From Vibrio sp. JC009 (GTDB lineage Bacteria > Pseudomonadota > Gammaproteobacteria > Enterobacterales > Vibrionaceae): 64,000 nucleotides of DNA. The notes under the pieces are model-generated. The model was not told the origin of the DNA. It worked only from the letters and a program-made list of their open reading frames with translations, and did no database searches. Positions 1-64,000 of the stretch are shown here, in pieces; position 1 is the stretch's first letter, and each line of letters begins with the position of its first letter. A program made the position numbers and the translations under genes. Where the stretch lies: contig NZ_CP092106.1 in NCBI RefSeq assembly GCF_029016485.1, forward strand, positions 2,666,001 through 2,730,000. The letters are read 5' to 3'.

Positions 1-79
1 TGATCGGCATTGACTTGAAGATAACGCTATAGAGCAGGGCCATTAAAGGTATGGTCAAAACAATGCCAATGCTACCAGC
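1..79 (-). pseudogene. Tail of an unidentified membrane-protein reading frame at the window edge
   Basis: On the minus strand a frame runs out of the window encoding a very hydrophobic stretch (GIVLTIPLMALLYSVIFK) directly after the transposase homology stops. It is in a different frame from the main transposase reading, but one extra base near position 97 would join them. It looks like a transmembrane helix of an unrelated gene that the transposase fragment interrupts. BrkB/YihY-like and other permease families are possible; too little is visible to name it. Confidence 0.25.
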
Positions 80-261
80 AAGAGCATCAAGAGTGCGGCC
101 AATACATCATCATTGAGATGCTCTGCTTGAATACTGGGACCAGTTAACTTCTCAACCGATTTATGTTCGAAGAAGTCTGAAAACATATGCAGGGTCCGAC
201 TATGAAAACCTAGTCCGTTCAGTATCATAGCTAATACTGCTTCACCAAGAGAATACTGACT
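80..261 (-). pseudogene. Remnant of an IS1634-type (DUF4277) transposase
   Basis: About 60 residues match the N-terminal DUF4277 region of IS1634-family transposases as I remember it: SLGEAVLAMILNGLGFHS, then FFEHKSVEKLTGP and AEHLNDDVLGRTLDAL after a one-base shift near position 97. The usual N-terminal lead is missing, and so are more than 400 residues of the DDE catalytic domain, so this cannot encode a working enzyme. Both edges run into unrelated sequence: the DUF952 gene on the right and a hydrophobic frame on the left. It is a scar of an old insertion and marks this end of the window as accessory DNA. Confidence 0.6.
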
Positions 262-601
262 CGTGCTGTTCAAAATTCCCATGTTGATCAATTGATAACT
301 CGTAGATATTGCGGACTGCCTTTTTATCTAAAGCACCATACAGGTGTGGGTATAAATCACCATCATCTTCAATACCAACCGGAGGCTCATCTACAATCTC
401 AGCCTCTATATGAATTGAGGAAATCTCAAGCAGATACATATCAGAAGCTCCAATATAAAAATTACTTATCACAGTCTGTAACTGGTGTCTATATGCTAAA
501 TGTATAAAGCCTTCAGATTCAAAAGATTGAGGTTTATAGCTCTGAATAGTGCTGAGCTTATCTAAATCTTGCTTACTGATAAAATAATACAATTCTTTCA
601 T
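242..601 (-). CDS. DUF952 domain protein
   Basis: A 119-residue protein that resembles the small DUF952 family. Typical features are the start (YYFISKQDLDKL), a central SEGFIHLAYRHQL, where FIHL is the family hallmark, and a late GDLYPHLYGALDKKAV. The fold is small and soluble, and I know of no established biochemical function. The last ten or so residues (after DQHGNF) run into the transposase remnant and may not be native, so the C-terminus may have been replaced when the insertion decayed. The gene stands alone, with an AGAGAG Shine-Dalgarno-like run before the ATG. The next gene upstream, ahcY, is transcribed the same way, 176 bases away. Confidence 0.7.
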   Translation of the reverse strand: MKELYYFISKQDLDKLSTIQSYKPQSFESEGFIHLAYRHQLQTVISNFYIGASDMYLLEISSIHIEAEIVDEPPVGIEDDGDLYPHLYGALDKKAVRNIYELSIDQHGNFEQHESVFSW

Positions 602-723
602 ATATTCTCTCTGAGAATAAACTCAGTATCACTCTATTCGGTTATTCATAACGAATAATCCAAAGCAACATAAGTCTATGTTAAAAAGCCATTTAAAGAT
701 AATTTACTTGAGTAGCAGATATC

Positions 724-769
724 GAGCGGAAGTGTTCTTTACTCGATAAACGACAAAACACTTCCGCTC
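724..769. other. Long hairpin downstream of ahcY
   Basis: A perfect 13-bp inverted repeat, GAGCGGAAGTGTT with AACACTTCCGCTC, separated by about 20 bases, lies just after the ahcY stop codon. No T-run follows the stem on either strand, so it is not a textbook intrinsic terminator. It could protect the ahcY transcript end or be the scar of a small repeat. Confidence 0.5.
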
Positions 770-777
770 TAGGTATA

Positions 778-2022
778 TTAAAGTGTGTAACCTTGAAGAT
801 AATCGATTTGCGTTTTGTTCAGCGAGTCGATGCTAACGCCACGAGATTTCAGTTGCAATTTTGCAACGTTTTCATCAATGCTTTCTTCAACATCATAAAC
901 TTTACTCTCTAGTTCGTTCTTAACCAGATATTCTGCACCAAGAGCCTGAAGCGCAAAGCTCATATCCATAATTTCTGCTGGGTGTCCGTCAGCACAGGCA
1001 ATATTGACCAGTGCGCCTTCACCAAGCAAATAAACAGTACGGCCATTTTTCAGCTTGTAAGCGATAATGTTTTCACGACTATCATGACTCTCAGTAGACT
1101 CCTCGCGTAGATCTACCATATTAATTTCACTTTCGAAGTGACCTGTATTCGATATAATCGCGCCTTCCTTCATCACCTTAAAGTGTTCTTTAGTAAGAAC
1201 ATCGCAACAGCCTGTTGCAGTAACAAAGATGTCGCCGATTTTTGCAGCTTCCGACATAGGCAGTACTTCAAAGCCATCCATTGTCGCTTCTAGCGCCTTG
1301 ATAGGATCTACTTCAGTTACCACTACACGACTGCCAAGACCATCAGCACGAAGCGCACACCCTCGGCCACACCAGCCGTAGCCTGCAATAACGGTGGTTT
1401 TACCAGCAACAACAAGGTTAGTGGTACGCATGATTCCGTCAAATGTTGATTGACCTGTACCATAGCGGTTGTCGAACAGGTGTTTACACTGAGCGCCATT
1501 GATAGAAATCACCGGGAATTGAAGGCTACCGTCTCTTTCCCTGGCGTTCGCTCGCCATACGCCTGTGGTTGTTTCTTCACAAGCACCAATCACATTGCCA
1601 GCAAAATCTTTATGCTTTTCATGCAACTCGTGAGCCAAATCACCACCATCATCGATTACGATATGCGGCTCACAGGCTAGGGTACTGCGAACAAACTCAT
1701 GGTACTCAACTTCACTGGCACCGTATACTGCGAATGTATTGACACCTGAGTCAATTAAGGCAGCGACAACATCATCTTTGGTACTCATTGTATTTGAACC
1801 GGTTACATATACTTCAGCACCACCCTTTTTTAGCACCTTAGCCAGGTAAGCTGTCTTAGCTTCCAGGTGGATAGAAAGAGCAATACGCTTACCAATGAAA
1901 GGTTGTTCTTTAGCAAAACGCTCTTCAAGCGAACGAAGAATTGGCATATGCGAGCGAACCCACTCGATTTTTTGATGGCCCTGAGGAGCAAGTGAAATGT
2001 CTTTATAAATACCTAATGTCAT
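778..2022 (-). CDS. ahcY: S-adenosylhomocysteine hydrolase (adenosylhomocysteinase)
   Basis: Cytoplasmic NAD-dependent enzyme that splits S-adenosylhomocysteine into homocysteine and adenosine, relieving product inhibition of methyltransferases. The 414-residue protein shows the catalytic and NAD region NGAQCKHLFDNRYGTGQST (about residues 175-193, with Lys, Asp and Asn in the usual places), CEETTTG near 148, and the Rossmann glycine motif AGYGWCGRG near 213. It lacks the classical HYRY C-terminal tail and is short, as in archaeal and Thermotoga-type enzymes. S-inosylhomocysteine is a conceivable alternative substrate. An AGGAATA Shine-Dalgarno supports the ATG. A perfect CRP-type palindrome lies about 100 bases upstream. 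Next upstream are phosphopentomutase and purine nucleoside phosphorylase on the same strand, which fits onward use of the adenosine. Vibrios normally use Pfs and LuxS for this step, so the gene is unexpected here. Confidence 0.93.
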   Translation of the reverse strand: MTLGIYKDISLAPQGHQKIEWVRSHMPILRSLEERFAKEQPFIGKRIALSIHLEAKTAYLAKVLKKGGAEVYVTGSNTMSTKDDVVAALIDSGVNTFAVYGASEVEYHEFVRSTLACEPHIVIDDGGDLAHELHEKHKDFAGNVIGACEETTTGVWRANARERDGSLQFPVISINGAQCKHLFDNRYGTGQSTFDGIMRTTNLVVAGKTTVIAGYGWCGRGCALRADGLGSRVVVTEVDPIKALEATMDGFEVLPMSEAAKIGDIFVTATGCCDVLTKEHFKVMKEGAIISNTGHFESEINMVDLREESTESHDSRENIIAYKLKNGRTVYLLGEGALVNIACADGHPAEIMDMSFALQALGAEYLVKNELESKVYDVEESIDENVAKLQLKSRGVSIDSLNKTQIDYLQGYTL

Positions 2023-2115
2023 TGCTATATTCCTAATGAGTGTGAATAGTCGTGTAATCTTATTCCTTCCTCCAGCATGCGTTTAGGTCATTAGACTTGC
2101 CTGCCAAATCAGCCA

Positions 2116-2131
2116 TGTGATCTTTATCACA
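2116..2131. promoter_or_regulatory. CRP-type operator upstream of ahcY
   Basis: TGTGA-N6-TCACA with both half-sites perfect, centred about 101 bases upstream of the ahcY ATG. It matches the cAMP-CRP consensus. A Crp/Fnr-family regulator is encoded 3 kb away, so that protein is an alternative occupant. Confidence 0.75.
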
Positions 2132-2797
2132 AAGTGCCTTTAAAAAAATATTACCTCCTCCTCACATATATGGCGTACTCTACCCTCGTAGGACTAACCT
2201 AAAGTACTTTGCCTGTCTTGTTTTCAACCATAAGCACAACCTCTGCATACTCTGCTTCCATACCAACTGGACAAGGCTGTTGGTCGGCGGATGATGTAAT
2301 AATTCACACCACACAGATGCTCCGATAAATTGTATGGTATATGCAACTGAAGAGAGAATAAGAGAAGGACCGCCTTCTGGAAGCAAGGCCCTCCACAATT
2401 TAGCGGTGGGTTGCCAAAAGCTCTATGGCACCAATAAGAAGTGAAAAAATCGATACAGCTATCACAAACGTCCGCTCTCTGAAACAGCTATGCATCTAGT
2501 AAAGGAATTGCCAAGGGGGAGATTAAGCCAGAGAAACTACAATACTCAGGTTGGTGAAACCTGCGCCATGAGTAAAGCGTCAAATAGTTTTACAGGTGCT
2601 AGTATGCCCAAAACTCAGTATGTTGTTTTAAGAATCGTCCAATTTCATGAGATTTGGTTATCTACCTGAATTACGCAACAGAGTCTCATCACTTAGAAAA
2701 AACATCTTACTGCCCTCAACAAAAATTATTAGTAAAAGGGCAGTAGTAACTCCAAATATTATGCGTTAATAGCCATCTATGCTGGCTATATTTTTCA
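2132..2797. other. Gene-poor gap between ahcY and deoB
   Basis: About 670 bases with no reading frame I recognise on either strand. Short open stretches exist (for example minus strand 2180-2398) but have no family resemblance. A purine-rich GAGGAGGAGG run near 2155-2165 (read on the minus strand) resembles an orphan ribosome-binding site, which suggests that a gene once lay here. I see no clear terminator after deoB. Confidence 0.4.
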
Positions 2798-4018
2798 CTA
2801 AAGGAAGGATCTACCGAATTCCATTTCAGAAAGTCCAAAATAACTTGCCAGACTCTGACCAATATCAGCAAAAGTATCACGACGCCCTAATGAACCCGCT
2901 TTTACCTTCTGACCATAAACCAGAACAGGAATGTGCTCACGGGTGTGATCTGTCCCTTGCCAGGTCGGGTCACAACCGTGGTCAGCAGTAATGATCAAAA
3001 TGTCATCTTCAAGCATGAGTTCCAGAATTTCAGGCAGACGAGTGTCAAAATATTCTAACGCTGCGGCATAGCCTGCCACATCCCGCCTGTGGCCGTAAGC
3101 TGAGTCAAAATCAACGAAGTTAGTAAAAACAATGCTGCCTTCACTCACCGTTTTGATTTGCTCTAGTGTTGCTTCAAATAGGGCCGGAATACCTGTCGCT
3201 TTTACCTTCTTGGTAATACCGCAACCTGCGTAAATGTCTGAGATCTTTCCTATAGAAATTACATCACCACCTTTTTCTTCGACAAGCTTTTGTAGCACAG
3301 TTGCTGCTGGCGGCTCAACCGAATAGTCTCGGCGGTTACCAGTACGGGCAAATTCACCTGCTTTAGGACCGGTAAATGGACGGGCAATCACTCGACCAAT
3401 ATTGTAACCTTCCAGCTCTTCGCGAACGATCTGACATAGATCCAAGAGGTTCTCTAAGCCGTAAGTGTCTTCATGGCAAGCAATCTGGAACACAGAATCA
3501 GCCGAGGTATAAAAGATTGGTTTGCCGGTTTTCATGTGCTCTTCGCCCAAGTCCTCCAACACCTGGGTTCCTGATGCATGACAGTTTCCCAGGTAGCCGG
3601 GAAGGTTCGCTCTAGCGATAATACGGTCAAGCAATTCTTTCGGGAAACTGTTGTGATGGTCAGTAAAATAGCCCCAGTCAAATAGTACAGGCACACCAGC
3701 CATTTCCCAGTGACCTGACGGTGTATCTTTACCGGAAGACATTTCAGCCGCATGCGCGTATGCACCAATAACTTCCGTATTCTCATCTAAACCTGGATGA
3801 AATTGACCAGTTGATTCCTGTGCCGCTTTGGCAAGCCCTAGCCGAGATAGGTTCGGCAGGTTCAGATGACCACTGCGGTCATCATTATCAGCCAAGCCTT
3901 TGGCACATTTCTCAGCAATATGGCCCAGGGTGTCAGCACCCACATCACCGAATTTATCAGCATCCTCAGTAGCACCAATTCCAAAGGAGTCAAGAACTAA
4001 AATAACTGCACGTTTCAT
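2798..4018 (-). CDS. deoB: Phosphopentomutase
   Basis: Interconverts ribose-1-phosphate and ribose-5-phosphate (or the deoxy forms), the step that links nucleoside phosphorolysis to central sugar metabolism. The 406 residues are full length for the alkaline-phosphatase-superfamily enzyme. Visible are the N-terminal metal site [14 protein letters not shown] (Asp near residue 10), the active-site Thr region [13 protein letters not shown], and the C-terminal metal ligands [18 protein letters not shown]. Here deoB is detached from a deoCA operon and sits 400 bases from a deoD gene on the same strand. It may therefore be a second copy dedicated to ribonucleosides. This copy-number idea is inference; the rest of the genome is not visible. 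Confidence 0.97.
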
Positions 4019-4419
4019 TATCTGGCATTCTCTTTTTAATATTGATTTGGATCTAACATCCTATTAGGTATAAGTCTATATTTTCAAATGTGTGTTCAAT
4101 TACTATATTTTATATATTCTCTATATTAAATAGAAAACAATTAACACTTAATGGTAAGCGTTATTAAGTATTTTCTCTGAAGTTGTGGAGTAACATCTAG
4201 ACCGACAATTTAGCTTTATACTTGCTACAAGAAAACAACACACCTTAATCTTAATATAAAATCACATATCCTTACTGTAAAGAAGAGGAGTAGACTTGCT
4301 ATAATTTGATGACTAAAAAATACGTAATGAAATATCGCAATACGCTAGTTAAATACAACCGAGTATATTCATGCATACTCCTCGTATTATTTCTTACAGT
4401 TCGGAACTACAAATTTGTA
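4019..4419. other. AT-rich gap between deoB and deoD
   Basis: Four hundred bases, very AT-rich, without a plausible gene. It should hold the deoB promoter. GTGTTCAA at 4092-4099 recurs upstream of deoD at 5161-5168. No strong terminator for deoD is visible. Confidence 0.4.
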
Positions 4420-5130
4420 TTATAGGGTGATAGCCGTTTCTAACGAGACACGCATCATCTCGTTAAATGATTTTTGACGTTCTTCGGAGCTTAACTTCTC
4501 ACCACGCTTGATATGGTCTGATACTGTTAGGATCGCCAAAGCACGCGCACCCAACTCAGCTGCAACACCATACAGTCCCGCAACTTCCATATCTACACCT
4601 AGAATGCCAAGCTGTTCCATTTTATCAAATAGCTCTGACTCTGGGCTGTAGAAAAGATCAGCTGAGAAAACATTACCAACACGCACAGGTACTTCTTGCA
4701 TTCGAGCTTGATTAACCGCGGTCTCTAGTAAATGATAATCAGCAAGTGCAGCAAAATCATGATTGTTAAATCGAGTGCGGTTAACTTTAGAGTCAGTTGA
4801 TGCCCCCATACTAATAATAACGTCCATTAATTTTACGTCATCATGTACAGCTCCACAGCTACCAATACGGATTACATTCTTGACACCAAACTCAGAAATC
4901 AACTCATGAACATAAATAGAACATGATGGGATGCCCATACCATGCCCCATAACAGACAATGGCTTACCCTTATATTTACCTGTAAAGCCTAGCATACCGC
5001 GTACATCACAAACTTGGGCAACATCATCAAGGAAATTCTCGGCGATGTATTTAGCTCGCTGTGGATCACCGGGCATTAGAATCGTTTCTGCGAAATCACC
5101 AAATTCCGCATTAATGTGTGGGGTGGACAT
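4420..5130 (-). CDS. deoD: Purine nucleoside phosphorylase, DeoD type
   Basis: Phosphorolyses purine nucleosides, including adenosine, to free base and (deoxy)ribose-1-phosphate. The 236 residues fit the hexameric bacterial class. Visible motifs are the phosphate-binding [13 protein letters not shown] (residues 21-33), RIGSCGAV near 88, the nucleoside-binding DMEVAGLYG near 180, and the catalytic Asp in VSDH (residue 205, Asp204 in E. coli numbering). The substrate class is well established for the family. Its position beside deoB and ahcY on the same strand suggests a path from adenosine to ribose-5-phosphate. The 11-bp palindrome GTGTTCAACAC at 5161-5171, close to the start codon, may be an operator. 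Confidence 0.97.
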
Positions 5131-5160
5131 ATATCATTCCTTATTAAATAATTGAAAAAA

Positions 5161-5171
5161 GTGTTCAACAC
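5161..5171. promoter_or_regulatory. Palindrome GTGTTCAACAC upstream of deoD
   Basis: A perfect 11-bp odd palindrome 30 bases upstream of the deoD ATG. Its GTGTTCAA arm recurs at 4092-4099 upstream of deoB. It could be a regulator binding site shared by the two genes; the adjacent Crp/Fnr-type protein is a candidate. Confidence 0.3.
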
Positions 5172-5268
5172 GAATTATTTCATCATGTCATCACTTCATA
5201 ACGGTTAGATCGAATTAAATGCTCCAATAGCTAGAGCAGTAGCTCAGCATTCACTGCTTAATAAAAAC

Positions 5269-5916
5269 CTAGTCAACCAGTTTAATTACTCCATTATCTT
5301 GTTCTATTAATTTTTCCTCTTTCAGTTTATGAATTACCTTATCTACATGTCTGCGCGTTGTACAAAGAAGTTCTGCCAATGTACTGCGTGATAGTTCCAC
5401 CCTATTCCCCTTTATATTGGAGAGAATAAACAATAAATTGTTCTCAACAGAGTCAACAGCATTCATCAACCTCTGCTCAGCAGAATTAAGTGCCCTTTTT
5501 GCCATCTGCCGGTTAAGCAATAAAGAAACACTGTGATCTACTTTCAGCCATTTAAGAAATGCCTCGGCGTTAATACTGATGATCTTAACATCCGTAAGAC
5601 AGCTAGCATCAAACATATAGTTAAGACCAGAAAGGATCTCCATATCACCAATGAACTCTCCACGCATACAAATCGTCATGCAGATCTTCTTTCCGTTTTC
5701 TGCGGACTTGCTCACAACGATCTCACCATCAAGAATAATATAAGTGTTCAGAGCAGGATCTCCCTGGCTGAAGAGCGTCGTCCCCTTGGAGAGGTTTAAA
5801 CACCGGAAGCTATCCCTTACGGAATTAGGGGCTTCCAAAAACAACCTACTCACATCAGTGAATAGATCATCACCACTAAACTCGACCCATAGTTCTCTTA
5901 ACAATTTGTCTGGCAT
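5269..5916 (-). CDS. Crp/Fnr-family transcriptional regulator (YeiL-like)
   Basis: A 215-residue regulator with an N-terminal cyclic-nucleotide-binding-type beta-barrel (GTTLFSQGDPALNTYIILDG, then MRGEFIGDMEILSG) and a C-terminal winged helix (STLAELLCTTRRHVDKVIHK as recognition region). I chose the ATG at 5916 because GGAG lies ten bases before it; a GTG 48 bases further upstream lacks a ribosome-binding site. The barrel lacks the canonical CRP cAMP-binding RTA segment, so the effector is unknown. E. coli YeiL, which has the same layout, sits next to a nucleoside hydrolase. Here the neighbour 138 bases downstream is a nucleoside phosphorylase, so control of nucleoside use is a reasonable inference. 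Confidence 0.85.
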   Translation of the reverse strand: MPDKLLRELWVEFSGDDLFTDVSRLFLEAPNSVRDSFRCLNLSKGTTLFSQGDPALNTYIILDGEIVVSKSAENGKKICMTICMRGEFIGDMEILSGLNYMFDASCLTDVKIISINAEAFLKWLKVDHSVSLLLNRQMAKRALNSAEQRLMNAVDSVENNLLFILSNIKGNRVELSRSTLAELLCTTRRHVDKVIHKLKEEKLIEQDNGVIKLVD

Positions 5917-6309
5917 AACAACTTTTCTCCACTTTCTCCGAAGAAGCACTTCCCGTAAGCGCACTGTTCAATAAGTCTCATTAAACAAAAATTCAATACG
6001 AATGTTCTTCATCAAAATACGACGGTAACAGTGTCATTTTTACCACTCACACCAATCAATATCGCTGCAAATGGAAGGTTCAGCTGAAACTATCGAATTA
6101 CAATATGAGTGTAGCTTCCCCTCAAAAGCCCATATAGGTCTTTAGACCTACCTACAAGATAAAAGTGTTAGGTAGATCCACTTATAAACTTTTCCTAAGA
6201 AATTTTAGGTATCGATATTGGCTGGTAACACCAATGTATAGGGACAGAACGAAATGTATATTGAGCTACTTAAATTTGGAGTCACCACTGGATTAGCATT
6301 AGGGCATAT
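5917..6309. other. Gap between the chemotaxis fragment and the Crp/Fnr gene
   Basis: About 390 bases with no convincing gene on either strand. It must contain the promoter of the regulator. I see short imperfect inverted repeats near 6140-6180 (around TAGGTCTTTAGACCTA) but no recognised operator or terminator. Confidence 0.35.
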
Positions 6310-7422
6310 TTATAACTTGAACGTTTCGACCAATTTCTCTAAACGCTGTGATAACTTAGTAAGATCCTGACTTGACTGCGAAAGATGATCCGCAGCATAC
6401 GCACCACATTGACTATTTTCGCTTATTTCCTCAATTGTTTGATTTATAGTGTTGATCACCGTTGATTGTTCTTCCGTTGCAGTGGCGACCTGGGTATTCA
6501 TATCTGTGATCAACGCTATCTGATCAGCAATCGAATGTAAGGCTGCGCTGGTTTTATCAGTAGCAAGAACGCCCTCTGTCGCCAGAATCTTGCTCCGAGA
6601 CACAGAGGATACAGCATTACCTGCCTCCTCTTGCAACTTGTTGATCATCCGTTGAATTTCGTCAGTTGAATCCGCTGTACGGCTGGCCAGATTACGAACT
6701 TCATCCGCAACCACCGAGAAACCCCGGCCCTGCTCACCAGCACGAGCCGCTTCTATGGCTGCATTGAGGGCCAGCAGATTAGTCTGCTCGGAAATACCGC
6801 GAATAACATCCAGAATACCGCCAATCGCCTGACTATTGTTTTCTAGTGACTGAATGACATCGGAAACCTGATCTACATTGTGTTCCAGTTGGTTAATCGT
6901 ATCACGAGCCTGACTAACGACGTTCTGACTACTGCTAGTTTCACTGTTTGCACCTAACGATACCTCGGCAGCAAGGTTGGCATTGCCGGCGATTTCATTA
7001 ACAGTTGCTCTCATTTGGTTGATAGCCGTAGCCACCTGAAGTGTACGGTCGCGCTGCTCATGGCTGCTATAAAGAGTTGTTTCGGCCAATGCTGATACAG
7101 ACTCAGCCGAACCTCGCAGGGCTATGCCTGTTTCAGCGACTTCTTTGACAGAGCGGTGAATTTTGCTGATGAAGCTATTAAAACCTCTGGACAACTGGGC
7201 CATCTCATCCTGGCCCTTAGTGTCTATCCGGTAACGCAGGTCGCCTTCACCTTGACCGAGATCTTTAAAGACTGCTGTCAAACGTTGAATTGGCCTTGTG
7301 ATGTTAGCGGCCAACAATACAGCAACCAGAGCAAAGCCTGCTGCGATTAACAGAGTCCACACCATGATCTGGTTTCGAACCTGACCAAGCTTGATCTGCT
7401 CCAGCCAGACTGGACACTTCAT
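6310..7422 (-). pseudogene. Methyl-accepting chemotaxis protein, 5'-truncated by the IS3 element
   Basis: The 370 residues cover only the C-terminal part of a chemoreceptor: one transmembrane helix (about 20-40), a HAMP linker (NITRPIQRL onward) and the full signalling domain with the invariant hairpin tip ([19 protein letters not shown] then [15 protein letters not shown]). The first transmembrane helix and the periplasmic sensor are missing. Native sequence starts at 7410; the codons before it, including the in-frame ATG (MKCP), come from the IS end. The remnant could still be made as a sensorless receptor, but loss of the native promoter and start makes a pseudogene more likely. Confidence 0.85.
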
Positions 7423-8273
7423 TAAGCGACATTTTGATTTTCAAAGTTAACTGGGCTCAGATACCCAAGAGCACTGTGCCTTCTTGTCCGATTATAATCA
7501 ACCTCTATATACTCAAAGATCGTTTGGCGCATCTCGCCTCTCGTCATGATAGGCTCATATTGGATCGCTTCAACTTTCATTGAATGGAAGAAGCTCTCAA
7601 CACAAGCGTTATCCCAGCAATTTCCTTTTCTACTCATACTTTGTTTTAGATTATAAGCAGTTATGAGATCTCGATAGTCTTTTGAACAGTACTGGCTACC
7701 TCGATCACTATGAACAATAACCTGCTCAGGAAATCCTCGACGGAACAGAGCCATCGATAGTGCATCGCAGACCAGAGTTGCCGTCATTCTTGTATCCATA
7801 GACCAGCCGATCACCTGACGAGAGTAAAGATCAATAATGACCGCCAAATATAACCAGCCTTCGCTAGTGGCAAGATAGGTAATATCGCCAGCCCACTTTT
7901 GGTTCGGAGCCGTTGCGTTAAAATCTTGAGCCAACAGGTTCGGAGCAACAGGCATTTTATGCTTGCTGTCCGTTGTACACTTAAACTTGCGTGCAGCTTT
8001 TGGGGTCAAATCCTGACGTTTCATACTGGCGGCAATGGTTTTGACGTTGCGACTATCACCGTTCTCTGCCAGTTCTTTTTGGATACGTCTCGCGCCATCA
8101 CGGCCTTTACTGCTGTCAAAAGCCTCTTTGACCTTGGTATCGAGCACCTTACGGCTATCTTCGCGCTGAATGGCCTTGTGGCGATGCTCAACCCAGTAAT
8201 AAAACCCACTTCGAGATACTCCGAACACCTTAGCCATACGGACGACACTGAAATACAGTAGGTGTTCGAGCAT
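7422..8273 (-). CDS. IS3-family transposase OrfB (DDE integrase domain)
   Basis: A 283-residue rve-type integrase that supplies the catalytic core for transposition. HTH_21 region near the start ([11 protein letters not shown]), then the DDE triad contexts: [31 protein letters not shown] and the final Glu in [16 protein letters not shown]. The ending [13 protein letters not shown] is typical of the IS3 group. It is normally made as an OrfAB fusion by -1 frameshifting from orfA; the frame is open upstream to the slippery site at 8321-8327. The stop codon lies within the terminal repeat, at the left end. It appears intact. Confidence 0.93.
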
Positions 8274-8287
8274 AAATTCATAGCAAT

Positions 8288-8572
8288 CTACTTTTGATTC
8301 TTCGCGAAGTAGGTGGCGGCCTTTTTTACGATCTCTAGCTCCTCAGCTTGCTCTGCCAATTGCCTCTTAAGCTTTGCGACCTCAGTAGCCAGATCCTTTT
8401 CCCGTTGCGTTGTAGTGGTATCTTTTTTGGCTGCTTTACGCCAACCATAGATCTGTGATTCATGTAGCCCGAGTTGTCTTGCTGCCGCAGCAACTCCTAC
8501 TTTCTCTGCCAACTTCAGAGCTTCAGCTTTAAATTCAGGAGAATGGAAAATACGTTTCTTTTTGTTTGTCAT
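8288..8572 (-). CDS. IS3-family OrfA (HTH_Tnp_1)
   Basis: A 94-residue DNA-binding protein with an N-terminal helix-turn-helix (FHSPEFKAEALKLAEKVG, AARQLGLHESQIYGWR) followed by a leucine-zipper-like coiled coil (VAKLKRQLAEQAEELEIVKK). It binds the terminal repeats and multimerises with OrfAB. The heptamer A-AAA-AAG near its 3' end is the family's -1 frameshift signal. A good GAGGTGA Shine-Dalgarno precedes the ATG. It appears intact, so the element may still be active. Confidence 0.9.
   Translation of the reverse strand: MTNKKKRIFHSPEFKAEALKLAEKVGVAAAARQLGLHESQIYGWRKAAKKDTTTTQREKDLATEVAKLKRQLAEQAEELEIVKKAATYFAKNQK
8321..8327 (-). promoter_or_regulatory. Programmed -1 frameshift heptamer A AAA AAG
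   Basis: Read on the minus strand this is AAAAAAG in the A-AAA-AAG phase of orfA (codons GTA AAA AAG). Slipping back one base gives a frame open through REESKVDCYEF into orfB, which has no good start of its own. This matches the established OrfAB expression strategy of IS3-family elements. Confidence 0.8.
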
Positions 8573-8605
8573 GGTTCACCTCGTTAGTGATTGTACTCAC
8601 TTAAC

Positions 8606-8860
8606 TCAGTGTCCAAAACTGTTGGTGCGGATCAGGGTAGGTAAAACCGTATATCCGACAATGGATACTTTATTTGAAGAGTTTTGTGAGTAGTTAAGAG
8701 AGGTGTCTAATACAAAAGTTCCCCTTGGAGTCATAACTCCGGGTTGCTCAAACACATTTGAATCTGCAGATTCTTCCGTTGTCTGTCCTTCTTCAGCCCA
8801 ACAACTAACAGTGCTGAAACAAATGAGCAGGCCAAGTCCTTTTGATAGTTTGGTGTTCAT
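8606..8860 (-). pseudogene. 5' fragment of an outer-membrane transporter-like gene, cut by the IS3 element
   Basis: The protein starts with a Sec signal peptide (residues 1-22, ending SCWAEE), then EQPGVMTPRGTFVLDTSLNYSQNSS and VSIVGYTVLPTLI. These recall the beta-barrel 'MetA-pathway of phenol degradation' transporter family (PF13557). After about 80 residues the frame enters the IS at 8615 and stops, so more than two thirds of a typical barrel is missing. The missing 3' part is not beyond the IS, where a chemotaxis gene is found instead. Confidence 0.65.
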
Positions 8861-9093
8861 CTTGTTTCCTATTTTTTATTGTGTAGATGTAAAATTAATA
8901 GTCCAGAAAACAAGGCTCTTCCAACAAGATTAAGGGTTTATTGACCAATAATAAGTATGAATTATTTACTACTTTTCTTTCCTTTACTTTCCTGGAAACC
9001 GGGCAGTCATAACTCATTACTTCTCACATCTCCGGAAATCATAAGACTTAACCTATAATCATAGGATTAGTCTGTTTTGTGATTAAGGTTCAA

Positions 9094-9543
9094 ATGATGA
9101 AAATACGATATATCGCCGCTCTAATCGGCTCAGCTCTTCTGACTGCTTGTTCCGGAACAAGGCCACCATTAGGTTTAATGGAAGGGAAACTCATGCCCTG
9201 TCCTGATTCACCAAATTGCGTAAACAGCCAGATAGAGAGTGATGAAGAGCATAGCATTAAGCCGCTCCTTTATTCCGGAAACCTGGCAGATACGCGCAGC
9301 AAGCTGTTACAGGTGTTGGAAGCTGAAGAGCGTGCAAAAACTATCACAGCGGACAGCAACTACATTTACGCAGAGTACACCTCCGCTTTATTCCGCTTTG
9401 TTGATGATGTGGAGTTTTACCTTATTGAAGAAGCGGATGACAGATGCATAATTCATATCCGGTCAGCCTCGCGCCTTGGTCACTCTGACTTTGGCGTAAA
9501 CCGGGAGCGGATTGAGCGAATCAGAGGAAAGTTAAGCCAATAA
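9094..9543 (+). CDS. DUF1499 lipoprotein
   Basis: A 149-residue predicted lipoprotein. It has a short signal (MMKIRYIAALIGSALL) with lipobox LTAC, then the DUF1499 hallmark CPDSPNCVNSQ and a C-terminal IHIRSASRLGHSDFGVNRERIE. Family members are small envelope proteins of unknown function, seen in many marine gammaproteobacteria. I chose the ATG at 9094 because AAGG lies six bases before it; an in-frame GTG at 9079 has no ribosome-binding site and would spoil the signal peptide. The gene appears to be a single transcription unit. Confidence 0.85.
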   Translation: MMKIRYIAALIGSALLTACSGTRPPLGLMEGKLMPCPDSPNCVNSQIESDEEHSIKPLLYSGNLADTRSKLLQVLEAEERAKTITADSNYIYAEYTSALFRFVDDVEFYLIEEADDRCIIHIRSASRLGHSDFGVNRERIERIRGKLSQ

Positions 9544-9656
9544 ATCATCGAAGTATTCTGCACTGTATCTTCCACTCTAGAGGTATAATAGGCTGCTTTT
9601 GTTAGCTTTATTTTCTTTAATCAGGATAATATGATCTGGAATGCCTCTATGCGTAG

Positions 9657-9670
9657 TTAGCATATGCTAA
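9657..9670. promoter_or_regulatory. Operator-like palindrome TTAGCATATGCTAA
   Basis: A perfect 14-bp palindrome upstream of the DUF134 operon. Together with its near twin at 9690-9703 it gives TTRGCATATGCYAA. The centres are 33 bp apart, about three helical turns, as expected for two dimers binding the same DNA face. The DUF134 protein encoded next is the obvious candidate binder. Confidence 0.7.
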
Positions 9671-9689
9671 AAATATTTTTCTTATTATA

Positions 9690-9703
9690 TTGGCATATGC
9701 CAA
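9690..9703. promoter_or_regulatory. Operator-like palindrome TTGGCATATGCCAA
   Basis: Second perfect 14-bp palindrome, 44 bases before the DUF134 start codon and probably in the promoter or 5' leader. It shares the GCATATGC core with the site at 9657-9670. Autoregulation by the DUF134 protein is the likeliest role. Confidence 0.7.
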
Positions 9704-9746
9704 TAACAAACATATAATCAGGTCGAAACTCGAATTAGGAGACATG

Positions 9747-10067
9747 ATGGCCAGACCCAAAAAATGCCGCCGCATTTGCGGGCGACCTTCACACAGTTGC
9801 TTTAAGCCAAACGGCATCCCCCTCAGAGATCTGGAATTAGTCGATATTCTGGCGGAGGAATTTGAAGCACTTCGCCTTGCTGATTTTGAACACTTAAGCC
9901 AGCAGGAAGCAGCGGATCAGATGGGAGTTTCAAGGCAGACTTTCGGCAATATCGTTAACCGTGCAAGGTTTAAAATTGCTCAGAGTCTAGTTGAAGGAAA
10001 AGCATTAGTTCTGGAACAAACCGGTGACACACAACCGCTTCCAGAAGTTGAGGAATCTAAAGAATGA
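9747..10067 (+). CDS. DUF134 family DNA-binding protein
   Basis: A 106-residue protein with the family N-terminus MARPKKCRRICGRPSH, the FKPNGIPL motif, and a sigma-factor region-4-like helix-turn-helix (LSQQEAADQMGVSRQTFGNI). The Cys residues near the start (CRRIC, SHSCFKP) could bind a metal or Fe-S cluster. The ATG at 9747 was chosen because AGGAG sits at ideal distance; an ATG at 9744 and an earlier in-frame start are less likely. The gene overlaps the next gene by 4 bases (ATGA). DUF134 genes often accompany NifX/NifB-type Fe-Mo cofactor domain proteins, as here, but no target is established to my knowledge. Confidence 0.88.
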   Translation: MARPKKCRRICGRPSHSCFKPNGIPLRDLELVDILAEEFEALRLADFEHLSQQEAADQMGVSRQTFGNIVNRARFKIAQSLVEGKALVLEQTGDTQPLPEVEESKE

Positions 10068-10594
10068 TTTACGCAATACCAACAAACAGTGATACCGTTG
10101 CGAACCACTTTATGAAAGCGTCACAGTTTGCACTTGTTGATGAAAACAACGCTGTAATTAAGTGCGTTGAAAGCCCTGCTGCCGGAGCTAAATCCTCCTG
10201 TGCAGATAAAAGCTCAGCTATTAAGCTGCTAAAAGAGATGAAGCCAGACGCCGTTATTGTCAGAAACATTGGCGAGCGCTCACTGGGCAAACTACTTTCA
10301 GCCGGCATCCGTGTCATGCAGGTAAACACCAGAACGGCTCTTGCAAGCGCCACTCAGGCAGAGCTGACTGAACTGACTGAAGCAAGCCAGGGCAGACCTT
10401 CTGTCAACCATGAGAAAAAAGGTGGCTGTTCACACAGTGACGGCAGCAGCTGTGGCGGTTGCAGTTGTGGTGATCATGACCATGATCATGACCACAATCA
10501 GGGTCACGGCGTTATGCAGGCTGATAGCGGTAAAAAACGTGCTATACGAAATCTGTTCAGTGGTATATCATCTCTGAGATCTATAGATAAGTAA
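10064..10594 (+). CDS. NifX/NifB-type dinitrogenase cofactor-domain protein with His/Cys-rich tail
   Basis: The first ~105 residues form a NifX-like domain (PF02579; pattern MIYAIPTNSDTVANHFMKAS and later PDAVIVRNIGERSLGKLL). This fold binds Fe-S-Mo precursors in nitrogenase maturation but also occurs in non-fixing bacteria, where its role is unclear. The tail is unusual: GGCSHSDGSSCGGCSCG followed by DHDHDHDHNQGHG, a strong candidate metal-binding segment. No nif genes are visible, so nitrogen fixation is not implied. It is translationally coupled to the DUF134 gene and followed 12 bases later by nqrM. A metal or Fe-S delivery role is inference. Confidence 0.85.
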   Translation: MIYAIPTNSDTVANHFMKASQFALVDENNAVIKCVESPAAGAKSSCADKSSAIKLLKEMKPDAVIVRNIGERSLGKLLSAGIRVMQVNTRTALASATQAELTELTEASQGRPSVNHEKKGGCSHSDGSSCGGCSCGDHDHDHDHNQGHGVMQADSGKKRAIRNLFSGISSLRSIDK

Positions 10595-10606
10595 TCAGGT
10601 AAGCAT

Positions 10607-10807
10607 ATGACAACGGTACTCATTACATTTGGTTTCTTCCTAATCGTCATTCTTCTTATGGCTATTGGTGTAATTCTGAACAAGAAAACCATTTCAGGAA
10701 GCTGCGGCGGACTTAGTAGCGTTGGCGTAGACAAAGTCTGCAACTGCGAAGATGTTTGCGACGAACACAAGCTCTACCAAATCGAAGAGCCAGGTGAACC
10801 AAAGTAA
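10607..10807 (+). CDS. nqrM: Na+-translocating NADH:quinone reductase maturation protein NqrM
   Basis: A 66-residue protein with one N-terminal transmembrane helix (about residues 4-24) and the conserved cysteine pattern SCGGL, VDKVCNCEDVC and a C-terminal LYQIEEP. This matches NqrM (DUF539), which is needed for assembly of the Na+-NQR complex, probably for delivering iron to the NqrD/NqrE site. NqrM genes usually follow apbE at the nqr operon. Here the gene is third in an operon with DUF134 and a NifX-like protein, which suggests a shared Fe-handling task. Another copy elsewhere cannot be excluded. Confidence 0.88.
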   Translation: MTTVLITFGFFLIVILLMAIGVILNKKTISGSCGGLSSVGVDKVCNCEDVCDEHKLYQIEEPGEPK

Positions 10808-10828
10808 TCACCACCCCAAAACAGAAAA

Positions 10829-10855
10829 AGCGCCCAAACCAAAGGCGCTTTTTTA
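10829..10855. terminator. Intrinsic terminator after nqrM
   Basis: GC-rich stem AGCGCC / GGCGCT with a 9-base loop, flanked by A-run and T-run. It lies between the convergent nqrM and channel genes and can work in both directions. Confidence 0.85.
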
Positions 10856-10869
10856 ATACCCATAGCCCA

Positions 10870-11850
10870 TTATCTCGTCATCTTCTTAACAAACACCACC
10901 ACAAACAAAGCCATAGTAAAACTACCAAGAAAAGCCTCAAAAGCCGCGATAAACCGGGCAATTCCCGTTGGAGCAATATCTCCGTAACCAAGCGTAGTAA
11001 AAGTCACCACACTAAAATAAAGTGCGTTCAGCAGCTCCAGTAAAACACCGGCAATTCCGCCTAAGCCAGGGATCAGAGGACTACTGGCGGTGGTTCCCAG
11101 AATGAAATAGGCCAGCGCACAACAAAAGATCAGAATAATAGAAAAGATAACCACCCTGAGCGGCGACTCTCCATAGCCGCAAAACAGATCCACCAGCTTA
11201 GAGAAGAAGCGTTTAAAGCTGGTCTTTGGCATCTGATAGCGGCGGAAGGTCATCTCTTTTTTAAAGAAGGTACCTGCGGTTTCAAACAGGCCCTGCCGCT
11301 CGCACTGCTTTCTTATATTCCGGGCGACTTCTTCCGCCTCCTGACACAACTCAACCGCCTCATTGCGGCGTCCAGCTTTCATGGCTTCAAGCGCTCTTTT
11401 TTCCTGCTCCAGCTGTTCTCCCCAGTGAATACTCTCCAGCCGGGCATTGCGCAGATCCGCCCCCAGCAAGTTGCACTCCTCCAGAGTGGCGCAATGCAGG
11501 TTAGCTCCGATGAGCTTAGTCTTCATTAAAGAAGTGCCCTTCAGATCAAGAGAAAAGAAGTGAGCTTCGGTAAGATCTGCACGATAAAAGTCCGCATTGC
11601 GGCACTTATAGCCGCCCTTATGCCCTTTATTCACCAGATTAATATCATAAAGGTTTGTTCTGGCCAGCTGAAAACCATCTAAAGGTTTTCCGTCTCTGGC
11701 CCACTGCTCTACCTTCTCTTTGACATCATCTTTACTTTTGTCGACTGCTGGATCATGCCAGTAACATAAACCGCTCTCTCCGGCAGGCTCACTGCACTTC
11801 CATCCGTCCTGATTACAATAACTGCAGGTTTTGGCTTGTTTTTCTGTCAT
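10870..11850 (-). CDS. Potassium channel protein with pentapeptide repeats and N-terminal Cys/His motif
   Basis: A 326-residue fusion. The N-terminus has a small zinc-binding-like motif (CSYCNQDGWKCSEP, CYWHDP). Residues ~80-140 are pentapeptide repeats (ADFYRADLTEAHF, then IGANLHCATLEECNLLGADLRNARL). Next come a charged helical linker and two transmembrane helices flanking a pore loop with the K+ selectivity filter TTLGYGD (about residue 285-291). It is therefore a two-TM channel of the Ion_trans_2 type with a cytoplasmic pentapeptide domain. There is no RCK domain, so the gating signal is unknown. The GGAGAAGG Shine-Dalgarno before the ATG is strong. Confidence 0.88.
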   Translation of the reverse strand: MTEKQAKTCSYCNQDGWKCSEPAGESGLCYWHDPAVDKSKDDVKEKVEQWARDGKPLDGFQLARTNLYDINLVNKGHKGGYKCRNADFYRADLTEAHFFSLDLKGTSLMKTKLIGANLHCATLEECNLLGADLRNARLESIHWGEQLEQEKRALEAMKAGRRNEAVELCQEAEEVARNIRKQCERQGLFETAGTFFKKEMTFRRYQMPKTSFKRFFSKLVDLFCGYGESPLRVVIFSIILIFCCALAYFILGTTASSPLIPGLGGIAGVLLELLNALYFSVVTFTTLGYGDIAPTGIARFIAAFEAFLGSFTMALFVVVFVKKMTR

Positions 11851-11960
11851 ATGCCTTCTCCTACCTTTTGTACCCGAATAGCATCAAGGTAGTTGAGTAG
11901 ATACCTAAAGTTTAGGAGATAAAGCCGTCAGAAGGAGTATTTGTTTATGAGGCAGGCAAC

Positions 11961-12000
11961 AAAAAAGGGCTTTAGCGGTGAAGCTAAAGCCCTTTTTTAA
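11961..12000 (-). terminator. Terminator after satP
   Basis: Near-perfect hairpin AAGGGCTTTAGC / GCTAAAGCCCTT with A- and T-runs on either side, just downstream of the acetate transporter on the minus strand. Confidence 0.85.
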
Positions 12001-12016
12001 AAATTGTTTCTGATGC

Positions 12017-12628
12017 TTACGCTGTTGCCAGCTCAGCTTCTTCTGCTTCAGCCTTCTTAGCACGGCCAATCAGAGGCTTACCAACCGGAAGAACTTCACG
12101 GCCAAACTCATTGTTCAGTACCTGAGCCATAGCGAAGTAAACTGCGCTAGCACCACAGAAGATACCTTCAAAACCAGCAATGTGACCGATAAATTCGCTG
12201 CCGGTGAAATCGCGGATTGCCAGCAGTGCAAACAGAATAGTCAGAGATGCAAATACAACCTGCTTAGCAGTTGGGTAGCACAGAGAGCCGATAAACATAA
12301 AGCCAGTGAATACACCCCAAAGCGCAAGATACCAGCCCATAAATGTCTCAGGGCTTGCAGGAAGACCCATCTTAGGCATCACAATAAGACCAACAAGAGT
12401 CAGCCAGAACAGGCCGTAAGATGTAAACGCTGTAGTACCGAAAGTATCACCACGCTTAAAGCACATGATGCCTACGATTACCTGGCTCAGACCACCGTAG
12501 AAAATGCCCATTGCAAGGATCATTGAATCGATTGGAAAGTATCCTGCGTTATGAATGTTCAGCAGAATAGTCGTCATACCGAAGCCCATAAGGCCTAGTG
12601 GTGCTGGGTTAGCTAGTTTTGTTGACAT
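12017..12628 (-). CDS. satP: Acetate/succinate uptake transporter, GPR1/FUN34/YaaH family
   Basis: A 203-residue inner-membrane protein with six predicted transmembrane helices. Family motifs are the N-terminal NPAPLGLMGFGMTTILLN (the NPAPLGL signature) and GTTAFTSYGLFWL in the middle. E. coli SatP takes up acetate and succinate with protons. It is transcribed alone, with its own terminator and a near-consensus CRP site 132 bases upstream, which fits induction when preferred sugars are gone. It is a natural partner of the glyoxylate bypass genes at 48.6-53.6 kb. Confidence 0.93.
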   Translation of the reverse strand: MSTKLANPAPLGLMGFGMTTILLNIHNAGYFPIDSMILAMGIFYGGLSQVIVGIMCFKRGDTFGTTAFTSYGLFWLTLVGLIVMPKMGLPASPETFMGWYLALWGVFTGFMFIGSLCYPTAKQVVFASLTILFALLAIRDFTGSEFIGHIAGFEGIFCGASAVYFAMAQVLNNEFGREVLPVGKPLIGRAKKAEAEEAELATA

Positions 12629-12759
12629 CTGGTCAGAGCCTTATTCAAAAAAATGTAAAAAGTTGTGGAATTTTTTTAACGCGCGGATAATAGATGATGA
12701 TTTCACCAGATTCAACCACATTTTTGCCATTTTTAAGAAAAATCTCAGATCGCATCAAA

Positions 12760-12775
12760 TGTGACACAAAACACA
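12760..12775. promoter_or_regulatory. CRP-type site upstream of satP
   Basis: TGTGA-N6-ACACA, nine of ten consensus half-site bases, 132 bases before the satP ATG. Acetate transporters of this family are known to be CRP-dependent in E. coli. Confidence 0.55.
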
Positions 12776-12800
12776 CTTTTTAATAAAAATATTAATAGCA

Positions 12801-12835
12801 AAAAAGCCCCTGCATATAGGCAAGGGCTATCGGTT
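12801..12835 (-). terminator. Terminator after the Cache-PAS-DUF294 gene
   Basis: On the minus strand AGCCCTTGCC...GCAGGGGCT forms an interrupted stem followed by a T-run. It lies 23 bases past the stop codon. Confidence 0.7.
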
Positions 12836-12857
12836 TTTACTTTTTAATTACACTTTC

Positions 12858-15416
12858 TTACAGAAAATCCCGCTGCACTTTTTCGTGGAACAGCACAATA
12901 CGACTTAACACATTTTTTAAGTTTTTCTGCTCAAGGTAAGTCAGATCATTGATGGCTAAAACATCATTCACTTTTCGCAGATCCGTGTACTCAATAATTT
13001 GATTCATAAACCGCAGATGCCAGATATGATCAAAGATATAGACCATCTCACGGAAGGTTTTAGGATCAATCTCTTCCAGGGCTAACATGCTTTTCAGTCT
13101 GGCCATGGTATTAATTTCCCGGATATCATGCTTAAGTGCATAGAGGCGACAGAAAATCTCCATCGGTCTCAGGCAATCTTTCAGGTTGATCGACTCCCGG
13201 CCTTCATAATCTTCCGTTTTAATCTCATCGGCGGTATTCAGCGGCACTTCATAGGACAGACAGTTTTGAGCATAAGTCGGCAGAAACTGCGGATGTTTCT
13301 GCAGCAGAGACTGAATATGTGACTGAATACCATCAACCAACGCCGCTTCTCCATAAGTTGAGCGGATATCAAAAAAGACATTCAACTCAAGAATGGAGTC
13401 CGGCGAAGCCTGCTCTACCCAGACACTGAAGTTCTCTTCCCACTCTTTCTGGCTGAGGCACCACTGATGGTTTGATGCCATAATCAAACCGTCACAATAG
13501 CTGTACCCCGCCTGATTCAGCATGGCGCAGACCTTTTCTGCCAGGTGCAAAAAGTAGCGTCGGATGGACTTAAGATCAGCGTCATCCGGCGTTTCAAATA
13601 CAATAGCATTATCCTGATCGGAGAAAAGCGTCATATCATGACGGGCATTGCTGCCAAAGGAGATAAATGAAAACGGCACCGGCGGTTTGCCGATATCGTC
13701 AATGGTGAGATCGATAAAACGGCAAATGGCCGCATCATAGGTACTGCCGATTAGGCGGCGCAGATAATCAGGACGAGTTCCGGTTTCTATCATATCCCGG
13801 ATTAATTCAGGAAGCTGATTCAGTGATTCCACCACCTGCCCGTGATTACTGCCTTTTTCTATCTCAGTAACAATATTGCTGCTTACCTTCTGATAATCGG
13901 AGTGCTGATTAATGGCCCCGAAGCTGCCACCATATATCTTGCGGACTATCGGGCGAAATGAAATGACGTGTCCGAGTTTTTCTGACAGAAAAATCTTGGA
14001 GGTACTCAGGATAATATCAAACTGCTTGCCACTTTTGGTCTGGATCTGAGCTTCAAACTCTCCCGGTTCACAGGCGTGATTAAACAGTTGCAACAGGTGA
14101 TGAAGCACCTCAGTATTGCGGGGGTTATCAGAAAAGAGTGCTTTCCAGATGGAGTGCGATTTCAGCTCTGTGTCCGTATATCCCAGTAACTGATGTAAGC
14201 GGTTATTTGAAAAGATAATCTTCCCGTCCGCCTCAAGAATATAGCCCTCGTTTGAAGACTCAACCAAGGCCCGGTATCTGTCTTTAGCCTCATGCAGAGC
14301 CAGTTCGGCGCGTTTCTTACGGTTTTCAATCGCCTTAGACTGAGACATTACGTAGCCCATCATCACGGCAAGCCCGATGGTTATAGCAAAAAATACCCGA
14401 TACAGGGTGCTTTCAAGACGGTCGATGCTCTGCTGTACATCTTCAAAATAAACCCCGGTACCAATAATCCACTGCCACTCCCCGACACCTTCTACATAAG
14501 TGATCTTTGGTGCTGTGATACTCGGGTCGTCTTTCCATTGCCATTGATACTCAATAAAACCGTGCTGAGAAGACTTAACCAGATTGGTTATCTCGACAAA
14601 CACAGGAAAGCCAGTCTTACTCTCGCTGTCAGTGTAGTGCGTTAAATCCTGCCCTTTCAGGTCACTGCGGTAAGGGTGCATCACCATTTTCGGATGCATA
14701 TCGGTAATAAAGAAATAATCCTTATTTTCACTGCCGTAGCGCATGGCTTTGATATCCGTGGCAGCCTGGCGTTTAGCTTCTTCCAGACTTAATACACCTC
14801 GCTGCTCCAGAGCAACATAGCTGTCGACAATGCTAACCGCCGTGGACGTCAGCTCTTTCAGCATCTGGCGCTTTTGTCCAAGCATGGACTCTTCCACCAG
14901 AGGCACAATGACATAAATAATGGAGGTAACAAAAAGCAGAATAGCGACAATGGTTGGCAGTACAATCCGGAAGCTAAAGTTAGTGAATGTCTGCTGCTCT
15001 TGCTGCTCAGTTGCGTGCAAACCATCAAAATAATCGGCAAGCTCACTGGCATCAAGCACTTCGACTAACTCTTCGCGGTGCGCGGCATCATGGTATCTGG
15101 CGGTAAAGGTGCCATTTTCAAAATCGGTACGCGATGGCAGATAACCATCATAGTCATCACGGATATGGGTTTCAAAAACGTCCTTGATCTGCTGGTTGGT
15201 GTACTTATCACCAAACTCTTTAACCGCCTCAGCGAGCGCTTCCTTACAATGGCGAAAACGGCGGTGATCGTAAGGATCATAATCCACATTGCTTGCCATT
15301 CTCATCGAATGGTCTTTCCCGCCATAATCAAAAAAACCGTCAATCCATTTATGGATATCTTCCGCACGAACACCAAAAAGTTCTTCTGTGCGGTCAGCAT
15401 GCTCAGATAGCTTCAT
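12858..15416 (-). CDS. Membrane sensor with Cache, PAS and DUF294 nucleotidyltransferase-like domains
   Basis: An 852-residue protein in five parts. (1) A cytoplasmic N-terminal domain (1-140) rich in His/Arg/Asp, with GGKDHSMRM and DHRRFRHC, of unknown function. (2) TM1 at ~149-173. (3) A periplasmic single Cache domain (~174-335; DYFFITDMHPKMVMHP and EWQWIIGTGVYFEDVQ). (4) TM2 at ~338-358 and a PAS domain (~380-490). (5) A DUF294 nucleotidyltransferase-like domain with GSNARHDMTLFSDQDNAI (588-605) and a DUF294_C region to the end. This is an unusual output for a Cache sensor: no kinase, GGDEF or methyl-accepting domain is present. Related DUF294 proteins elsewhere carry CBS domains. Its neighbours are satP and a DUF3360 permease, so sensing of a small organic acid is a plausible inference. 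Confidence 0.85.
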   Translation of the reverse strand: MKLSEHADRTEELFGVRAEDIHKWIDGFFDYGGKDHSMRMASNVDYDPYDHRRFRHCKEALAEAVKEFGDKYTNQQIKDVFETHIRDDYDGYLPSRTDFENGTFTARYHDAAHREELVEVLDASELADYFDGLHATEQQEQQTFTNFSFRIVLPTIVAILLFVTSIIYVIVPLVEESMLGQKRQMLKELTSTAVSIVDSYVALEQRGVLSLEEAKRQAATDIKAMRYGSENKDYFFITDMHPKMVMHPYRSDLKGQDLTHYTDSESKTGFPVFVEITNLVKSSQHGFIEYQWQWKDDPSITAPKITYVEGVGEWQWIIGTGVYFEDVQQSIDRLESTLYRVFFAITIGLAVMMGYVMSQSKAIENRKKRAELALHEAKDRYRALVESSNEGYILEADGKIIFSNNRLHQLLGYTDTELKSHSIWKALFSDNPRNTEVLHHLLQLFNHACEPGEFEAQIQTKSGKQFDIILSTSKIFLSEKLGHVISFRPIVRKIYGGSFGAINQHSDYQKVSSNIVTEIEKGSNHGQVVESLNQLPELIRDMIETGTRPDYLRRLIGSTYDAAICRFIDLTIDDIGKPPVPFSFISFGSNARHDMTLFSDQDNAIVFETPDDADLKSIRRYFLHLAEKVCAMLNQAGYSYCDGLIMASNHQWCLSQKEWEENFSVWVEQASPDSILELNVFFDIRSTYGEAALVDGIQSHIQSLLQKHPQFLPTYAQNCLSYEVPLNTADEIKTEDYEGRESINLKDCLRPMEIFCRLYALKHDIREINTMARLKSMLALEEIDPKTFREMVYIFDHIWHLRFMNQIIEYTDLRKVNDVLAINDLTYLEQKNLKNVLSRIVLFHEKVQRDFL

Positions 15417-15811
15417 TACATATAACCTGGTTGCATTTAATTAGTGTCATTAAAGCCATTTACGCCATACTGATAAATTAATCAAAAAATGTGCGCCAGC
15501 TTGCAAGTCCAGTCAAAAATGACACATTACATTCGTGCTTCAGGGTATAAATTACCCCAAATCAATAATTCTAACAATTAGCTTTCTAGACTACGATTAA
15601 TGTAGTGAATAGTATTCTAGCGGGAAGGTCGTTACCTTCCTGATATTCAACATCGAAAAATGCCAACTGTCTTTTCCCTCTTCATTAACTTAATGGAGAT
15701 GCATGGTAGCGTCTGGGATGTCGTCTCGTACTGGTCGAAGGCCAGTATACCAAGCGCAAGTGGAATTTGATCGGATATGGCAGGACTCGAAACCTTATAA
15801 GGAATGACTAA
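15417..15811. other. Divergent regulatory gap with structured leader before the DUF3360 gene
   Basis: About 395 bases between divergent genes. Near the plus-strand gene there are two hairpins: GGAAGGT-CGTT-ACCTTCC (15623-15640) and GTACTGG with CCAGTAT (about 15729-15749). These suggest a structured 5' leader of about 190 nt. I cannot match it to a riboswitch class I know. Confidence 0.4.
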
Positions 15812-17272
15812 ATGTCTAAAAAAAGCAAGACTTTTTATAAAGATATGCGTCGTAAGGCGCAAGAATTTGAAAGTCGCGAAGAGTTTCTTAATCACGATCT
15901 GAAGATCATGAATTTCCGTCGCTGGGGTATCCACCTGCCCTCACGTGACTACAGTATCGAGATAGAAGACTGGGTGCCAGCCCTGGCTGCAACCATTGGT
16001 AAAGTTGTGATGGTAACCGCTATGGTTGCCGTATTTGCTGCGCAGTTTGGTCTGTCGCCTGAATTTGTAGCAGAAAACGTACGTTATGAGCTGCTTATTG
16101 CCGGCGCTCTGTTTGTAATTCTGTTCTCTGCAATCTTAAACCCTAACTCAAACCTGGCCGGTACCCACGGGCCAATGATACCGCTTATACCACTTATCGC
16201 CGCAGCGGGCGGACACCCGCTGGCACTAGGGATAATGGTATGTGCATTCGGTTTAATTCTGGCTTATACCAAGGGCGGCTCTAAACTGATGACACTGACC
16301 GGGGTCGGTGTACGTGGCGGCCTGCTTATCTATCTGGGTGCGGTTGGTCTGATCGGTCAGATCAATAAGACCGAAGCCTGGGCAGCAAGCACTGATCAGG
16401 GTTATATCTCATTTGCGGTCATCGGCATCACAGTGATGGTTTACGCTTATCTGGCGAAAATCAATAAACGCTGGATCGCGATTCCGCTCTGTTCTCTGAT
16501 TGCAGGTATTGTTGCCTACGTTCTGGGTGCTGAGTTTGCCTTTACAACAGAACCAGGTCTGCCTCACTTCAGCCCATTCTACTGGTGGGGTGAAGATACA
16601 GGCTGGCAGTTGGGCTGGCCAAATCTGGAACACTTTATTGCAGTAACACCATTCGCAATCCTGGCGGTTGCTATGTGGTCTCCGGACTACCTTGGTCACC
16701 GCGTATTCCAGGAGCTTAACTACCCGAAAGACGCTAAAGGCGTACTGATGGATGTGGATGACACCATGATGGTTGCATCTGTTCGTCAGGGTGTAGGTTC
16801 ACTTCTTGGTGGTGGTAACCTTGCCTCTTCATGGGGTACCTACATGATTCCTGCAGCAATCGCTAAGCGTCCGATTCCGGGCGGTGCACTACTGACTGGT
16901 CTTATGTGTATCGCAGCAGCGGTAATCGGCTACCCGATGGATCTGGCAATGTGGGAGCCGGTTCTGCGTGTTGCTCTGATCGTTGGTGTGTTCCTGCCAC
17001 TGCTTGAAGCGGGTATGCAGATGATCCACAAGCACAAAGACTCTCTGAGTGCGGGTATCTGTATCTTTGCGTGTGCTTTCGTTAACCCTGTATTTGGCTG
17101 GGCAACGACTATGCTGCTGGACAACATGGGCCTTATCGGTGACCACGAGCGTGCTAAAGAACTGTCAGCTAAAGACAAGTACCTGATCCCGGGTGCGGCG
17201 TTTATTATCTGTGTTGGTTCACTGGCAGTTGTTGGTCAGCTACCGGGTATCCCTGCTCTGATTGGTGGTTAA
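15812..17272 (+). CDS. DUF3360 family membrane permease
   Basis: A 486-residue protein with roughly 11-13 hydrophobic helices and motifs such as NLAGTHGPMIPLIPLIAAAG and VRQGVGSLLGGGNLASSWG. These recall the anion/nucleobase permease superfamily (SulP, UraA/NCS2, benzoate carriers), in which the GTHGP-type loop lines the substrate site. I recognise it as the DUF3360 family, common in vibrios, with no substrate known to me. AGGA lies eight bases before the ATG. It is divergent from the Cache-PAS-DUF294 sensor, which may control it or respond to the same compound. It ends in a strong terminator. Confidence 0.8.
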   Translation: MSKKSKTFYKDMRRKAQEFESREEFLNHDLKIMNFRRWGIHLPSRDYSIEIEDWVPALAATIGKVVMVTAMVAVFAAQFGLSPEFVAENVRYELLIAGALFVILFSAILNPNSNLAGTHGPMIPLIPLIAAAGGHPLALGIMVCAFGLILAYTKGGSKLMTLTGVGVRGGLLIYLGAVGLIGQINKTEAWAASTDQGYISFAVIGITVMVYAYLAKINKRWIAIPLCSLIAGIVAYVLGAEFAFTTEPGLPHFSPFYWWGEDTGWQLGWPNLEHFIAVTPFAILAVAMWSPDYLGHRVFQELNYPKDAKGVLMDVDDTMMVASVRQGVGSLLGGGNLASSWGTYMIPAAIAKRPIPGGALLTGLMCIAAAVIGYPMDLAMWEPVLRVALIVGVFLPLLEAGMQMIHKHKDSLSAGICIFACAFVNPVFGWATTMLLDNMGLIGDHERAKELSAKDKYLIPGAAFIICVGSLAVVGQLPGIPALIGG

Positions 17273-17298
17273 TCAGTTCAGGTTATCTGATACGAAAA

Positions 17299-17324
17299 AA
17301 CCAGCCGAAAGGCTGGTTTTTTTA
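17299..17324. terminator. Convergent terminator between DUF3360 gene and guaA
   Basis: Stem AACCAGCC / GGCTGGTT with a GAAA tetraloop, A-run before and T-run after. A classic bidirectional intrinsic terminator. Confidence 0.92.
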
Positions 17325-17344
17325 TGCAAGCTTGAAGCTCTAAC

Positions 17345-18925
17345 TTATTCCCACTCGATAGTCGCTGGTGGCTTACCAGAGATATCGTAAACAACACGTG
17401 AGATACCGTTAACTTCGTTGATGATACGGTTAGAAACCTTACCAAGGAAGTCGTATGGCAGATGCGCCCAGTGCGCTGTCATAAAGTCGATGGTCTCAAC
17501 AGCACGCAGAGAAACAACCCAGTCGTACTTACGACCATCGCCCATAACACCTACAGAGCGAACCGGCAAGAATACGGTGAATGCCTGAGATACCTTGTGG
17601 TAAAGATCTGCATTGTGCAGCTCTTCAATGAAGATAGCGTCCGCACGGCGAAGCAGGTCACAGTACTCTTTCTTGATCTCGCCAAGAACACGTACACCCA
17701 GACCAGGCCCAGGGAACGGGTGACGGTAAAGCATATTGTACGGAAGACCCAGCTCAAGACCGATCTTACGAACTTCATCTTTAAACAGTTCACGAAGTGG
17801 TTCAACAAGACCCATTTCCATATCTTCCGGCAGGCCGCCTACGTTATGGTGAGACTTGATTACGTGCGCCTTACCAGTCTTAGAAGCCGCTGATTCGATA
17901 ACGTCAGGGTAGATAGTGCCCTGAGCAAGCCATTTAGCGTTTTGCAGTTTCTTCGACTCTTCATCGAATACTTCTACAAACACGTGACCGATGATCTTAC
18001 GCTTCTTCTCAGGATCCGCTTCACCTTCAAGTGCTTTCAGGAAACGCTCTTCAGCATCAATATGAACAATGTTCAGACCGAAGTGGTCACCGAACATCTC
18101 CATAACCTGCTTGCCTTCATCAAGACGCAGCAGACCGTTGTCTACGAATACACAAGTCAGCTTGTCACCGATTGCGCGCTGAACCAGCATAGCAACAACA
18201 GATGAGTCAACACCGCCAGACAGGCCAAGGATAACTTCGTCATCACCTACCTGCTCTTTAATACGGGCAACCGCATCGTCAATGATTGACTGAGAAGTCC
18301 ATAGCTTTTCACAGCCACAGATATTCAGAACAAAGTTTTCCAGCATACGCATGCCCTGACGGGTGTGCGTTACTTCTGGGTGGAACTGAACGCCGTAGAA
18401 GCGTTTCTCTTCATTAGCCATTGCAGCGAAAGGACAGCTGTCAGTTTCTGCAACTTTTACAAAATCAGAAGGGATAGCAACCACTTTGTCACCGTGGCTC
18501 ATCCAAACATCCAGAAGCGCATTACCGTCTTCTGCGATTGCGTCTTCAATGTTCTTAAACAGTTCACACTGCTCAATCACTTCTACCTGAGCGTAACCAA
18601 ATTCACGCTTGTCTGTTGCCGCTTCAACTTTACCGCCAAGCTGCTCAGACATGGTCTGCATACCGTAGCAAACACCAAATACAGGAACACCTGCGTTGAA
18701 AACATACTCAGGAGCACGTGGAGAGTTATCTTCCGTTACACTTTCCGGACCACCAGAAAGGATAATACCGTTAGGATTGAATTCACGGATATCCGCTTCA
18801 TCAACATCCCAGCTCCAAAGTTCACAGTAAACACCGATCTCACGAATACGGCGGGCAATAAGCTGCGTGTACTGAGAGCCAAAATCTAAGATAAGAATTC
18901 GTTGGTCATGAATGTTCTTTGTCAT
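17345..18925 (-). CDS. guaA: GMP synthase (glutamine-hydrolysing)
   Basis: Converts XMP to GMP with ATP and glutamine. The 526 residues include the N-terminal class I amidotransferase domain ([18 protein letters not shown]; nucleophile Cys in GVCYGMQ; catalytic His/Glu in QFHPEVTHT), the ATP-pyrophosphatase P-loop [11 protein letters not shown], and the C-terminal dimerisation domain ending PPATIEWE. Length and termini match the E. coli enzyme. It lies 119 bases downstream of guaB on the same strand, the usual guaBA arrangement, although an inverted repeat occupies the space between them. Confidence 0.98.
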
Positions 18926-18949
18926 TTTCTATTCCCGAAAAATGCTTTT

Positions 18950-19034
18950 TGCTCCTCCCCTTTTAAGGAGAGGCTGGGAGGGGTTAGCTCAGAAAACTTA
19001 ACCCCCTCTGATTCCCCCTTTAAAAAGGAGGAGA
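18950..19034. repeat. 85-bp imperfect palindrome between guaB and guaA
   Basis: Arms TCCTCCCCTTTTAAGGAG... and ...CCCCTTTAAAAAGGAGGA fold back on each other around GGGAGGGGTTA / TAACCCCCTC. It shares the GGGAGGGGTT and AACCCCCTC cores with the MITEs at 22274 and 47586, but lacks their Tn5-like ends. It would form a stable hairpin in the guaBA transcript and could reduce guaA expression. Confidence 0.65.
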
Positions 19035-19044
19035 ACCGAAAACC

Positions 19045-20511
19045 TTAGTTACCTAGACGGTAGTTAGGCGCTTCCTTAGTGATCTGTACGTCATGTACGT
19101 GCGACTCTTTCATACCCGCACCAGAAATACGTACAAACTCAGCTTTAGTGCGCATATCTTCGATAGTCGCGCTGCCAGTCAGACCCATTGAAGAGCGAAG
19201 ACCACCCATCTGCTGGTGAACGATCTCTTTCAGGCGGCCTTTGTATGCGATACGGCCTTCGATACCTTCAGGAACCAGCTTGTCTGCTGCATTATCAGTC
19301 TGGAAGTAACGGTCAGAAGAACCCTGAGACATAGCGCCAAGCGAGCCCATACCACGGTAAGCTTTGTAAGAACGGCCCTGGTAAAGAATAACTTCACCCG
19401 GCGCTTCTTCAGTACCGGCAAACATTGAACCAACCATTACACAAGATGCACCAGCAACGATGGCTTTACAGATATCACCAGAGAAACGGATACCGCCGTC
19501 AGCAATAACCGGAATACCGTACTGTGCAGCAACTTCTGCAGCGTCAGAGATAGCGGTAACCTGAGGAACACCAACACCGGTTACGATACGGGTGGTACAG
19601 ATAGAGCCAGGGCCGATACCAACTTTAACAGCGCTTACGCCAGCTTCTATAAGAGCAAGAGCACCAGCACCTGTTGCTACGTTACCACCGATGATATCCA
19701 GATCAGGATACGCTTCACGGGTTTCACGGATACGGTTTAGTACACCTTCAGAGTGACCGTGAGAAGAGTCGATAAGCAGAACGTCAACGCCCGCTTCAAC
19801 AAGAGCAGCAACACGCTCTTCGTTACCAGCACCTGCACCAACAGCAGCACCTACGCGAAGACGGCCTAGCTCATCTTTACATGCGTTTGGTTTTTTCTCT
19901 GCTTTGTGGAAATCTTTCGCTGTGATCATACCCGTTAGCTGGAAATCATCGTTTACTACAAGAACTTTCTCAACACGAGCTTCGTGCATCTTCTCTTGAA
20001 CTTCTTCACGAGATGCACCTTCTTTAACAGTTGCAAGACGCTCTTTCGGAGTCATTACCTTATCTACTGTTTTGCTCAGGTCAGTTACAAAACGAACGTC
20101 ACGACCAGTAATGATACCAACCAGTTCATTGTTATCAGCAACTACAGGGTAACCTGCAAAGCCATTTTTCTCTGTAAGCTCAAGAACTTCAGCAATAGTG
20201 TTTGTTGGCTTAACGGTAACAGGGTGAGCAACCACACCTGCTTCGAAAATCTTAACCAGGCGAACTTGACGCGCCTGCTCTTCAATGGACATATTCTTAT
20301 GAATAAAACCAATGCCGCCTTCCTGGGCCAGAGCGATTGCAAGACGTGCTTCCGTAACAGTATCCATCGAAGCTGAAAGCATCGGGATATTCAAAGTGAT
20401 GTTTTTAGTCAGGCGGGTGCGAAGATCCGCTGTATTAGGAAGAACGGTAGAGTGTGCAGGGACTAGCAGAACGTCATCAAACGTTAGTGCTTCTTTTGCG
20501 ATTCGTAGCAT
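19045..20511 (-). CDS. guaB: IMP dehydrogenase
   Basis: NAD-dependent oxidation of IMP to XMP, the committed step of guanine nucleotide synthesis. The 488 residues show the TIM barrel interrupted by a CBS pair (about 95-200), the catalytic-loop Cys in [18 protein letters not shown], the flap [10 protein letters not shown], and the start [19 protein letters not shown]. The ATG at 20511 gives exactly the family length; an in-frame TTG 15 bases upstream is unlikely. It is divergent from xseA across a 260-base gap that holds a long hairpin and a PurR-like site. Confidence 0.98.
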
Positions 20512-20590
20512 TGCAATATCTCTCAAAAAAAGGTTAAAGACTTAAATAACTTCCTCTGTCGTTTCGCATAACAGAGGATATATAAATAAC

Positions 20591-20632
20591 AACTCCACTA
20601 AAAATCCTGACTTCAGGATGCTTAGTGGAGTT
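20591..20632. other. 42-bp nested hairpin in the guaB leader
   Basis: Outer arms AACTCCACTAA / TTAGTGGAGTT enclose inner arms ATCCTGA / TCAGGAT. The structure is almost perfectly self-complementary and lies about 80 bases upstream of guaB. No T-run follows toward guaB. It could be an mRNA leader structure or a small inserted repeat. Confidence 0.6.
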
Positions 20633-20667
20633 GTCATCTGTGATATTGCAGACGGATTATACGCAGA

Positions 20668-20683
20668 ACGCAATCGATTAGCC
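20668..20683. promoter_or_regulatory. PurR-like operator in the guaB-xseA gap
   Basis: ACGCAATCGATTAGCC keeps the AnGCAA-n-CG-n-TT core of the PurR box (about 8 of 12 defined positions). guaBA is a known PurR target in enterics, so the position is sensible. The match is imperfect. Confidence 0.4.
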
Positions 20684-20772
20684 ACTCATTTTTTTAATTT
20701 TTATTTGCATTCCACCCCTTGATATGTATTATATTGCCGCTAATTCCTATACTCACGTCCTGTGGTATCCAA

Positions 20773-22119
20773 GTGTCCTTTCGAGATCAAGTCCTTAGCA
20801 AAAACAAAAACATTTTTACTGTCTCGCGTTTAAATGCCGAAGTTCGTCTGCTTCTTGAAAACGAAATGGGCATTGTCTGGCTGGTTGGTGAAATATCTAA
20901 CTTTTCTGCACCGGTTTCCGGCCACTGGTACTTCTCTCTTAAAGATTCCCGCGCTCAGGTTAAGTGCGCTATGTTCAGAGGGAACAACCGCCGCGTTACC
21001 TTTAAGCCTGTAAACGGTAATCAGGTACTGGTTAAAGCCCGCCTTTCACTCTATGAACCGCGTGGTGACTATCAGCTTATCGTTGAAAGCATGCAGCCCG
21101 AAGGTGATGGCCGTCTTCAGCAGGAGTTTGAAAAGCTGAAAATGCAGCTGGCCGCTGAGGGGCTTTTTGCTCAGTCACAAAAACAGATACTGCCTGAACA
21201 CCCAAAATGCGTGGGTGTGGTCACTTCTAAAACCGGTGCTGCGCTGTTTGATATTCTGGATGTGCTTAAAAGGCGCGATCCAACCCTTCCGGTTATTGTC
21301 TATCCAACCATGGTTCAGGGTGAAGAAGCGGCTATTCAGATTGCTCAGGCGATTGGCTGTGCAAACAGTCGTAATGAATGTGATGTTCTGATCGTCGGAC
21401 GTGGTGGTGGCTCGCTGGAAGACCTCTGGTGCTTTAACAATGAAATCCTTGCCAGAACCATAGCTTCTAGCCAGATTCCGATTATCAGTGCAGTGGGGCA
21501 TGAAATTGATGTCACTATTGCTGATTTTGTTGCCGATGTAAGAGCACCAACTCCTTCTGCTGCTGCTGAGCTGGTCAGCCGGGATCAGAGCCATAAGGTG
21601 CAGGCTCTGGCCTCCAGAGTGGCAAAGCTTAATCATGGAATAAAAAGCTACCTTTCAGAGCAGCAGTTTGTTGTTCAGAGACTGACTCATAAGCTGGAAA
21701 AACAGCATCCGACCTATCGCCTTGAAAAGCAGAGCCAACAACTGGATGATCTGGAGTTCAGGCTTCGTAATGCGGTGGAGTCACGTATCCGTTCTGAGCG
21801 CAGTAAATTAAACGCCCTGAGCCACAAGCTGGATCTGAACTCTCCTCAGAAACTTCTCAGTAGTCAGAAATATCAGCTACTTCAGTCTCAGCAAAGGCTG
21901 ACAGACGCTATGGAGAAAAAGCTGCTGAAAACCCGCCACGCACTTGCAATGGCAGCCGAAAAGCTTGAAACCGTAAGCCCGCTGGCGACGCTTAAACGTG
22001 GTTACTCCATCACTAAAACAGAAGATGGCAAAGTGATTACCAAAGCCTCAGATACGAAAAAGGGTGATCTGTTGATCACCCAGTTAGCTGACGGGGAAGT
22101 TCGTTCTACTGTGAGCTGA
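20773..22119 (+). CDS. xseA: Exodeoxyribonuclease VII large subunit
   Basis: Catalytic subunit of exonuclease VII, which degrades single-stranded DNA with XseB. The N-terminal OB-fold ([38 protein letters not shown]) is followed by the catalytic domain with [14 protein letters not shown] and [28 protein letters not shown], a long coiled coil, and the C-terminal [14 protein letters not shown] chose the GTG at 20773 (448 residues, the Vibrio length) because conserved sequence begins about ten residues later. An upstream in-frame ATG at 20719 would add non-family residues. No clear Shine-Dalgarno supports either start. Confidence 0.95.
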
Positions 22120-22135
22120 CAGTTGATCGTACTAT

Positions 22136-22239
22136 GAACATCCGGTTGTTATTCCGTAAAAACGCCGCAAGTACGTCCATGTAGGCTCCAACTTTTCTTC
22201 CCTGAAAAGTAGGTTTTACTCCACAACAACCGGATATTC
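22136..22239. repeat. Structured repeat with locus-specific outer stem, copy 1
   Basis: Arms GAACATCCGGTTGTT and AACAACCGGATATTC (one mismatch) enclose a conserved core: CCGTAAAAACGC, a hairpin with loop around TCCATG, a hairpin ACTTTTC-TTCCC-GAAAAGT, then GGTTTTACTCC. Copy 2 at 47451 keeps the core but has a different, equally self-complementary outer stem, and stem changes are compensated. It lies just after xseA. Confidence 0.8.
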
Positions 22240-22273
22240 ATGCAAGCTCCTCAGATCGCTGAACGCCAATAAT

Positions 22274-22534
22274 CTGCTTCTTATACACAAATGCTAAAGT
22301 GGCCAGAGAACGGTTCTCCCCCTTGAGCGAAAAGCCTAACTGGTTGATAAAGCCAATAGAAGGGGGAGTTAGAGGGGGTTGGTTATGCCATGCATGGTTA
22401 AACCACCAAAACTTAAACCCATGAGAAACAACCCCTCCCAGCCTCCCCTTCGATGTTACTTCCTCGAAAAACCGACCTTTCGAGACTAAGGGGAGGAGCA
22501 CCTTTGTCCCCAGTAACTTGTGTACAAGAGTCAG
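22274..22534 (-). mobile_element. MITE with Tn5/IS50-like ends, copy 1
   Basis: A 261-bp element. The right end reads CTGACTCTTGTACACAAGT on the minus strand (18/19 to the Tn5 outside end) and the left end CTGCTTCTTATACACAAAT (16/19). The interior is clearly homologous to copy 2 (47586-47848) in inverted orientation, sharing GGGAGGGGTTG, TGGTTTAACCATGCATGGC and AACCCCCTCTAACTCCCCC. No clear target duplication is seen here. It encodes no transposase; the open frames inside are by-products. Confidence 0.8.
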
Positions 22535-22544
22535 GCCGCTCTCT

Positions 22545-22772
22545 TTAAATCACCTGAAACTCATATCTCACACGGCTCTTAGACTTCTGCTCATTACAGC
22601 TATTACAGAAGTAACTCACCGCACCACAAGCCTGAAGCTTTTCCAGTTCCGCGTCGCAGTCAGGGCAGAAAGCGATCTTTTTATAGTTCACCGCGCAATC
22701 TTCACACCTGAACGAACTGCCATCCCATTCAAGCTCTTTCTCACATGTTGGACATAGGTTTTGATTCGACAT
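22545..22772 (-). CDS. yfgJ: YfgJ-like zinc-ribbon protein
   Basis: A 75-residue protein with three CxxC knuckles (CPTC, CEDC, CPDC) and a fourth CNSC, plus the conserved segment LQACGAVSYFCNSC. This matches the YfgJ zinc-ribbon family (double zinc ribbon, PF07191). Its position between xseA and der is the same as in E. coli. Function is unknown; structure suggests two bound zinc ions. The MITE ends ten bases past the stop codon. Confidence 0.88.
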   Translation of the reverse strand: MSNQNLCPTCEKELEWDGSSFRCEDCAVNYKKIAFCPDCDAELEKLQACGAVSYFCNSCNEQKSKSRVRYEFQVI

Positions 22773-23066
22773 TTAACTCACCATTTTAGATTTCTAATAC
22801 CAGATAGCTCTTTTGGTTTGCCATGATCTTTATAAGATCATCGGCAAAATCAATTTTGATCAGCGATCTGCCTCATTAAGAACATTTATATAACCACACC
22901 CCGAAAGCATAAGTTACATATCCTGTTTTTGCATTTCATACAGAATAAAACTTCATACGAACTTATAAAAACCTAAAGATCGAAGTTATTTATAAATAAG
23001 ATCGGTTTTCACCAAATTCAAAATCACTGAATTTGTAATTTATACGGTTTTTTATGCTTCCAAAAC
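22773..23066. other. Gap upstream of yfgJ with a perfect palindrome
   Basis: Contains ATGATCTT-TAT-AAGATCAT (22823-22841), a perfect inverted repeat about 50 bases before the yfgJ start, probably an operator in its promoter. The rest is AT-rich without gene signals. Confidence 0.45.
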
Positions 23067-23093
23067 AAAAATAGCGCCAAAGGCGCTATTTTT
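23067..23093 (-). terminator. Terminator after der
   Basis: Stem AAAAATAGCGCC / GGCGCTATTTTT with a 3-base loop, immediately past the der stop codon; ends the hisS-to-der transcript. Confidence 0.88.
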
Positions 23094-23098
23094 AACTG

Positions 23099-24586
23099 TT
23101 ACTTTTTACGGTTCTTAAGCATTCCCATCAGGCGCTTTTTCTTACGCTCCTGAGAAAGTGTCAGCTTACCGCCCTTGTTTTCATAAGGGTTCTCGCTACT
23201 CTGGAATTGAATGCGGATAGGTGTCCCCATAATTTCCAGTGAGCGGCGGTAGTAGTTCATCAGGTAGCGCTTGTAGGAATCAGGCAGCTCATTTACCTGG
23301 TTACCGTGGATAACTACAATTGGCGGGTTATAACCACCTGCGTGTGCGTATTTCAGCTTAACACGGCGGCCACGTACCAGCGGCGGCTGGTGATCGTCAG
23401 TTGCCATCTTCATAATACGGGTCAGAACAGAAGTACCTACGCGCGTCGTTGCCGACTTATAAGCTTCCTGTACAGACTCAAACAGGTGACCAACACCGGT
23501 TCCGTGCAGTGCAGAGATAAAGTGAATGCGGGCAAAGTCCACAAAGCCAAGACGACGGTCCAGCTCTTTCTTCACATACTCTTTTACTTCAGAATCAAGG
23601 CCATCCCACTTGTTTACGGCGATTACGATTGAACGGCCAGCGTTCAGAGCAAAGCCAAGCAGGCTCAGATCCTGATCAGAGATATTCTCACGCGCATCGA
23701 TAACAAGAAGAACAACGTTAGCATCTTCTACTGCTTTCAGCGTCTTAACGACAGAGAACTTCTCAACCGTTTCATTAATACGCTTACGACGGCGTACACC
23801 AGCAGTATCGATAAGCACGTACTCACGGCCATCACGCTCCATCGGAATATAGATAGAGTCACGGGTGGTGCCCGGCATGTCATATACCACAACACGCTCT
23901 TCACCAAGAATGCGGTTAGTCAGGGTAGATTTACCTACGTTCGGGCGACCGATAATTGCCAGCTTGATAGGCTGATCCTGCAAGCGGTTAAATTCAGCTT
24001 CAGCCTCTTCCTCGGTGTAATCCAGCTTCTCTTCTTCGGCATCTTCAAATCCGGTAAGATCTTCAATCTCACCTTTTGCCTGTTCAATCATCTCTTCCGC
24101 AAACGGGTTCAGAGCACGGTCGATAAGTGCGCCAACACCACGGCCATGAGCAGCAGCGATCTGATACATGTTATCCATACCCAGTTGCCAGAATTCAGCA
24201 CTTGCCGCATCAGCATCAATACCGTCAACCTTGTTCACCACAAGCATTGCAGGCTTTTCCAGCTTTCTCAGGTGCATAGCAATCGCTTCATCAGCGACGG
24301 TCAGACCGGCACGGCCGTCCACCATAAACAGAACCACATCAGCTTCATCGATCGCCGCCAGTGACTGCTCTGCCATTTTGGTTTCCACACCTTCTTCAGT
24401 GCCGTCGATACCGCCGGTATCAATTACAATGAACTCGTGTTCGCCCAGCTTCGCCTGACCGTATTTACGGTCGCGGGTTAAGCCGGGAAAGTCTGCTACC
24501 AGAGCGTCTCTGGTACGGGTCAGACGGTTAAACAGCGTTGATTTACCAACGTTAGGGCGTCCGACAAGTGCTACAACAGGAATCAT
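23099..24586 (-). CDS. der: Ribosome biogenesis GTPase Der (EngA)
   Basis: Essential double GTPase for 50S subunit assembly. The 495 residues show two G domains, each with a [10 protein letters not shown]-loop (residues ~8 and ~213), DTGG and DTAG G3 motifs, NKVD and NKWD G4 motifs, an acidic linker (about 165-200) between them, and the C-terminal KH-like domain. The Lys-rich tail ([14 protein letters not shown]) is typical of gammaproteobacterial Der. It lies downstream of bamB, with a hairpin between the two. Confidence 0.98.
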
Positions 24587-24667
24587 AACAACCTCTAAAT
24601 TTTCAATGCCTCGGGAAGTTATAGGTAAATCCGCTTTTATTTACCTTTAGCTTCCAAAAATAAAATA

Positions 24668-24691
24668 GCCCCTGACCATCCAGTCAGGGGC
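24668..24691 (-). terminator. Hairpin terminator or attenuator between bamB and der
   Basis: GCCCCTGAC / GTCAGGGGC with a 6-base loop, followed on the minus strand by TATTTTATTTTT. It would terminate or attenuate transcription coming from bamB before der. Confidence 0.8.
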
Positions 24692-24733
24692 GCGAATCAT
24701 ATCACACTTTTTTGATCGTGTAGATCTTTCGTC

Positions 24734-25891
24734 TTAGTCGATCTTCAGCTTCTTCACATCACCATTTCTGGTAACAATAAGATAGCCTTCATCCAGCTGA
24801 ACAGGGCCTACAGCAAAACCGCTGCTGTTCACCATCTGCTGAGCAACAAACTCACCGGTAGTGCGATCAATCCAGTGCAGGTAACCTTCGCTGTCACCAA
24901 CAACCAGATAGCCGTCAATGATCTCAGGCGCGGTTAGCTGGCGGTACTCAAGTAAGTCGTTAGTCCAGATTTCTGTTCCGCTTCTGGCATCAACTGCTGC
25001 AAGGTGATCTTTATCCGTCAGCACATAAATTCTTACGCTGTCTGTCGCCATGTTGGATGCGGAAGAGTAGTTACGCTTCCATTTGGCTGATCCTGAGCGC
25101 AGGTCAATCGCAATAAGTTGTCCGTTAAAGCCAACCGTATAAAGCGTGCTGCCAAGAATGACAGGCGATGCATCTGAGTCAACCAGTCTGTCAATTTCAG
25201 TGGCACCTTTTGGTGTACCGACAGGCTGTTGCCAGATAAGCTGTCCGCGGCTGACGATAGCAGCAGCAAGACGACCGTTCGCCGTACCCCAGAAAATACC
25301 GCCGGAAGCGGTTGCCGGAGTACTGTCACCGCGTAGTGTCAGGTTTGGCACTTCAGTACTGATAGTCCATGCCTGTTCGCCCGTCTCAGCATCAAATGCC
25401 GTTAACATGCCTCTGGTGGTGTTGACGATAACATAGTTGCTGTCCGTTACCGGCTTAGCCAGAACCTCACCGGGTACCGGGCTGCGCCACAGCTCTTCAC
25501 CGGTTTCCTGATCAAGGGCGATAACCTCACCATTTTCAGAACCGATAAACAACTTACCGTAAGAAGCCGTTAAGCCACCAGACAGACGTGCTAACTCCTC
25601 GCCTTCCAGATCTGCTTCCCAGATAAGCTTACCGTTTTCCGGGTCCAGTGCCTTCACTCTACCGTCACGGCTGGCTACAAACACCTTTTCATACTCGAAT
25701 TCAGGTGCCAGTTTAGAGAAGTACTGACCAACACCGTTACCAACGGAAGCAGACCACACTTTATCCGGCGTAAACTCACTCTTAACCTGAGGAAGCGGTG
25801 CCATGATAATTGTGTCTTCTTCACTGGAACATCCGGCTAAACCAGCCATTACCAAAGAACCTAAAAGTACCCGGGTGAGAATCTTCTTCAT
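24734..25891 (-). CDS. bamB: Outer membrane protein assembly factor BamB
   Basis: Lipoprotein of the BAM complex that assembles beta-barrel outer-membrane proteins, acting with BamA. The signal peptide ends in lipobox LAGC (Cys near residue 21). The remaining 365 residues form an eight-bladed PQQ-type beta-propeller with repeated motifs such as ALDPENGKLIWEADL, ALDQETGEELWR and AIDLRSGSAKWK. Length (385) is normal. It is preceded by yfgM, 12 bases away. Confidence 0.97.
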   Translation of the reverse strand: MKKILTRVLLGSLVMAGLAGCSSEEDTIIMAPLPQVKSEFTPDKVWSASVGNGVGQYFSKLAPEFEYEKVFVASRDGRVKALDPENGKLIWEADLEGEELARLSGGLTASYGKLFIGSENGEVIALDQETGEELWRSPVPGEVLAKPVTDSNYVIVNTTRGMLTAFDAETGEQAWTISTEVPNLTLRGDSTPATASGGIFWGTANGRLAAAIVSRGQLIWQQPVGTPKGATEIDRLVDSDASPVILGSTLYTVGFNGQLIAIDLRSGSAKWKRNYSSASNMATDSVRIYVLTDKDHLAAVDARSGTEIWTNDLLEYRQLTAPEIIDGYLVVGDSEGYLHWIDRTTGEFVAQQMVNSSGFAVGPVQLDEGYLIVTRNGDVKKLKID

Positions 25892-25902
25892 TACATCAAC
25901 CC

Positions 25903-26520
25903 TTATCTGGCAAGGTCATCCAGTTTCATCTGAATACTCTGGCTTGCATCGCCAGCTTGCTGCGCTTCTGTGTATGCGCTGTAAGCGCCATCTGTATCAC
26001 CTTTACGCAGCAGAAGGTCGCCCTTAAGCTCAGCTACGCGTCCGCTCCATGAAGAAGCTTTGATTGAAGCCAGTTCGCCCAGCGCAGCATCAAGCTCGCC
26101 TTTTTCACCCATAATGCGTGCAGTACGGTATGAAACCAGAGGAAGGATCGCTTCATCTTTGGTATTGCTTTTAACCCAGCTAAGCTGCGCCAGAGCGTTA
26201 TCAAGTTCACCCGCTTCAACCTGAACCCGTGCCAATTGAAGTGCAGCCAGAGCCGCATATTCAGTCTCTTTGTTCTGCTCTATAAAGCTTTGCGTTACAG
26301 GAGCAGCTTCCAGACCTTGCTCTGCCAGAGTTTCAATCGCTACCGTGTAGCTCTCTGATGCCGCTTCTTTCGCTGCAATCACAGAGTCCTGATAGTATTG
26401 CCAGCCTAAAATGCTGCCCAGACCAATAACGCCACCAAGAATGACGGCTTTACCATTCTCTTTCCACCAGTCTTTAATGGCTTCAACCTGTTGTTCTTCG
26501 CTATCGTGCAGTGCTACCAC
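25903..26520 (-). CDS. yfgM: Ancillary SecYEG translocon subunit YfgM
   Basis: A 205-residue inner-membrane protein: short cytoplasmic N-terminus (SEEQQVEAIKDWWKENGKA), one transmembrane helix (about 24-42, VILGGVIGLGSILGWQYY), then a periplasmic tetratricopeptide-like domain. In E. coli YfgM joins SecYEG and PpiD in handing over exported proteins and also affects the Rcs response. Synteny (hisS-yfgM-bamB-der) is exactly conserved. Confidence 0.95.
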   Translation of the reverse strand: MVALHDSEEQQVEAIKDWWKENGKAVILGGVIGLGSILGWQYYQDSVIAAKEAASESYTVAIETLAEQGLEAAPVTQSFIEQNKETEYAALAALQLARVQVEAGELDNALAQLSWVKSNTKDEAILPLVSYRTARIMGEKGELDAALGELASIKASSWSGRVAELKGDLLLRKGDTDGAYSAYTEAQQAGDASQSIQMKLDDLAR

Positions 26521-26531
26521 GTCTATTCCTC

Positions 26532-27800
26532 TTAAATCAATTCAACCAGCTGAGACGCAATTTCCGATTGCGCTACGGTGCGTTGGTCACCGCCAGCAAG
26601 ATCCTTCAATACCACGGTATTGTCAGCAACCTCGTTCTCACCCAGTACTAATGCTACTGCCGCGCCAACCTTGTCAGCACGCTTGAACTGTTTCTTAAAG
26701 TTACCGCCACCAAAGTGATTCATCACACGAAGACCAGGAACCGCTTCACGAAGCTCTTCAGCCAGTTTCATGCCCGCCATCATTGTGCCTTCACCGGCAG
26801 TAACTACATATACGTCAACGGCCCTTCTGACATCGTTCAGCTCCAGAGTTTCCAGAAGCAGAACCAGTCTTTCAAGACCCATTGCAAAACCGACAGCCGG
26901 AGTCGCTTTACCGCCCAACTGCTCTACAAGGCCGTCGTAACGGCCGCCACCACAAACCGTACCCTGAGCGCCAAGGCTTTCCGTGATCCACTCAAATACT
27001 GTGCGGTTGTAGTAGTCAAGGCCACGAACCAGACGTTCGTTAACCTGATATTCGATTCCTGCAGCGTCCAGAAGTTCACACAAACCGGCAAAATGCGCTT
27101 TAGAATCTTCATCCAGGTACTCAGACAGCTTAGGAGCGTCCACAAGAATTGCCTGGATTTCCGGGTTCTTGGTATCAAGAACGCGCAGCGGATTGGTGTA
27201 CATACGGCGCTTGGCATCTTCATCCAGAACGTCCATATGCTGCTCAAGGTGAGCAATCAGAGCATCGCGGTAGTTAGCACGCGCTTCCAGAGAGCCGATA
27301 GAGTTCAGCTCTAAACGTACATGCTCAGAAATACCCAGCTCACGCCACAGACGCGCTGTCATCATGATCATTTCTGCGTCTACATCCGGACCGTTCAGGC
27401 CGAAGACTTCCACACCAACCTGATGGAACTGACGGTAACGGCCTTTCTGAGGACGCTCGTGGCGGAACATTGGTCCCATGTACCACAGACGCTGTTCCTG
27501 GTTGTAAAGCAGTCCGTTTTCAATTCCCGCACGAACACAACCGGCAGTACCTTCAGGGCGAAGTGTCAGGCTGTCACCATTTCGGTCTTCGAATGTGTAC
27601 ATCTCTTTTTCAACTACGTCGGTTACTTCACCGATAGCGCGGCTGAACAGATGAGTCATTTCAACGATCGGCATGCGAACTTCGCTATAGCCGTAAGCAC
27701 TGATTACTTTCTTTACAGTATTTTCCACTTTCTGCCAAAGTGGAGAGTCAGTCGGAAGGCAGTCATTCATGCCCCGGATTGCTTGGATTGTTTTTGCCAC
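26532..27800 (-). CDS. hisS: Histidyl-tRNA synthetase
   Basis: Class II synthetase charging tRNA-His. The 422 residues carry the N-terminal [10 protein letters not shown], motif 2 ([18 protein letters not shown], then [18 protein letters not shown]), the histidine-specific [15 protein letters not shown], motif 3 [13 protein letters not shown], and the C-terminal anticodon-binding domain. It lies between ispG and yfgM, with 11 bases to yfgM and 25 to ispG, so it is probably in one operon. Confidence 0.98.
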
Positions 27801-27825
27801 AGTTTTCTTACCGTAATCGTTGAGA

Positions 27826-28950
27826 TTAATTGTTTTCTAGTTGATTGATATCGATTCGCTTTGCTTCATCCAGCATTGCAGCCTTAGCACGAATCTTTGC
27901 TTCAAGCTGGTCAACGAGGTTGTCGTTGTCAAAGCGTTCTTTCTGACGCTTACCATCTTGGTAAAATGCGCTTTTTCTGTTACCGCCGGCAACACCAAGG
28001 TGCGAGACTTCCGCTTCACCCGGACCATTTACCACACAGCCGATAATGGACACATCCATTGGCGTGATAATGTCTTCCAGTCTCTCTTCAAGAGCGTTAA
28101 CCGTATTGATAACGTCAAACTCCTGCCGTGAACAGGTCGGACAGGCGATAAAGTTGATCCCGCGTGAGCGAATTCTCAGAGACTTCAAAATATCAAAGCC
28201 CACTTTGATCTCTTCCACCGGATCCGCTGCCAGAGAAACACGCAGCGTATCGCCGATACCTTCAGACAGAAGCAGGCCAAGACCGACCGCTGACTTAACC
28301 GAACCGGCACGGGCACCACCTGCTTCTGTGATACCCAGATGCAGAGGCTGGTCAATTTTCGCAGCCAGTTGACGGTAAGAGTCTACGGCCAGGAACACAT
28401 CCGAAGCCTTTACACTTACTTTAAACTGGTCAAAATTCAGTCTGTCCAAAATGTCCACATGACGCATGGCTGACTCCACCAGAGCTTCAGGTGTCGGTTC
28501 CCCGTACTTTTCCTGAATATCTTTTTCCAGTGAGCCACCATTGATGCCGATACGGATTGGAATATTCTTGTCACGTGCACAGTCAACAACGGCACGGATG
28601 CGGTCTTCTTTACCTATGTTACCCGGGTTAATACGAAGACAGTCAACGCCGTATTCCGCTACTTTAAGGGCAATACGGTAGTCAAAGTGAATATCGGCAA
28701 TCAGCGGGACAGAAGCCTGCTGCTTAATTTGTTTGAAAGCTTCTGCCGCATCCATAGTCGGAACAGATACCCTGACGATATCTGCGCCCACTTTTTCCAG
28801 AGCTTTGATCTGCGCGACAGTTGCTTCAACATCTGTTGTCTGAGTGTTCGTCATCGACTGAACTGCAATTGGTGCACCGTCACCAATTGGCACATCGCCC
28901 ACGTAAATACGGGTCGATGGTCGACGCTTAATAGGAGATTCGTGTTGCAT
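27826..28950 (-). CDS. ispG: 4-hydroxy-3-methylbut-2-en-1-yl diphosphate synthase (IspG/GcpE)
   Basis: Fe-S enzyme of the MEP isoprenoid pathway that converts MEcPP to HMBPP. The 374 residues begin with a TIM barrel ([36 protein letters not shown] region). They end in the [4Fe-4S] domain with three Cys ligands in [12 protein letters not shown] and [11 protein letters not shown], plus the conserved Glu. It depends on the Fe-S assembly system encoded 6 kb upstream in the same window. Confidence 0.98.
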
Positions 28951-28959
28951 ATTTGATTT

Positions 28960-29895
28960 CTAAGGTAGAGTAAATCGAGCCACTTTCCCTGAAGTATACC
29001 CGGATAGGTCAACAGGTTCACTTGCTAATCTCATCGAAACCGCTTCAGGCGCACCCAGTACAATGCTGTATGGTAACTGACCTTCCACTGTTAAATTTCT
29101 GCCGGCTTTCTTCACACCGGTAACCAGAGTCTTGCCCGTGGCATCTTTAACCTGAACCCAGCAATCCGCTGAGAAGTTCATTGATAATGTATTATTTGTC
29201 GCGACAACCGGCTCCGGCTCAGAAATCACTTCTGGTTCAGCCGTTTGTTCTTCTTCAACCGCAACTTCCTGAGCAACAGGCTCAGATACCACTGGCTGCT
29301 CAGCTTCAATAATTTCTGCTTCTGGCTGCGCAGGCTCTGATGCCACTTCTTCTGCTGTTTCTGTTTTTTCTTCAACAACTGCAGGGGTAATCACTTCCGG
29401 CTCAGCAACAGGTGACTCGGAAATATTTAATACTTCTGTTGCTTCAGAAGGAGAAGTTTCCTCTAACGTATCCTGCTTTCTGTTCTGATACCACCAGACC
29501 GATGAGATACCAAAAATCGCAATAACAATCACCACCGTCAGTTTCATAATGCGGCTGTCATGCTTGTCACGTTTGGTCTTGCGGCTGAAGCTCTGCATAG
29601 ACTGAGGTGCATGCTGAGCATCCCCGACACCATCTATGGCGTTCAGAACCAGTTTTTCATCAAGGGAGACCGCTTTAGCGTAAGAACGTAGGTAACCACG
29701 GGTGAATGTCGCCACGTGGTCAAAATCTAAATTGTTGTCGTCAATGCTCTGAATAACTGACAGTCGCAGTCTTAGCCGGTCGGCAATTTCTTGTTGTGAA
29801 AGGCCTAACTCTTCACGTTTTTTCCGAAGCAGATCCCCTGCCAGAACCTGAACTTCCACTTCTTCTGTCGTTACGTTTTCGTTTTCAGTACTCAT
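28960..29895 (-). CDS. rodZ: Cytoskeletal protein RodZ
   Basis: Links MreB to the elongasome and maintains rod shape. The 311 residues contain an N-terminal cytoplasmic HTH (GDLLRKKREELGLSQQEIADRL onward, about 20-80), a basic juxtamembrane patch, one transmembrane helix (about 117-135, TVVIVIAIFGISSVWW), a long Glu/Pro/Val-rich periplasmic linker (140-230), and a C-terminal DUF4115 beta domain (MNFSADCWVQVKDATGKTL). Its ATG overlaps the stop of pilW, so translation is coupled. Confidence 0.96.
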   Translation of the reverse strand: MSTENENVTTEEVEVQVLAGDLLRKKREELGLSQQEIADRLRLRLSVIQSIDDNNLDFDHVATFTRGYLRSYAKAVSLDEKLVLNAIDGVGDAQHAPQSMQSFSRKTKRDKHDSRIMKLTVVIVIAIFGISSVWWYQNRKQDTLEETSPSEATEVLNISESPVAEPEVITPAVVEEKTETAEEVASEPAQPEAEIIEAEQPVVSEPVAQEVAVEEEQTAEPEVISEPEPVVATNNTLSMNFSADCWVQVKDATGKTLVTGVKKAGRNLTVEGQLPYSIVLGAPEAVSMRLASEPVDLSGYTSGKVARFTLP

Positions 29896-30662
29896 CCGCT
29901 ATGTACTTCTAAATCTGAATAGTCTGGATAGTATCTTTTCAGAGTCTCGGTATATTCCTGAACCAGGCTTTTATTGCCCGCTTGTTGTTCTAACTCTATC
30001 AGTAAACCTAAACTCTCCGGCTTATATCCAAACTTATTGTGAAACCTAATAAGTCTGTCCCTGGCCTGTTGGTGCTCCCCCCTTTCCGCTTCCAGTCTGG
30101 ATAACCGGATTAGAGATTTGTACCTGCCAGGTTCATGATCCAAAGAACGTTTAAAGTAATATTCAGCCTTATTGATGTCATTACTTTTAAGGGCGCACAT
30201 AGCTGCATTTTCATAGCTATGGCTGGTTAAGTAATAATCTGGCTGCTCAATAGCACGGTTAAAATACTCATCGGCCTTTTGGTACTGACCGCGTTTACAC
30301 AAGAATGCACCGTAATTATTGAGAACGTCACCGTTCTGTGGAGACTTCCGCAATGCTTTTCTATAAGCTTTCCCGGCCAGATCGTACTCTTTGATCTGCT
30401 CGTAAAAGAAAGCTAATGAGTTAAGAGAACGGTAATAATCCGGCGCATATTTCACAGCAAGCTCAAGGTTCTCTCTCGCCCGGATAAGATCACCGGACTG
30501 AAAATACCGCAAACCCAGCACAATTCGTGCGTCAGCTGCTTTTACTGCGTCAAATTGACCATTCTCTTTCTGCCCGCTAACTGTAACACATCCAACCAGC
30601 AAACAAGCAAGAAAAGTTGAAGTTATACATCTTTTCATGTGGAGTAAATCTCTGTTTTGCAA
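29892..30662 (-). CDS. pilW: Type IV pilus biogenesis/stability lipoprotein PilW (PilF)
   Basis: TPR lipoprotein that helps PilQ secretin assembly. The signal peptide with lipobox LLVGC precedes about six tetratricopeptide repeats (for example ALRKSPQNGDVLNNYGAFLCKRG and AIEQPDYYLTSHSYENAAMC). Two starts are possible: a TTG at 30662 with GGAG seven bases upstream, or an ATG at 30638 (248 residues) that begins directly at MKRC but has a poor ribosome-binding site. Both give a workable signal peptide. Position between rlmN and rodZ is conserved. Confidence 0.92.
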   Translation of the reverse strand: MQNRDLLHMKRCITSTFLACLLVGCVTVSGQKENGQFDAVKAADARIVLGLRYFQSGDLIRARENLELAVKYAPDYYRSLNSLAFFYEQIKEYDLAGKAYRKALRKSPQNGDVLNNYGAFLCKRGQYQKADEYFNRAIEQPDYYLTSHSYENAAMCALKSNDINKAEYYFKRSLDHEPGRYKSLIRLSRLEAERGEHQQARDRLIRFHNKFGYKPESLGLLIELEQQAGNKSLVQEYTETLKRYYPDYSDLEVHSG

Positions 30663-30698
30663 CAGGACACTCCGATGAAACGGATGAAGCTTCGGTTA

Positions 30699-31817
30699 TC
30701 AGATTGCTCTGACTGGAATTGGTTCCCCGGAAGCGGCCTGTTTTGTACGTTTTGTACGGTCGATCACATCTCCGACTAACTGACCACATGCTGCGTCAAT
30801 ATCGTCTCCGCGGGTTTTCCGTACCGTCACCGTATTCTCGTACTGCATCAGCGTTTTCATAAAGCGGTCAATACGGGAATTACTTGGCTTGCCATATGGT
30901 GAACCAGGGTAAGGGTTGAATGGAATCAAATTGATTTTACAAGGTGTATCTTTTAGCAGCTCTGCGAGTTGTCTCGCATGCTCCATATCATCGTTCACGT
31001 GATCAAGCAGTACATACTCAATGGTCACCTTGCCACGGTTGGCATTCGATGATGCGATATAGCGGTGTACAGACTCCAGAAGGGTCTCGATATCCCAGCG
31101 ATCGTTAATTGGCATAATCTGACGACGGATTTCATCGGTCGGCGCATGTAAAGAGATAGCCAGAGCAACATCAATATTGCCCGTCATCTGATCAAGGCCG
31201 GAAACCACACCAGCGGTTGAAACAGTAACGCGACGCTTAGAAAGACCAAAACCTAAATCATCCAGCATAATTTCCAGTGCCGGAAGCAGGTTGTTCATAT
31301 TCAGAAGCGGCTCACCCATGCCCATCATCACAACGTTAGTGATAGGACGACGGCCGGTTTCTTTTTCAAGGCCAACTTCACGCGCAGCACGCCAAACCTG
31401 CCCGATAATTTCAGACACCTTCAGGTTACGGTTAAAGCCCTGCTGAGCCGTGGAGCAGAATTTACACGCAAGCGTACAGCCAACCTGTGAAGAGACGCAC
31501 AGTGTCGCACGGTCATCTTCCGGAATGTATACGGTTTCCACATCCTGATCACCAACACGCATCGCCCACTTGATGGTGCCGTCAGCAGAGTGCTGCGCAT
31601 CGGAAACATAAGGCGCTTTAATCTCAGCAACCTTAAGCAGCTTTTCACGAAGCTTTTTGTTCAGGTTGGTCATTTCATTGAAGTCATCACAACCAAAGTG
31701 ATAAATCCACTTCATAACCTGATCTGCACGGAATGCTTTCTCACCAAGCTCTTCAGCAAAATATTGACGAAGTCCTTTGCGATCAAAATCCATTAAGTTG
31801 ACTTTTGCAGTGGTCAT
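30699..31817 (-). CDS. rlmN: 23S rRNA/tRNA m2A methyltransferase RlmN
   Basis: Radical-SAM enzyme that methylates C2 of A2503 in 23S rRNA and A37 of some tRNAs. The 372 residues include the cluster motif [19 protein letters not shown] (C-x3-C-x2-C), GMGEPLLN, and the C-terminal methyl-carrier Cys in [10 protein letters not shown]. The ATG at 31817 has AGAGG five bases upstream; an earlier in-frame TTG is less likely. The C-terminal tail runs to [18 protein letters not shown]. Downstream (36 bases) lies pilW. Confidence 0.97.
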
Positions 31818-31884
31818 GTTGCCTCTCAACGACTGTACGGGAATTAAGGGCGCGAATTGTACAGGGTTTAGGCGGAATCAACAA

Positions 31885-32031
31885 GGGAAAAGGGCCCTGG
31901 GTTTATAGGCCCTGGGCCCTTGGAAAGAGGTATTAGTTAAAATTTAGGGAGATAGCTTAACCTTACGGGAAAATTCTTTCCCAGGCACCAGCAGGGCGAA
32001 GCCCGATCCCAGGGCCGAGGGCCCTATTCAG
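31885..32031. repeat. GGGCCCTGGG-type repeat region between rlmN and ndk
   Basis: Left part has GGGCCCTGGG and GGCCCTGGGCCC boxes (31891-31921). Right part (31980-32027) is CCCAGG...AGCAGGGCGAAGCCCGATCCCAGGGCC, closely similar to 41460-41499. The element reaches into the last codons of ndk. Confidence 0.75.
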
Positions 32032-32455
32032 GCCTCGGACAAATCTCCGCCTCAGGAAAGAAAAACTCAATCTCCCTGGCAGCCGATACCGGGCTGTCTG
32101 AGCCATGCACTGAGTTATAACGCATGCTCAGCGCGTAGTCTGCACGGATAGAGCCACATGTCGCTTTTTCAGGATCGGTGCTGCCCATTAACTCGCGGTA
32201 ACGCTCGATGGCGTTTTCGCCTTCCAGAACCTGAACCATTACCGGGCCGGAGGTCATAAATGCTTTTAGTTCACCAAAGAATGGTTTCTCTTTGTGCTCA
32301 GCATAAAATCCGCTTGCCTGCTCATCTGTCATGTTGATCATCTTAGCGGCAATGATCTGCATTCCGGCGTTTTCAATGCGGTGGTAAATCTCACCAATCA
32401 GATTTCGTTTAACTGCATCTGGCTTAATAATGGAAAATGTTCTTTCTACTGTCAT
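32024..32455 (-). CDS. ndk: Nucleoside diphosphate kinase
   Basis: Balances NTP and dNTP pools by phosphoryl transfer via a phospho-histidine. The 143 residues contain [15 protein letters not shown] at the start, the active-site His in [18 protein letters not shown], and the ending [12 protein letters not shown]. Length is normal, but the last codons overlap the GGGCCC repeat, which probably set the final two or three residues. Single gene with its own promoter; pepB lies upstream on the same strand. Confidence 0.97.
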
Positions 32456-32533
32456 AGGGTGTCCTTTTGCTACTTTCTTCGTGCCGCCCGAACCGAGAAA
32501 AACATGGGCGGCTCCATTAGATGATTTATTCTG

Positions 32534-33826
32534 TTATTTAGCCTGAGTGTTAAGGATATTTGCCAGAGTACGGATGCCCATACCTGTCGCACCTGCAGAC
32601 CACTTATCTGTAGCAGTTTTACGGTAAGTGCCTGCACAGTCAAAGTGTAGCCACCCTTTTTTGTGTTCCTTCACAAAATAGGACAGAAATGCGGCTGCAG
32701 TACTGGCTCCCGGCGTGTAATCACCGCTACTGATATTTGAAAGATCAGCAAAACTTGATGACAGCATTCCACGATGGAAGTCAGCCAGAGGAAGCGGCCA
32801 CAGACCTTCTTTCTCTTCTGCCGCGCTGGTCAGTGCCTGATGAGAAAGTTCTGCATCAAAGCTCATCAGTGCGTGGTAATCATTACCCAGCGCATTTTTA
32901 GCCGCACCGGTCAGGGTTGCACAGTCAATGATAAGTTCAGGGTTCTGCTCACTTGCGAAAAGCAGGCCATCAGCCAGAACCAGTCGCCCTTCGGCATCCG
33001 TGTTCATGATCTCAACTGTCTTGCCGTTTTTGTATGTGATCACATCACCCAACTTCAGCGCACGGCCGGAAACCATGTTCTCAGCACAGCACAGGATCAG
33101 CTTCACGCGCTTGTTCAGGCCACGCATAATTGCCAGACCCAAACCACCGGTAATGGTACCCGAGCCACCCATGTCTGCCTTCATTGCGGTCATAAAGTTT
33201 GATGGTTTCAGGCTGTAACCACCCGAGTCGAAAGTAATGCCCTTACCTACCAGACACGCAAATACCGGCGCGTTTTCATCACCCGTCGGGTTGTAGTCCA
33301 GCTGAAGCATTGCTGATGTGCGTTCAGAGCCACGGCCAACAGCGTAAATGCCAGTCCAGCCTTCAGTTAGCAGATCTTTATCTTTTACAATCCGGTAGGT
33401 AACGTGCTCAGGCGCCAGAGACTTAATAAACTCACCCGCCATAGTTGCAAGCTGACGAGGAGCAACCTCTTCTGCCGGCTTGTTGATAATATCGCGAACC
33501 CAGTCAGAGGCCTTGATTCGTGCGTCCAGTTCTTTCTGGTCTTCTTCGCTTAGCGGAGCCCACTCAACTGAAGGGGCTTTTTTAGGAGAACGGTAGCCCT
33601 GATAAAAGGCCCAGACCTCTTCCAGCCCCCAGCCTTCGCCCTGAAGTGATACCGATTTAACTCCCTGACCATCCAGCCTGCGTGCACCTTTCTGGATAGC
33701 ACCTAAATCATGTTTGTCCTTTAGGTGGATGGTTGCACCGTTTTCGCCAAATGAAAGAATGGCATTCTCGCCCCACTGAGGGTCCGCAGCCTGATTTGAA
33801 ATGTTCACTAACATCTGTGTGGACAT
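32534..33826 (-). CDS. pepB: Aminopeptidase B (PepB, M17 family)
   Basis: Leucyl-aminopeptidase-type metallopeptidase that removes N-terminal residues from peptides. The 430 residues show the M17 metal and catalytic motifs [16 protein letters not shown] and the signature [14 protein letters not shown], plus DCATLTGA. The ATG at 33826 has AAGGAG just upstream and starts at [10 protein letters not shown]; the open frame extends 18 codons further without support. It follows the isc operon, separated by a strong terminator. Confidence 0.96.
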
Positions 33827-33904
33827 AGTAACTCCTTGCCTTATTCGTGGCTTATTGTTCTGTATGATTTTTTTAACCAAGTGATATTAAATTTAAACTA
33901 TTAC

Positions 33905-33938
33905 AAAAAAAATAGAAGGGCCAACTGCCCTTCTATTT
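33905..33938 (-). terminator. Terminator of the isc operon
   Basis: Perfect 11-bp stem AATAGAAGGGC / GCCCTTCTATT, five-base loop, followed on the minus strand by a T8 run; 30 bases past iscX. Confidence 0.92.
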
Positions 33939-33967
33939 TGCGATAAATATGTTAACCCGCCGAGGTT

Positions 33968-34162
33968 TTAATCCATTTCATCCATCCAGCAAAGGATAAT
34001 GGCTTCCAGGATTTTCTCGTTAGAGCGGTTTGGATCGTCGTCAAACTCTTCCAGATCAGTAATCCATTTGTGTAAATCGGTAAAACGTACGTTTTTTGGA
34101 TCCACTTCAGGAAACTGGTCACAAAGCTCAATGGCGATATCTCTTGAATCAGTCCATTTCAT
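33968..34162 (-). CDS. iscX: Fe-S assembly accessory protein IscX
   Basis: A 64-residue acidic protein (start [18 protein letters not shown], later FTDLHKWI and ILCWMDEMD) that binds IscS and iron and modulates cysteine desulfurase activity. It is the last gene of the isc operon, two bases after fdx, the standard place. Acidic clusters DEEFDDDP-like near the middle match the family. Confidence 0.96.
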
Positions 34163-34164
34163 CT

Positions 34165-34503
34165 TTAATGATCCTCTGCTGCGTGGTTAAGCGTATATTT
34201 CGGGATCTCCACAACCAGATCCTCATCAGCCACTTTTGCCTGACAGCTTAAGCGTGATTCCGGCTCAAGTCCCCACGCTTTATCCAGCATGTCATCTTCC
34301 AGCTCATCACTCTCTTCAAGTGAATCAAACCCTTCACGGACAATGACATGACAAGTTGTACATGCGCAGGATTTTTCACAGGCATGCTCAATGGTAATTC
34401 CGTTTTTTAAGGCAACATCCAGAACGGTTTCGCCAGATTCAGCCTCTAAAACAGCCCCGTCCGGGCACAGCTCTTCATTTGGCAATACGATGATTTTTGG
34501 CAT
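34165..34503 (-). CDS. fdx: [2Fe-2S] ferredoxin of the ISC system
   Basis: Electron donor for Fe-S cluster assembly on IscU. The 112 residues have the adrenodoxin-type cluster motif [14 protein letters not shown] (C-x5-C-x2-C) and the fourth Cys in SRLSCQAKV. Many acidic residues ([13 protein letters not shown]) suit docking to IscS. Between hscA and iscX, as expected. Confidence 0.97.
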
Positions 34504-34517
34504 CTCTATTCCTCACC

Positions 34518-36368
34518 TTAAACGTTATCAACAGACTGACCGGCCAGAGCTTTGCGAATAGATTGATCCATTCTTCTGGAAGCAAACTCCTGGCTGGCTT
34601 TATCAGTATCTTTAATTCCCTGTTCGATGGCGTCTGCACTGTCACCATTACGAAGTTCAATCAGAGCTTCAATGGCTTTAATCAGCTCATCCCGCTCCTG
34701 CTCATTCAGCAGAGCGTCGCCATCAGCCTGCATTGCTGCAATCAGACCTTCGATAACCCGGTCCGCTTCAACGCGCTGCTCAGCCAGCGAACGAGCCAGC
34801 ATATCTTCTCTGGCATGCGTCATGGAATCCTTCAGCATCTGAGCAACTTCATCGTCACTTAAACCGTAGGATGGTTTCACCTGAATTTCAGCCTGAACTT
34901 CGGTACTTTTCTCCATAGCAGTAACAGACAGCAGGCCATCAGCATCCACCTGATAGGTTACCCGGATATGAGCCGCTCCGGCAGCCATCGGCGGGATTCC
35001 CTTCAGTGAAAACTTCGCCAGCGAGCGGCAGTCATCCACCATCTCACGCTCGCCCTGAACCACATGCACCAGCATGCCGGTCTGGCCGTCTTTGAAGGTG
35101 GTAAATTCCTGAGCCCGTGCCACAGGGATAGTGGTGTTACGAGGGATGATCTTCTCAACCAGACCGCCCATGGTTTCAATACCAAGCGACAGCGGAATCA
35201 CATCCAGGAGCAGCATTTCTGCATCCGGCTTATTACCCACAAGCACATCAGCCTGGAGCGCAGCACCAATGGCAACAACCTCATCCGGGTTAATGCTGGT
35301 CAGTGGTGTTCTGCCAAAGAAATCACCCACCATTTCGCGAACCAGAAGCGTTCTTGTGGAGCCGCCTACCATGACCACTTCCAGAACCTCATCAGCATCC
35401 ACACCGGCATCTTTAATTGCTCGGCGGCAGGAGAGCAGGGTTTTCTTAACCAGTGGCTGAATAAGAGCTTCAAACTCATCACGGCTAAGCGTACCTTCCC
35501 AGCCCAGAACAGAAACATTTACCGATTCAGATTCTGAAAGCGCAATTTTCGCTTCAGTTGCCGCATCAAGAAGGGCACGGTTTTGTTCTGCGCTCAGAGG
35601 AGAAGCTAAGCCGGCCTGAGCCTGGAAGTGCTCTGCTACAAGGTGGTCAAAGTCATCACCGCCCAGCGCTGAGTCACCACCGGTTGCCAGCACTTCAAAC
35701 ACGCCTTTCGAAAGGCGGAGAATGGAAATATCAAAGGTACCGCCACCCAGGTCATAAACCGCAATAACGCCTTCCTGACCAGAGTCCAGTCCGTATGCAA
35801 TCGCAGCCGCAGTTGGCTCGTTCAGCAATCGCAGTACTTTCATACCGGCAAGCGCTGCCGCATCTTTTGTACCTGCACGCTGAGCATCATCAAAGTAAGC
35901 CGGAACGGTAATGACGACGCCTTCCGGTTCACCACCAAGTGCTTCTTCCGCCCTTGCGCCAAGTGCTTTGAGAATATCGGCTGACACCTGAATCGGGTTT
36001 TTCAGTCCGTTTTCTGTTTTCAAAAGCGGCAGGCCGTTATCACTGGCTTCAAACTGATAAGGCAGGCTTGGATAACGGTTATTGATGTCTGCCAGTGAAC
36101 GTCCGATAAGACGCTTAACCGACATAATGGTATTGGACGGATCGCTTTGTGCGTTTGCTCTTGCTTCATAGCCTACGCAGCGACCGGTCTGGCTGTACTG
36201 AACGACTGAAGGAAGAATCGCACGGCCTTTAGTATCATCCAGAGGCTTTGCTTCACCGCTGCGGACAGTCGCAACCAGTGAGTTGGTTGTGCCAAGGTCA
36301 ATGCCCACAGCAAGTTTTTGTTCGTGAGGTGCAGGGCTTAAACCCGGCTCAGAAATTTGAAGTAACAT
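34518..36368 (-). CDS. hscA: Fe-S chaperone HscA (Hsp66)
   Basis: Specialised Hsp70 that, with HscB, drives cluster release from IscU. The 616 residues include [17 protein letters not shown] at the start of the ATPase domain, [14 protein letters not shown] and the [13 protein letters not shown] motif. The substrate domain follows from about 390 and the lid to the end. It lacks the acidic EEVD-like tail of general DnaK proteins. Fourteen bases precede fdx and 22 follow hscB, so this is one operon. Confidence 0.98.
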
Positions 36369-36390
36369 TCAGTTTTCCTATCAGAGCAGG

Positions 36391-36894
36391 TTACCCCAGA
36401 AGCTTATCTTCGACCTGCTCTATTTCATTCTTTAGTTTGGCAATAAATTTCAGCTTTCTTACCCTGTCAGCGGCAAGCTCCCACTGAGCATCTTCCAGCT
36501 CTTTTTCTGCTTCTGAAATATGGGACTTGTACATTTTGCTGACCCTGGTATCAAAGTCAAAAAGGGCGTCTTCAGATGTGATCTCTTCTAACTCTTCTCT
36601 CAGCTCCATCTGTTCCATAAGAAACATAGGGTCACTGATGGTCTGCTGCTCATGACGAAGCTCAATACCATTCAAAGAAAGAATATATTCCACACGGGCA
36701 ATCGGCTCTTTCAGCACCTGATAGGCATCATTGATTTGAGCAGCTTTCTGCACAGCAAGCAGGCGGTCACGCTCTGAAGCTGTGGCAAAGTTATCCGGAT
36801 GGAAGCGTTTCTGAAGCTCACGGAAGTGAGTAGAAAGAAGGCTACCGTCCAGCTGAAACTGAATTGGTAGCCCGAATAATTCAAAATGGTTCAT
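36391..36894 (-). CDS. hscB: Fe-S co-chaperone HscB
   Basis: J-domain protein (167 residues here) that brings IscU to HscA and stimulates its ATPase. The N-terminal J domain has the diagnostic HPD in KRFHPDNFATASERDR and NDAYQVLKEP. The C-terminal three-helix bundle contains MEQMELREELEEI, which forms the IscU interface. Two bases separate it from iscA. Confidence 0.97.
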   Translation of the reverse strand: MNHFELFGLPIQFQLDGSLLSTHFRELQKRFHPDNFATASERDRLLAVQKAAQINDAYQVLKEPIARVEYILSLNGIELRHEQQTISDPMFLMEQMELREELEEITSEDALFDFDTRVSKMYKSHISEAEKELEDAQWELAADRVRKLKFIAKLKNEIEQVEDKLLG

Positions 36895-36896
36895 CT

Positions 36897-37220
36897 TTAA
36901 ACCGTAAAGCTCTCACCACAACCACATTCGTCTTTTACGTTCGGGTTGTTGAACTGGAAGCCTTCATTCAGGCCCTGTTTAACAAAGTCCAGCTCTGTAC
37001 CCTCAAGGTAAACCAGACTTTTAGGGTCAATAATGATAGTGACCCCTTTGATTTCAAAAACCGAATCTTCTTCATTTAACTGATCCACAAACTCCAGGAC
37101 ATAGGCCATCCCTGAACACCCTGTGGTTTTTACACCTAAGCGTAGACCTAAACCTTTACCCCGGTTATCCAGGAATTTTTTCACGCGGCTTGCTGCTGCG
37201 TCTGTCATGTTGATGGCCAT
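36897..37220 (-). CDS. iscA: Iron-sulfur assembly protein IscA
   Basis: A-type carrier that receives clusters or iron and passes them to [4Fe-4S] apo-proteins. The 107 residues show the three conserved Cys: [13 protein letters not shown] and the C-terminal [10 protein letters not shown]. Standard position between iscU and hscB; 44 bases separate it from iscU. Confidence 0.97.
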
Positions 37221-37264
37221 GTTACAACCCTATTTGTGCTTCTCAGTTATTAAATAAATGATTT

Positions 37265-37648
37265 TTATTCTTGGTGCTTTTTCTTGTAATCAGATACCGC
37301 TGCTTTAATTGCGTCTTCCGCAAGGATTGAGCAGTGTACTTTTACCGGAGGCAGTTCCAGCTCTTCTGCAATTTCAGCGTTCTTAATTGCAGCCGCTTCA
37401 TCGATGCTCTTACCCTTAACCCACTCGGTTACCAGTGAGCTGGAAGCAATCGCACTGCCACAGCCGTATGTTTTGAATTTCGCATCTTCGATGATACCTT
37501 CCGGCGTCACCTTGATCTGAAGTTTCATCACGTCACCGCAAGCTGGTGCACCCACCATACCGCTACCTACATTCGGATCTTCTTTATCAAAAGAGCCGAC
37601 GTTGCGTGGGTTTTCGTAGTGATCGATCACTTTTTCACTGTAAGCCAT
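37265..37648 (-). CDS. iscU: Fe-S cluster scaffold IscU
   Basis: Scaffold on which [2Fe-2S] clusters are built from IscS sulfur. The 127 residues contain Cys in GAPACGDVM (with Asp39), KTYGCGSAIASSSLVTEW and LPPVKVHCSILAED; the LPPVK motif is the HscA recognition site. Fully canonical. Confidence 0.98.
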   Translation of the reverse strand: MAYSEKVIDHYENPRNVGSFDKEDPNVGSGMVGAPACGDVMKLQIKVTPEGIIEDAKFKTYGCGSAIASSSLVTEWVKGKSIDEAAAIKNAEIAEELELPPVKVHCSILAEDAIKAAVSDYKKKHQE

Positions 37649-37672
37649 AATTAATTCCTCACTTATTCAAGA

Positions 37673-38887
37673 TTAATGATGAGCCCACTCAACTGTGTTC
37701 AAATCAATGCCTTCTTTATACATATCCCAAAGCGGGGACATTTCTCTTAATTTGTTAACCGCCTGATGAATCTGCTCTGCCGCGTAGTCCACCTCTTCTT
37801 CCGTTGTAAAACGGCCGAATGAGAAGCGAATTGAGCTGTGTGCCAGTTCATCATCAAGGCCCAGCGCACGCAGAACGTATGAAGGTTCAAGGCTTGCTGA
37901 TGTACATGCAGAGCCGGAAGAGACTGCCAGGTCTTTCAGAGACATAAGCAGAGACTCACCTTCAACAAATGCGAAACTGATATTCAGGTTATTTGGCAGA
38001 CGCTGTTCAAGATCACCATTAATGGTTACTGCTTCCATATCGTTAAGACGTTCAAGCAGACGGTTTCTTAAAGCCAGTGCATGGTCGTAGTCTTTCTGCA
38101 TATCTTCTTTTGCGATGCGGAAAGCTTCACCCATACCAACAATCTGATGAGTCGGAAGTGTGCCGCTACGGAAACCACGTTCATGGCCGCCACCGTGCAT
38201 CTGAGCTTCCAGACGAATACGAGGCTTACGGCGAACGTAAAGTGCACCAATACCCTTAGGGCCGTAGATCTTGTGTGCTGAAAGAGAAATCAGATCCACT
38301 TTCATTGCCTGAACATCAATCGGCAGCTTACCCGCTGACTGAGCGGCATCCACGTGGAAGATAATCTTACGTGCACGGCAGATTTCACCAATCGCCTCAA
38401 TATCCTGAATAACACCGATTTCATTGTTCACATGCATAATGGAAACTAAAACCGTATCTTCACGCATCGCAGCCTGAAGTTTTTCAAGATCGATAATGCC
38501 GTTTGATTCTGGCTCAAGGTAAGTCACCTCATAGCCTTCACGCTCTAACTGACGGCAGGTATCCAGTACCGCTTTATGTTCAGTTTTACAGGTGATGATG
38601 TGCTTGCCCTTCTTACCGTAGAAGTGAGCCGCACCTTTAATGGCCAGGTTGTCAGATTCTGTCGCACCCGATGTAAAAACAATTTCACGAGGGTCTGCAT
38701 TAAGAAGTTCAGCAATCTGTTCACGAGCTGTATCTACAGCTTCTTCTGCCTGCCAGCCATAACGGTGTGAGCGGGATGCCGGATTACCAAAGGTACCATC
38801 CATCGTCATGTACTGAACCATTTTTTCAGCAACTCGCGGATCCACTGGGCATGTTGCTGAATAATCAAAATAAATTGGCAGTTTCAT
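37673..38887 (-). CDS. iscS: Cysteine desulfurase IscS
   Basis: PLP enzyme that takes sulfur from cysteine for Fe-S clusters and thiolated tRNAs. The 404 residues include the PLP Lys in [16 protein letters not shown], the mobile-loop Cys in [17 protein letters not shown], and the C-terminal IscU-binding end [10 protein letters not shown]. First enzyme of the isc operon, 28 bases after iscR. Confidence 0.98.
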
Positions 38888-38915
38888 TCTTTACTCCGGT
38901 AAAATTGCCGCTGAA

Positions 38916-39416
38916 TTAAGAGCGGACACCTGCTGTAGCAGAGTTTGTGCCCGTTGCTTTATAGTTATTGTTGACGCCAAACTTAACATCCCTGTGCTCA
39001 GAGATTTCAAGAACTTCGTTATCGTTCATCAACTCACCAAGGGTGATGTTGTTCAGGAAACTGCTGATTCTGTCACTCAGGTCACGCCATAAGGTGTGAG
39101 TCAGACAGCGGGTGTCACCACAACAATCACCTTTACCTGCACAACGTGTTGCATCAACAGATTCATCTACTGCCGCAATAATTGTTCCGACAGAGATCTG
39201 GTACGCACTGGCACCTAATTTATAACCGCCACCCGGACCACGCACACTCGCAACCAGTCCCGCTTTTCTCAGCTTAGAAAAAAGCTGCTCAAGATAAGAG
39301 AGAGAAATCCCCTGTCTTTCCGAAATATCGGCAAGCGGCACCGGGTTCTTTTCCGAGTGAAGTGCAACGTCCAGCATAGCTGTAACTGCATATCTTCCTT
39401 TCGATGTAAGTCTCAT
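38916..39416 (-). CDS. iscR: Fe-S cluster-dependent regulator IscR
   Basis: Rrf2-family repressor that senses Fe-S status and represses its own operon when loaded with a [2Fe-2S] cluster. The 166 residues have the winged helix at the start ([20 protein letters not shown]) and the three Cys plus His ligands in [17 protein letters not shown]. Two type-1 IscR boxes lie directly upstream, so autorepression is visible in the sequence. Confidence 0.98.
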
Positions 39417-39458
39417 AACGCATATACCTATGACAACCTATTTACAAGGAAGTTTTCC

Positions 39459-39483
39459 ATACCTGACCAAGTTGGTCAAGTAT
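39459..39483. promoter_or_regulatory. IscR type-1 binding site, proximal
   Basis: ATACCTGAC-N6-GGTCAAGTAT matches the 25-bp type-1 IscR motif bound by the cluster-loaded form. It lies 43 bases upstream of the iscR start. Confidence 0.85.
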
Positions 39484-39508
39484 TTATTTGACCAAAATAG
39501 TCAGGTAT
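39484..39508. promoter_or_regulatory. IscR type-1 binding site, distal
   Basis: TTATTTGACC-N5-AGTCAGGTAT, a second type-1 site directly abutting the first; the tandem arrangement matches that known for the E. coli isc promoter. Confidence 0.8.
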
Positions 39509-39532
39509 TTAACCTTTATCACAAGATGGTTT

Positions 39533-40258
39533 TTACTTCTCTTTGATAGATTTCTCAACAGAAGTCAAAATCCCTCTCAAGGTATTGATTTCCTGAACCT
39601 CAGGACGGGCACGGCTAAACAGGCGGCGCAGTTTATTCATCACCTGATTAGGTTTGTCATGCGATATAAACTGGGTATCAGTGATCACTTTTTCAAGATG
39701 TTCGTAGAACATCTCCAGTTCTTTGTGACGTGGATAGGATATTTCTTGCTTTGGATGCTCGCTGTCTAACTTGTTCAGATGCGCAACCCGAATCTCATAA
39801 GAGAGCGTCTGAACCGCCATCGCCAGGTTCAAAGAACTGTACTCAGGGTTAGCAGGAATACAGACATGGAAGTGGCACTTCTGCAGCTCTTCGTTGGTCA
39901 GCCCGGTTCGTTCACGGCCAAATATCAGCGCCACCGGATACTCTTCACCTTCAACAGCAAACTTCTCGCCACATTCACGCGGCTCAAGCATTGGCCACTC
40001 CAGCGTTCTGGAACGCGCACTGGAGCCTACCACCAAGCCACAATCTGCAATCGCTTCATCCAGCGTATCCACAATCGTCGCATTCTGAGCGATATCACCC
40101 GCCCCGGCAGCCAGCGCCAGTGCCTGCTCATCAACCTCACACTCAGGCGAAACCAACACAAGGTTACTCAGCCCCATCACTTTCATTGCCCTTGCGGCAG
40201 AGCCGATATTACCCGAATGAGAAGTGCCAACGAGGATGATCTTTACCTTATCTAACAT
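39533..40258 (-). CDS. trmJ: tRNA (cytidine/uridine-2'-O-)-methyltransferase TrmJ
   Basis: SPOUT-class enzyme that 2'-O-methylates position 32 of several tRNAs. The 241 residues begin with [25 protein letters not shown] and include the knot motifs [15 protein letters not shown] and [17 protein letters not shown]. It lies upstream of iscR on the same strand, the order seen in E. coli, and divergent from suhB. Confidence 0.97.
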
Positions 40259-40389
40259 GTTTTATTCTGCCTGAATGCCTGTGAATTTGAGAGCGGAATA
40301 GTAGCACACTCGGGGATGGTGTATGAATAACCTTAATGGGTGAAACTCTATTAATGATATTTATATACTCTACAACGCGCTTTAAGAAG

Positions 40390-40414
40390 ATTCCCGCCTT
40401 CGCCGGAATGACGG
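40390..40414. repeat. ATTCCCGCCTTCGC hairpin-type repeat
   Basis: ATTCCCGCCTTCGCCGGAAT with trailing GACGG is a decayed copy of a very common bacterial intergenic hairpin (usually ATTCCCGCCTTCGCGGGAATGAC). It lies in the trmJ-suhB gap. Confidence 0.5.
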
Positions 40415-40438
40415 CATCAGAGAGCAAAAAATAACCAC

Positions 40439-40466
40439 TTCCAATTTCAAAAAACTTTGGTATACT
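40439..40466 (+). promoter_or_regulatory. Candidate suhB promoter
   Basis: TTCCAA, 16 bases, TATACT: a plausible sigma-70 promoter about 45 bases before the suhB ATG. Confidence 0.4.
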
Positions 40467-40509
40467 CCCCGCCGCTTTCTGTTCTTTAACATCCGTTGGG
40501 TATAAATAT

Positions 40510-41313
40510 ATGCATCCTATGCTGAATATTGCTATTCGTGCTGCACGAAAAGCAGGCAACCATATTGCCAAATCTCTAGAAAACGCTGAGAAAATTCAAT
40601 CATCTCAGAAAGGCACTAACGACTTTGTTACTAACGTAGACAAAGAAGCCGAAGCAATGATCATCGATACAATCAAGAGCTCTTACCCTGAGCACTGCAT
40701 TGTTGCCGAAGAATCTGGTCTTATCGAAGGTAAAGATAAAGACGCGCAGTGGATCATTGACCCTCTGGATGGCACTACTAACTTTGTAAAAGGTTTCCCT
40801 CATTTTTCTGTATCAATCGCAGTTCGCCTGAATGGCAAAACTGAGGTTGCTTGTGTGTACGACCCAATGCTAAACGAGCTATTCACAGCTCAGCGTGGTA
40901 GCGGCGCACAACTAAACAACGCACGTATCCGTGTAAACCAGCTTAAAGACCTTCAGGGCGCTGTACTTGCAACAGGCTTCCCGTTCAAGCAAAAGCAACA
41001 CTCTGAGTCTTACCTGAAAATCGTTTCTTCTCTGTTTGTAGACTGCGCTGACTTCCGTCGCACCGGTTCTGCCGCTCTTGACCTTTGCTACCTGGCTGCC
41101 GGCCGCGTAGACGGTTTCTTCGAGCTAGGCCTGAAACCATGGGACATGGCAGCAGGTGAACTAATCGCACGTGAAGCAGGCGCAATCCTGACAGACTTCG
41201 CAGGCGGCACAAGCTACATGCAGTCTGGCAACATAGTTGCATCAAGCGCACGCGGTACTAAAGCAATTCTTAAGCACGTACGCGAAAACGCTAACGAAGC
41301 GATTCTAAAATAA
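40510..41313 (+). CDS. suhB: Inositol-1-monophosphatase / Nus factor SuhB
   Basis: Dephosphorylates inositol phosphates in vitro; in E. coli it joins the rRNA antitermination complex. The 267 residues hold the Mg2+-site motifs AEESG, WIIDPLDGTTNFVKGFPHF and KPWDMAAGELIAREAGA. The start is MHPMLNIAIRAARKAG. Monocistronic with a terminator; its codon choice looks strongly biased, as in highly expressed genes. Confidence 0.97.
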   Translation: MHPMLNIAIRAARKAGNHIAKSLENAEKIQSSQKGTNDFVTNVDKEAEAMIIDTIKSSYPEHCIVAEESGLIEGKDKDAQWIIDPLDGTTNFVKGFPHFSVSIAVRLNGKTEVACVYDPMLNELFTAQRGSGAQLNNARIRVNQLKDLQGAVLATGFPFKQKQHSESYLKIVSSLFVDCADFRRTGSAALDLCYLAAGRVDGFFELGLKPWDMAAGELIAREAGAILTDFAGGTSYMQSGNIVASSARGTKAILKHVRENANEAILK

Positions 41314-41349
41314 TCTGATTTCACAGCCCGTCACAGCTGAGATTGGATA

Positions 41350-41389
41350 GGCCCCTATCGACCCGGGTGGTTGGTGGGGGCTTTTTTTT
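41350..41389 (+). terminator. Terminator after suhB
   Basis: GCCCC ... GGGGC stem followed by a T8 run, 37 bases after the suhB stop. Confidence 0.8.
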
Positions 41390-41395
41390 GTTTTT

Positions 41396-41506
41396 GGACC
41401 CTGGGCCCTGGGACGTTCGCTTCGCTCACTTCTAGGCCCTGGGGGAAACACAAACTCCTTCCCAGGGCCCAGTAGGGCGCAGCCCGATCCCAGGGCCCAG
41501 CCCCCA
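41396..41506. repeat. GGGCCCTGGG-type repeat between suhB and secF
   Basis: Left arm with CCCTGGGCCCTGGG and GGCCCTGGGGG; right arm with CCCAGGGCCCAGTAGGGCG and GATCCCAGGGCCC. The arms form an inverted repeat. The right arm closely matches 31980-32022. Confidence 0.8.
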
Positions 41507-41511
41507 AACAA

Positions 41512-41540
41512 AAAACCGCAGCAAAAGCCACGGTTTTAAT
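41512..41540 (-). terminator. Terminator after secF
   Basis: On the minus strand AAACCGTGGC-loop-CTGCGGTTT with a T-run; it lies 31 bases past the secF stop. Confidence 0.75.
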
Positions 41541-41571
41541 CATTTACTAATGAACGCAAGGGCTATCGCCC

Positions 41572-42519
41572 TTACGGCATCTCATCAAACTCCGCCCCTT
41601 CCTTCTCAATCTGCGGTGGCATCAGGTGCTCGCGCTGGATACCCAGTTTCAGAGCCAATGCCGAAGCAACGTAGATAGAAGAGTAAGTACCTACCATGAT
41701 ACCCAGCAGCAATGCTGTTGCGAATCCGTGGATGTTTGCACCACCTTTAGTAAATAGTGCGATAACAACGAACAGCGTGGTTAACGAGGTGATTAATGTA
41801 CGGCTCAGTGTCTGAGAAACCGAGCTGTTCATTACGTCAGCAGGTTCACCTTTACGCATCTTGCGGAAGTTTTCACGGATACGGTCAAATACAACAATGG
41901 TATCGTTCAGCGAGTAACCAACAACCGTCAGTAGCGCCGCTACGATAGTCAGGTCAACTTCAATCTGCAGGAACGAAAATACGCCAAGCGTGATAATAAC
42001 GTCGTGCGCCAGTGCCAGTACCGCACCTGCTGCAAGACGCCACTCAAATCGCATTGAAACGTAGAACAAGATACAGATAAGAGAAGCAATGATCGCAAGA
42101 CCACCCGCTTCCGTCAGCTCGTCACCCACGTTTGGACCAACGAACTCAATACGGCGCATCTCTACCTGTTCACCCGTACCTTCTTTCAGAGCATCCAGGA
42201 TCTGGTTACCCAGTTTTTCACCCTTCGCATCTTCACGAGGGCGCAGACGAACCATTACTTCACGCGCACTACCAAAGTTCTGAACCGTTGCATCACCAAA
42301 ACCCTTTGCTTCCAGAGAAGTACGGATTTTTTCCAGATCAGCAGGTTGCTCAAAGCCAACTTCGATCAGAGTACCGCCGGTAAAGTCCAGGCCCCAGTTC
42401 ATCCACTTAGTGGACAGAGTGGCAATAGACGCACCAATCATCAATATAGAGAAGAGGAACGTCACTTTCGACCAACGCATAAAGTCGATCGTTTTGTCTG
42501 ATTTCAATATCTGAAACAT
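41572..42519 (-). CDS. secF: Protein translocase subunit SecF
   Basis: Inner-membrane partner of SecD that uses the proton (in vibrios often sodium) gradient to complete protein export. The 315 residues form six transmembrane helices with a periplasmic P1-like domain. WGLDFTGGTLIEVGF, LTVVGYSLNDTIVVFDRIREN and the ending helices match the family. The ATG at 42519 has AAGGA upstream. Nine bases separate it from secD. Confidence 0.97.
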   Translation of the reverse strand: MFQILKSDKTIDFMRWSKVTFLFSILMIGASIATLSTKWMNWGLDFTGGTLIEVGFEQPADLEKIRTSLEAKGFGDATVQNFGSAREVMVRLRPREDAKGEKLGNQILDALKEGTGEQVEMRRIEFVGPNVGDELTEAGGLAIIASLICILFYVSMRFEWRLAAGAVLALAHDVIITLGVFSFLQIEVDLTIVAALLTVVGYSLNDTIVVFDRIRENFRKMRKGEPADVMNSSVSQTLSRTLITSLTTLFVVIALFTKGGANIHGFATALLLGIMVGTYSSIYVASALALKLGIQREHLMPPQIEKEGAEFDEMP

Positions 42520-42528
42520 CACTTTTCC

Positions 42529-44385
42529 TTAGATCGACAGTTTCTTAATGCGCTTACCGCCATACAGGAAGTTCACGACACAACGTGTACCTACAATAGC
42601 TGTAAACATAGAGGTCAGAATACCGATAGACAGAGTTACCGCGAAACCTTTAATCGCACCTGTACCCACTGCAAACAGAATAATCGCAGTGATCAGTGTG
42701 GTAATGTTCGCATCGGCAATGGTACTGAAGGCGTTTGCATAACCCTGATGAATTGCCTGCTGAGGGTTCTTACCTTCACGCAGCTCTTCTCGGATACGTT
42801 CAAATATCAGTACGTTGGCATCCACCGCCATACCGACTGTCAGAACGATACCTGCAATACCCGGCAGCGTCATTGTCGCGCCCGGAATCATAGACATAAT
42901 ACCGATAATCAGAATCAGGTTGGCAAACAGCGCCATATTGGCGAACAGACCAAACTTACGGTAGTAAACCGCAGTAAACAGCATTACGGCAATCATGCCC
43001 CAGAGACACGCCTGAATACCCATATCGATATTCTGCTGCCCCATTGAAGGACCGATTGTACGCTCCTCAACAATAGAAATCGGAGCAATCAGCGCACCTG
43101 CACGAAGAAGCAGTGCAAGGTTGTGTGCTTCAGCCGGAGAGTCGATACCAGTAATACGGAAGTTACGGCCAAGAGCAGTCTGAATAGTTGCCTGGTTAAT
43201 CACTTCTTCGTGCTTATCCAGAATAACTTTACCTTCAGATGTCTTACGTCCGCTGTCTTTGTACTCTGCAAATACTGTCGCCATCAGCTTACCAACGTTC
43301 TTTTTAGAGAACGCCGACATCTTGCTGCCACCTTCGCTGTCCAGCGAGATATTTACCTGAGGGCGGCCATATTCATCATTGCTGGAACTTGCATCTGTAA
43401 TGCTTGCACCGCCAAGAATAACGCGCTTCTTCAGCACAACCGGACGACCATCGCGGTCATACTTCAGTTCACTGCCTGCCGGAACACGGCCACTGGCCGC
43501 TGCTGCAAGGTCAGCTTTGTCATCCACTTCGCGGAATTCAAGCGTTGCCGTCGCACCAAGGATCTCTTTTGCACGAGCTGTGTCCTGAACACCAGGAAGC
43601 TCAACCACAATACGGCTTGCGCCCTGACGCTGAACCAGCGGCTCAGCCACACCCAGCTCGTTTACACGGTTACGAAGGATGGTGATGTTCTGCTCTACAG
43701 CATAGTTACGAACTTCAGCCAGACGAGTTTCATTGTAGGTAGCAGTAAGTGAATACTTACCTTCAACGTCTGACTCAACAATCAGCATATCCTGGTGTTT
43801 TGTCGCCAGGGTCTGCTTAGCTTTCGCCAGGTCTTCTGCGCTACGCAGTACAACCTCAACAGCCTGATTACCTTGCTTACGAATCGCACGGTAACGAATC
43901 TTCTCTTCACGAAGTTCACTACGGAATGCATCTTCCTGCTGGTTAAGCAGCTTTTCCATTGCAGCGTCCATGTCAACTTCCATCAGGAAGTGAACACCAC
44001 CACGCAGGTCCAGACCCAGTTTCATCGGTGCAGCACCGATAGATTCCAGCCAGTCAGGAGTAGAAGCAGCAAGGTTCAAAGCAACAACGGCGTCTTTGCC
44101 AAGGGCTTCGTTGATAATATCGCGGGCACTGATCTGAGTATCAGTATCATTGAAACGAACTAGGATTGATCCGTTTTCCAGTGCAGCGGATTTATGAGAC
44201 AGGCTCTTTTCATCAAGAGCTTTGGTGACAGTATCCAGCGTTGCCAAATCAACAGAGGCGCCACGCGCCCCTGTAATTTGAATAGCCGGATCTTCACCGT
44301 AGATATTAGGAAGGGCGTAAAGCGCACTGACGAGGATTGCGAAAATCACCATCAGATACTTCCATAATGGATAACGGTTCAGCAC
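42529..44385 (-). CDS. secD: Protein translocase subunit SecD
   Basis: Large subunit of the SecDF export motor. The 618 residues contain the N-terminal transmembrane helix, a big periplasmic region ([33 protein letters not shown]), and a C-terminal five-helix membrane domain with [18 protein letters not shown]. Some vibrios carry two SecDF pairs that differ in ion use; which type this is cannot be decided by eye. Confidence 0.98.
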
Positions 44386-44406
44386 AGTGAGGACCCTTAA
44401 GCCGGA

Positions 44407-44742
44407 TTATAGAGATTTAAGCGTACCCTTTGGCAGCACTGCTGTAACGTAATCTTTCTTGATAGTTACTTCATTGTTGTCATTCAGGGCAATTACGATG
44501 TAGTCGTTGTCTTCAGCAATCTTTGCGATCTTGCCAACAAGACCACCACTAGTCAGAACCTCATCACCTTTTGACATGGAAGCCATCAGTGCTTTGTGCT
44601 CTTTAACACGCTTATTTTGCGGGCGGTAAATCATAAAGTAGAAAATCACCGCAAACATACCAAGCATGATAATCATTTCAAAACCACCACCCTGTGGTGC
44701 ACCTTCAGCGGCTGCGTGCGCTTGGGAAATGAAAAAGTTCAT
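44407..44742 (-). CDS. yajC: Sec translocon accessory subunit YajC
   Basis: Small single-span membrane protein bound to SecDF. The 111 residues have one transmembrane helix (about 21-40, MIIMLGMFAVIFYFMIYRPQNKR with the family RPQ) and a cytoplasmic beta domain (MSKGDEVLTSGGLVGKI). 21 bases upstream of secD. Confidence 0.97.
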   Translation of the reverse strand: MNFFISQAHAAAEGAPQGGGFEMIIMLGMFAVIFYFMIYRPQNKRVKEHKALMASMSKGDEVLTSGGLVGKIAKIAEDNDYIVIALNDNNEVTIKKDYVTAVLPKGTLKSL

Positions 44743-44913
44743 TCGAAAACGTCCTCTATTAATTAAAATTCTAATTCCAATATTCTATTGGGCGATCAGT
44801 ATATGTTTTCAAGGTCCGAACGCCCGGAATATCTGTGATTGTTCTATCTGAATGTGCTCAAGTTAGATCTGGATCTCTAAATGAAGCGATAATTCAGATT
44901 AAGCCTATCACCA

Positions 44914-46164
<1,251 letters not shown>

Positions 46165-46252
46165 TTACTCAAATAACAGAAAATTTACGCAAATATATTC
46201 TTGCTAGAAGAATGGGCATCTTTGATTACAAAAGGTAAAGCAACCAAAGAGT

Positions 46253-46292
46253 ACCCAGGGCCCAGGGCCTAGCAACCCAGGGCCCTTTTACT
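46253..46292. repeat. CCCAGGGCCC repeat overlapping the queA 3' end
   Basis: Three CCCAGGGCC boxes, inverted relative to those at 46080-46132. The last box supplies the final codons and stop of queA. Confidence 0.8.
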
Positions 46293-47327
46293 AACAAACA
46301 TCGCATCCCCATAACTAAAGAACCGATATTCATTCTTAACCGCATGCTCATACGCCTTCATCACGTTCTCATACCCTGCAAACGCACTGACCAGCATAAT
46401 CAGTGTGGATTCCGGCAGGTGGAAGTTGGTGATCAGGCAGTCCACCAGCTGGTATTCGTAACCAGGGTAGATGAAAATTTCTGTGTCATCGAAAAACGGT
46501 ACCAGCTCAGTGCCGTTTTTCAGAGCGCTTTGTGCTGCGCTTTCTAACGAGCGTACTGAAGTGGTGCCCACCGCGATAACTCTGCCGCCGCGTGCTTTGG
46601 TTGCTTTGATTGAATCGACCACTTCCTGAGTCACTTCTACGTACTCAGCATGCATGTGGTGGTCGTTGATGTTATCTACACGAACCGGCTGGAATGTGCC
46701 TGCGCCGACGTGCAGAGTAACGTAGGCAAACTCTGCGCCTTTCTGCTGGATTTTTTCCAGCAGTTCATCATCAAAATGCAGGCCTGCTGTTGGTGCGGCA
46801 ACTGCGCCCGGTTTTTCGTTGTAAACGGTCTGGTAGCGCTCTTTATCTGCGTCTTCATCGGGACGGTCGATATAAGGCGGAAGCGGCATATGGCCGACAT
46901 CGTTCAGGATATCCAGAACCGGCTTGTCTGATTTGAAGCGGATTTCAAACAGAGCGTCGTGTCTTGCTACCATTTCAGCTTCATACTGGTCTTCTTCACC
47001 AAGCAGCAGATCAGTGCCTGGCTTAGGGGATTTAGAAGCACGCACGTGTGCCAGCACCGAGTGCTCATCCAGCATACGCTCTACCAGGACTTCTATCTTG
47101 CCACCACTTGCCTTACGGCCAAACAGACGGGCCGGAATAACACGGGTGTTGTTAAAGATAAGCAGATCTCCCTCTTCAACCAGATCCAGTACATCTTTAA
47201 ATGTACGATCGGTTACTGCTCCAGACGGTCCGTCAAGTTGTAGCAGGCGGCTGGCCGTGCGCTCTGCTTTTGGGTATCGAGCTATCAGCTCATCTGGTAA
47301 GTCAAAGTGAAAATCGGATACTTGCAT
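46269..47327 (-). CDS. queA: tRNA preQ1-34 S-adenosylmethionine ribosyltransferase-isomerase
   Basis: Builds epoxyqueuosine on tRNA using the ribosyl moiety of SAM, the step after Tgt. The 352 residues are canonical from [19 protein letters not shown] through [16 protein letters not shown] (PTAGLHF motif) and [12 protein letters not shown]. The last residues (KRALGC) derive from the GGGCCC repeat, replacing the usual end, but they lie past the conserved core so activity should be intact. Pairs with tgt, although the 230-base gap holds two repeat clusters. Confidence 0.97.
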
Positions 47328-47450
47328 TGTCCTGGTCTACGGTTATTTAACTAAAATTTTGGCAGTGGGGTAGTATAGGCGTCGGGCGGTCAATAGCAAG
47401 GATTTTGGGTGATAAAGGTTTTGGGCGCTGAGAGTTTGTTTGCCCGTGCC

Positions 47451-47560
47451 GCTAAAAGCCCGGTGATTGCTCCGTAAAAACGCTGCGAGTACATCCATGT
47501 ACGCTCCAATTTTTCTTCCCTGAAAAATAGGTTTTACTCCACAATCACCGGGCTTTTAGC
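47451..47560. repeat. Structured repeat with locus-specific outer stem, copy 2
   Basis: Perfect 18-bp inverted arms GCTAAAAGCCCGGTGATT / AATCACCGGGCTTTTAGC enclose the same core as copy 1 (22136-22239). Internal hairpins are TACATCCATGTA and ATTTTTC-TTCCC-GAAAAAT. Relative to copy 1, a C-G pair became T-A on both sides of a stem. Confidence 0.85.
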
Positions 47561-47575
47561 TACTTCTGTGCACAA

Positions 47576-47585
47576 ACTCCTCGCC
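47576..47585. repeat. Target-site duplication of MITE copy 2
   Basis: ACTCCTCGCC abuts the left end of the MITE and recurs exactly at 47849-47858 abutting the right end: a perfect 10-bp direct repeat. Confidence 0.85.
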
Positions 47586-47848
47586 CTGACTCTTATACAC
47601 AAGTTTAAGAAGCCAAAGAATGCTCCTCCCCTTAGCCTCGAAAGGCCGGGTTTTCGAAAAAGTAACATCGAAGGGGAGGCTGGGAGGGGTTGTTTCTCAT
47701 GAGCTTAAATTTTGGTGGTTTAACCATGCATGGCATAACCAACCCCCTCTAACTCCCCCTTCTATTAGCTTTATCAACCAGTTAAGCTTTTTCACTCAAG
47801 GGGGAGAACCGTTCTCTGATCACTTTAATATTTGTGTATAAGAGTCAG
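47586..47848 (+). mobile_element. MITE with Tn5/IS50-like ends, copy 2
   Basis: A 263-bp element. Its left terminal repeat CTGACTCTTATACACAAGT is identical over 19 bases to the Tn5 outside end, and the right end (CTGACTCTTATACACAAAT, minus strand) matches 18/19. It has 10-bp target duplications on both sides. The interior is homologous to copy 1 at 22274-22534. It carries no transposase, so it must have been moved in trans by an IS4-family (IS50-like) enzyme. Confidence 0.9.
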
Positions 47849-47861
47849 ACTCCTCGCCCCT

Positions 47862-48039
47862 CGTGGGAACGAGCAAAATTTAGCCACCAAGTGAGGTTCT
47901 CAACCATATAAATCAAATAATTACCGATAAAGAACGCAATTCGGCCAAAAAAATGGAACACCTCTCAGATATGAGCGTTAAATAACCCTATAGTTAATAA
48001 AGGCAAAGGAAAAAAATAAAAAGCTAACAGGAGGTCGAG
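47862..48039. other. Gap before the CBS gene
   Basis: Starts with a partial CGTGGGAACGAG repeat (the same hairpin family as 53593 and 55158). The rest is AT-rich and must hold the promoter of the CBS gene. Confidence 0.35.
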
Positions 48040-48516
48040 ATGATCAAAGTTGAAGACATGATGACTCGCAGCCCTCATACCCTACTGCGATCACATTCAT
48101 TATCCGACGCGAAACATCTGATGGATGAACACGATATCCGGCATATTCCGGTCATTGATACGGATCAGCATCTTTTAGGTGTGGTCACGCAAAGAGATGT
48201 CTTAGCCGCACAGGAATCCAGTCTGCAGAAAATCCCCGACGAAAAATCACATACCTTAACCACCCCACTTGAAGTAGCAATGCGCAAAAACGTCATGACT
48301 GTCTCTCCACAGGCAGGACTGAAAGAGAGCGCGACTTATATGCAGAAACATAAAGTGGGCTGTTTACCGGTTGTGAATAGCGGAAAGCTGGTTGGAATTA
48401 TTACCGACAGTGACTTTGTCACCATTGCGATTCACCTTCTTGAGCTTCAGGAAGAGGTTGAACCGGAAGAGCCAGATTTTGAGGAGTTTGAAGCCGAAGA
48501 TTTTGACGAATTCTGA
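48040..48516 (+). CDS. CBS-domain pair protein
   Basis: A 158-residue protein made of two CBS domains (DMMTRSPHTLLRSHSLSDAK...GVVTQRDVL and VMTVSPQAGLKESATYMQ...GIITDSDFV). They form a Bateman module that usually binds adenine nucleotides. The C-terminal tail is strongly acidic (EEVEPEEPDFEEFEAEDFDEF). No catalytic domain is present, so it probably senses energy state or regulates a partner. AGGAGG precedes the ATG at good distance. Convergent with aceA. Confidence 0.88.
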   Translation: MIKVEDMMTRSPHTLLRSHSLSDAKHLMDEHDIRHIPVIDTDQHLLGVVTQRDVLAAQESSLQKIPDEKSHTLTTPLEVAMRKNVMTVSPQAGLKESATYMQKHKVGCLPVVNSGKLVGIITDSDFVTIAIHLLELQEEVEPEEPDFEEFEAEDFDEF

Positions 48517-48547
48517 TCTGCCTTAATTAAATTGTAAAGACCTCCTA

Positions 48548-48574
48548 AAAAAACGAGCGGCTCTGTGGCCGCTC
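48548..48574 (-). terminator. Terminator after aceA
   Basis: GAGCGGC / GCCGCTC stem followed on the minus strand by a T-run. It lies between convergent genes and serves mainly aceA. Confidence 0.8.
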
Positions 48575-48621
48575 TGAGATACATCTCGCCCTGTTCCGGA
48601 ACGGGATGTCCGCCAAAGTTA

Positions 48622-50220
48622 TCAGTCAAACTGATGCGAAGTATTTGCCTCACCCGCCGCTTTCAGTGCGTTCTCACCGGCAAAGTACTCTTTATGATCA
48701 TCACCAATATCTGAACCAGACATATTCTGGTGTTTCACACAGGCGATACCCTGGCGGATTTCCTGACGTTGTACATTCAGTACATAACCCAGCATTCCCT
48801 GTTCACCGAAGTATTCCCTGGCCAGGTTATCGGTAGACAGAGCCGTGGTGTGATAAGTCGGAAGCGTGATCAGGTGATGGAAGATACCTGCTTCACGCGC
48901 GGCATCAGCCTGGAAGGTACGGATTTTCTCATCAGCGCTCTTCGCCAGTTCTGTATCATCATATTCAATGCTCATCAGATTCGCGCGCTCGTATGCCGAT
49001 ACATCCTGCCCCGCTTCTACCATGGCATCATAAGCCTGCTGACGGAAGTTCAGTGTCCAGTTAAAGGAAGGTGAGTTGTTATAAGCCAGCTTGGCATTGG
49101 GATGAACTTTCTTAATTTCGTTCATCATGCCGCCAATCTGACCGATATGAGGTTTCTCGGTTTCGATCCAGAGCAGATCAGCCCCTGCATTAATCGCTTC
49201 GATACAGTCAAATACGCAGCGCTCTTCACCGGTGCCTTTGCGGAACTCATATAAGCCGGAAGGAAGGCGCTTAGGACGAACCAGTTTGCCCTGTTTCTGG
49301 AAACAAACATCGCCCTGCTTCAGATCTTCTGCCGCCACCTCTTCAACATCAAGGAAGGAGTTGTAGATATCGCCTTGATCGCCGGGCTCTTTTACTGCAG
49401 CGATCTCTTTTGTCAGGCCTGCGCCTAAGGAGTCAGTCCGGGCAACGATAATGCCGTTGTCGATGCCAAGCTCAAGGAAGGCATAGCGGACAGCCCGGAG
49501 TTTTGCGTGAAAATCAGCGTGAGGAACCGTTACTTTACCATCCTGGTGTCCGCACTGCTTCTCATCTGCCACCTGGTTTTCTATCTGGATAGCACAGGCA
49601 CCCGCTTCAATCATCTTCTTAGCCAGAAGATAGGTTGCTTCTGCATTACCAAAGCCGGCATCAATATCAGCAATAATGGGCACAACGTGAGTCACATGGT
49701 TATCGATTTGATCCTGAATTGCCTGCTGGGCTTTCACATCATCTGACTTACGGGCAGCGTCCAGCTGACGGAACAGTCCGCCCAGTTCACGGGCATCTGC
49801 CTGACGAAGGAAGGTGTAAAGCTCTTCAATCAGCGCCGGAACTGAGTTTTTTTCATGCATTGACTGATCCGGCAGGGGGCCGAACTCAGAGCGGAGGGCC
49901 GCAATCATCCAGCCGGAAAGATACAGGTAACGACCGTCGGTTTTGCCACCAAAATGCTTTTTAATGGAGATCATTTTCTGCTGCCCCACAAAGCCATGCC
50001 AGCAACCTAAAGACTGAGTGTATTTCGACTTATCTTCGTCATAGGCGGCCATATCTGCGCGCATAATGTCGGCAGTATACTGGGCAATTTCCAGTCCGGT
50101 TTTAAATCTGTTCTGAGCTCGCATACGGGCTGCTGATTCAGGATTAATGGCATCCCAGGTACCACTTGCCGCTTCTCTGGCTGCGGTGATTGTTGCGATG
50201 TCTTTGATGATAGTTGACAT
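48622..50220 (-). CDS. aceA: Isocitrate lyase (long form)
   Basis: First enzyme of the glyoxylate bypass: isocitrate to glyoxylate and succinate, needed for growth on acetate and fatty acids. The 532 residues belong to the longer gammaproteobacterial type. The active-site Cys lies in DEKQCGHQDGK (KxCGH signature), the metal site in DIDAGFGN, and LAYNNSPSFNW is conserved. I chose the ATG at 50220 because GAGG lies eight bases upstream and MSTIIKDIATITAARE is the usual start. Divergent from a LysR gene, with malate synthase beyond. Confidence 0.97.
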   Translation of the reverse strand: MSTIIKDIATITAAREAASGTWDAINPESAARMRAQNRFKTGLEIAQYTADIMRADMAAYDEDKSKYTQSLGCWHGFVGQQKMISIKKHFGGKTDGRYLYLSGWMIAALRSEFGPLPDQSMHEKNSVPALIEELYTFLRQADARELGGLFRQLDAARKSDDVKAQQAIQDQIDNHVTHVVPIIADIDAGFGNAEATYLLAKKMIEAGACAIQIENQVADEKQCGHQDGKVTVPHADFHAKLRAVRYAFLELGIDNGIIVARTDSLGAGLTKEIAAVKEPGDQGDIYNSFLDVEEVAAEDLKQGDVCFQKQGKLVRPKRLPSGLYEFRKGTGEERCVFDCIEAINAGADLLWIETEKPHIGQIGGMMNEIKKVHPNAKLAYNNSPSFNWTLNFRQQAYDAMVEAGQDVSAYERANLMSIEYDDTELAKSADEKIRTFQADAAREAGIFHHLITLPTYHTTALSTDNLAREYFGEQGMLGYVLNVQRQEIRQGIACVKHQNMSGSDIGDDHKEYFAGENALKAAGEANTSHQFD

Positions 50221-50353
50221 GATCATTCCCTCGACGTCAGTGTAAATTTGTTGGTCAGAACCCATCGGTTACAAAACCTGTGTCACGGACAAAGTTTATA
50301 CATTTGTGACAAAATTTAACCAATTTATAACCTGTATGTTCGGTATTCATTTT

Positions 50354-51301
50354 ATGAATGTTCATAGAGTCGACCTCAATCTACTGGTATATCTGGACGT
50401 CCTGTTAAGGGAGCGAAATGTCACCCGCTCGGCGGATCAGCTTGGTGTCAGCCAGCCTGCAATGAGTAATGCGCTGAAAAGACTGAGGGATCTGTTTAAC
50501 GATCCTCTTCTGGTCAGAACCAATGAAGGCATGGTTCCCACTGAACGGGCACTAAAACTTCAGCCGCTGATCAGAAATGCGCTGGCGAATGTGGAAAAAG
50601 CGGTTCAGCCAGCTTCAGAATTTAATGCACTGGAAAGCGACCGGGTATTTCGCATTATGGTCAGTGATTATTCGGAGGCGACACTTATCGTTCCGCTTCT
50701 GGAAAGGCTGAGCACACAGGCCCCTAATATTCGCCTGGATATTATGACGCCCAGTGATGTGAACTATCAGGACGTTGAGCAGGGTCTGATTGATTTGGTC
50801 ATCAACCGCTTTGACACTATTCCTCAATCGTTTCATCAGACGACTCTCTGGCACGATACCTTTTCCTGCGTATTCAGCCGCGATAACCCCATTGCAGAAA
50901 ACTTTAATCTGGACACCTATCTTCAGGCGCAGCATGTCTGGGTAAATAAAACCGGAATGGGAACCGGCGTTGGCGTTAATCCAGGTGATATTCAGAAGCT
51001 GGGCTGGGTAGACAGCGCACTGATGCGAATCGGTAAAACCCGCGACATCTCCGTCTTTACCCGCCACTACCTGTCGGCGGTGTTATTTGCTCAGCAGAAA
51101 AATCTGATTCTGACCATTCCAAGCAAAGTAGCGCATACTCAGAAGCACAACCCGGACCTGATTGTTACCAAACCACCGTTTAATATTAATTTGCTGGAAG
51201 TGAAAATGGCCTGGAGCCCGCTTTTACAAAGTAACCCCGGTCATCAGTGGATGAGGAGGCTGATTAAAGAAGTTGCAACAGAGATTGATAGCGCAGCCTA
51301 A
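50354..51301 (+). CDS. LysR-family transcriptional regulator
   Basis: A 315-residue LysR protein: N-terminal winged helix (VDLNLLVYLDVLLRERNVTRSADQLGVSQPAMSNALKRLR style; residues 6-65) and a periplasmic-binding-protein-like effector domain of the NodD/LeuO type (FRIMVSDYSEATLIVPLLERL). The ATG at 50354 (MNVHRVDLN) matches the family start; the frame is open 16 codons further upstream. It lies between divergent aceA and codirectional malate synthase, so it probably controls the glyoxylate bypass. The effector is unknown. Confidence 0.88.
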   Translation: MNVHRVDLNLLVYLDVLLRERNVTRSADQLGVSQPAMSNALKRLRDLFNDPLLVRTNEGMVPTERALKLQPLIRNALANVEKAVQPASEFNALESDRVFRIMVSDYSEATLIVPLLERLSTQAPNIRLDIMTPSDVNYQDVEQGLIDLVINRFDTIPQSFHQTTLWHDTFSCVFSRDNPIAENFNLDTYLQAQHVWVNKTGMGTGVGVNPGDIQKLGWVDSALMRIGKTRDISVFTRHYLSAVLFAQQKNLILTIPSKVAHTQKHNPDLIVTKPPFNINLLEVKMAWSPLLQSNPGHQWMRRLIKEVATEIDSAA

Positions 51302-51415
51302 TAACCTTTATTTAGTAAATAAATACTGACTATAACCACTATCAATTAGCTAAATCTTCGGGAACTCCTTAGAATTTTTTCATACTATAGGTGGAAACAC
51401 TTCCAGGGAGATCCT

Positions 51416-53581
51416 ATGCAAGGCAGAACTCAGCAGGGTGGCTTACAGATAGATAACACCCTTTACTCACTAGTTAATGATCAAATCATTCCGGGAACCG
51501 GCATCAGTGCCGAAGACTTCTGGCGATCCTTTGAAAAGATTCTGAATGATCTCACCCCGAAAAATCAGGCGCTGCTGCAAAAGCGCGAGGATCTGCAGCA
51601 GCAGATTGACAGCTGGCACAGGGAGCGCTCAGGAAAAGCCTTTGACCGGGCTGAATACAAAGCCTTCCTTCAGGAAATCGGCTATCTGGTGCCTGAAGAG
51701 GATGACTTCCGGATCACCACTGAAAATGTTGAGCCAGAAATAGCAACTCAGGCCGGCCCCCAGCTTGTGGTTCCTATTATGAATGCCCGTTTTGCCTTAA
51801 ACGCAGCCAATGCCCGCTGGGGAAGCCTGTACGATGCGCTTTACGGTACTGACGCCATCAGTGAAGCCGACGGAGCCGAAAGAGGCAGCAGTTACAATCC
51901 GGTGCGTGGCGGTAAAGTTATCGCCTTCGCCCGTGAGTTTCTTGACAGCGTGGCACCTTTAAACGGCGCTTCGCACAAGGAGACTCAAAGCTACTCCATA
52001 GGCAGTACGCTTAACGCCGTTTTGTCCAATGGTGAGCAGGTAACGCTGCTTGATAACACTCAACTTGCGGGCTACCGGGGACGCAAAGAGCAGCCAACAG
52101 CCATTTTGTTAAAGCACAACAATCTGCACCTGGAAATACAGATAGATCCCGGAGTGCCGATTGGTCGGCAGGACGCAGCCGGTATCAAGGATATTGTGAT
52201 TGAAGCCGCGCTGACCACCATTATGGATTGCGAGGACTCAGTTGCGGCGGTTGATGGTGAGGATAAGGCGCTTGCCTATCAGAACTGGCTTGGGCTGATG
52301 AAAGGCAGCCTGCAGGACACCTTCGAAAAAGGCGGCAAACTTGTCACCCGTAAGATGAGCCCGGATCGCAGCTACACCAGTATCAATGGCGGTGAAATCT
52401 CACTTAAAGGCCGCAGTATGCTGTTTATCCGTAATGTAGGCCACCTGATGACCACCCCGGCAATTCTTGACGCTGGCGGGAATGAGATCCCTGAAGGTAT
52501 TATGGATGGCATGATCACTTCACTGATTGCAGTCCATGATCTCAAGGGCGACAGCGAATTTCGTAACTCCAGCGCGGCCAGCATTAATATTGTAAAACCG
52601 AAAATGCACGGCCCGGAAGAAGTCGCCTTTACCACAGAGCTGTTTGGCAGAATTGAGCAGGTGCTGGATCTTGAGCCCAATACTATCAAAGTCGGCATTA
52701 TGGATGAGGAGCGCAGAACTTCAGTTAATCTCAGGGAGTGTATCCGGGCGGCGAAGGAGCGCGTGGTCTTTATCAATACCGGATTTCTTGACCGTACCGG
52801 CGATGAAATTCACACCAGTATGGAAGCCGGGCCTTTTGCCCCTAAAGGGCAGCTAAAAACCATGACCTGGATTGGCGCTTACGAAGATCAGAATGTGGAT
52901 TTAGGGCTGGCCTGTGGCCTGGCGGGCAAAGCACAGATAGGCAAAGGTATGTGGCCGGAACCGGATAATATGGCGAAGATGATGGAGGCGAAAATCGCTC
53001 ACCCGCTGGCCGGAGCCAATACCGCCTGGGTACCTTCACCAACAGCGGCCACTCTGCACGCGCTGCATTACCATCAGGTCAATGTGAAAAACAGACAGGA
53101 AGAGCTACGCAGCCGGACCTGTGCGTCGGTGGATGATATTCTGACTATTCCGCTGCTGGGTGATCAAAAGCTGACTGACGAGGATATTCAGAAGGAGCTG
53201 GATAACAACTGTCAGGGCATTCTGGGCTATGTGGTCCGCTGGGTGGATCAGGGTGTCGGTTGTTCAAAAGTGCCGGATATTAATAACACAGGGCTGATGG
53301 AAGACAGAGCGACACTGCGAATATCCAGCCAGCATATTGCCAACTGGCTGCATCATGGCATCTGCTCTAAAGCGCAGGTAATGGAAACTATGAAGCGTAT
53401 GGCGGCGATTGTTGATAAGCAGAATAAAGGTGACCCCAATTACACCGCCATGGCAGCGGACTTTGAAGCCAGTATCGCCTTCAGTGCAGCCTGTGAGCTG
53501 GTGTTTGAAGGCCGTGCGCAGCCAAGTGGCTACACTGAGCCTGTGTTGCATGCTATGCGTTTGAAGTTAAAGAAAAATTAA
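51416..53581 (+). CDS. glcB: Malate synthase G
   Basis: Condenses glyoxylate and acetyl-CoA to malate, the second bypass reaction. The 721 residues and domain order fit isoform G: TIM barrel with catalytic Asp/Arg motifs ([35 protein letters not shown]) and the C-terminal plug with [14 protein letters not shown]. The AGGGAGATCCT before the ATG is a good ribosome-binding site. The pairing with aceA here uses isoform G rather than the shorter isoform A (AceB) of enterics. The IS1111-type element begins 38 bases after its stop. Confidence 0.96.
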
Positions 53582-53592
53582 TGTAAAACCCT

Positions 53593-53618
53593 CGTTCCCA
53601 CGCTCCAGCGTGGGAATG
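53593..53618. repeat. GTTCCCACGCTCC hairpin repeat, IS-occupied copy
   Basis: TTCCCACGCTCCAGCGTGGGAATG is a REP-like hairpin of a widespread bacterial family. The IS110-family element begins directly after its GTGGGAATG. The missing continuation, GCATACCGG, is on the other side of the IS (54978-54986). Confidence 0.8.
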
Positions 53619-53631
53619 TATATGGACTCCC

Positions 53632-53879
53632 CCTGTAACACAAGTGGTTTAAGATAATAAGAGTTTATGCAAGTGCACGTATATTCGGTTTCATCATGGG
53701 GCGCTACCCCGAACCTTTATGGCTAAATCCACTAACAAGGCTTCTAATCGCAGTCCAGGCATTTATTGCCTCATTCCCACACAGAGTTTGCCTTGTGTGC
53801 TGTGCTAACACTTTATCTTAATTACTTGCTATTACGCTGGTTTGTCGTTTGCTCCAAATTCAGCTTTACCTTATTTCAG
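53632..53879 (-). ncRNA. Candidate seekRNA/bridge RNA region of the IS1111-type element
   Basis: Non-coding region downstream of the transposase on the same strand. Read on the minus strand it contains GTGGGAATG (complement at 53772-53780), identical to the target flank that abuts the IS. A small AGGCA/TGCCT hairpin follows, then TGGACT (complement at 53752-53757), which matches the IS end. This layout fits the guide RNA that IS110-family transposases use to choose targets. RNA boundaries and the right-hand guide are not resolved. Confidence 0.6.
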
Positions 53880-54902
53880 TTAAGCTAACTTAAGCTGGTA
53901 AGGCTGTTTTGATTTCAATATGGCACACGCCATCCTGACTATCTTATTCGCTAGAGCAATAACGACTTTATTCACATGGTTTCTCTCTAACAGAGAGCGT
54001 ATCCACTGACTAAGTGGATCAGTTTTATCTTTGACATGACTAACTACAGCTCGGGCACCATGAACGACAAGAGCTCTGAGATAACGATCTCCTCGCTTAG
54101 TAATGCCAAGGTTGATATTTCTACCTCCACTTCCTGTATGAGCAGGCACTAATCCAATGCTTGCGCTTGCATCCCTACCACACTTATAAGCCGATGCATT
54201 TCCTAACCTGGCATACAAAGCACTGCCTGAAATCCATGAAATACCCGGTAACGAGGCTAAAAGCTTACAATCTTCATTTTGTTTTGCCTGATTGGTAAGA
54301 GCTTGAGTGGCATCATCAATTTGGGTATCAAGCGCGAGCAACTGTTCTTTAAGATTATTTAGAATAAACCGAGCAGCATGGGTTAATTCATTTTCAGCAT
54401 TTTCCAACTCAAACGGTAGCTGTTTTCTGAGCGAATTGATTCCTATGGGAAATTTGATGCCATATTCCATCGCAAGCCCCCGGATACGGTTAGCAAGCTG
54501 TGTTCGTTGCTTAATATAACCTTCCCGCAGTCTTAGTAAGCAGGCAAGATCTTGCTGTTCAACAGTTTTAACCGGAACGAAATGAATATCTGTCCGCTGA
54601 CTGGCTTCATAAATAGCCAAAGCATCATTGGGATCATTTTTATTTCCCGAGCGATACTTAGCGGCGATCTGAGCAGGCACGAGTAAGACTTGATGTCCTG
54701 CCTGCTGGAACTTTCGACCCCAATAATGAGCCGTTGCACAAGCTTCCATACAAATAACAGCTTTGGGGTGCTTAGCCACCATTGAAATTAACTTTGATTG
54801 AGATACTTTTTGATTAGATGAAAGCTTTCCGTGCTTATTAATTATCGCAACTTGAATAACAGTCTTAGCAAGGTCGATAGAAATAGTGATATTCTTGTTC
54901 AT
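53880..54902 (-). CDS. IS110-family (IS1111 group) DEDD transposase
   Basis: A 340-residue RNA-guided recombinase. The N-terminal RuvC-like DEDD domain has SIDLAKTVIQVA, the Glu in ICMEACATAHYWGR and the Asp pair in GNKNDPNDALAIYEA. The C-terminal Tnp (IS116/IS110/IS902) domain has LASLPGISWISGSAL and GLVPAHTGSGG with its catalytic Ser region, then ITKRGDRYLRALVVHGARA. Length and all motifs look intact, so it is probably active. It is not related to DDE transposases. Confidence 0.95.
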   Translation of the reverse strand: MNKNITISIDLAKTVIQVAIINKHGKLSSNQKVSQSKLISMVAKHPKAVICMEACATAHYWGRKFQQAGHQVLLVPAQIAAKYRSGNKNDPNDALAIYEASQRTDIHFVPVKTVEQQDLACLLRLREGYIKQRTQLANRIRGLAMEYGIKFPIGINSLRKQLPFELENAENELTHAARFILNNLKEQLLALDTQIDDATQALTNQAKQNEDCKLLASLPGISWISGSALYARLGNASAYKCGRDASASIGLVPAHTGSGGRNINLGITKRGDRYLRALVVHGARAVVSHVKDKTDPLSQWIRSLLERNHVNKVVIALANKIVRMACAILKSKQPYQLKLA

Positions 54903-54985
54903 GGCATGGGCTCCTTTTTAGTTGACACTCTTACCTTAGCCGATATTTTCGACGAAGGTGAGGGAGTCCATGCCATTGCATACCG

Positions 54986-55213
54986 GACTCAAAAACACCA
55001 AATATAACCCAAGATATACGTTCTGCACTTATTAGTAATTCATGTTCGATGCAGGTGTCTTCTAATTGTTTGCTCGTTCATGATCAATGTCCATTGTGTA
55101 TGCAGCAAATGGGGCGAGGAAATGTGTACTGTTACGCCCCCTTAAACTCAGGTATGCATTCCCACGCGGGAGCATGGGAACGAGTTCCTCTTTATAATCA
55201 GCAGGTTATTAAA
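54986..55213. other. Gap between the IS and the oxyR-type gene
   Basis: No gene recognised. At its right side is a second hairpin repeat (55158-55181). Plus-strand open frames that continue into 55.9 kb are antisense to the LysR gene and have no family resemblance. Confidence 0.4.
55151..55181. repeat. GTTCCCATGCTCC hairpin repeat, unoccupied copy
   Basis: Minus-strand GTTCCCATGCTCCCGCGTGGGAATGCATACC is the same repeat family as 53593-53618, in inverted orientation. It preserves the uninterrupted sequence GTGGGAATGCATACC (55151-55165), the presumed empty target of the IS1111-type element. Confidence 0.8.
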
Positions 55214-56119
55214 CTACAACAACTCAGAAACCACTTCCGCCAGCTGCTCAAACGTCTCATAACGCGAAGAACTTGGTCTCCAGACCAGCCCGATATCCCG
55301 GTATGCCTGCTGGCCCGGCGGATCCACAATCACCAGATTCTGGTTCTCCAGGATGCCGTGCTCAATCGCCATTTGCGGAATAAAGGTGGTGCCCAGACCA
55401 TTTGCCACCATCTGCACCAGAGTATGAAGACTGGTTGCGGTGAACGGGTTTATCTTTTCTTTTTCCGTCAGCTTACAGGCAGAAACCGCATGCTCGGTAA
55501 GACAGTGCTCGTTCTCCAGCAGGAAGACATACTCGTCCGGCAGATCATCATAGCGGATAGGCACGCGGATGGTGTTTGCCTGATCCCGGCTTATCACCAT
55601 TTTAAAGGCATCCTGTCCAACAACCTGACTATGCATAGGGCCGATATCAATGGGCAGTGCCAGGATCAGCACATCCATCTCACCATTTTTCAGAGCTTCA
55701 AGCAGGTTTGCGGTAGTGTCTTCCCGCAGAAGAAGATCCAGCTCAGGGAAACGCTGGTTCACTTCCTGTACCAAATCACAAAGCAGGAAAGGCGCAATGG
55801 TAGGAATGCAGCCAACTTTAAGCTGCCCCTGCATGGTTCCGCCCTGACAAAGTTTGCCAAGCTCAATCAGATCCTGCCCCTTTGCCAGTAATTCCCGTCC
55901 CTGAGAAACCACTTTTTCTCCGGCCATGGTGAACACCAGAGGGCTTTTTTTATCCTTTTTCTCATATAAGGGACAGCCGATCATTTCTTCCAGATTCTGT
56001 ATACCTTTACTCAAAGTCGACTGGCTGACAAAGCACTTCTGTGCTGCTTCGCTAAAGTGCCGGGTCTCGTACAGAGTAATGAGATAGTGCAATTGCTTTA
56101 AACTTGGCCACTTATTCAT
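55214..56119 (-). CDS. oxyR: OxyR-type LysR-family regulator
   Basis: A 301-residue LysR protein: N-terminal winged helix (LKQLHYLITLYETRHFSEAAQKCFVSQSTL style) and effector domain. The redox pair of OxyR is present in ENEHCLTEHAVSACKL (two Cys eight residues apart, as Cys199 and Cys208 in E. coli). Peroxide would form a disulfide and switch on targets. It is divergent from a 2-Cys peroxiredoxin gene, the likely primary target. Vibrios may carry more than one OxyR-like protein, so the symbol is by motif, not by orthology test. Confidence 0.85.
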   Translation of the reverse strand: MNKWPSLKQLHYLITLYETRHFSEAAQKCFVSQSTLSKGIQNLEEMIGCPLYEKKDKKSPLVFTMAGEKVVSQGRELLAKGQDLIELGKLCQGGTMQGQLKVGCIPTIAPFLLCDLVQEVNQRFPELDLLLREDTTANLLEALKNGEMDVLILALPIDIGPMHSQVVGQDAFKMVISRDQANTIRVPIRYDDLPDEYVFLLENEHCLTEHAVSACKLTEKEKINPFTATSLHTLVQMVANGLGTTFIPQMAIEHGILENQNLVIVDPPGQQAYRDIGLVWRPSSSRYETFEQLAEVVSELL

Positions 56120-56165
56120 ATTAACTGTCTATATTCGCTGTTAATTTACTCAATAGGTCTAAAAG

Positions 56166-56193
56166 TTAATTTATCGATTTTTTCGATTAAATC
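56166..56193. promoter_or_regulatory. Candidate operator between oxyR-type gene and peroxiredoxin
   Basis: The region around TTATCGATTTTTTCGATTAA is an AT-rich inverted repeat centred between divergent promoters, with ATAG (56154-56157) and CTAT (56197-56200) elements nearby reminiscent of OxyR ATAG/CTAT spacing. It is a candidate OxyR site. Confidence 0.35.
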
Positions 56194-56307
56194 AATCTAT
56201 TTAATTCGCTTTTTTACATCCTGATTTTTGTACTATAGTTTCCTTGTCGAAACACGGAACCAAACCACAAAGGTTTGATAAATATTTCTAAATCAGGAGC
56301 TAAAACA

Positions 56308-56916
56308 ATGGTACTAGTTGGTCGTCAAGCACCGGACTTTACATCTGCAGCTGTGCTGGGTAACGGTGAAATCGTAGATAACTTCAACTTCGCAGAATTC
56401 ACTAAAGGTAAAAAAGCGGTTGTATTCTTTTACCCACTAGACTTCACATTCGTTTGTCCATCTGAGCTAATCGCATTCGATAAGCGTTTCCAGGAATTCC
56501 AGGAAAAAGGCGCTGAAGTAATCGGCGTATCTATCGACTCTCAGTTCTCTCACAACGCATGGCGTAACACTGCTGTAGAAGACGGCGGTATCGGTGAAGT
56601 GAAATATCCACTTGTTGCAGACGTAAAACACGAAGTATGTCAGGCGTACGGCATCGAGCACCCAACTGACGGTGTTGCATTCCGTGCATCTTTCCTAATT
56701 GACGAAGATGGTCTTGTTCGTCATCAGGTAGTTAACGATCTTCCTCTTGGCCGTAACATCGATGAGATGCTGCGTATGGTTGACGCTCTGAACTTCCACC
56801 AGAAGAACGGTGAAGTTTGCCCGGCTCAGTGGGAAGAAGGTAAAGCAGGTATGGACGCAACGCCAAAAGGTGTAGCAGCATTCCTGTCTGAACACGCTGA
56901 CGACCTGAATAAGTAA
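56308..56916 (+). CDS. 2-Cys peroxiredoxin (AhpC/TSA family)
   Basis: Thiol peroxidase that reduces H2O2 and organic peroxides. The 202 residues contain the peroxidatic Cys in FYPLDFTFVCPSELIAF and the resolving Cys in NGEVCPAQWEEGK, as in typical eukaryote-like 2-Cys Prx1 enzymes. The GGLG-YF sensitivity features are not clear. AGGAGC precedes the ATG at 56308. Strong codon bias suggests high expression. Divergent oxyR-type regulator next door implies peroxide induction. Confidence 0.94.
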   Translation: MVLVGRQAPDFTSAAVLGNGEIVDNFNFAEFTKGKKAVVFFYPLDFTFVCPSELIAFDKRFQEFQEKGAEVIGVSIDSQFSHNAWRNTAVEDGGIGEVKYPLVADVKHEVCQAYGIEHPTDGVAFRASFLIDEDGLVRHQVVNDLPLGRNIDEMLRMVDALNFHQKNGEVCPAQWEEGKAGMDATPKGVAAFLSEHADDLNK

Positions 56917-57046
56917 TTTAATAAACCTGCGCTCAACAGGTGTATTGATGCCGGTAACCGGATAACTGGTACCGGTAGGTTGGACAAAATAAAGCGATAA
57001 ACGCACGCCAATCAGTTATAAAGTAAAACAGTCAAGCCCAAGTAAA

Positions 57047-57073
57047 AGCCCCGGACATTGTTCGGGGCTTTGT
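57047..57073 (+). terminator. Terminator after the peroxiredoxin gene
   Basis: AAGCCCCGGAC / TTCGGGGCTT stem with short loop, then a T-rich tail. It stands 130 bases past the stop. Confidence 0.85.
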
Positions 57074-57204
57074 TTATTCATGGTCATAGCCTGCCAACAA
57101 GCTGAGTAATGATACCAATCCCAGCAATTCCCTGATTCCTCACAATTATTCTTTTTATACTGTTCTATAATGTATATACATAATTAACATTAAGTGGACT
57201 GATT

Positions 57205-57981
57205 ATGGGAAAGCTAGACAAAAGTACGTACATGAAAGAACTGACTAATCTTCAGGTCGAACTGGTTAAGCTTCAGGAGTGGGTGGTTCAGGAAGGTCTG
57301 AAAATCGTAGTGATTTTCGAAGGACGCGACGCAGCCGGTAAGGGTGGCGTGATTAAGCGAATTACAGAAAAACTTAACCCTCGTGTCTGCCGGGTAGCAG
57401 CACTTCCGGCACCGACTGAAAGAGAAAAGACTCAGTGGTATTTTCAGCGTTATGTGGCTCACCTGCCGTCAGCCGGTGAAATCGTGCTGTTTGACCGCAG
57501 TTGGTACAACCGCGCCGGTGTTGAAAAGGTGATGGGTTTTTGTAGTGACCGTGAGTATGAAGAGTTTCTCCGCTCCTGCCCTGAATTCGAACGAATGCTG
57601 ATCCGCTCAGGCATTATTGTACTTAAATACTGGTTTTCGGTTTCAGATGAAGAGCAGGAAAAACGTTTTCTGGAACGTATCCATACGCCGATGAAACGCT
57701 GGAAGTTCAGTATGATGGATCTGGAGTCGCGCAGCCGCTGGAAGGAGTATTCAGAGGCGAAGGATCAGATGTTTAAGTATACCGACACCAAGCAGTCCCC
57801 CTGGTGGGTGGTGCCATCCGATGACAAGAAAAGAGCACGCCTGAACTGCATCAGTCACCTGCTCTCTTCAGTGGATTATGGCGAAGTTGTTCACCCAATC
57901 GTTGAACTGCCGGAAATTAAAAAAGAAGGCTATATCCGGGCACCGATTGAAGAACAGCAGCACGTTCCGGATAAGTACTAA
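57205..57981 (+). CDS. ppk2: Polyphosphate kinase 2
   Basis: Transfers phosphate between polyphosphate and nucleotides, mainly making GTP or ATP from the diphosphates. The 258 residues are a single-domain (class I) PPK2: Walker A in FEGRDAAGKGGVIKRI, lid and Walker B region VLFDRSWYNRAGVEKVMGF, and the C-terminal SPWWVVPSDDKKRARLN. It stands alone with its own promoter region. Regulation is not evident. Confidence 0.95.
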   Translation: MGKLDKSTYMKELTNLQVELVKLQEWVVQEGLKIVVIFEGRDAAGKGGVIKRITEKLNPRVCRVAALPAPTEREKTQWYFQRYVAHLPSAGEIVLFDRSWYNRAGVEKVMGFCSDREYEEFLRSCPEFERMLIRSGIIVLKYWFSVSDEEQEKRFLERIHTPMKRWKFSMMDLESRSRWKEYSEAKDQMFKYTDTKQSPWWVVPSDDKKRARLNCISHLLSSVDYGEVVHPIVELPEIKKEGYIRAPIEEQQHVPDKY

Positions 57982-58068
57982 GCTAATTACTGGGATTGGT
58001 ATAACAGGCCAAACACGAATAAAAGCGCGGTTGCTCAATCGATTTTCCGCGCCTTTATTACTGAAAGT

Positions 58069-58551
58069 TTACCCTTTAATAACCTTAATCACCCCTTCAA
58101 GCGCATGCACACACGCCTGATACCTGACCTCAGCCCTATCCCCTTCGAACAGGCAACACTCCTGGTATTCCTTGTCCAGATAGCGCCAGGCGAACCATAC
58201 TGTGCCCACCGGTTTATCTTCTGTACCGCCGGTTGGACCAGCGATACCGCTGACCGCTACAGAGACAGTGCCATTTGAGTTTTTCAGAGCACCAAAGGCC
58301 ATTTCAGCAACAACAGGCTGACTTACGGCTCCGTTCATTGTCAGCGTTTTGGCGTTTACCCCCAGCATCTCCATTTTTGCATCATTGCTGTAGGTAATAA
58401 ACGCCCGGTCAAACCAGACTGAGCTGCCTGAGATATCTGTGACTGCGCTGGCGATACCGCCTCCTGTACAGGATTCGGCTGATACCAGTATCTGTTTTTC
58501 CTGCTGTAAAAACAGCCCGATTTCTTCACTTAATTTTTTTAGTTTATCCAC
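58069..58551 (-). CDS. pncC: Nicotinamide-nucleotide amidase PncC (CinA C-terminal domain)
   Basis: Deamidates NMN to nicotinic acid mononucleotide in NAD recycling. The 160 residues are the stand-alone CinA-C form: active-site Ser in VSAESCTGGGIASAVTDI, then AVSGIAGPTGGTEDKPVGTVWFA. In enterics this gene neighbours recA; here it is divergent from mutS and recA is not in the window. 90 bases separate the two start codons. Confidence 0.95.
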   Translation of the reverse strand: MDKLKKLSEEIGLFLQQEKQILVSAESCTGGGIASAVTDISGSSVWFDRAFITYSNDAKMEMLGVNAKTLTMNGAVSQPVVAEMAFGALKNSNGTVSVAVSGIAGPTGGTEDKPVGTVWFAWRYLDKEYQECCLFEGDRAEVRYQACVHALEGVIKVIKG

Positions 58552-58641
58552 GGTAAGAAATCCTTAATTAGCCTTGCCAGTTAATTCTATTCACGTATCC
58601 TAAGCTGCAATTAAGTCAAGTTAAAGAAATAAAAGGTCAAC

Positions 58642-61206
58642 ATGGCGAAAGCGACACAAACTCATACCCCTATGATGCAACAATATCTGAAGCTGAAGGC
58701 AGAAAATCCGGATATTCTGCTGTTTTATCGCATGGGTGATTTCTATGAGCTTTTCTATGATGACGCAAAAAAAGCATCCCAGCTTTTAGATATTTCTCTG
58801 ACAAAAAGAGGCGCTTCCGCCGGTGAACCTATCCCCATGGCGGGTGTGCCTTTCCATGCCGTTGAAGGCTATCTTGCGAAACTGGTACAACTTGGTGAAT
58901 CTGTCGCTATCTGTGAACAAATCGGCGATCCTGCCACCAGCAAAGGTCCGGTGGAACGAAAGGTTGTCCGCATTGTTACACCGGGCACAGTGACCGACGA
59001 AGCACTGCTTTCTGAAAGACTGGATAACCTGGTCGCCGCTATTTACCACGAGAAAGGTAAGTTTGGTTATGCGACTCTGGATCTGACCTCCGGGCGCTTT
59101 ATGCTCAGCGAGCCTCAATCTGAAGAAGCCATGCTGGCAGAGCTGCAACGCACTTCTCCGAAAGAGCTGCTTTTCCCGGAAGACTTTGAGCCGGTTGACC
59201 TGATGTCCAGCCGGAACGGTAACCGCCGTCGACCGGTCTGGGAGTTTGAGCTTGAGACCGCTAAACAGCAGCTTAATAACCAGTTTGGCACCCGTGATTT
59301 GGTTGGTTTTGGTGTTGAAAACGCTAAGCTGGGTCTTTGCGCAGCAGGTTGTCTTATTCAGTATGTAAAAGATACCCAGCGTACTGCCCTGCCTCATATC
59401 CGTTCGCTGGTCTTTGACAGCCAGGATGATTCTGTGATTCTGGATGCAGCGACCCGCCGAAACCTGGAAATCACTCAAAACCTCTCCGGTGGCACAGACA
59501 ATACGCTGGCAGAAGTTCTGGATCACAGCGCCACAGCCATGGGCAGCCGAATGCTGAAACGCTGGCTGCACCAGCCAATGCGCTGCCGTAACACGCTAAA
59601 CCACAGACTGGATGCCATTACTGAGCTAAAAGATCAGAGCCTTTTCCAGGATTTAAAACCTGTATTAAAGCAGATCGGCGATATTGAACGAATTTTAGCA
59701 AGGCTTGCGCTTCGTTCTGCAAGGCCGCGTGATATGGCAAGGCTAAGACATGCCATGCAGCAACTGCCGGAACTTGAGTCTGTGCTTACTTCGCTGGAAA
59801 ATCCATATCTGCAAAAGCTGGCAAAATTCGCCGCTCCCATGGATGCAACCTGCGAGCTTCTTGAAACAGCCATTAAAGAAAACCCGCCGGTTGTTATCCG
59901 CGATGGCGGAGTGATTGCAGAGGGCTACAACGCAGAACTTGATGAGTGGCGAAAACTGGCTGATGGGGCGACCGAATATCTGACACAGCTGGAAGCGGAT
60001 GAGCGTGACCGCCATGGCATTGATACGCTGAAAGTGGGTTATAACAATGTTCACGGCTTTTATATTCAGGTAAGCCGTGGCCAGAGTCATCTGGTGCCAC
60101 CACACTATATCCGCCGTCAGACACTGAAAAATGCTGAGCGCTATATTATTCCTGAGCTGAAAGAGCATGAAGATAAGGTACTGAACTCCAAGTCTAAAGC
60201 GCTGGCTCTTGAGAAGCAGCTTTGGGAACAGCTGTTTGACCTTCTGCTGCCACACCTTGAGCAGATGCAGAACCTGGCTTCAGCGGTTTCTCAGATCGAT
60301 GTTCTTCAGAACCTCGCTGAAAGAGCCGAAACTCTGGACTACTGCCGCCCTTCTCTTAACGAAGAAGTGGGGATTCACATTCAGAGTGGCCGTCACCCCG
60401 TGGTGGAGCAGGTGATGGATGAACCGTTTATTGCTAACCCTATCGAACTTCATCCGCAGCGTAAGATGTTAATCATCACGGGTCCGAATATGGGCGGTAA
60501 GTCCACCTATATGCGTCAGACAGCCCTGATTGCGCTGCTTGCCCATATCGGCTCCTATGTGCCTGCAGAAGAAGCCACTATCGGCTCTCTGGACAGAATC
60601 TTTACCCGTATCGGTGCTTCGGATGATCTGGCTTCCGGCCGTTCCACATTTATGGTGGAAATGACAGAAACAGCCAATATTCTTCATAACGCCACACCGC
60701 ACAGTCTGGTGCTTATGGATGAGATCGGCCGGGGTACCAGCACCTATGACGGCCTGTCGCTGGCCTGGGCAAGTGCTGAATGGCTGGCTAACCAGATTGG
60801 TTCCATGACTCTGTTTGCCACTCACTACTTTGAGCTGACAGAGCTGCCAAACCAGCTGAGTCACCTTGCCAATGTCCATCTGGACGCGGTTGAACACGGC
60901 GACAGTATCGCCTTTATGCATGCCGTACAGGAAGGCGCGGCAAGCAAATCATACGGCCTGGCGGTTGCCGGACTGGCGGGTGTTCCTAAGGCTGTAATTA
61001 AAAATGCCCGTGGAAAGTTAAAACAACTGGAGCAGTTGGGGCATGAGCCTTCTGTGTCCGAAAAAGCCGATGTGGATATTGCCAATCAACTGAGTCTTAT
61101 TCCTGAACCAAGTGAGGTGGAAGAGGCGCTGGCGGGTATTAACCCTGACGATATGACGCCAAGGCAGGCTCTGGAAGAGCTTTACCGTCTTAAAAAGCTA
61201 CTGTAA
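58642..61206 (+). CDS. mutS: DNA mismatch repair protein MutS
   Basis: Recognises mismatches and starts repair with MutL and MutH. The 854 residues show the mismatch-binding [15 protein letters not shown] (Phe-x-Glu motif), the lever and clamp regions, the ATPase P-loop [13 protein letters not shown], Walker [14 protein letters not shown], and [11 protein letters not shown]. Full length. Convergent with rpoS, the order known in many gammaproteobacteria, where this interval is a recombination hot spot; here the gap is tight (55 bases) and unoccupied. Confidence 0.98.
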
Positions 61207-61207
61207 A

Positions 61208-61237
61208 AGAAAGGGGCCATTCGGCCCCTTCTTTATT
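61208..61237. terminator. Bidirectional terminator between mutS and rpoS
   Basis: AGAAAGGGGCC-ATTC-GGCCCCTTCT stem, T-rich beyond on the plus strand; it also serves rpoS on the minus strand. Confidence 0.88.
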
Positions 61238-61261
61238 TCACTACTGACATTGTTGTGAATT

Positions 61262-62242
61262 TTATATTTGCTCTACATCAAACAGAGATTCCATGTTCAG
61301 TCCCTGCTTCATCAGAATTTCTCTTAGTCTGCGCAGACCTTCAACCTGAATCTGACGAACTCTTTCACGGGTCAGGCTTATCTCACGGCCCACTTCTTCC
61401 AGAGTTGATGGTTCATAACCAAGCAGGCCAAAGCGTCTTGCCAGAACTTCTTTCTGCTTAGGATTTAGTTCATCCAGCCAGCCAATCAGCGAGCTCTTAA
61501 TATCGTCATCCTGAGTGGAAACTTCCGGATCAGAATGGTTTACATCAGGAATAATATCCAGCAGAGCCTTCTCGCCGTCACCACCGATTGGTGTATCAAC
61601 AGAGCTGACACGCTCATTCAGGCGAAGCATCTTACTTACATCACTTACAGGCTTATCCAGAGTCTCTGCAATATCTTCAGCTGTTGGTTCATGATCCAGC
61701 TTCTGAGACAGCTCACGAGCGGTACGCAGATAGATATTCAGCTCTTTAACGACATGTATTGGCAGACGGATAGTACGGGTCTGGTTCATCAGCGCACGTT
61801 CAATCGTCTGACGAATCCACCATGTGGCGTAAGTAGAGAAACGGAAGCCTCTTTCAGGATCAAACTTCTCAACTGCGCGAATCAGTCCAAGGTTACCTTC
61901 TTCAATCAGGTCTAAAAGGGCCAGTCCGCGATTGCTGTATCGGCGGGAAATTTTAACGACCAGACGAAGGTTACTCTCAATCATTCTTTTACGCGCGGCT
62001 TCATCCCCTCTTAGGGCACGGCGTGCATAAAGAACTTCTTCTTCAGCAGTAAGTAGTGGTGAAAAACCGATTTCGCCAAGATATAGCTGAGTTGCGTCTA
62101 AGCTTTTGGTGCTCGCATCAAACTCTTCTTTGGTTTCGGTATTTTCCTGAGACTGTTGGACGAGTTCGTTATCCAGTGTATCTAAGGATACATCTGCGAT
62201 ATCAAATTCTTCGGTTTTAGTTACTGTATTGCTCATACTCAT
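61262..62242 (-). CDS. rpoS: RNA polymerase sigma factor RpoS
   Basis: Stationary-phase and general stress sigma factor. The 326 residues show region 1.2 ([21 protein letters not shown]), region 2 ([38 protein letters not shown] as the core-binding stretch, then [16 protein letters not shown]), region 3 and region 4 ([19 protein letters not shown]). It lies downstream of nlpD; in E. coli its main promoter is inside nlpD. Confidence 0.98.
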
Positions 62243-62313
62243 AGCGCCTCCCCCTGGCGAGCTAGCAAGACATCATCTACTACTGAATGTCATTGAAATA
62301 CTCTTTAGTCAAT

Positions 62314-63243
62314 CTATGGTAAGTAGCGTTTCGGATTCACTGACTTACCCTGATAACGAATTTCAAAATGTAACTTAACCCTGCTTGTACCAGAGCTGCC
62401 CATGGTGGCGATTCTCTGTCCTGCTTTTACACTTTGACCTTCGGCAACTAGCAAACTGTCATTGTGGGCATATGCACTTAGATAGTTATCATTGTGTTTT
62501 ACAATTATTAAATTACCGTAGCCACGAAGTGCATTTCCGGAATAAACCACGGTACCACCTGCTGTCGAGACGACGGCCTGACCCCGCTGCCCTGCGATGT
62601 CAATCCCGCGGTTTCCCTGGTCTCCAGCAGAGAATTTCTTTATGACTCTCCCTTTGGTTGGCCAAAGCCACTCTTTTACCTTTATGTTCTTTGGTTTAGA
62701 TTGGCTTAAACTTTTTTTAACATTTTGTTTACGACCAAGATACTCTTTTGATCCTTTTGGATCAACCGTCTTCTTGGCAATATTTTGAGTCGATGATGAA
62801 TTTTTTGATCTGGGTTTGTTTGCTGCGGATGCTGAAGATCCCGCGGAAGGAGTTGAGGCCGCTTTTGCTACGGAGGAGGTAGCAACAGCTGCTGCGCCAG
62901 TTGCGGCAACGGCTGCCGCTTTTCCGGCTCCGCTCCCGCCATAGGCAGGAGCCTGATAAGCCGGACGCCAAAGTTTCAGTTTTTGACCCGGATGTATGGT
63001 ATATGGGCTTTGTAGACTATTGTAACGGATAAGGTCGTTTACATTCTTATCTGTGATATAAGCTATAAAGTAAAGCGTATCGCCCTTCTGAACTTCGTAA
63101 AAACTGCCACGATAACTGCCACGTTTGATAGTCGTGTAGTCTTTATTAACACTTGATACCGGCGCGGGGGAGTGCGCAGTACACCCTGTTAACAGTGCAC
63201 TAAACAGACTACAAACAATGGCTGTTTTCTTTATGGCATTCAT
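62314..63243 (-). CDS. nlpD: Murein hydrolase activator NlpD
   Basis: Outer-membrane lipoprotein that activates the septal amidase AmiC. The signal peptide ends in lipobox LLTGC. A LysM domain (FYEVQKGDTLYFIAYITDKN) is followed by an Ala/Ser-rich linker and a C-terminal M23-like (LytM) domain (GNRGIDIAGQRGQAVVSTAGG; AYAHNDSLLVAEGQSVKAGQ). Metal-binding residues of active M23 peptidases are not all present, as expected for a non-catalytic activator. The ATG at 63243 follows the pcm stop by four bases; a frame extension into pcm is not needed. Confidence 0.97.
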   Translation of the reverse strand: MNAIKKTAIVCSLFSALLTGCTAHSPAPVSSVNKDYTTIKRGSYRGSFYEVQKGDTLYFIAYITDKNVNDLIRYNSLQSPYTIHPGQKLKLWRPAYQAPAYGGSGAGKAAAVAATGAAAVATSSVAKAASTPSAGSSASAANKPRSKNSSSTQNIAKKTVDPKGSKEYLGRKQNVKKSLSQSKPKNIKVKEWLWPTKGRVIKKFSAGDQGNRGIDIAGQRGQAVVSTAGGTVVYSGNALRGYGNLIIVKHNDNYLSAYAHNDSLLVAEGQSVKAGQRIATMGSSGTSRVKLHFEIRYQGKSVNPKRYLP

Positions 63244-63247
63244 ATTC

Positions 63248-63874
63248 TTACGCCAAATCACCTGCAATCAACGGAACAAAACGAACCGGTTCAATGACAG
63301 TGGAAAGATACTCTTCACCACGCTTAACGATCTTTAACAATTGCTGATCTGCTTCACCAACCGGAATAACCAGACAGCCTCCATCTGAAAGCTGATCCAG
63401 TAAAGCCTGAGGGACATCAGATGCAGCGGCTGTCACAATAATCGCATCAAAGGGGGCATTGGAAGGCCATCCTGACCAGCCATCAGCATGCTTTGTGGAC
63501 ACATTATAGATATCCAGCTGCTTCAGCCTTCTCTTTGCTTCCCATTGCAGCGACTTGATTCTTTCTAAAGAGTAAACCTTATCAACCAATTGAGCCAATA
63601 TCGCGGTCTGATAGCCTGAACCTGTGCCTACCTCAAGCACCCTGCTTTCAGGTTTTAGCTCCAGAAGCTCGGTCATCTTCGCCACTATGTATGGCTGGGA
63701 AATCGTCTGACCACAGGCGATGGGCAGTGCGTTGTTATCATAGGCCTGATGGGTCATCGCCTCTGAAACAAAACGGTCTCTTGGCACCCTTCTCAGCGCA
63801 TCAAGCACTCTCTGGTCCTGAATACCAAGCTGGGACAGATAACTTACCAGGCTTTCTGCTTGAGGATTACTCAT
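63248..63874 (-). CDS. pcm: Protein-L-isoaspartate O-methyltransferase
   Basis: SAM-dependent repair of isoaspartyl residues in aged proteins. The 208 residues contain [13 protein letters not shown], the SAM motif [17 protein letters not shown] and the C-terminal FVPLIAGD. Its ATG overlaps the surE stop by one base (TGATG). Stationary-phase survival gene linked with surE, nlpD and rpoS. Confidence 0.98.
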
Positions 63875-64000
63875 CAGTCATTACCTTCCAGCCAGACACC
63901 CATGCTGCCTAAAGATTCATGCGCGGTAAGATCCACCTGCATCGGAGTAATAGAAACCAGTTTCTGTTCGATAGCAAAGAAATCTGTACCTTCTCCTGCA
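63874..64000 (-). CDS. surE: 5'-nucleotidase SurE, C-terminal part
   Basis: The last ~41 codons, cut by the window edge: [20 protein letters not shown] and [12 protein letters not shown], the conserved SurE ending. SurE dephosphorylates nucleoside monophosphates and short polyphosphate. It is the next gene of the surE-pcm-nlpD-rpoS cluster. The 5' part lies beyond position 64000. Confidence 0.93.

Follow-up and report, generated by a model that had tools for sequence, protein, structure and literature searches.

How does an insertion sequence find one position within a short hairpin repeat, and does it carry the address in its own non-coding end? This question is raised by a locus in the window (the whole stretch of DNA that was analysed, 64 kb), where an insertion sequence, termed IS-A here, occupies one arm of a REP-like hairpin pair, while the other arm (55151-55184, plus strand, GGTATGCATTCCCACGCGGGAGCATGGGAACGAG, recognised by its sequence and its genome-wide matches) is empty. 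It is very probable that the stretch downstream of the transposase gene of IS-A encodes a guide RNA belonging to the seekRNAs/bridge RNAs, and that this RNA directs insertion into the hairpin. The mechanism and the target class are known, because both have been described (Tobes and Pareja, 2006, PMC1525189; Durrant et al., 2024, PMC11208160; Siddiquee et al., 2024, PMC11187229). Publications already exist on RNA guidance, on insertion into REPs and on the seekRNAs or bridge RNAs of IS1111 elements, and IS-A is a very legible further example.

The element and its ends

IS-A is an autonomous insertion sequence of the IS1111 group of the IS110 family. With the core CA counted once, the complete element measures 1360 bp (53619-54978, minus strand), and its ends are common to 16 copies in its own genome. 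The stop codon of a 721-aa ORF, which presumably encodes a malate synthase G-like protein, lies 37 bp upstream of IS-A. The transposase/recombinase ORF (340 aa, 53880-54902, minus strand) encodes a protein that scored 65.8 bits with PF01548 (DEDD, cut-off 29), 57.5 bits with PF02371 (cut-off 21.3) and 293 bits with the NCBIfam model NF033542 "IS110 family RNA-guided transposase" (cut-off 140). Candidate DEDD residues, assigned by eye, are D10, E53, D90 and D93. The C-terminal part contains GLVPAHTGSG at residue 250, which represents the motif GL-P----S(T)G known from IS1111 transposases (Siddiquee et al., 2024, PMC11187229). A search of genome contigs with the single transposase sequence, which covers close relatives only, retrieved one relative, at 43%.

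The limits were set by the IS1111 convention with a left extension of 7 nt and a right extension of 3 nt. The left sub-terminal inverted repeat ATGGACTCCC (54962-54971, minus strand) is followed on its outside by the extension CAATGGC (54972-54978), and the right repeat GGGAGTCCAT (53622-53631, minus strand) by ATA (53619-53621). With 10 bp these repeats are inside the range of 7-17 bp given for IS1111 elements (Durrant et al., 2024, PMC11208160). Both sides of the junction have a 2-bp core in common (CA when read in the direction of the transposase gene), and therefore the exact cut is unreadable from a single copy. Between the transposase stop codon and the right end lies a non-coding stretch of 261 nt.

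The target repeat

Most of the REP-like hairpin that IS-A occupies, CTCGTTCCCACGCTCCAGCGTGGGAATG, lies at 53591-53618 (plus strand), and the remainder is GCATACC at 54978-54984. The earlier note had placed the element exactly between GTGGGAATG (53610-53618) and GCATACC; both strings are present at these positions, and the shared core refines the junction. The empty target that it had read as GTGGGAATGCATACC (55151-55165, minus strand) is likewise confirmed, and its reconstruction is backed by 117 genome-wide matches to GTATGCATTCCCACG with up to 2 mismatches, versus 8 when the pattern was reversed as a control. As many as 14 of the matches may be right junctions of IS-A itself (ATATACATTCCCACG), and thus about 100 sites are free of IS-A, a few of which may be chance matches. 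The listed repeats often form outward-facing pairs about 100 bp apart.

The genome (5.21 Mb, 3 contigs) contains 16 full-length copies of IS-A, 14 of which are identical over the 1359 bp compared, while two have one change each. The proposal to collect further copies and compare their targets led to a uniform result: all 16 lie at one position and in one orientation, TATGC|IS|C(A/G)TTCCCAC, and the natural target reads GGTATGCATTCCCACG. The left seven bases are GATATGC at eight sites, GGTATGC at seven and CGTATGC at one, and the right flank begins with CATTCCCAC in 14/16 cases and with CGTTCCCAC in 2/16. Two copies (L016, C1:2258361-2259719, and L017, C1:1786708-1788066) have the right core CG, while their left core is still CA. 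These two copies, with CG on the right only, suggest that the left core may be derived from the element and the right core from the target.

Despite the abundance of the repeat in this genome, PF01797 detected no Y1_Tnp/RAYT gene there at E<=0.001, in a search whose control was positive in 5 of 14 genomes; without such a gene, a RAYT origin of the repeat within the genome is unsupported. With up to one mismatch, at least one match was found in 35 of 226 genomes of the genus, and many copies are confined to few genomes, e.g., 85 in the genome of IS-A and 73 in another (G116).

Segments of the guide RNA

The earlier note had recognised GTGGGAATG a third time, within the element and downstream of the transposase gene (53772-53780, minus strand), followed by a small hairpin. 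The segment is indeed there, with AGGCA-ATAAA-TGCCT and GGACTGCG coming next, and its proposed role as a target guide is borne out: it matches the element's own target at 9/9 positions, a score reached with 0/37 targets of other elements, and the corresponding segment changes with the target in sister elements. Over the single copies, the match of this top-strand guide (T) is 9/9 at 14 of the 16 sites and includes one wobble at the remaining two. At sites reading CACGCAGG the pairing can be extended to 53784 with one wobble.

All further segments are also given for the minus strand. An outer stem (P1) is formed by the 5' arm ACAAGGC (53790-53796) and the 3' arm GCCTTGT (53735-53741), and it encloses the apical hairpin P2, AGGCA-ATAAA-TGCCT (53757-53771). 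The bottom-strand target guide (B) with the core, GGACTG-CG, is located at 53749-53756, because sister elements have clear guides at the aligned position. The order within the RNA of IS-A is therefore a strong T guide 5' of a weak B guide that was placed by sister alignment. At all 16 sites, B has two internal mismatches to G(G/A)TATG-C(A/G) at the same positions, while TGC pairs and the last core base forms a pair or a wobble; the core of the RNA is CG, versus CA at 14/16 sites. Thus the right-hand guide for GCATACC, which had been missed before, can be located, but its match is weak and on its own not better than chance.

The earlier note had also read TGGACT, which follows the hairpin, as a match to the terminus of the element. 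This did not hold: TGGACT overlaps the B guide, and three sisters with the same terminus, TGGACTCC, differ at this position. It was rejected as a terminus signal, and to judge from these alignments the likeness is probably a coincidence.

A second, multi-branched loop lies closer to the right end. GCCAT (53719-53723) is a candidate guide for the left end; it was identified by sister alignment and is complementary to ATGGC of the left extension. The stem P3 (GGTT, 53712-53715, with AACC, 53687-53690) contains the inner hairpin P4 (GGGG, 53707-53710, with CCCC, 53698-53701). It is followed by the right-end donor guide GAATATA with the core CG (53678-53686), for which the right end reads CCATATA|CA.

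Sister elements with other targets

When 227 genomes from the genus were searched at E<=1e-95, sisters with 59-61% protein identity were found in two genomes besides that of IS-A, with two copies each (G082 and G186); one of the G186 copies has an internal stop codon. A collection of plasmids yielded an element of Pseudoalteromonas donghaensis (NZ_CP032091.1, 60.9%), the only one above 60% among the best 5000 matches. The non-coding regions of the sisters align well with that of IS-A from the outer stem through the donor guide, AGCCAT and GAATATACGTG are present in 4/4 aligned elements, and AAACTCTG in 3/4.

The frame of the RNA is kept in the sisters, and both guide segments differ and fit the respective targets. 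In G082, the T guide is GAGGAACG for the target CGTTCCTC, and the B guide is ACT-CG for AACT|CG. In G186, GAGGGACG serves for CGTTCCTC with one wobble, and the B guide ACGCT-CG faces ACGCT|CG at one copy and ACACT|CG at the other. The guides of the P. donghaensis element are GAGTTGCG for CGTAACTC, again with one wobble, and ACCT-CG for ACCT|CG. Copies at unrelated targets lacking matching guide changes, which had been named as evidence against a guide, were not encountered: 16/16 copies of IS-A share one target, and the guides of its relatives change with the target. Sequence and structure conservation as well as guide-target co-variation are demonstrated for IS-A and its relatives.

Guides and helices in 38 clusters

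IS1111 copies from the genome of IS-A, 60 relatives and one named contig were grouped into 40 transposase clusters. The ends were found by the inverted repeats, and 38 clusters were used, with one representative each; CL14 and CL21 were omitted, having no usable inverted repeat, as were the copies L030, L096 and L101. When guide matches were searched without positional constraint (10,000 shuffles, CL39 trimmed), the sums were 271 for T, versus a shuffle maximum of 226, and 227 for B, versus 215. Because the unconstrained B matches were often outside the guide region, the test was rerun in fixed regions counted from the right end, comparing the match to the own target with matches to targets of other elements in 5000 shuffles. 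The own sum was 295.5 for the T guide (shuffles: mean 230.0, maximum 249) and 242.5 for the B guide (mean 207.5, maximum 224.5), and neither was reached by any shuffle. The right-end donor guide, scored on the last five bases of the element plus the core, gave 248.0 (mean 211.6, maximum 227.5; 0/5000). The left-end donor guide is only suggestive, because its sum of 220.0, versus a mean of 211.5, was reached by 45 of 5000 shuffles; the best-scoring place in IS-A was elsewhere than 53719-53723. The donor loop is thus half supported, with a right-end guide above all shuffles and a weak left-end guide. For all these sums the effective number is smaller than 38, because the clusters are related and several have attC-like targets.

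To test the outer stem, the apical hairpin, the donor-loop stem and the inner hairpin, the pairing of each 5' segment with the 3' segment of its own element was compared with its pairing to those of other elements. Summed over 32 of the 38 clusters, all four exceed each of 5000 shuffles, while single clusters may miss one helix inside the segments cut; CL2, 3, 9, 13, 18 and 25 were left aside for non-coding regions of other length, near-duplicates or a fragmentary gene. The second point that had been named as counter-evidence, a region without conserved structured RNA among relatives, is therefore also not what was found. For IS-A, the helices are ACAAGGC/GCCTTGT, AGGCA/TGCCT, GGTT/AACC and GGGG/CCCC, and the numbers of other 3' segments pairing equally well are 0/31, 0/31, 6/31 and 3/31, respectively.

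The minimum-energy fold of the single IS-A sequence contains the outer stem and the apical hairpin. It also pairs the 5' part of the T-guide region with the B-guide region, so that the two guides cannot be regarded as mere open loops. When 37 non-coding regions (CL25 omitted) were aligned with MAFFT, RNAalifold returned almost no consensus structure, because guide and stem columns slip in the alignment, and this approach was replaced by the helix tests on each sequence. A search of 53400-55400 against Rfam (E<=1) matched no family.

The weak B guide opens the way to a different reading, namely that only the T guide is functional in IS-A, while the left half of the target is conserved as part of the repeat and B has drifted or fits an older target. 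The same two mismatch positions recur in all 16 copies, the RNA core CG opposite CA at 14/16 sites looks as if it were kept from sisters with CG targets, and the group test lends no support to the B guide of IS-A alone: the best place is elsewhere and 36 of the 37 other targets score at least as high as the own target, the representative being the copy whose left flank, CGTATG, is an outlier. However, at 16/16 sites TGC fits and the last core base forms a pair or wobble, the segment stands exactly where the sisters match clearly, and B guides as a group exceed all shuffles. We therefore regard a T guide acting alone as rather unlikely, and favour an RNA with two target guides.

A second element at the same repeat

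The genome contains another IS1111 element, IS-B, with 35% protein identity to IS-A. All nine listed copies are inserted at GGAG|IS-B|AGCATGGGAACGAG, a point of the same hairpin that lies 14 bp from that of IS-A and on the side of the loop, and single repeat copies hold both elements at C1:1.732 Mb and C1:2.312 Mb. The non-coding region of IS-B reads CCCATGCTC, a hairpin AGGTAG/CTACC, and GTGCGGGAG; CCCATGCTC is complementary to GAGCATGGG, and GTGCGGGAG resembles the left side CGCNGGAG. IS-A and IS-B thus use the same repeat with different guides.

This bears on the possibility that the transposase recognises the structure of the DNA hairpin instead of its sequence via an RNA. In its favour, IS-A inserts into a hairpin repeat, and the attC-like sites and apparent terminators in which other IS1111 elements of the genus reside also fold. 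Yet two elements with different guides enter one hairpin at different points, the sisters are found at other repeats with matching guide changes, and the T guides as a group fit their own targets above all shuffles, so that recognition of structure is very improbable. It is harder still to believe that the internal copy of GTGGGAATG arose by chance or remained from a REP: the string is common in the genome since the repeat is common, but just 9-11 nt are present and the rest of the repeat is absent, the segment stands at a guide position common to the relatives and changes with the target in the sisters, and the 64-kb window has three occurrences, precisely the three sites quoted above, versus a mean of 0.57 in shuffled windows (three were reached in 2 of 100).

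A model for target choice

With an RNA that contains two target guides, insertion of IS-A could proceed as follows. The RNA segment GUGGGAAUG would pair with the top strand of the right target half (CATTCCCAC), and GGACUG-CG would contact the left half, G(G/A)TATG-C(A/G), on its bottom strand; the two guides would flank the apical hairpin within the outer stem. The multi-branched loop would read the joined ends of IS-A itself; GAAUAUA-CG would serve the right end, and GCCAU probably the left end. IS-A would be excised as a circle, the end-to-end junction of which would form the promoter TTGTGT-N17-TACAAT. RNA and transposase would then insert the circle into the hairpin by recombination at CA/CG, always in the same orientation, and no target bases other than the core would be duplicated. 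We infer transcription of IS-A, RNA binding, circle formation and catalysis from published work on IS1111 and IS110 elements.

The predicted junction of IS-A contains the promoter-like sequence TTGTGT-N17-TACAAT, and three sisters share TACAAT at equal distance. Over the 38 clusters, the promoter score of the predicted circle junction was better than that of the native right junction in 31 cases, equal in six and worse in one; for IS-A the scores are 8 and 7, respectively. A circular intermediate and a junction promoter have been described for ISEc11 (Siddiquee et al., 2024, PMC11187229), and the putative promoter of IS-A would agree with them.

Comparison with known systems

Siddiquee et al. 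(2024, PMC11187229) described seekRNAs of the IS1111 elements ISEc11, ISKpn4, ISPst6 and ISPa11, in which the top-strand match precedes the bottom-strand match. IS-A resembles these elements in the RNA region downstream of the transposase gene, the order of the matches and the sub-terminal inverted repeats, whereas it differs in its target and its poor bottom-strand match. ISPa11 targets a REP of P. aeruginosa, and natural redirection occurs between relatives (PMC11187229); IS-A likewise targets a REP-like repeat, and its sisters have other targets. Bridge RNAs were predicted in 93.0% of IS1111 elements, at the right end, and in many of them a multiloop contains potential donor nucleotides (Durrant et al., 2024, PMC11208160). 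The target loop and the putative donor loop of IS-A, with the core, are similar to those of the bridge RNA of IS621/IS110, and its multiloop to the predicted IS1111 RNAs (PMC11208160). In IS110-type elements such as IS621, the structure of which is the subject of a separate paper (PMC11208158), the RNA lies in the left end (PMC11208160) and the guide order is reported to be reversed (PMC11187229), in contrast to the right end used by the IS1111 branch, including IS-A.

ISPpu9 and ISPpu10 of Pseudomonas putida are dissimilar and inserted into the same REP family in 7/7 and 7/7 cases (Tobes and Pareja, 2006, PMC1525189). IS-A and IS-B are also two dissimilar IS110-family elements at one repeat family of one genome. 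However, ISPpu9 and ISPpu10 enter the same point of the REP (PMC1525189), while the insertion points of IS-A and IS-B are 14 bp apart and one repeat copy can carry both. In titles and abstract openings of open-licence papers, neither IS-A nor a repeat entered by two IS1111 elements at separate points was found as a subject.

It is conceivable, though we would advance it only tentatively, that IS1111 guide RNAs in the genus have repeatedly been re-aimed at multi-copy, non-coding structured repeats by swapping two short segments. If so, the targets would include REP-like hairpins (two points, two elements), attC-like sites and the boundary between stem and T-tract of apparent intrinsic terminators, and the target loop would be a fast-evolving address label, selected for abundant and harmless sites. 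IS-A would then have been caught soon after such a change, with a fully adapted T guide, while the B guide and the core would represent an older address. The guide code of IS1111 elements has so far been tested in few examples. The 16 near-identical insertions, the relatives with swapped guides and the two dissimilar elements 14 bp apart represent a natural experiment, which can be used to learn which guide positions are needed, how far mismatches of the B guide are tolerated and how targets change. This also bears on IS1111 elements as programmable recombinases.

Further IS1111 elements of the genome and the genus

In one genome of the genus (G005; L066-L071, L104 and L105), an IS1111 element is inserted at CT|TTTTT in 8/8 examined of at least 12 copies. 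Judged by eye, a hairpin meets a T-tract at this point, and the sites are apparent intrinsic terminators. The non-coding region of the element carries ACACAAAAA and TTGGGCTTTTT.

Several IS1111 clusters (L072-L079, L086-L090, L103 and others) were found at AAC|GCC..TTAAG-like sites, which we take to be similar to integron attC sites. Guides at these sites are, for example, TAATGCGGC or TAATTGGG, and TCTAACGA. A group of IS1111 elements with attC as the target is already known (Post and Hall, as cited in PMC11208160).

A third IS1111 element of the genome, IS-C (about 31% identical), is present in seven tandem copies with an exact period of 2038 bp (L064, G000:C1:1100000-1116000). Each unit also comprises about 0.7 kb with a fragment of a transporter gene, presumably of the sugar-phosphate type (UhpC-like), and the array looks like an IS-associated tandem amplification.
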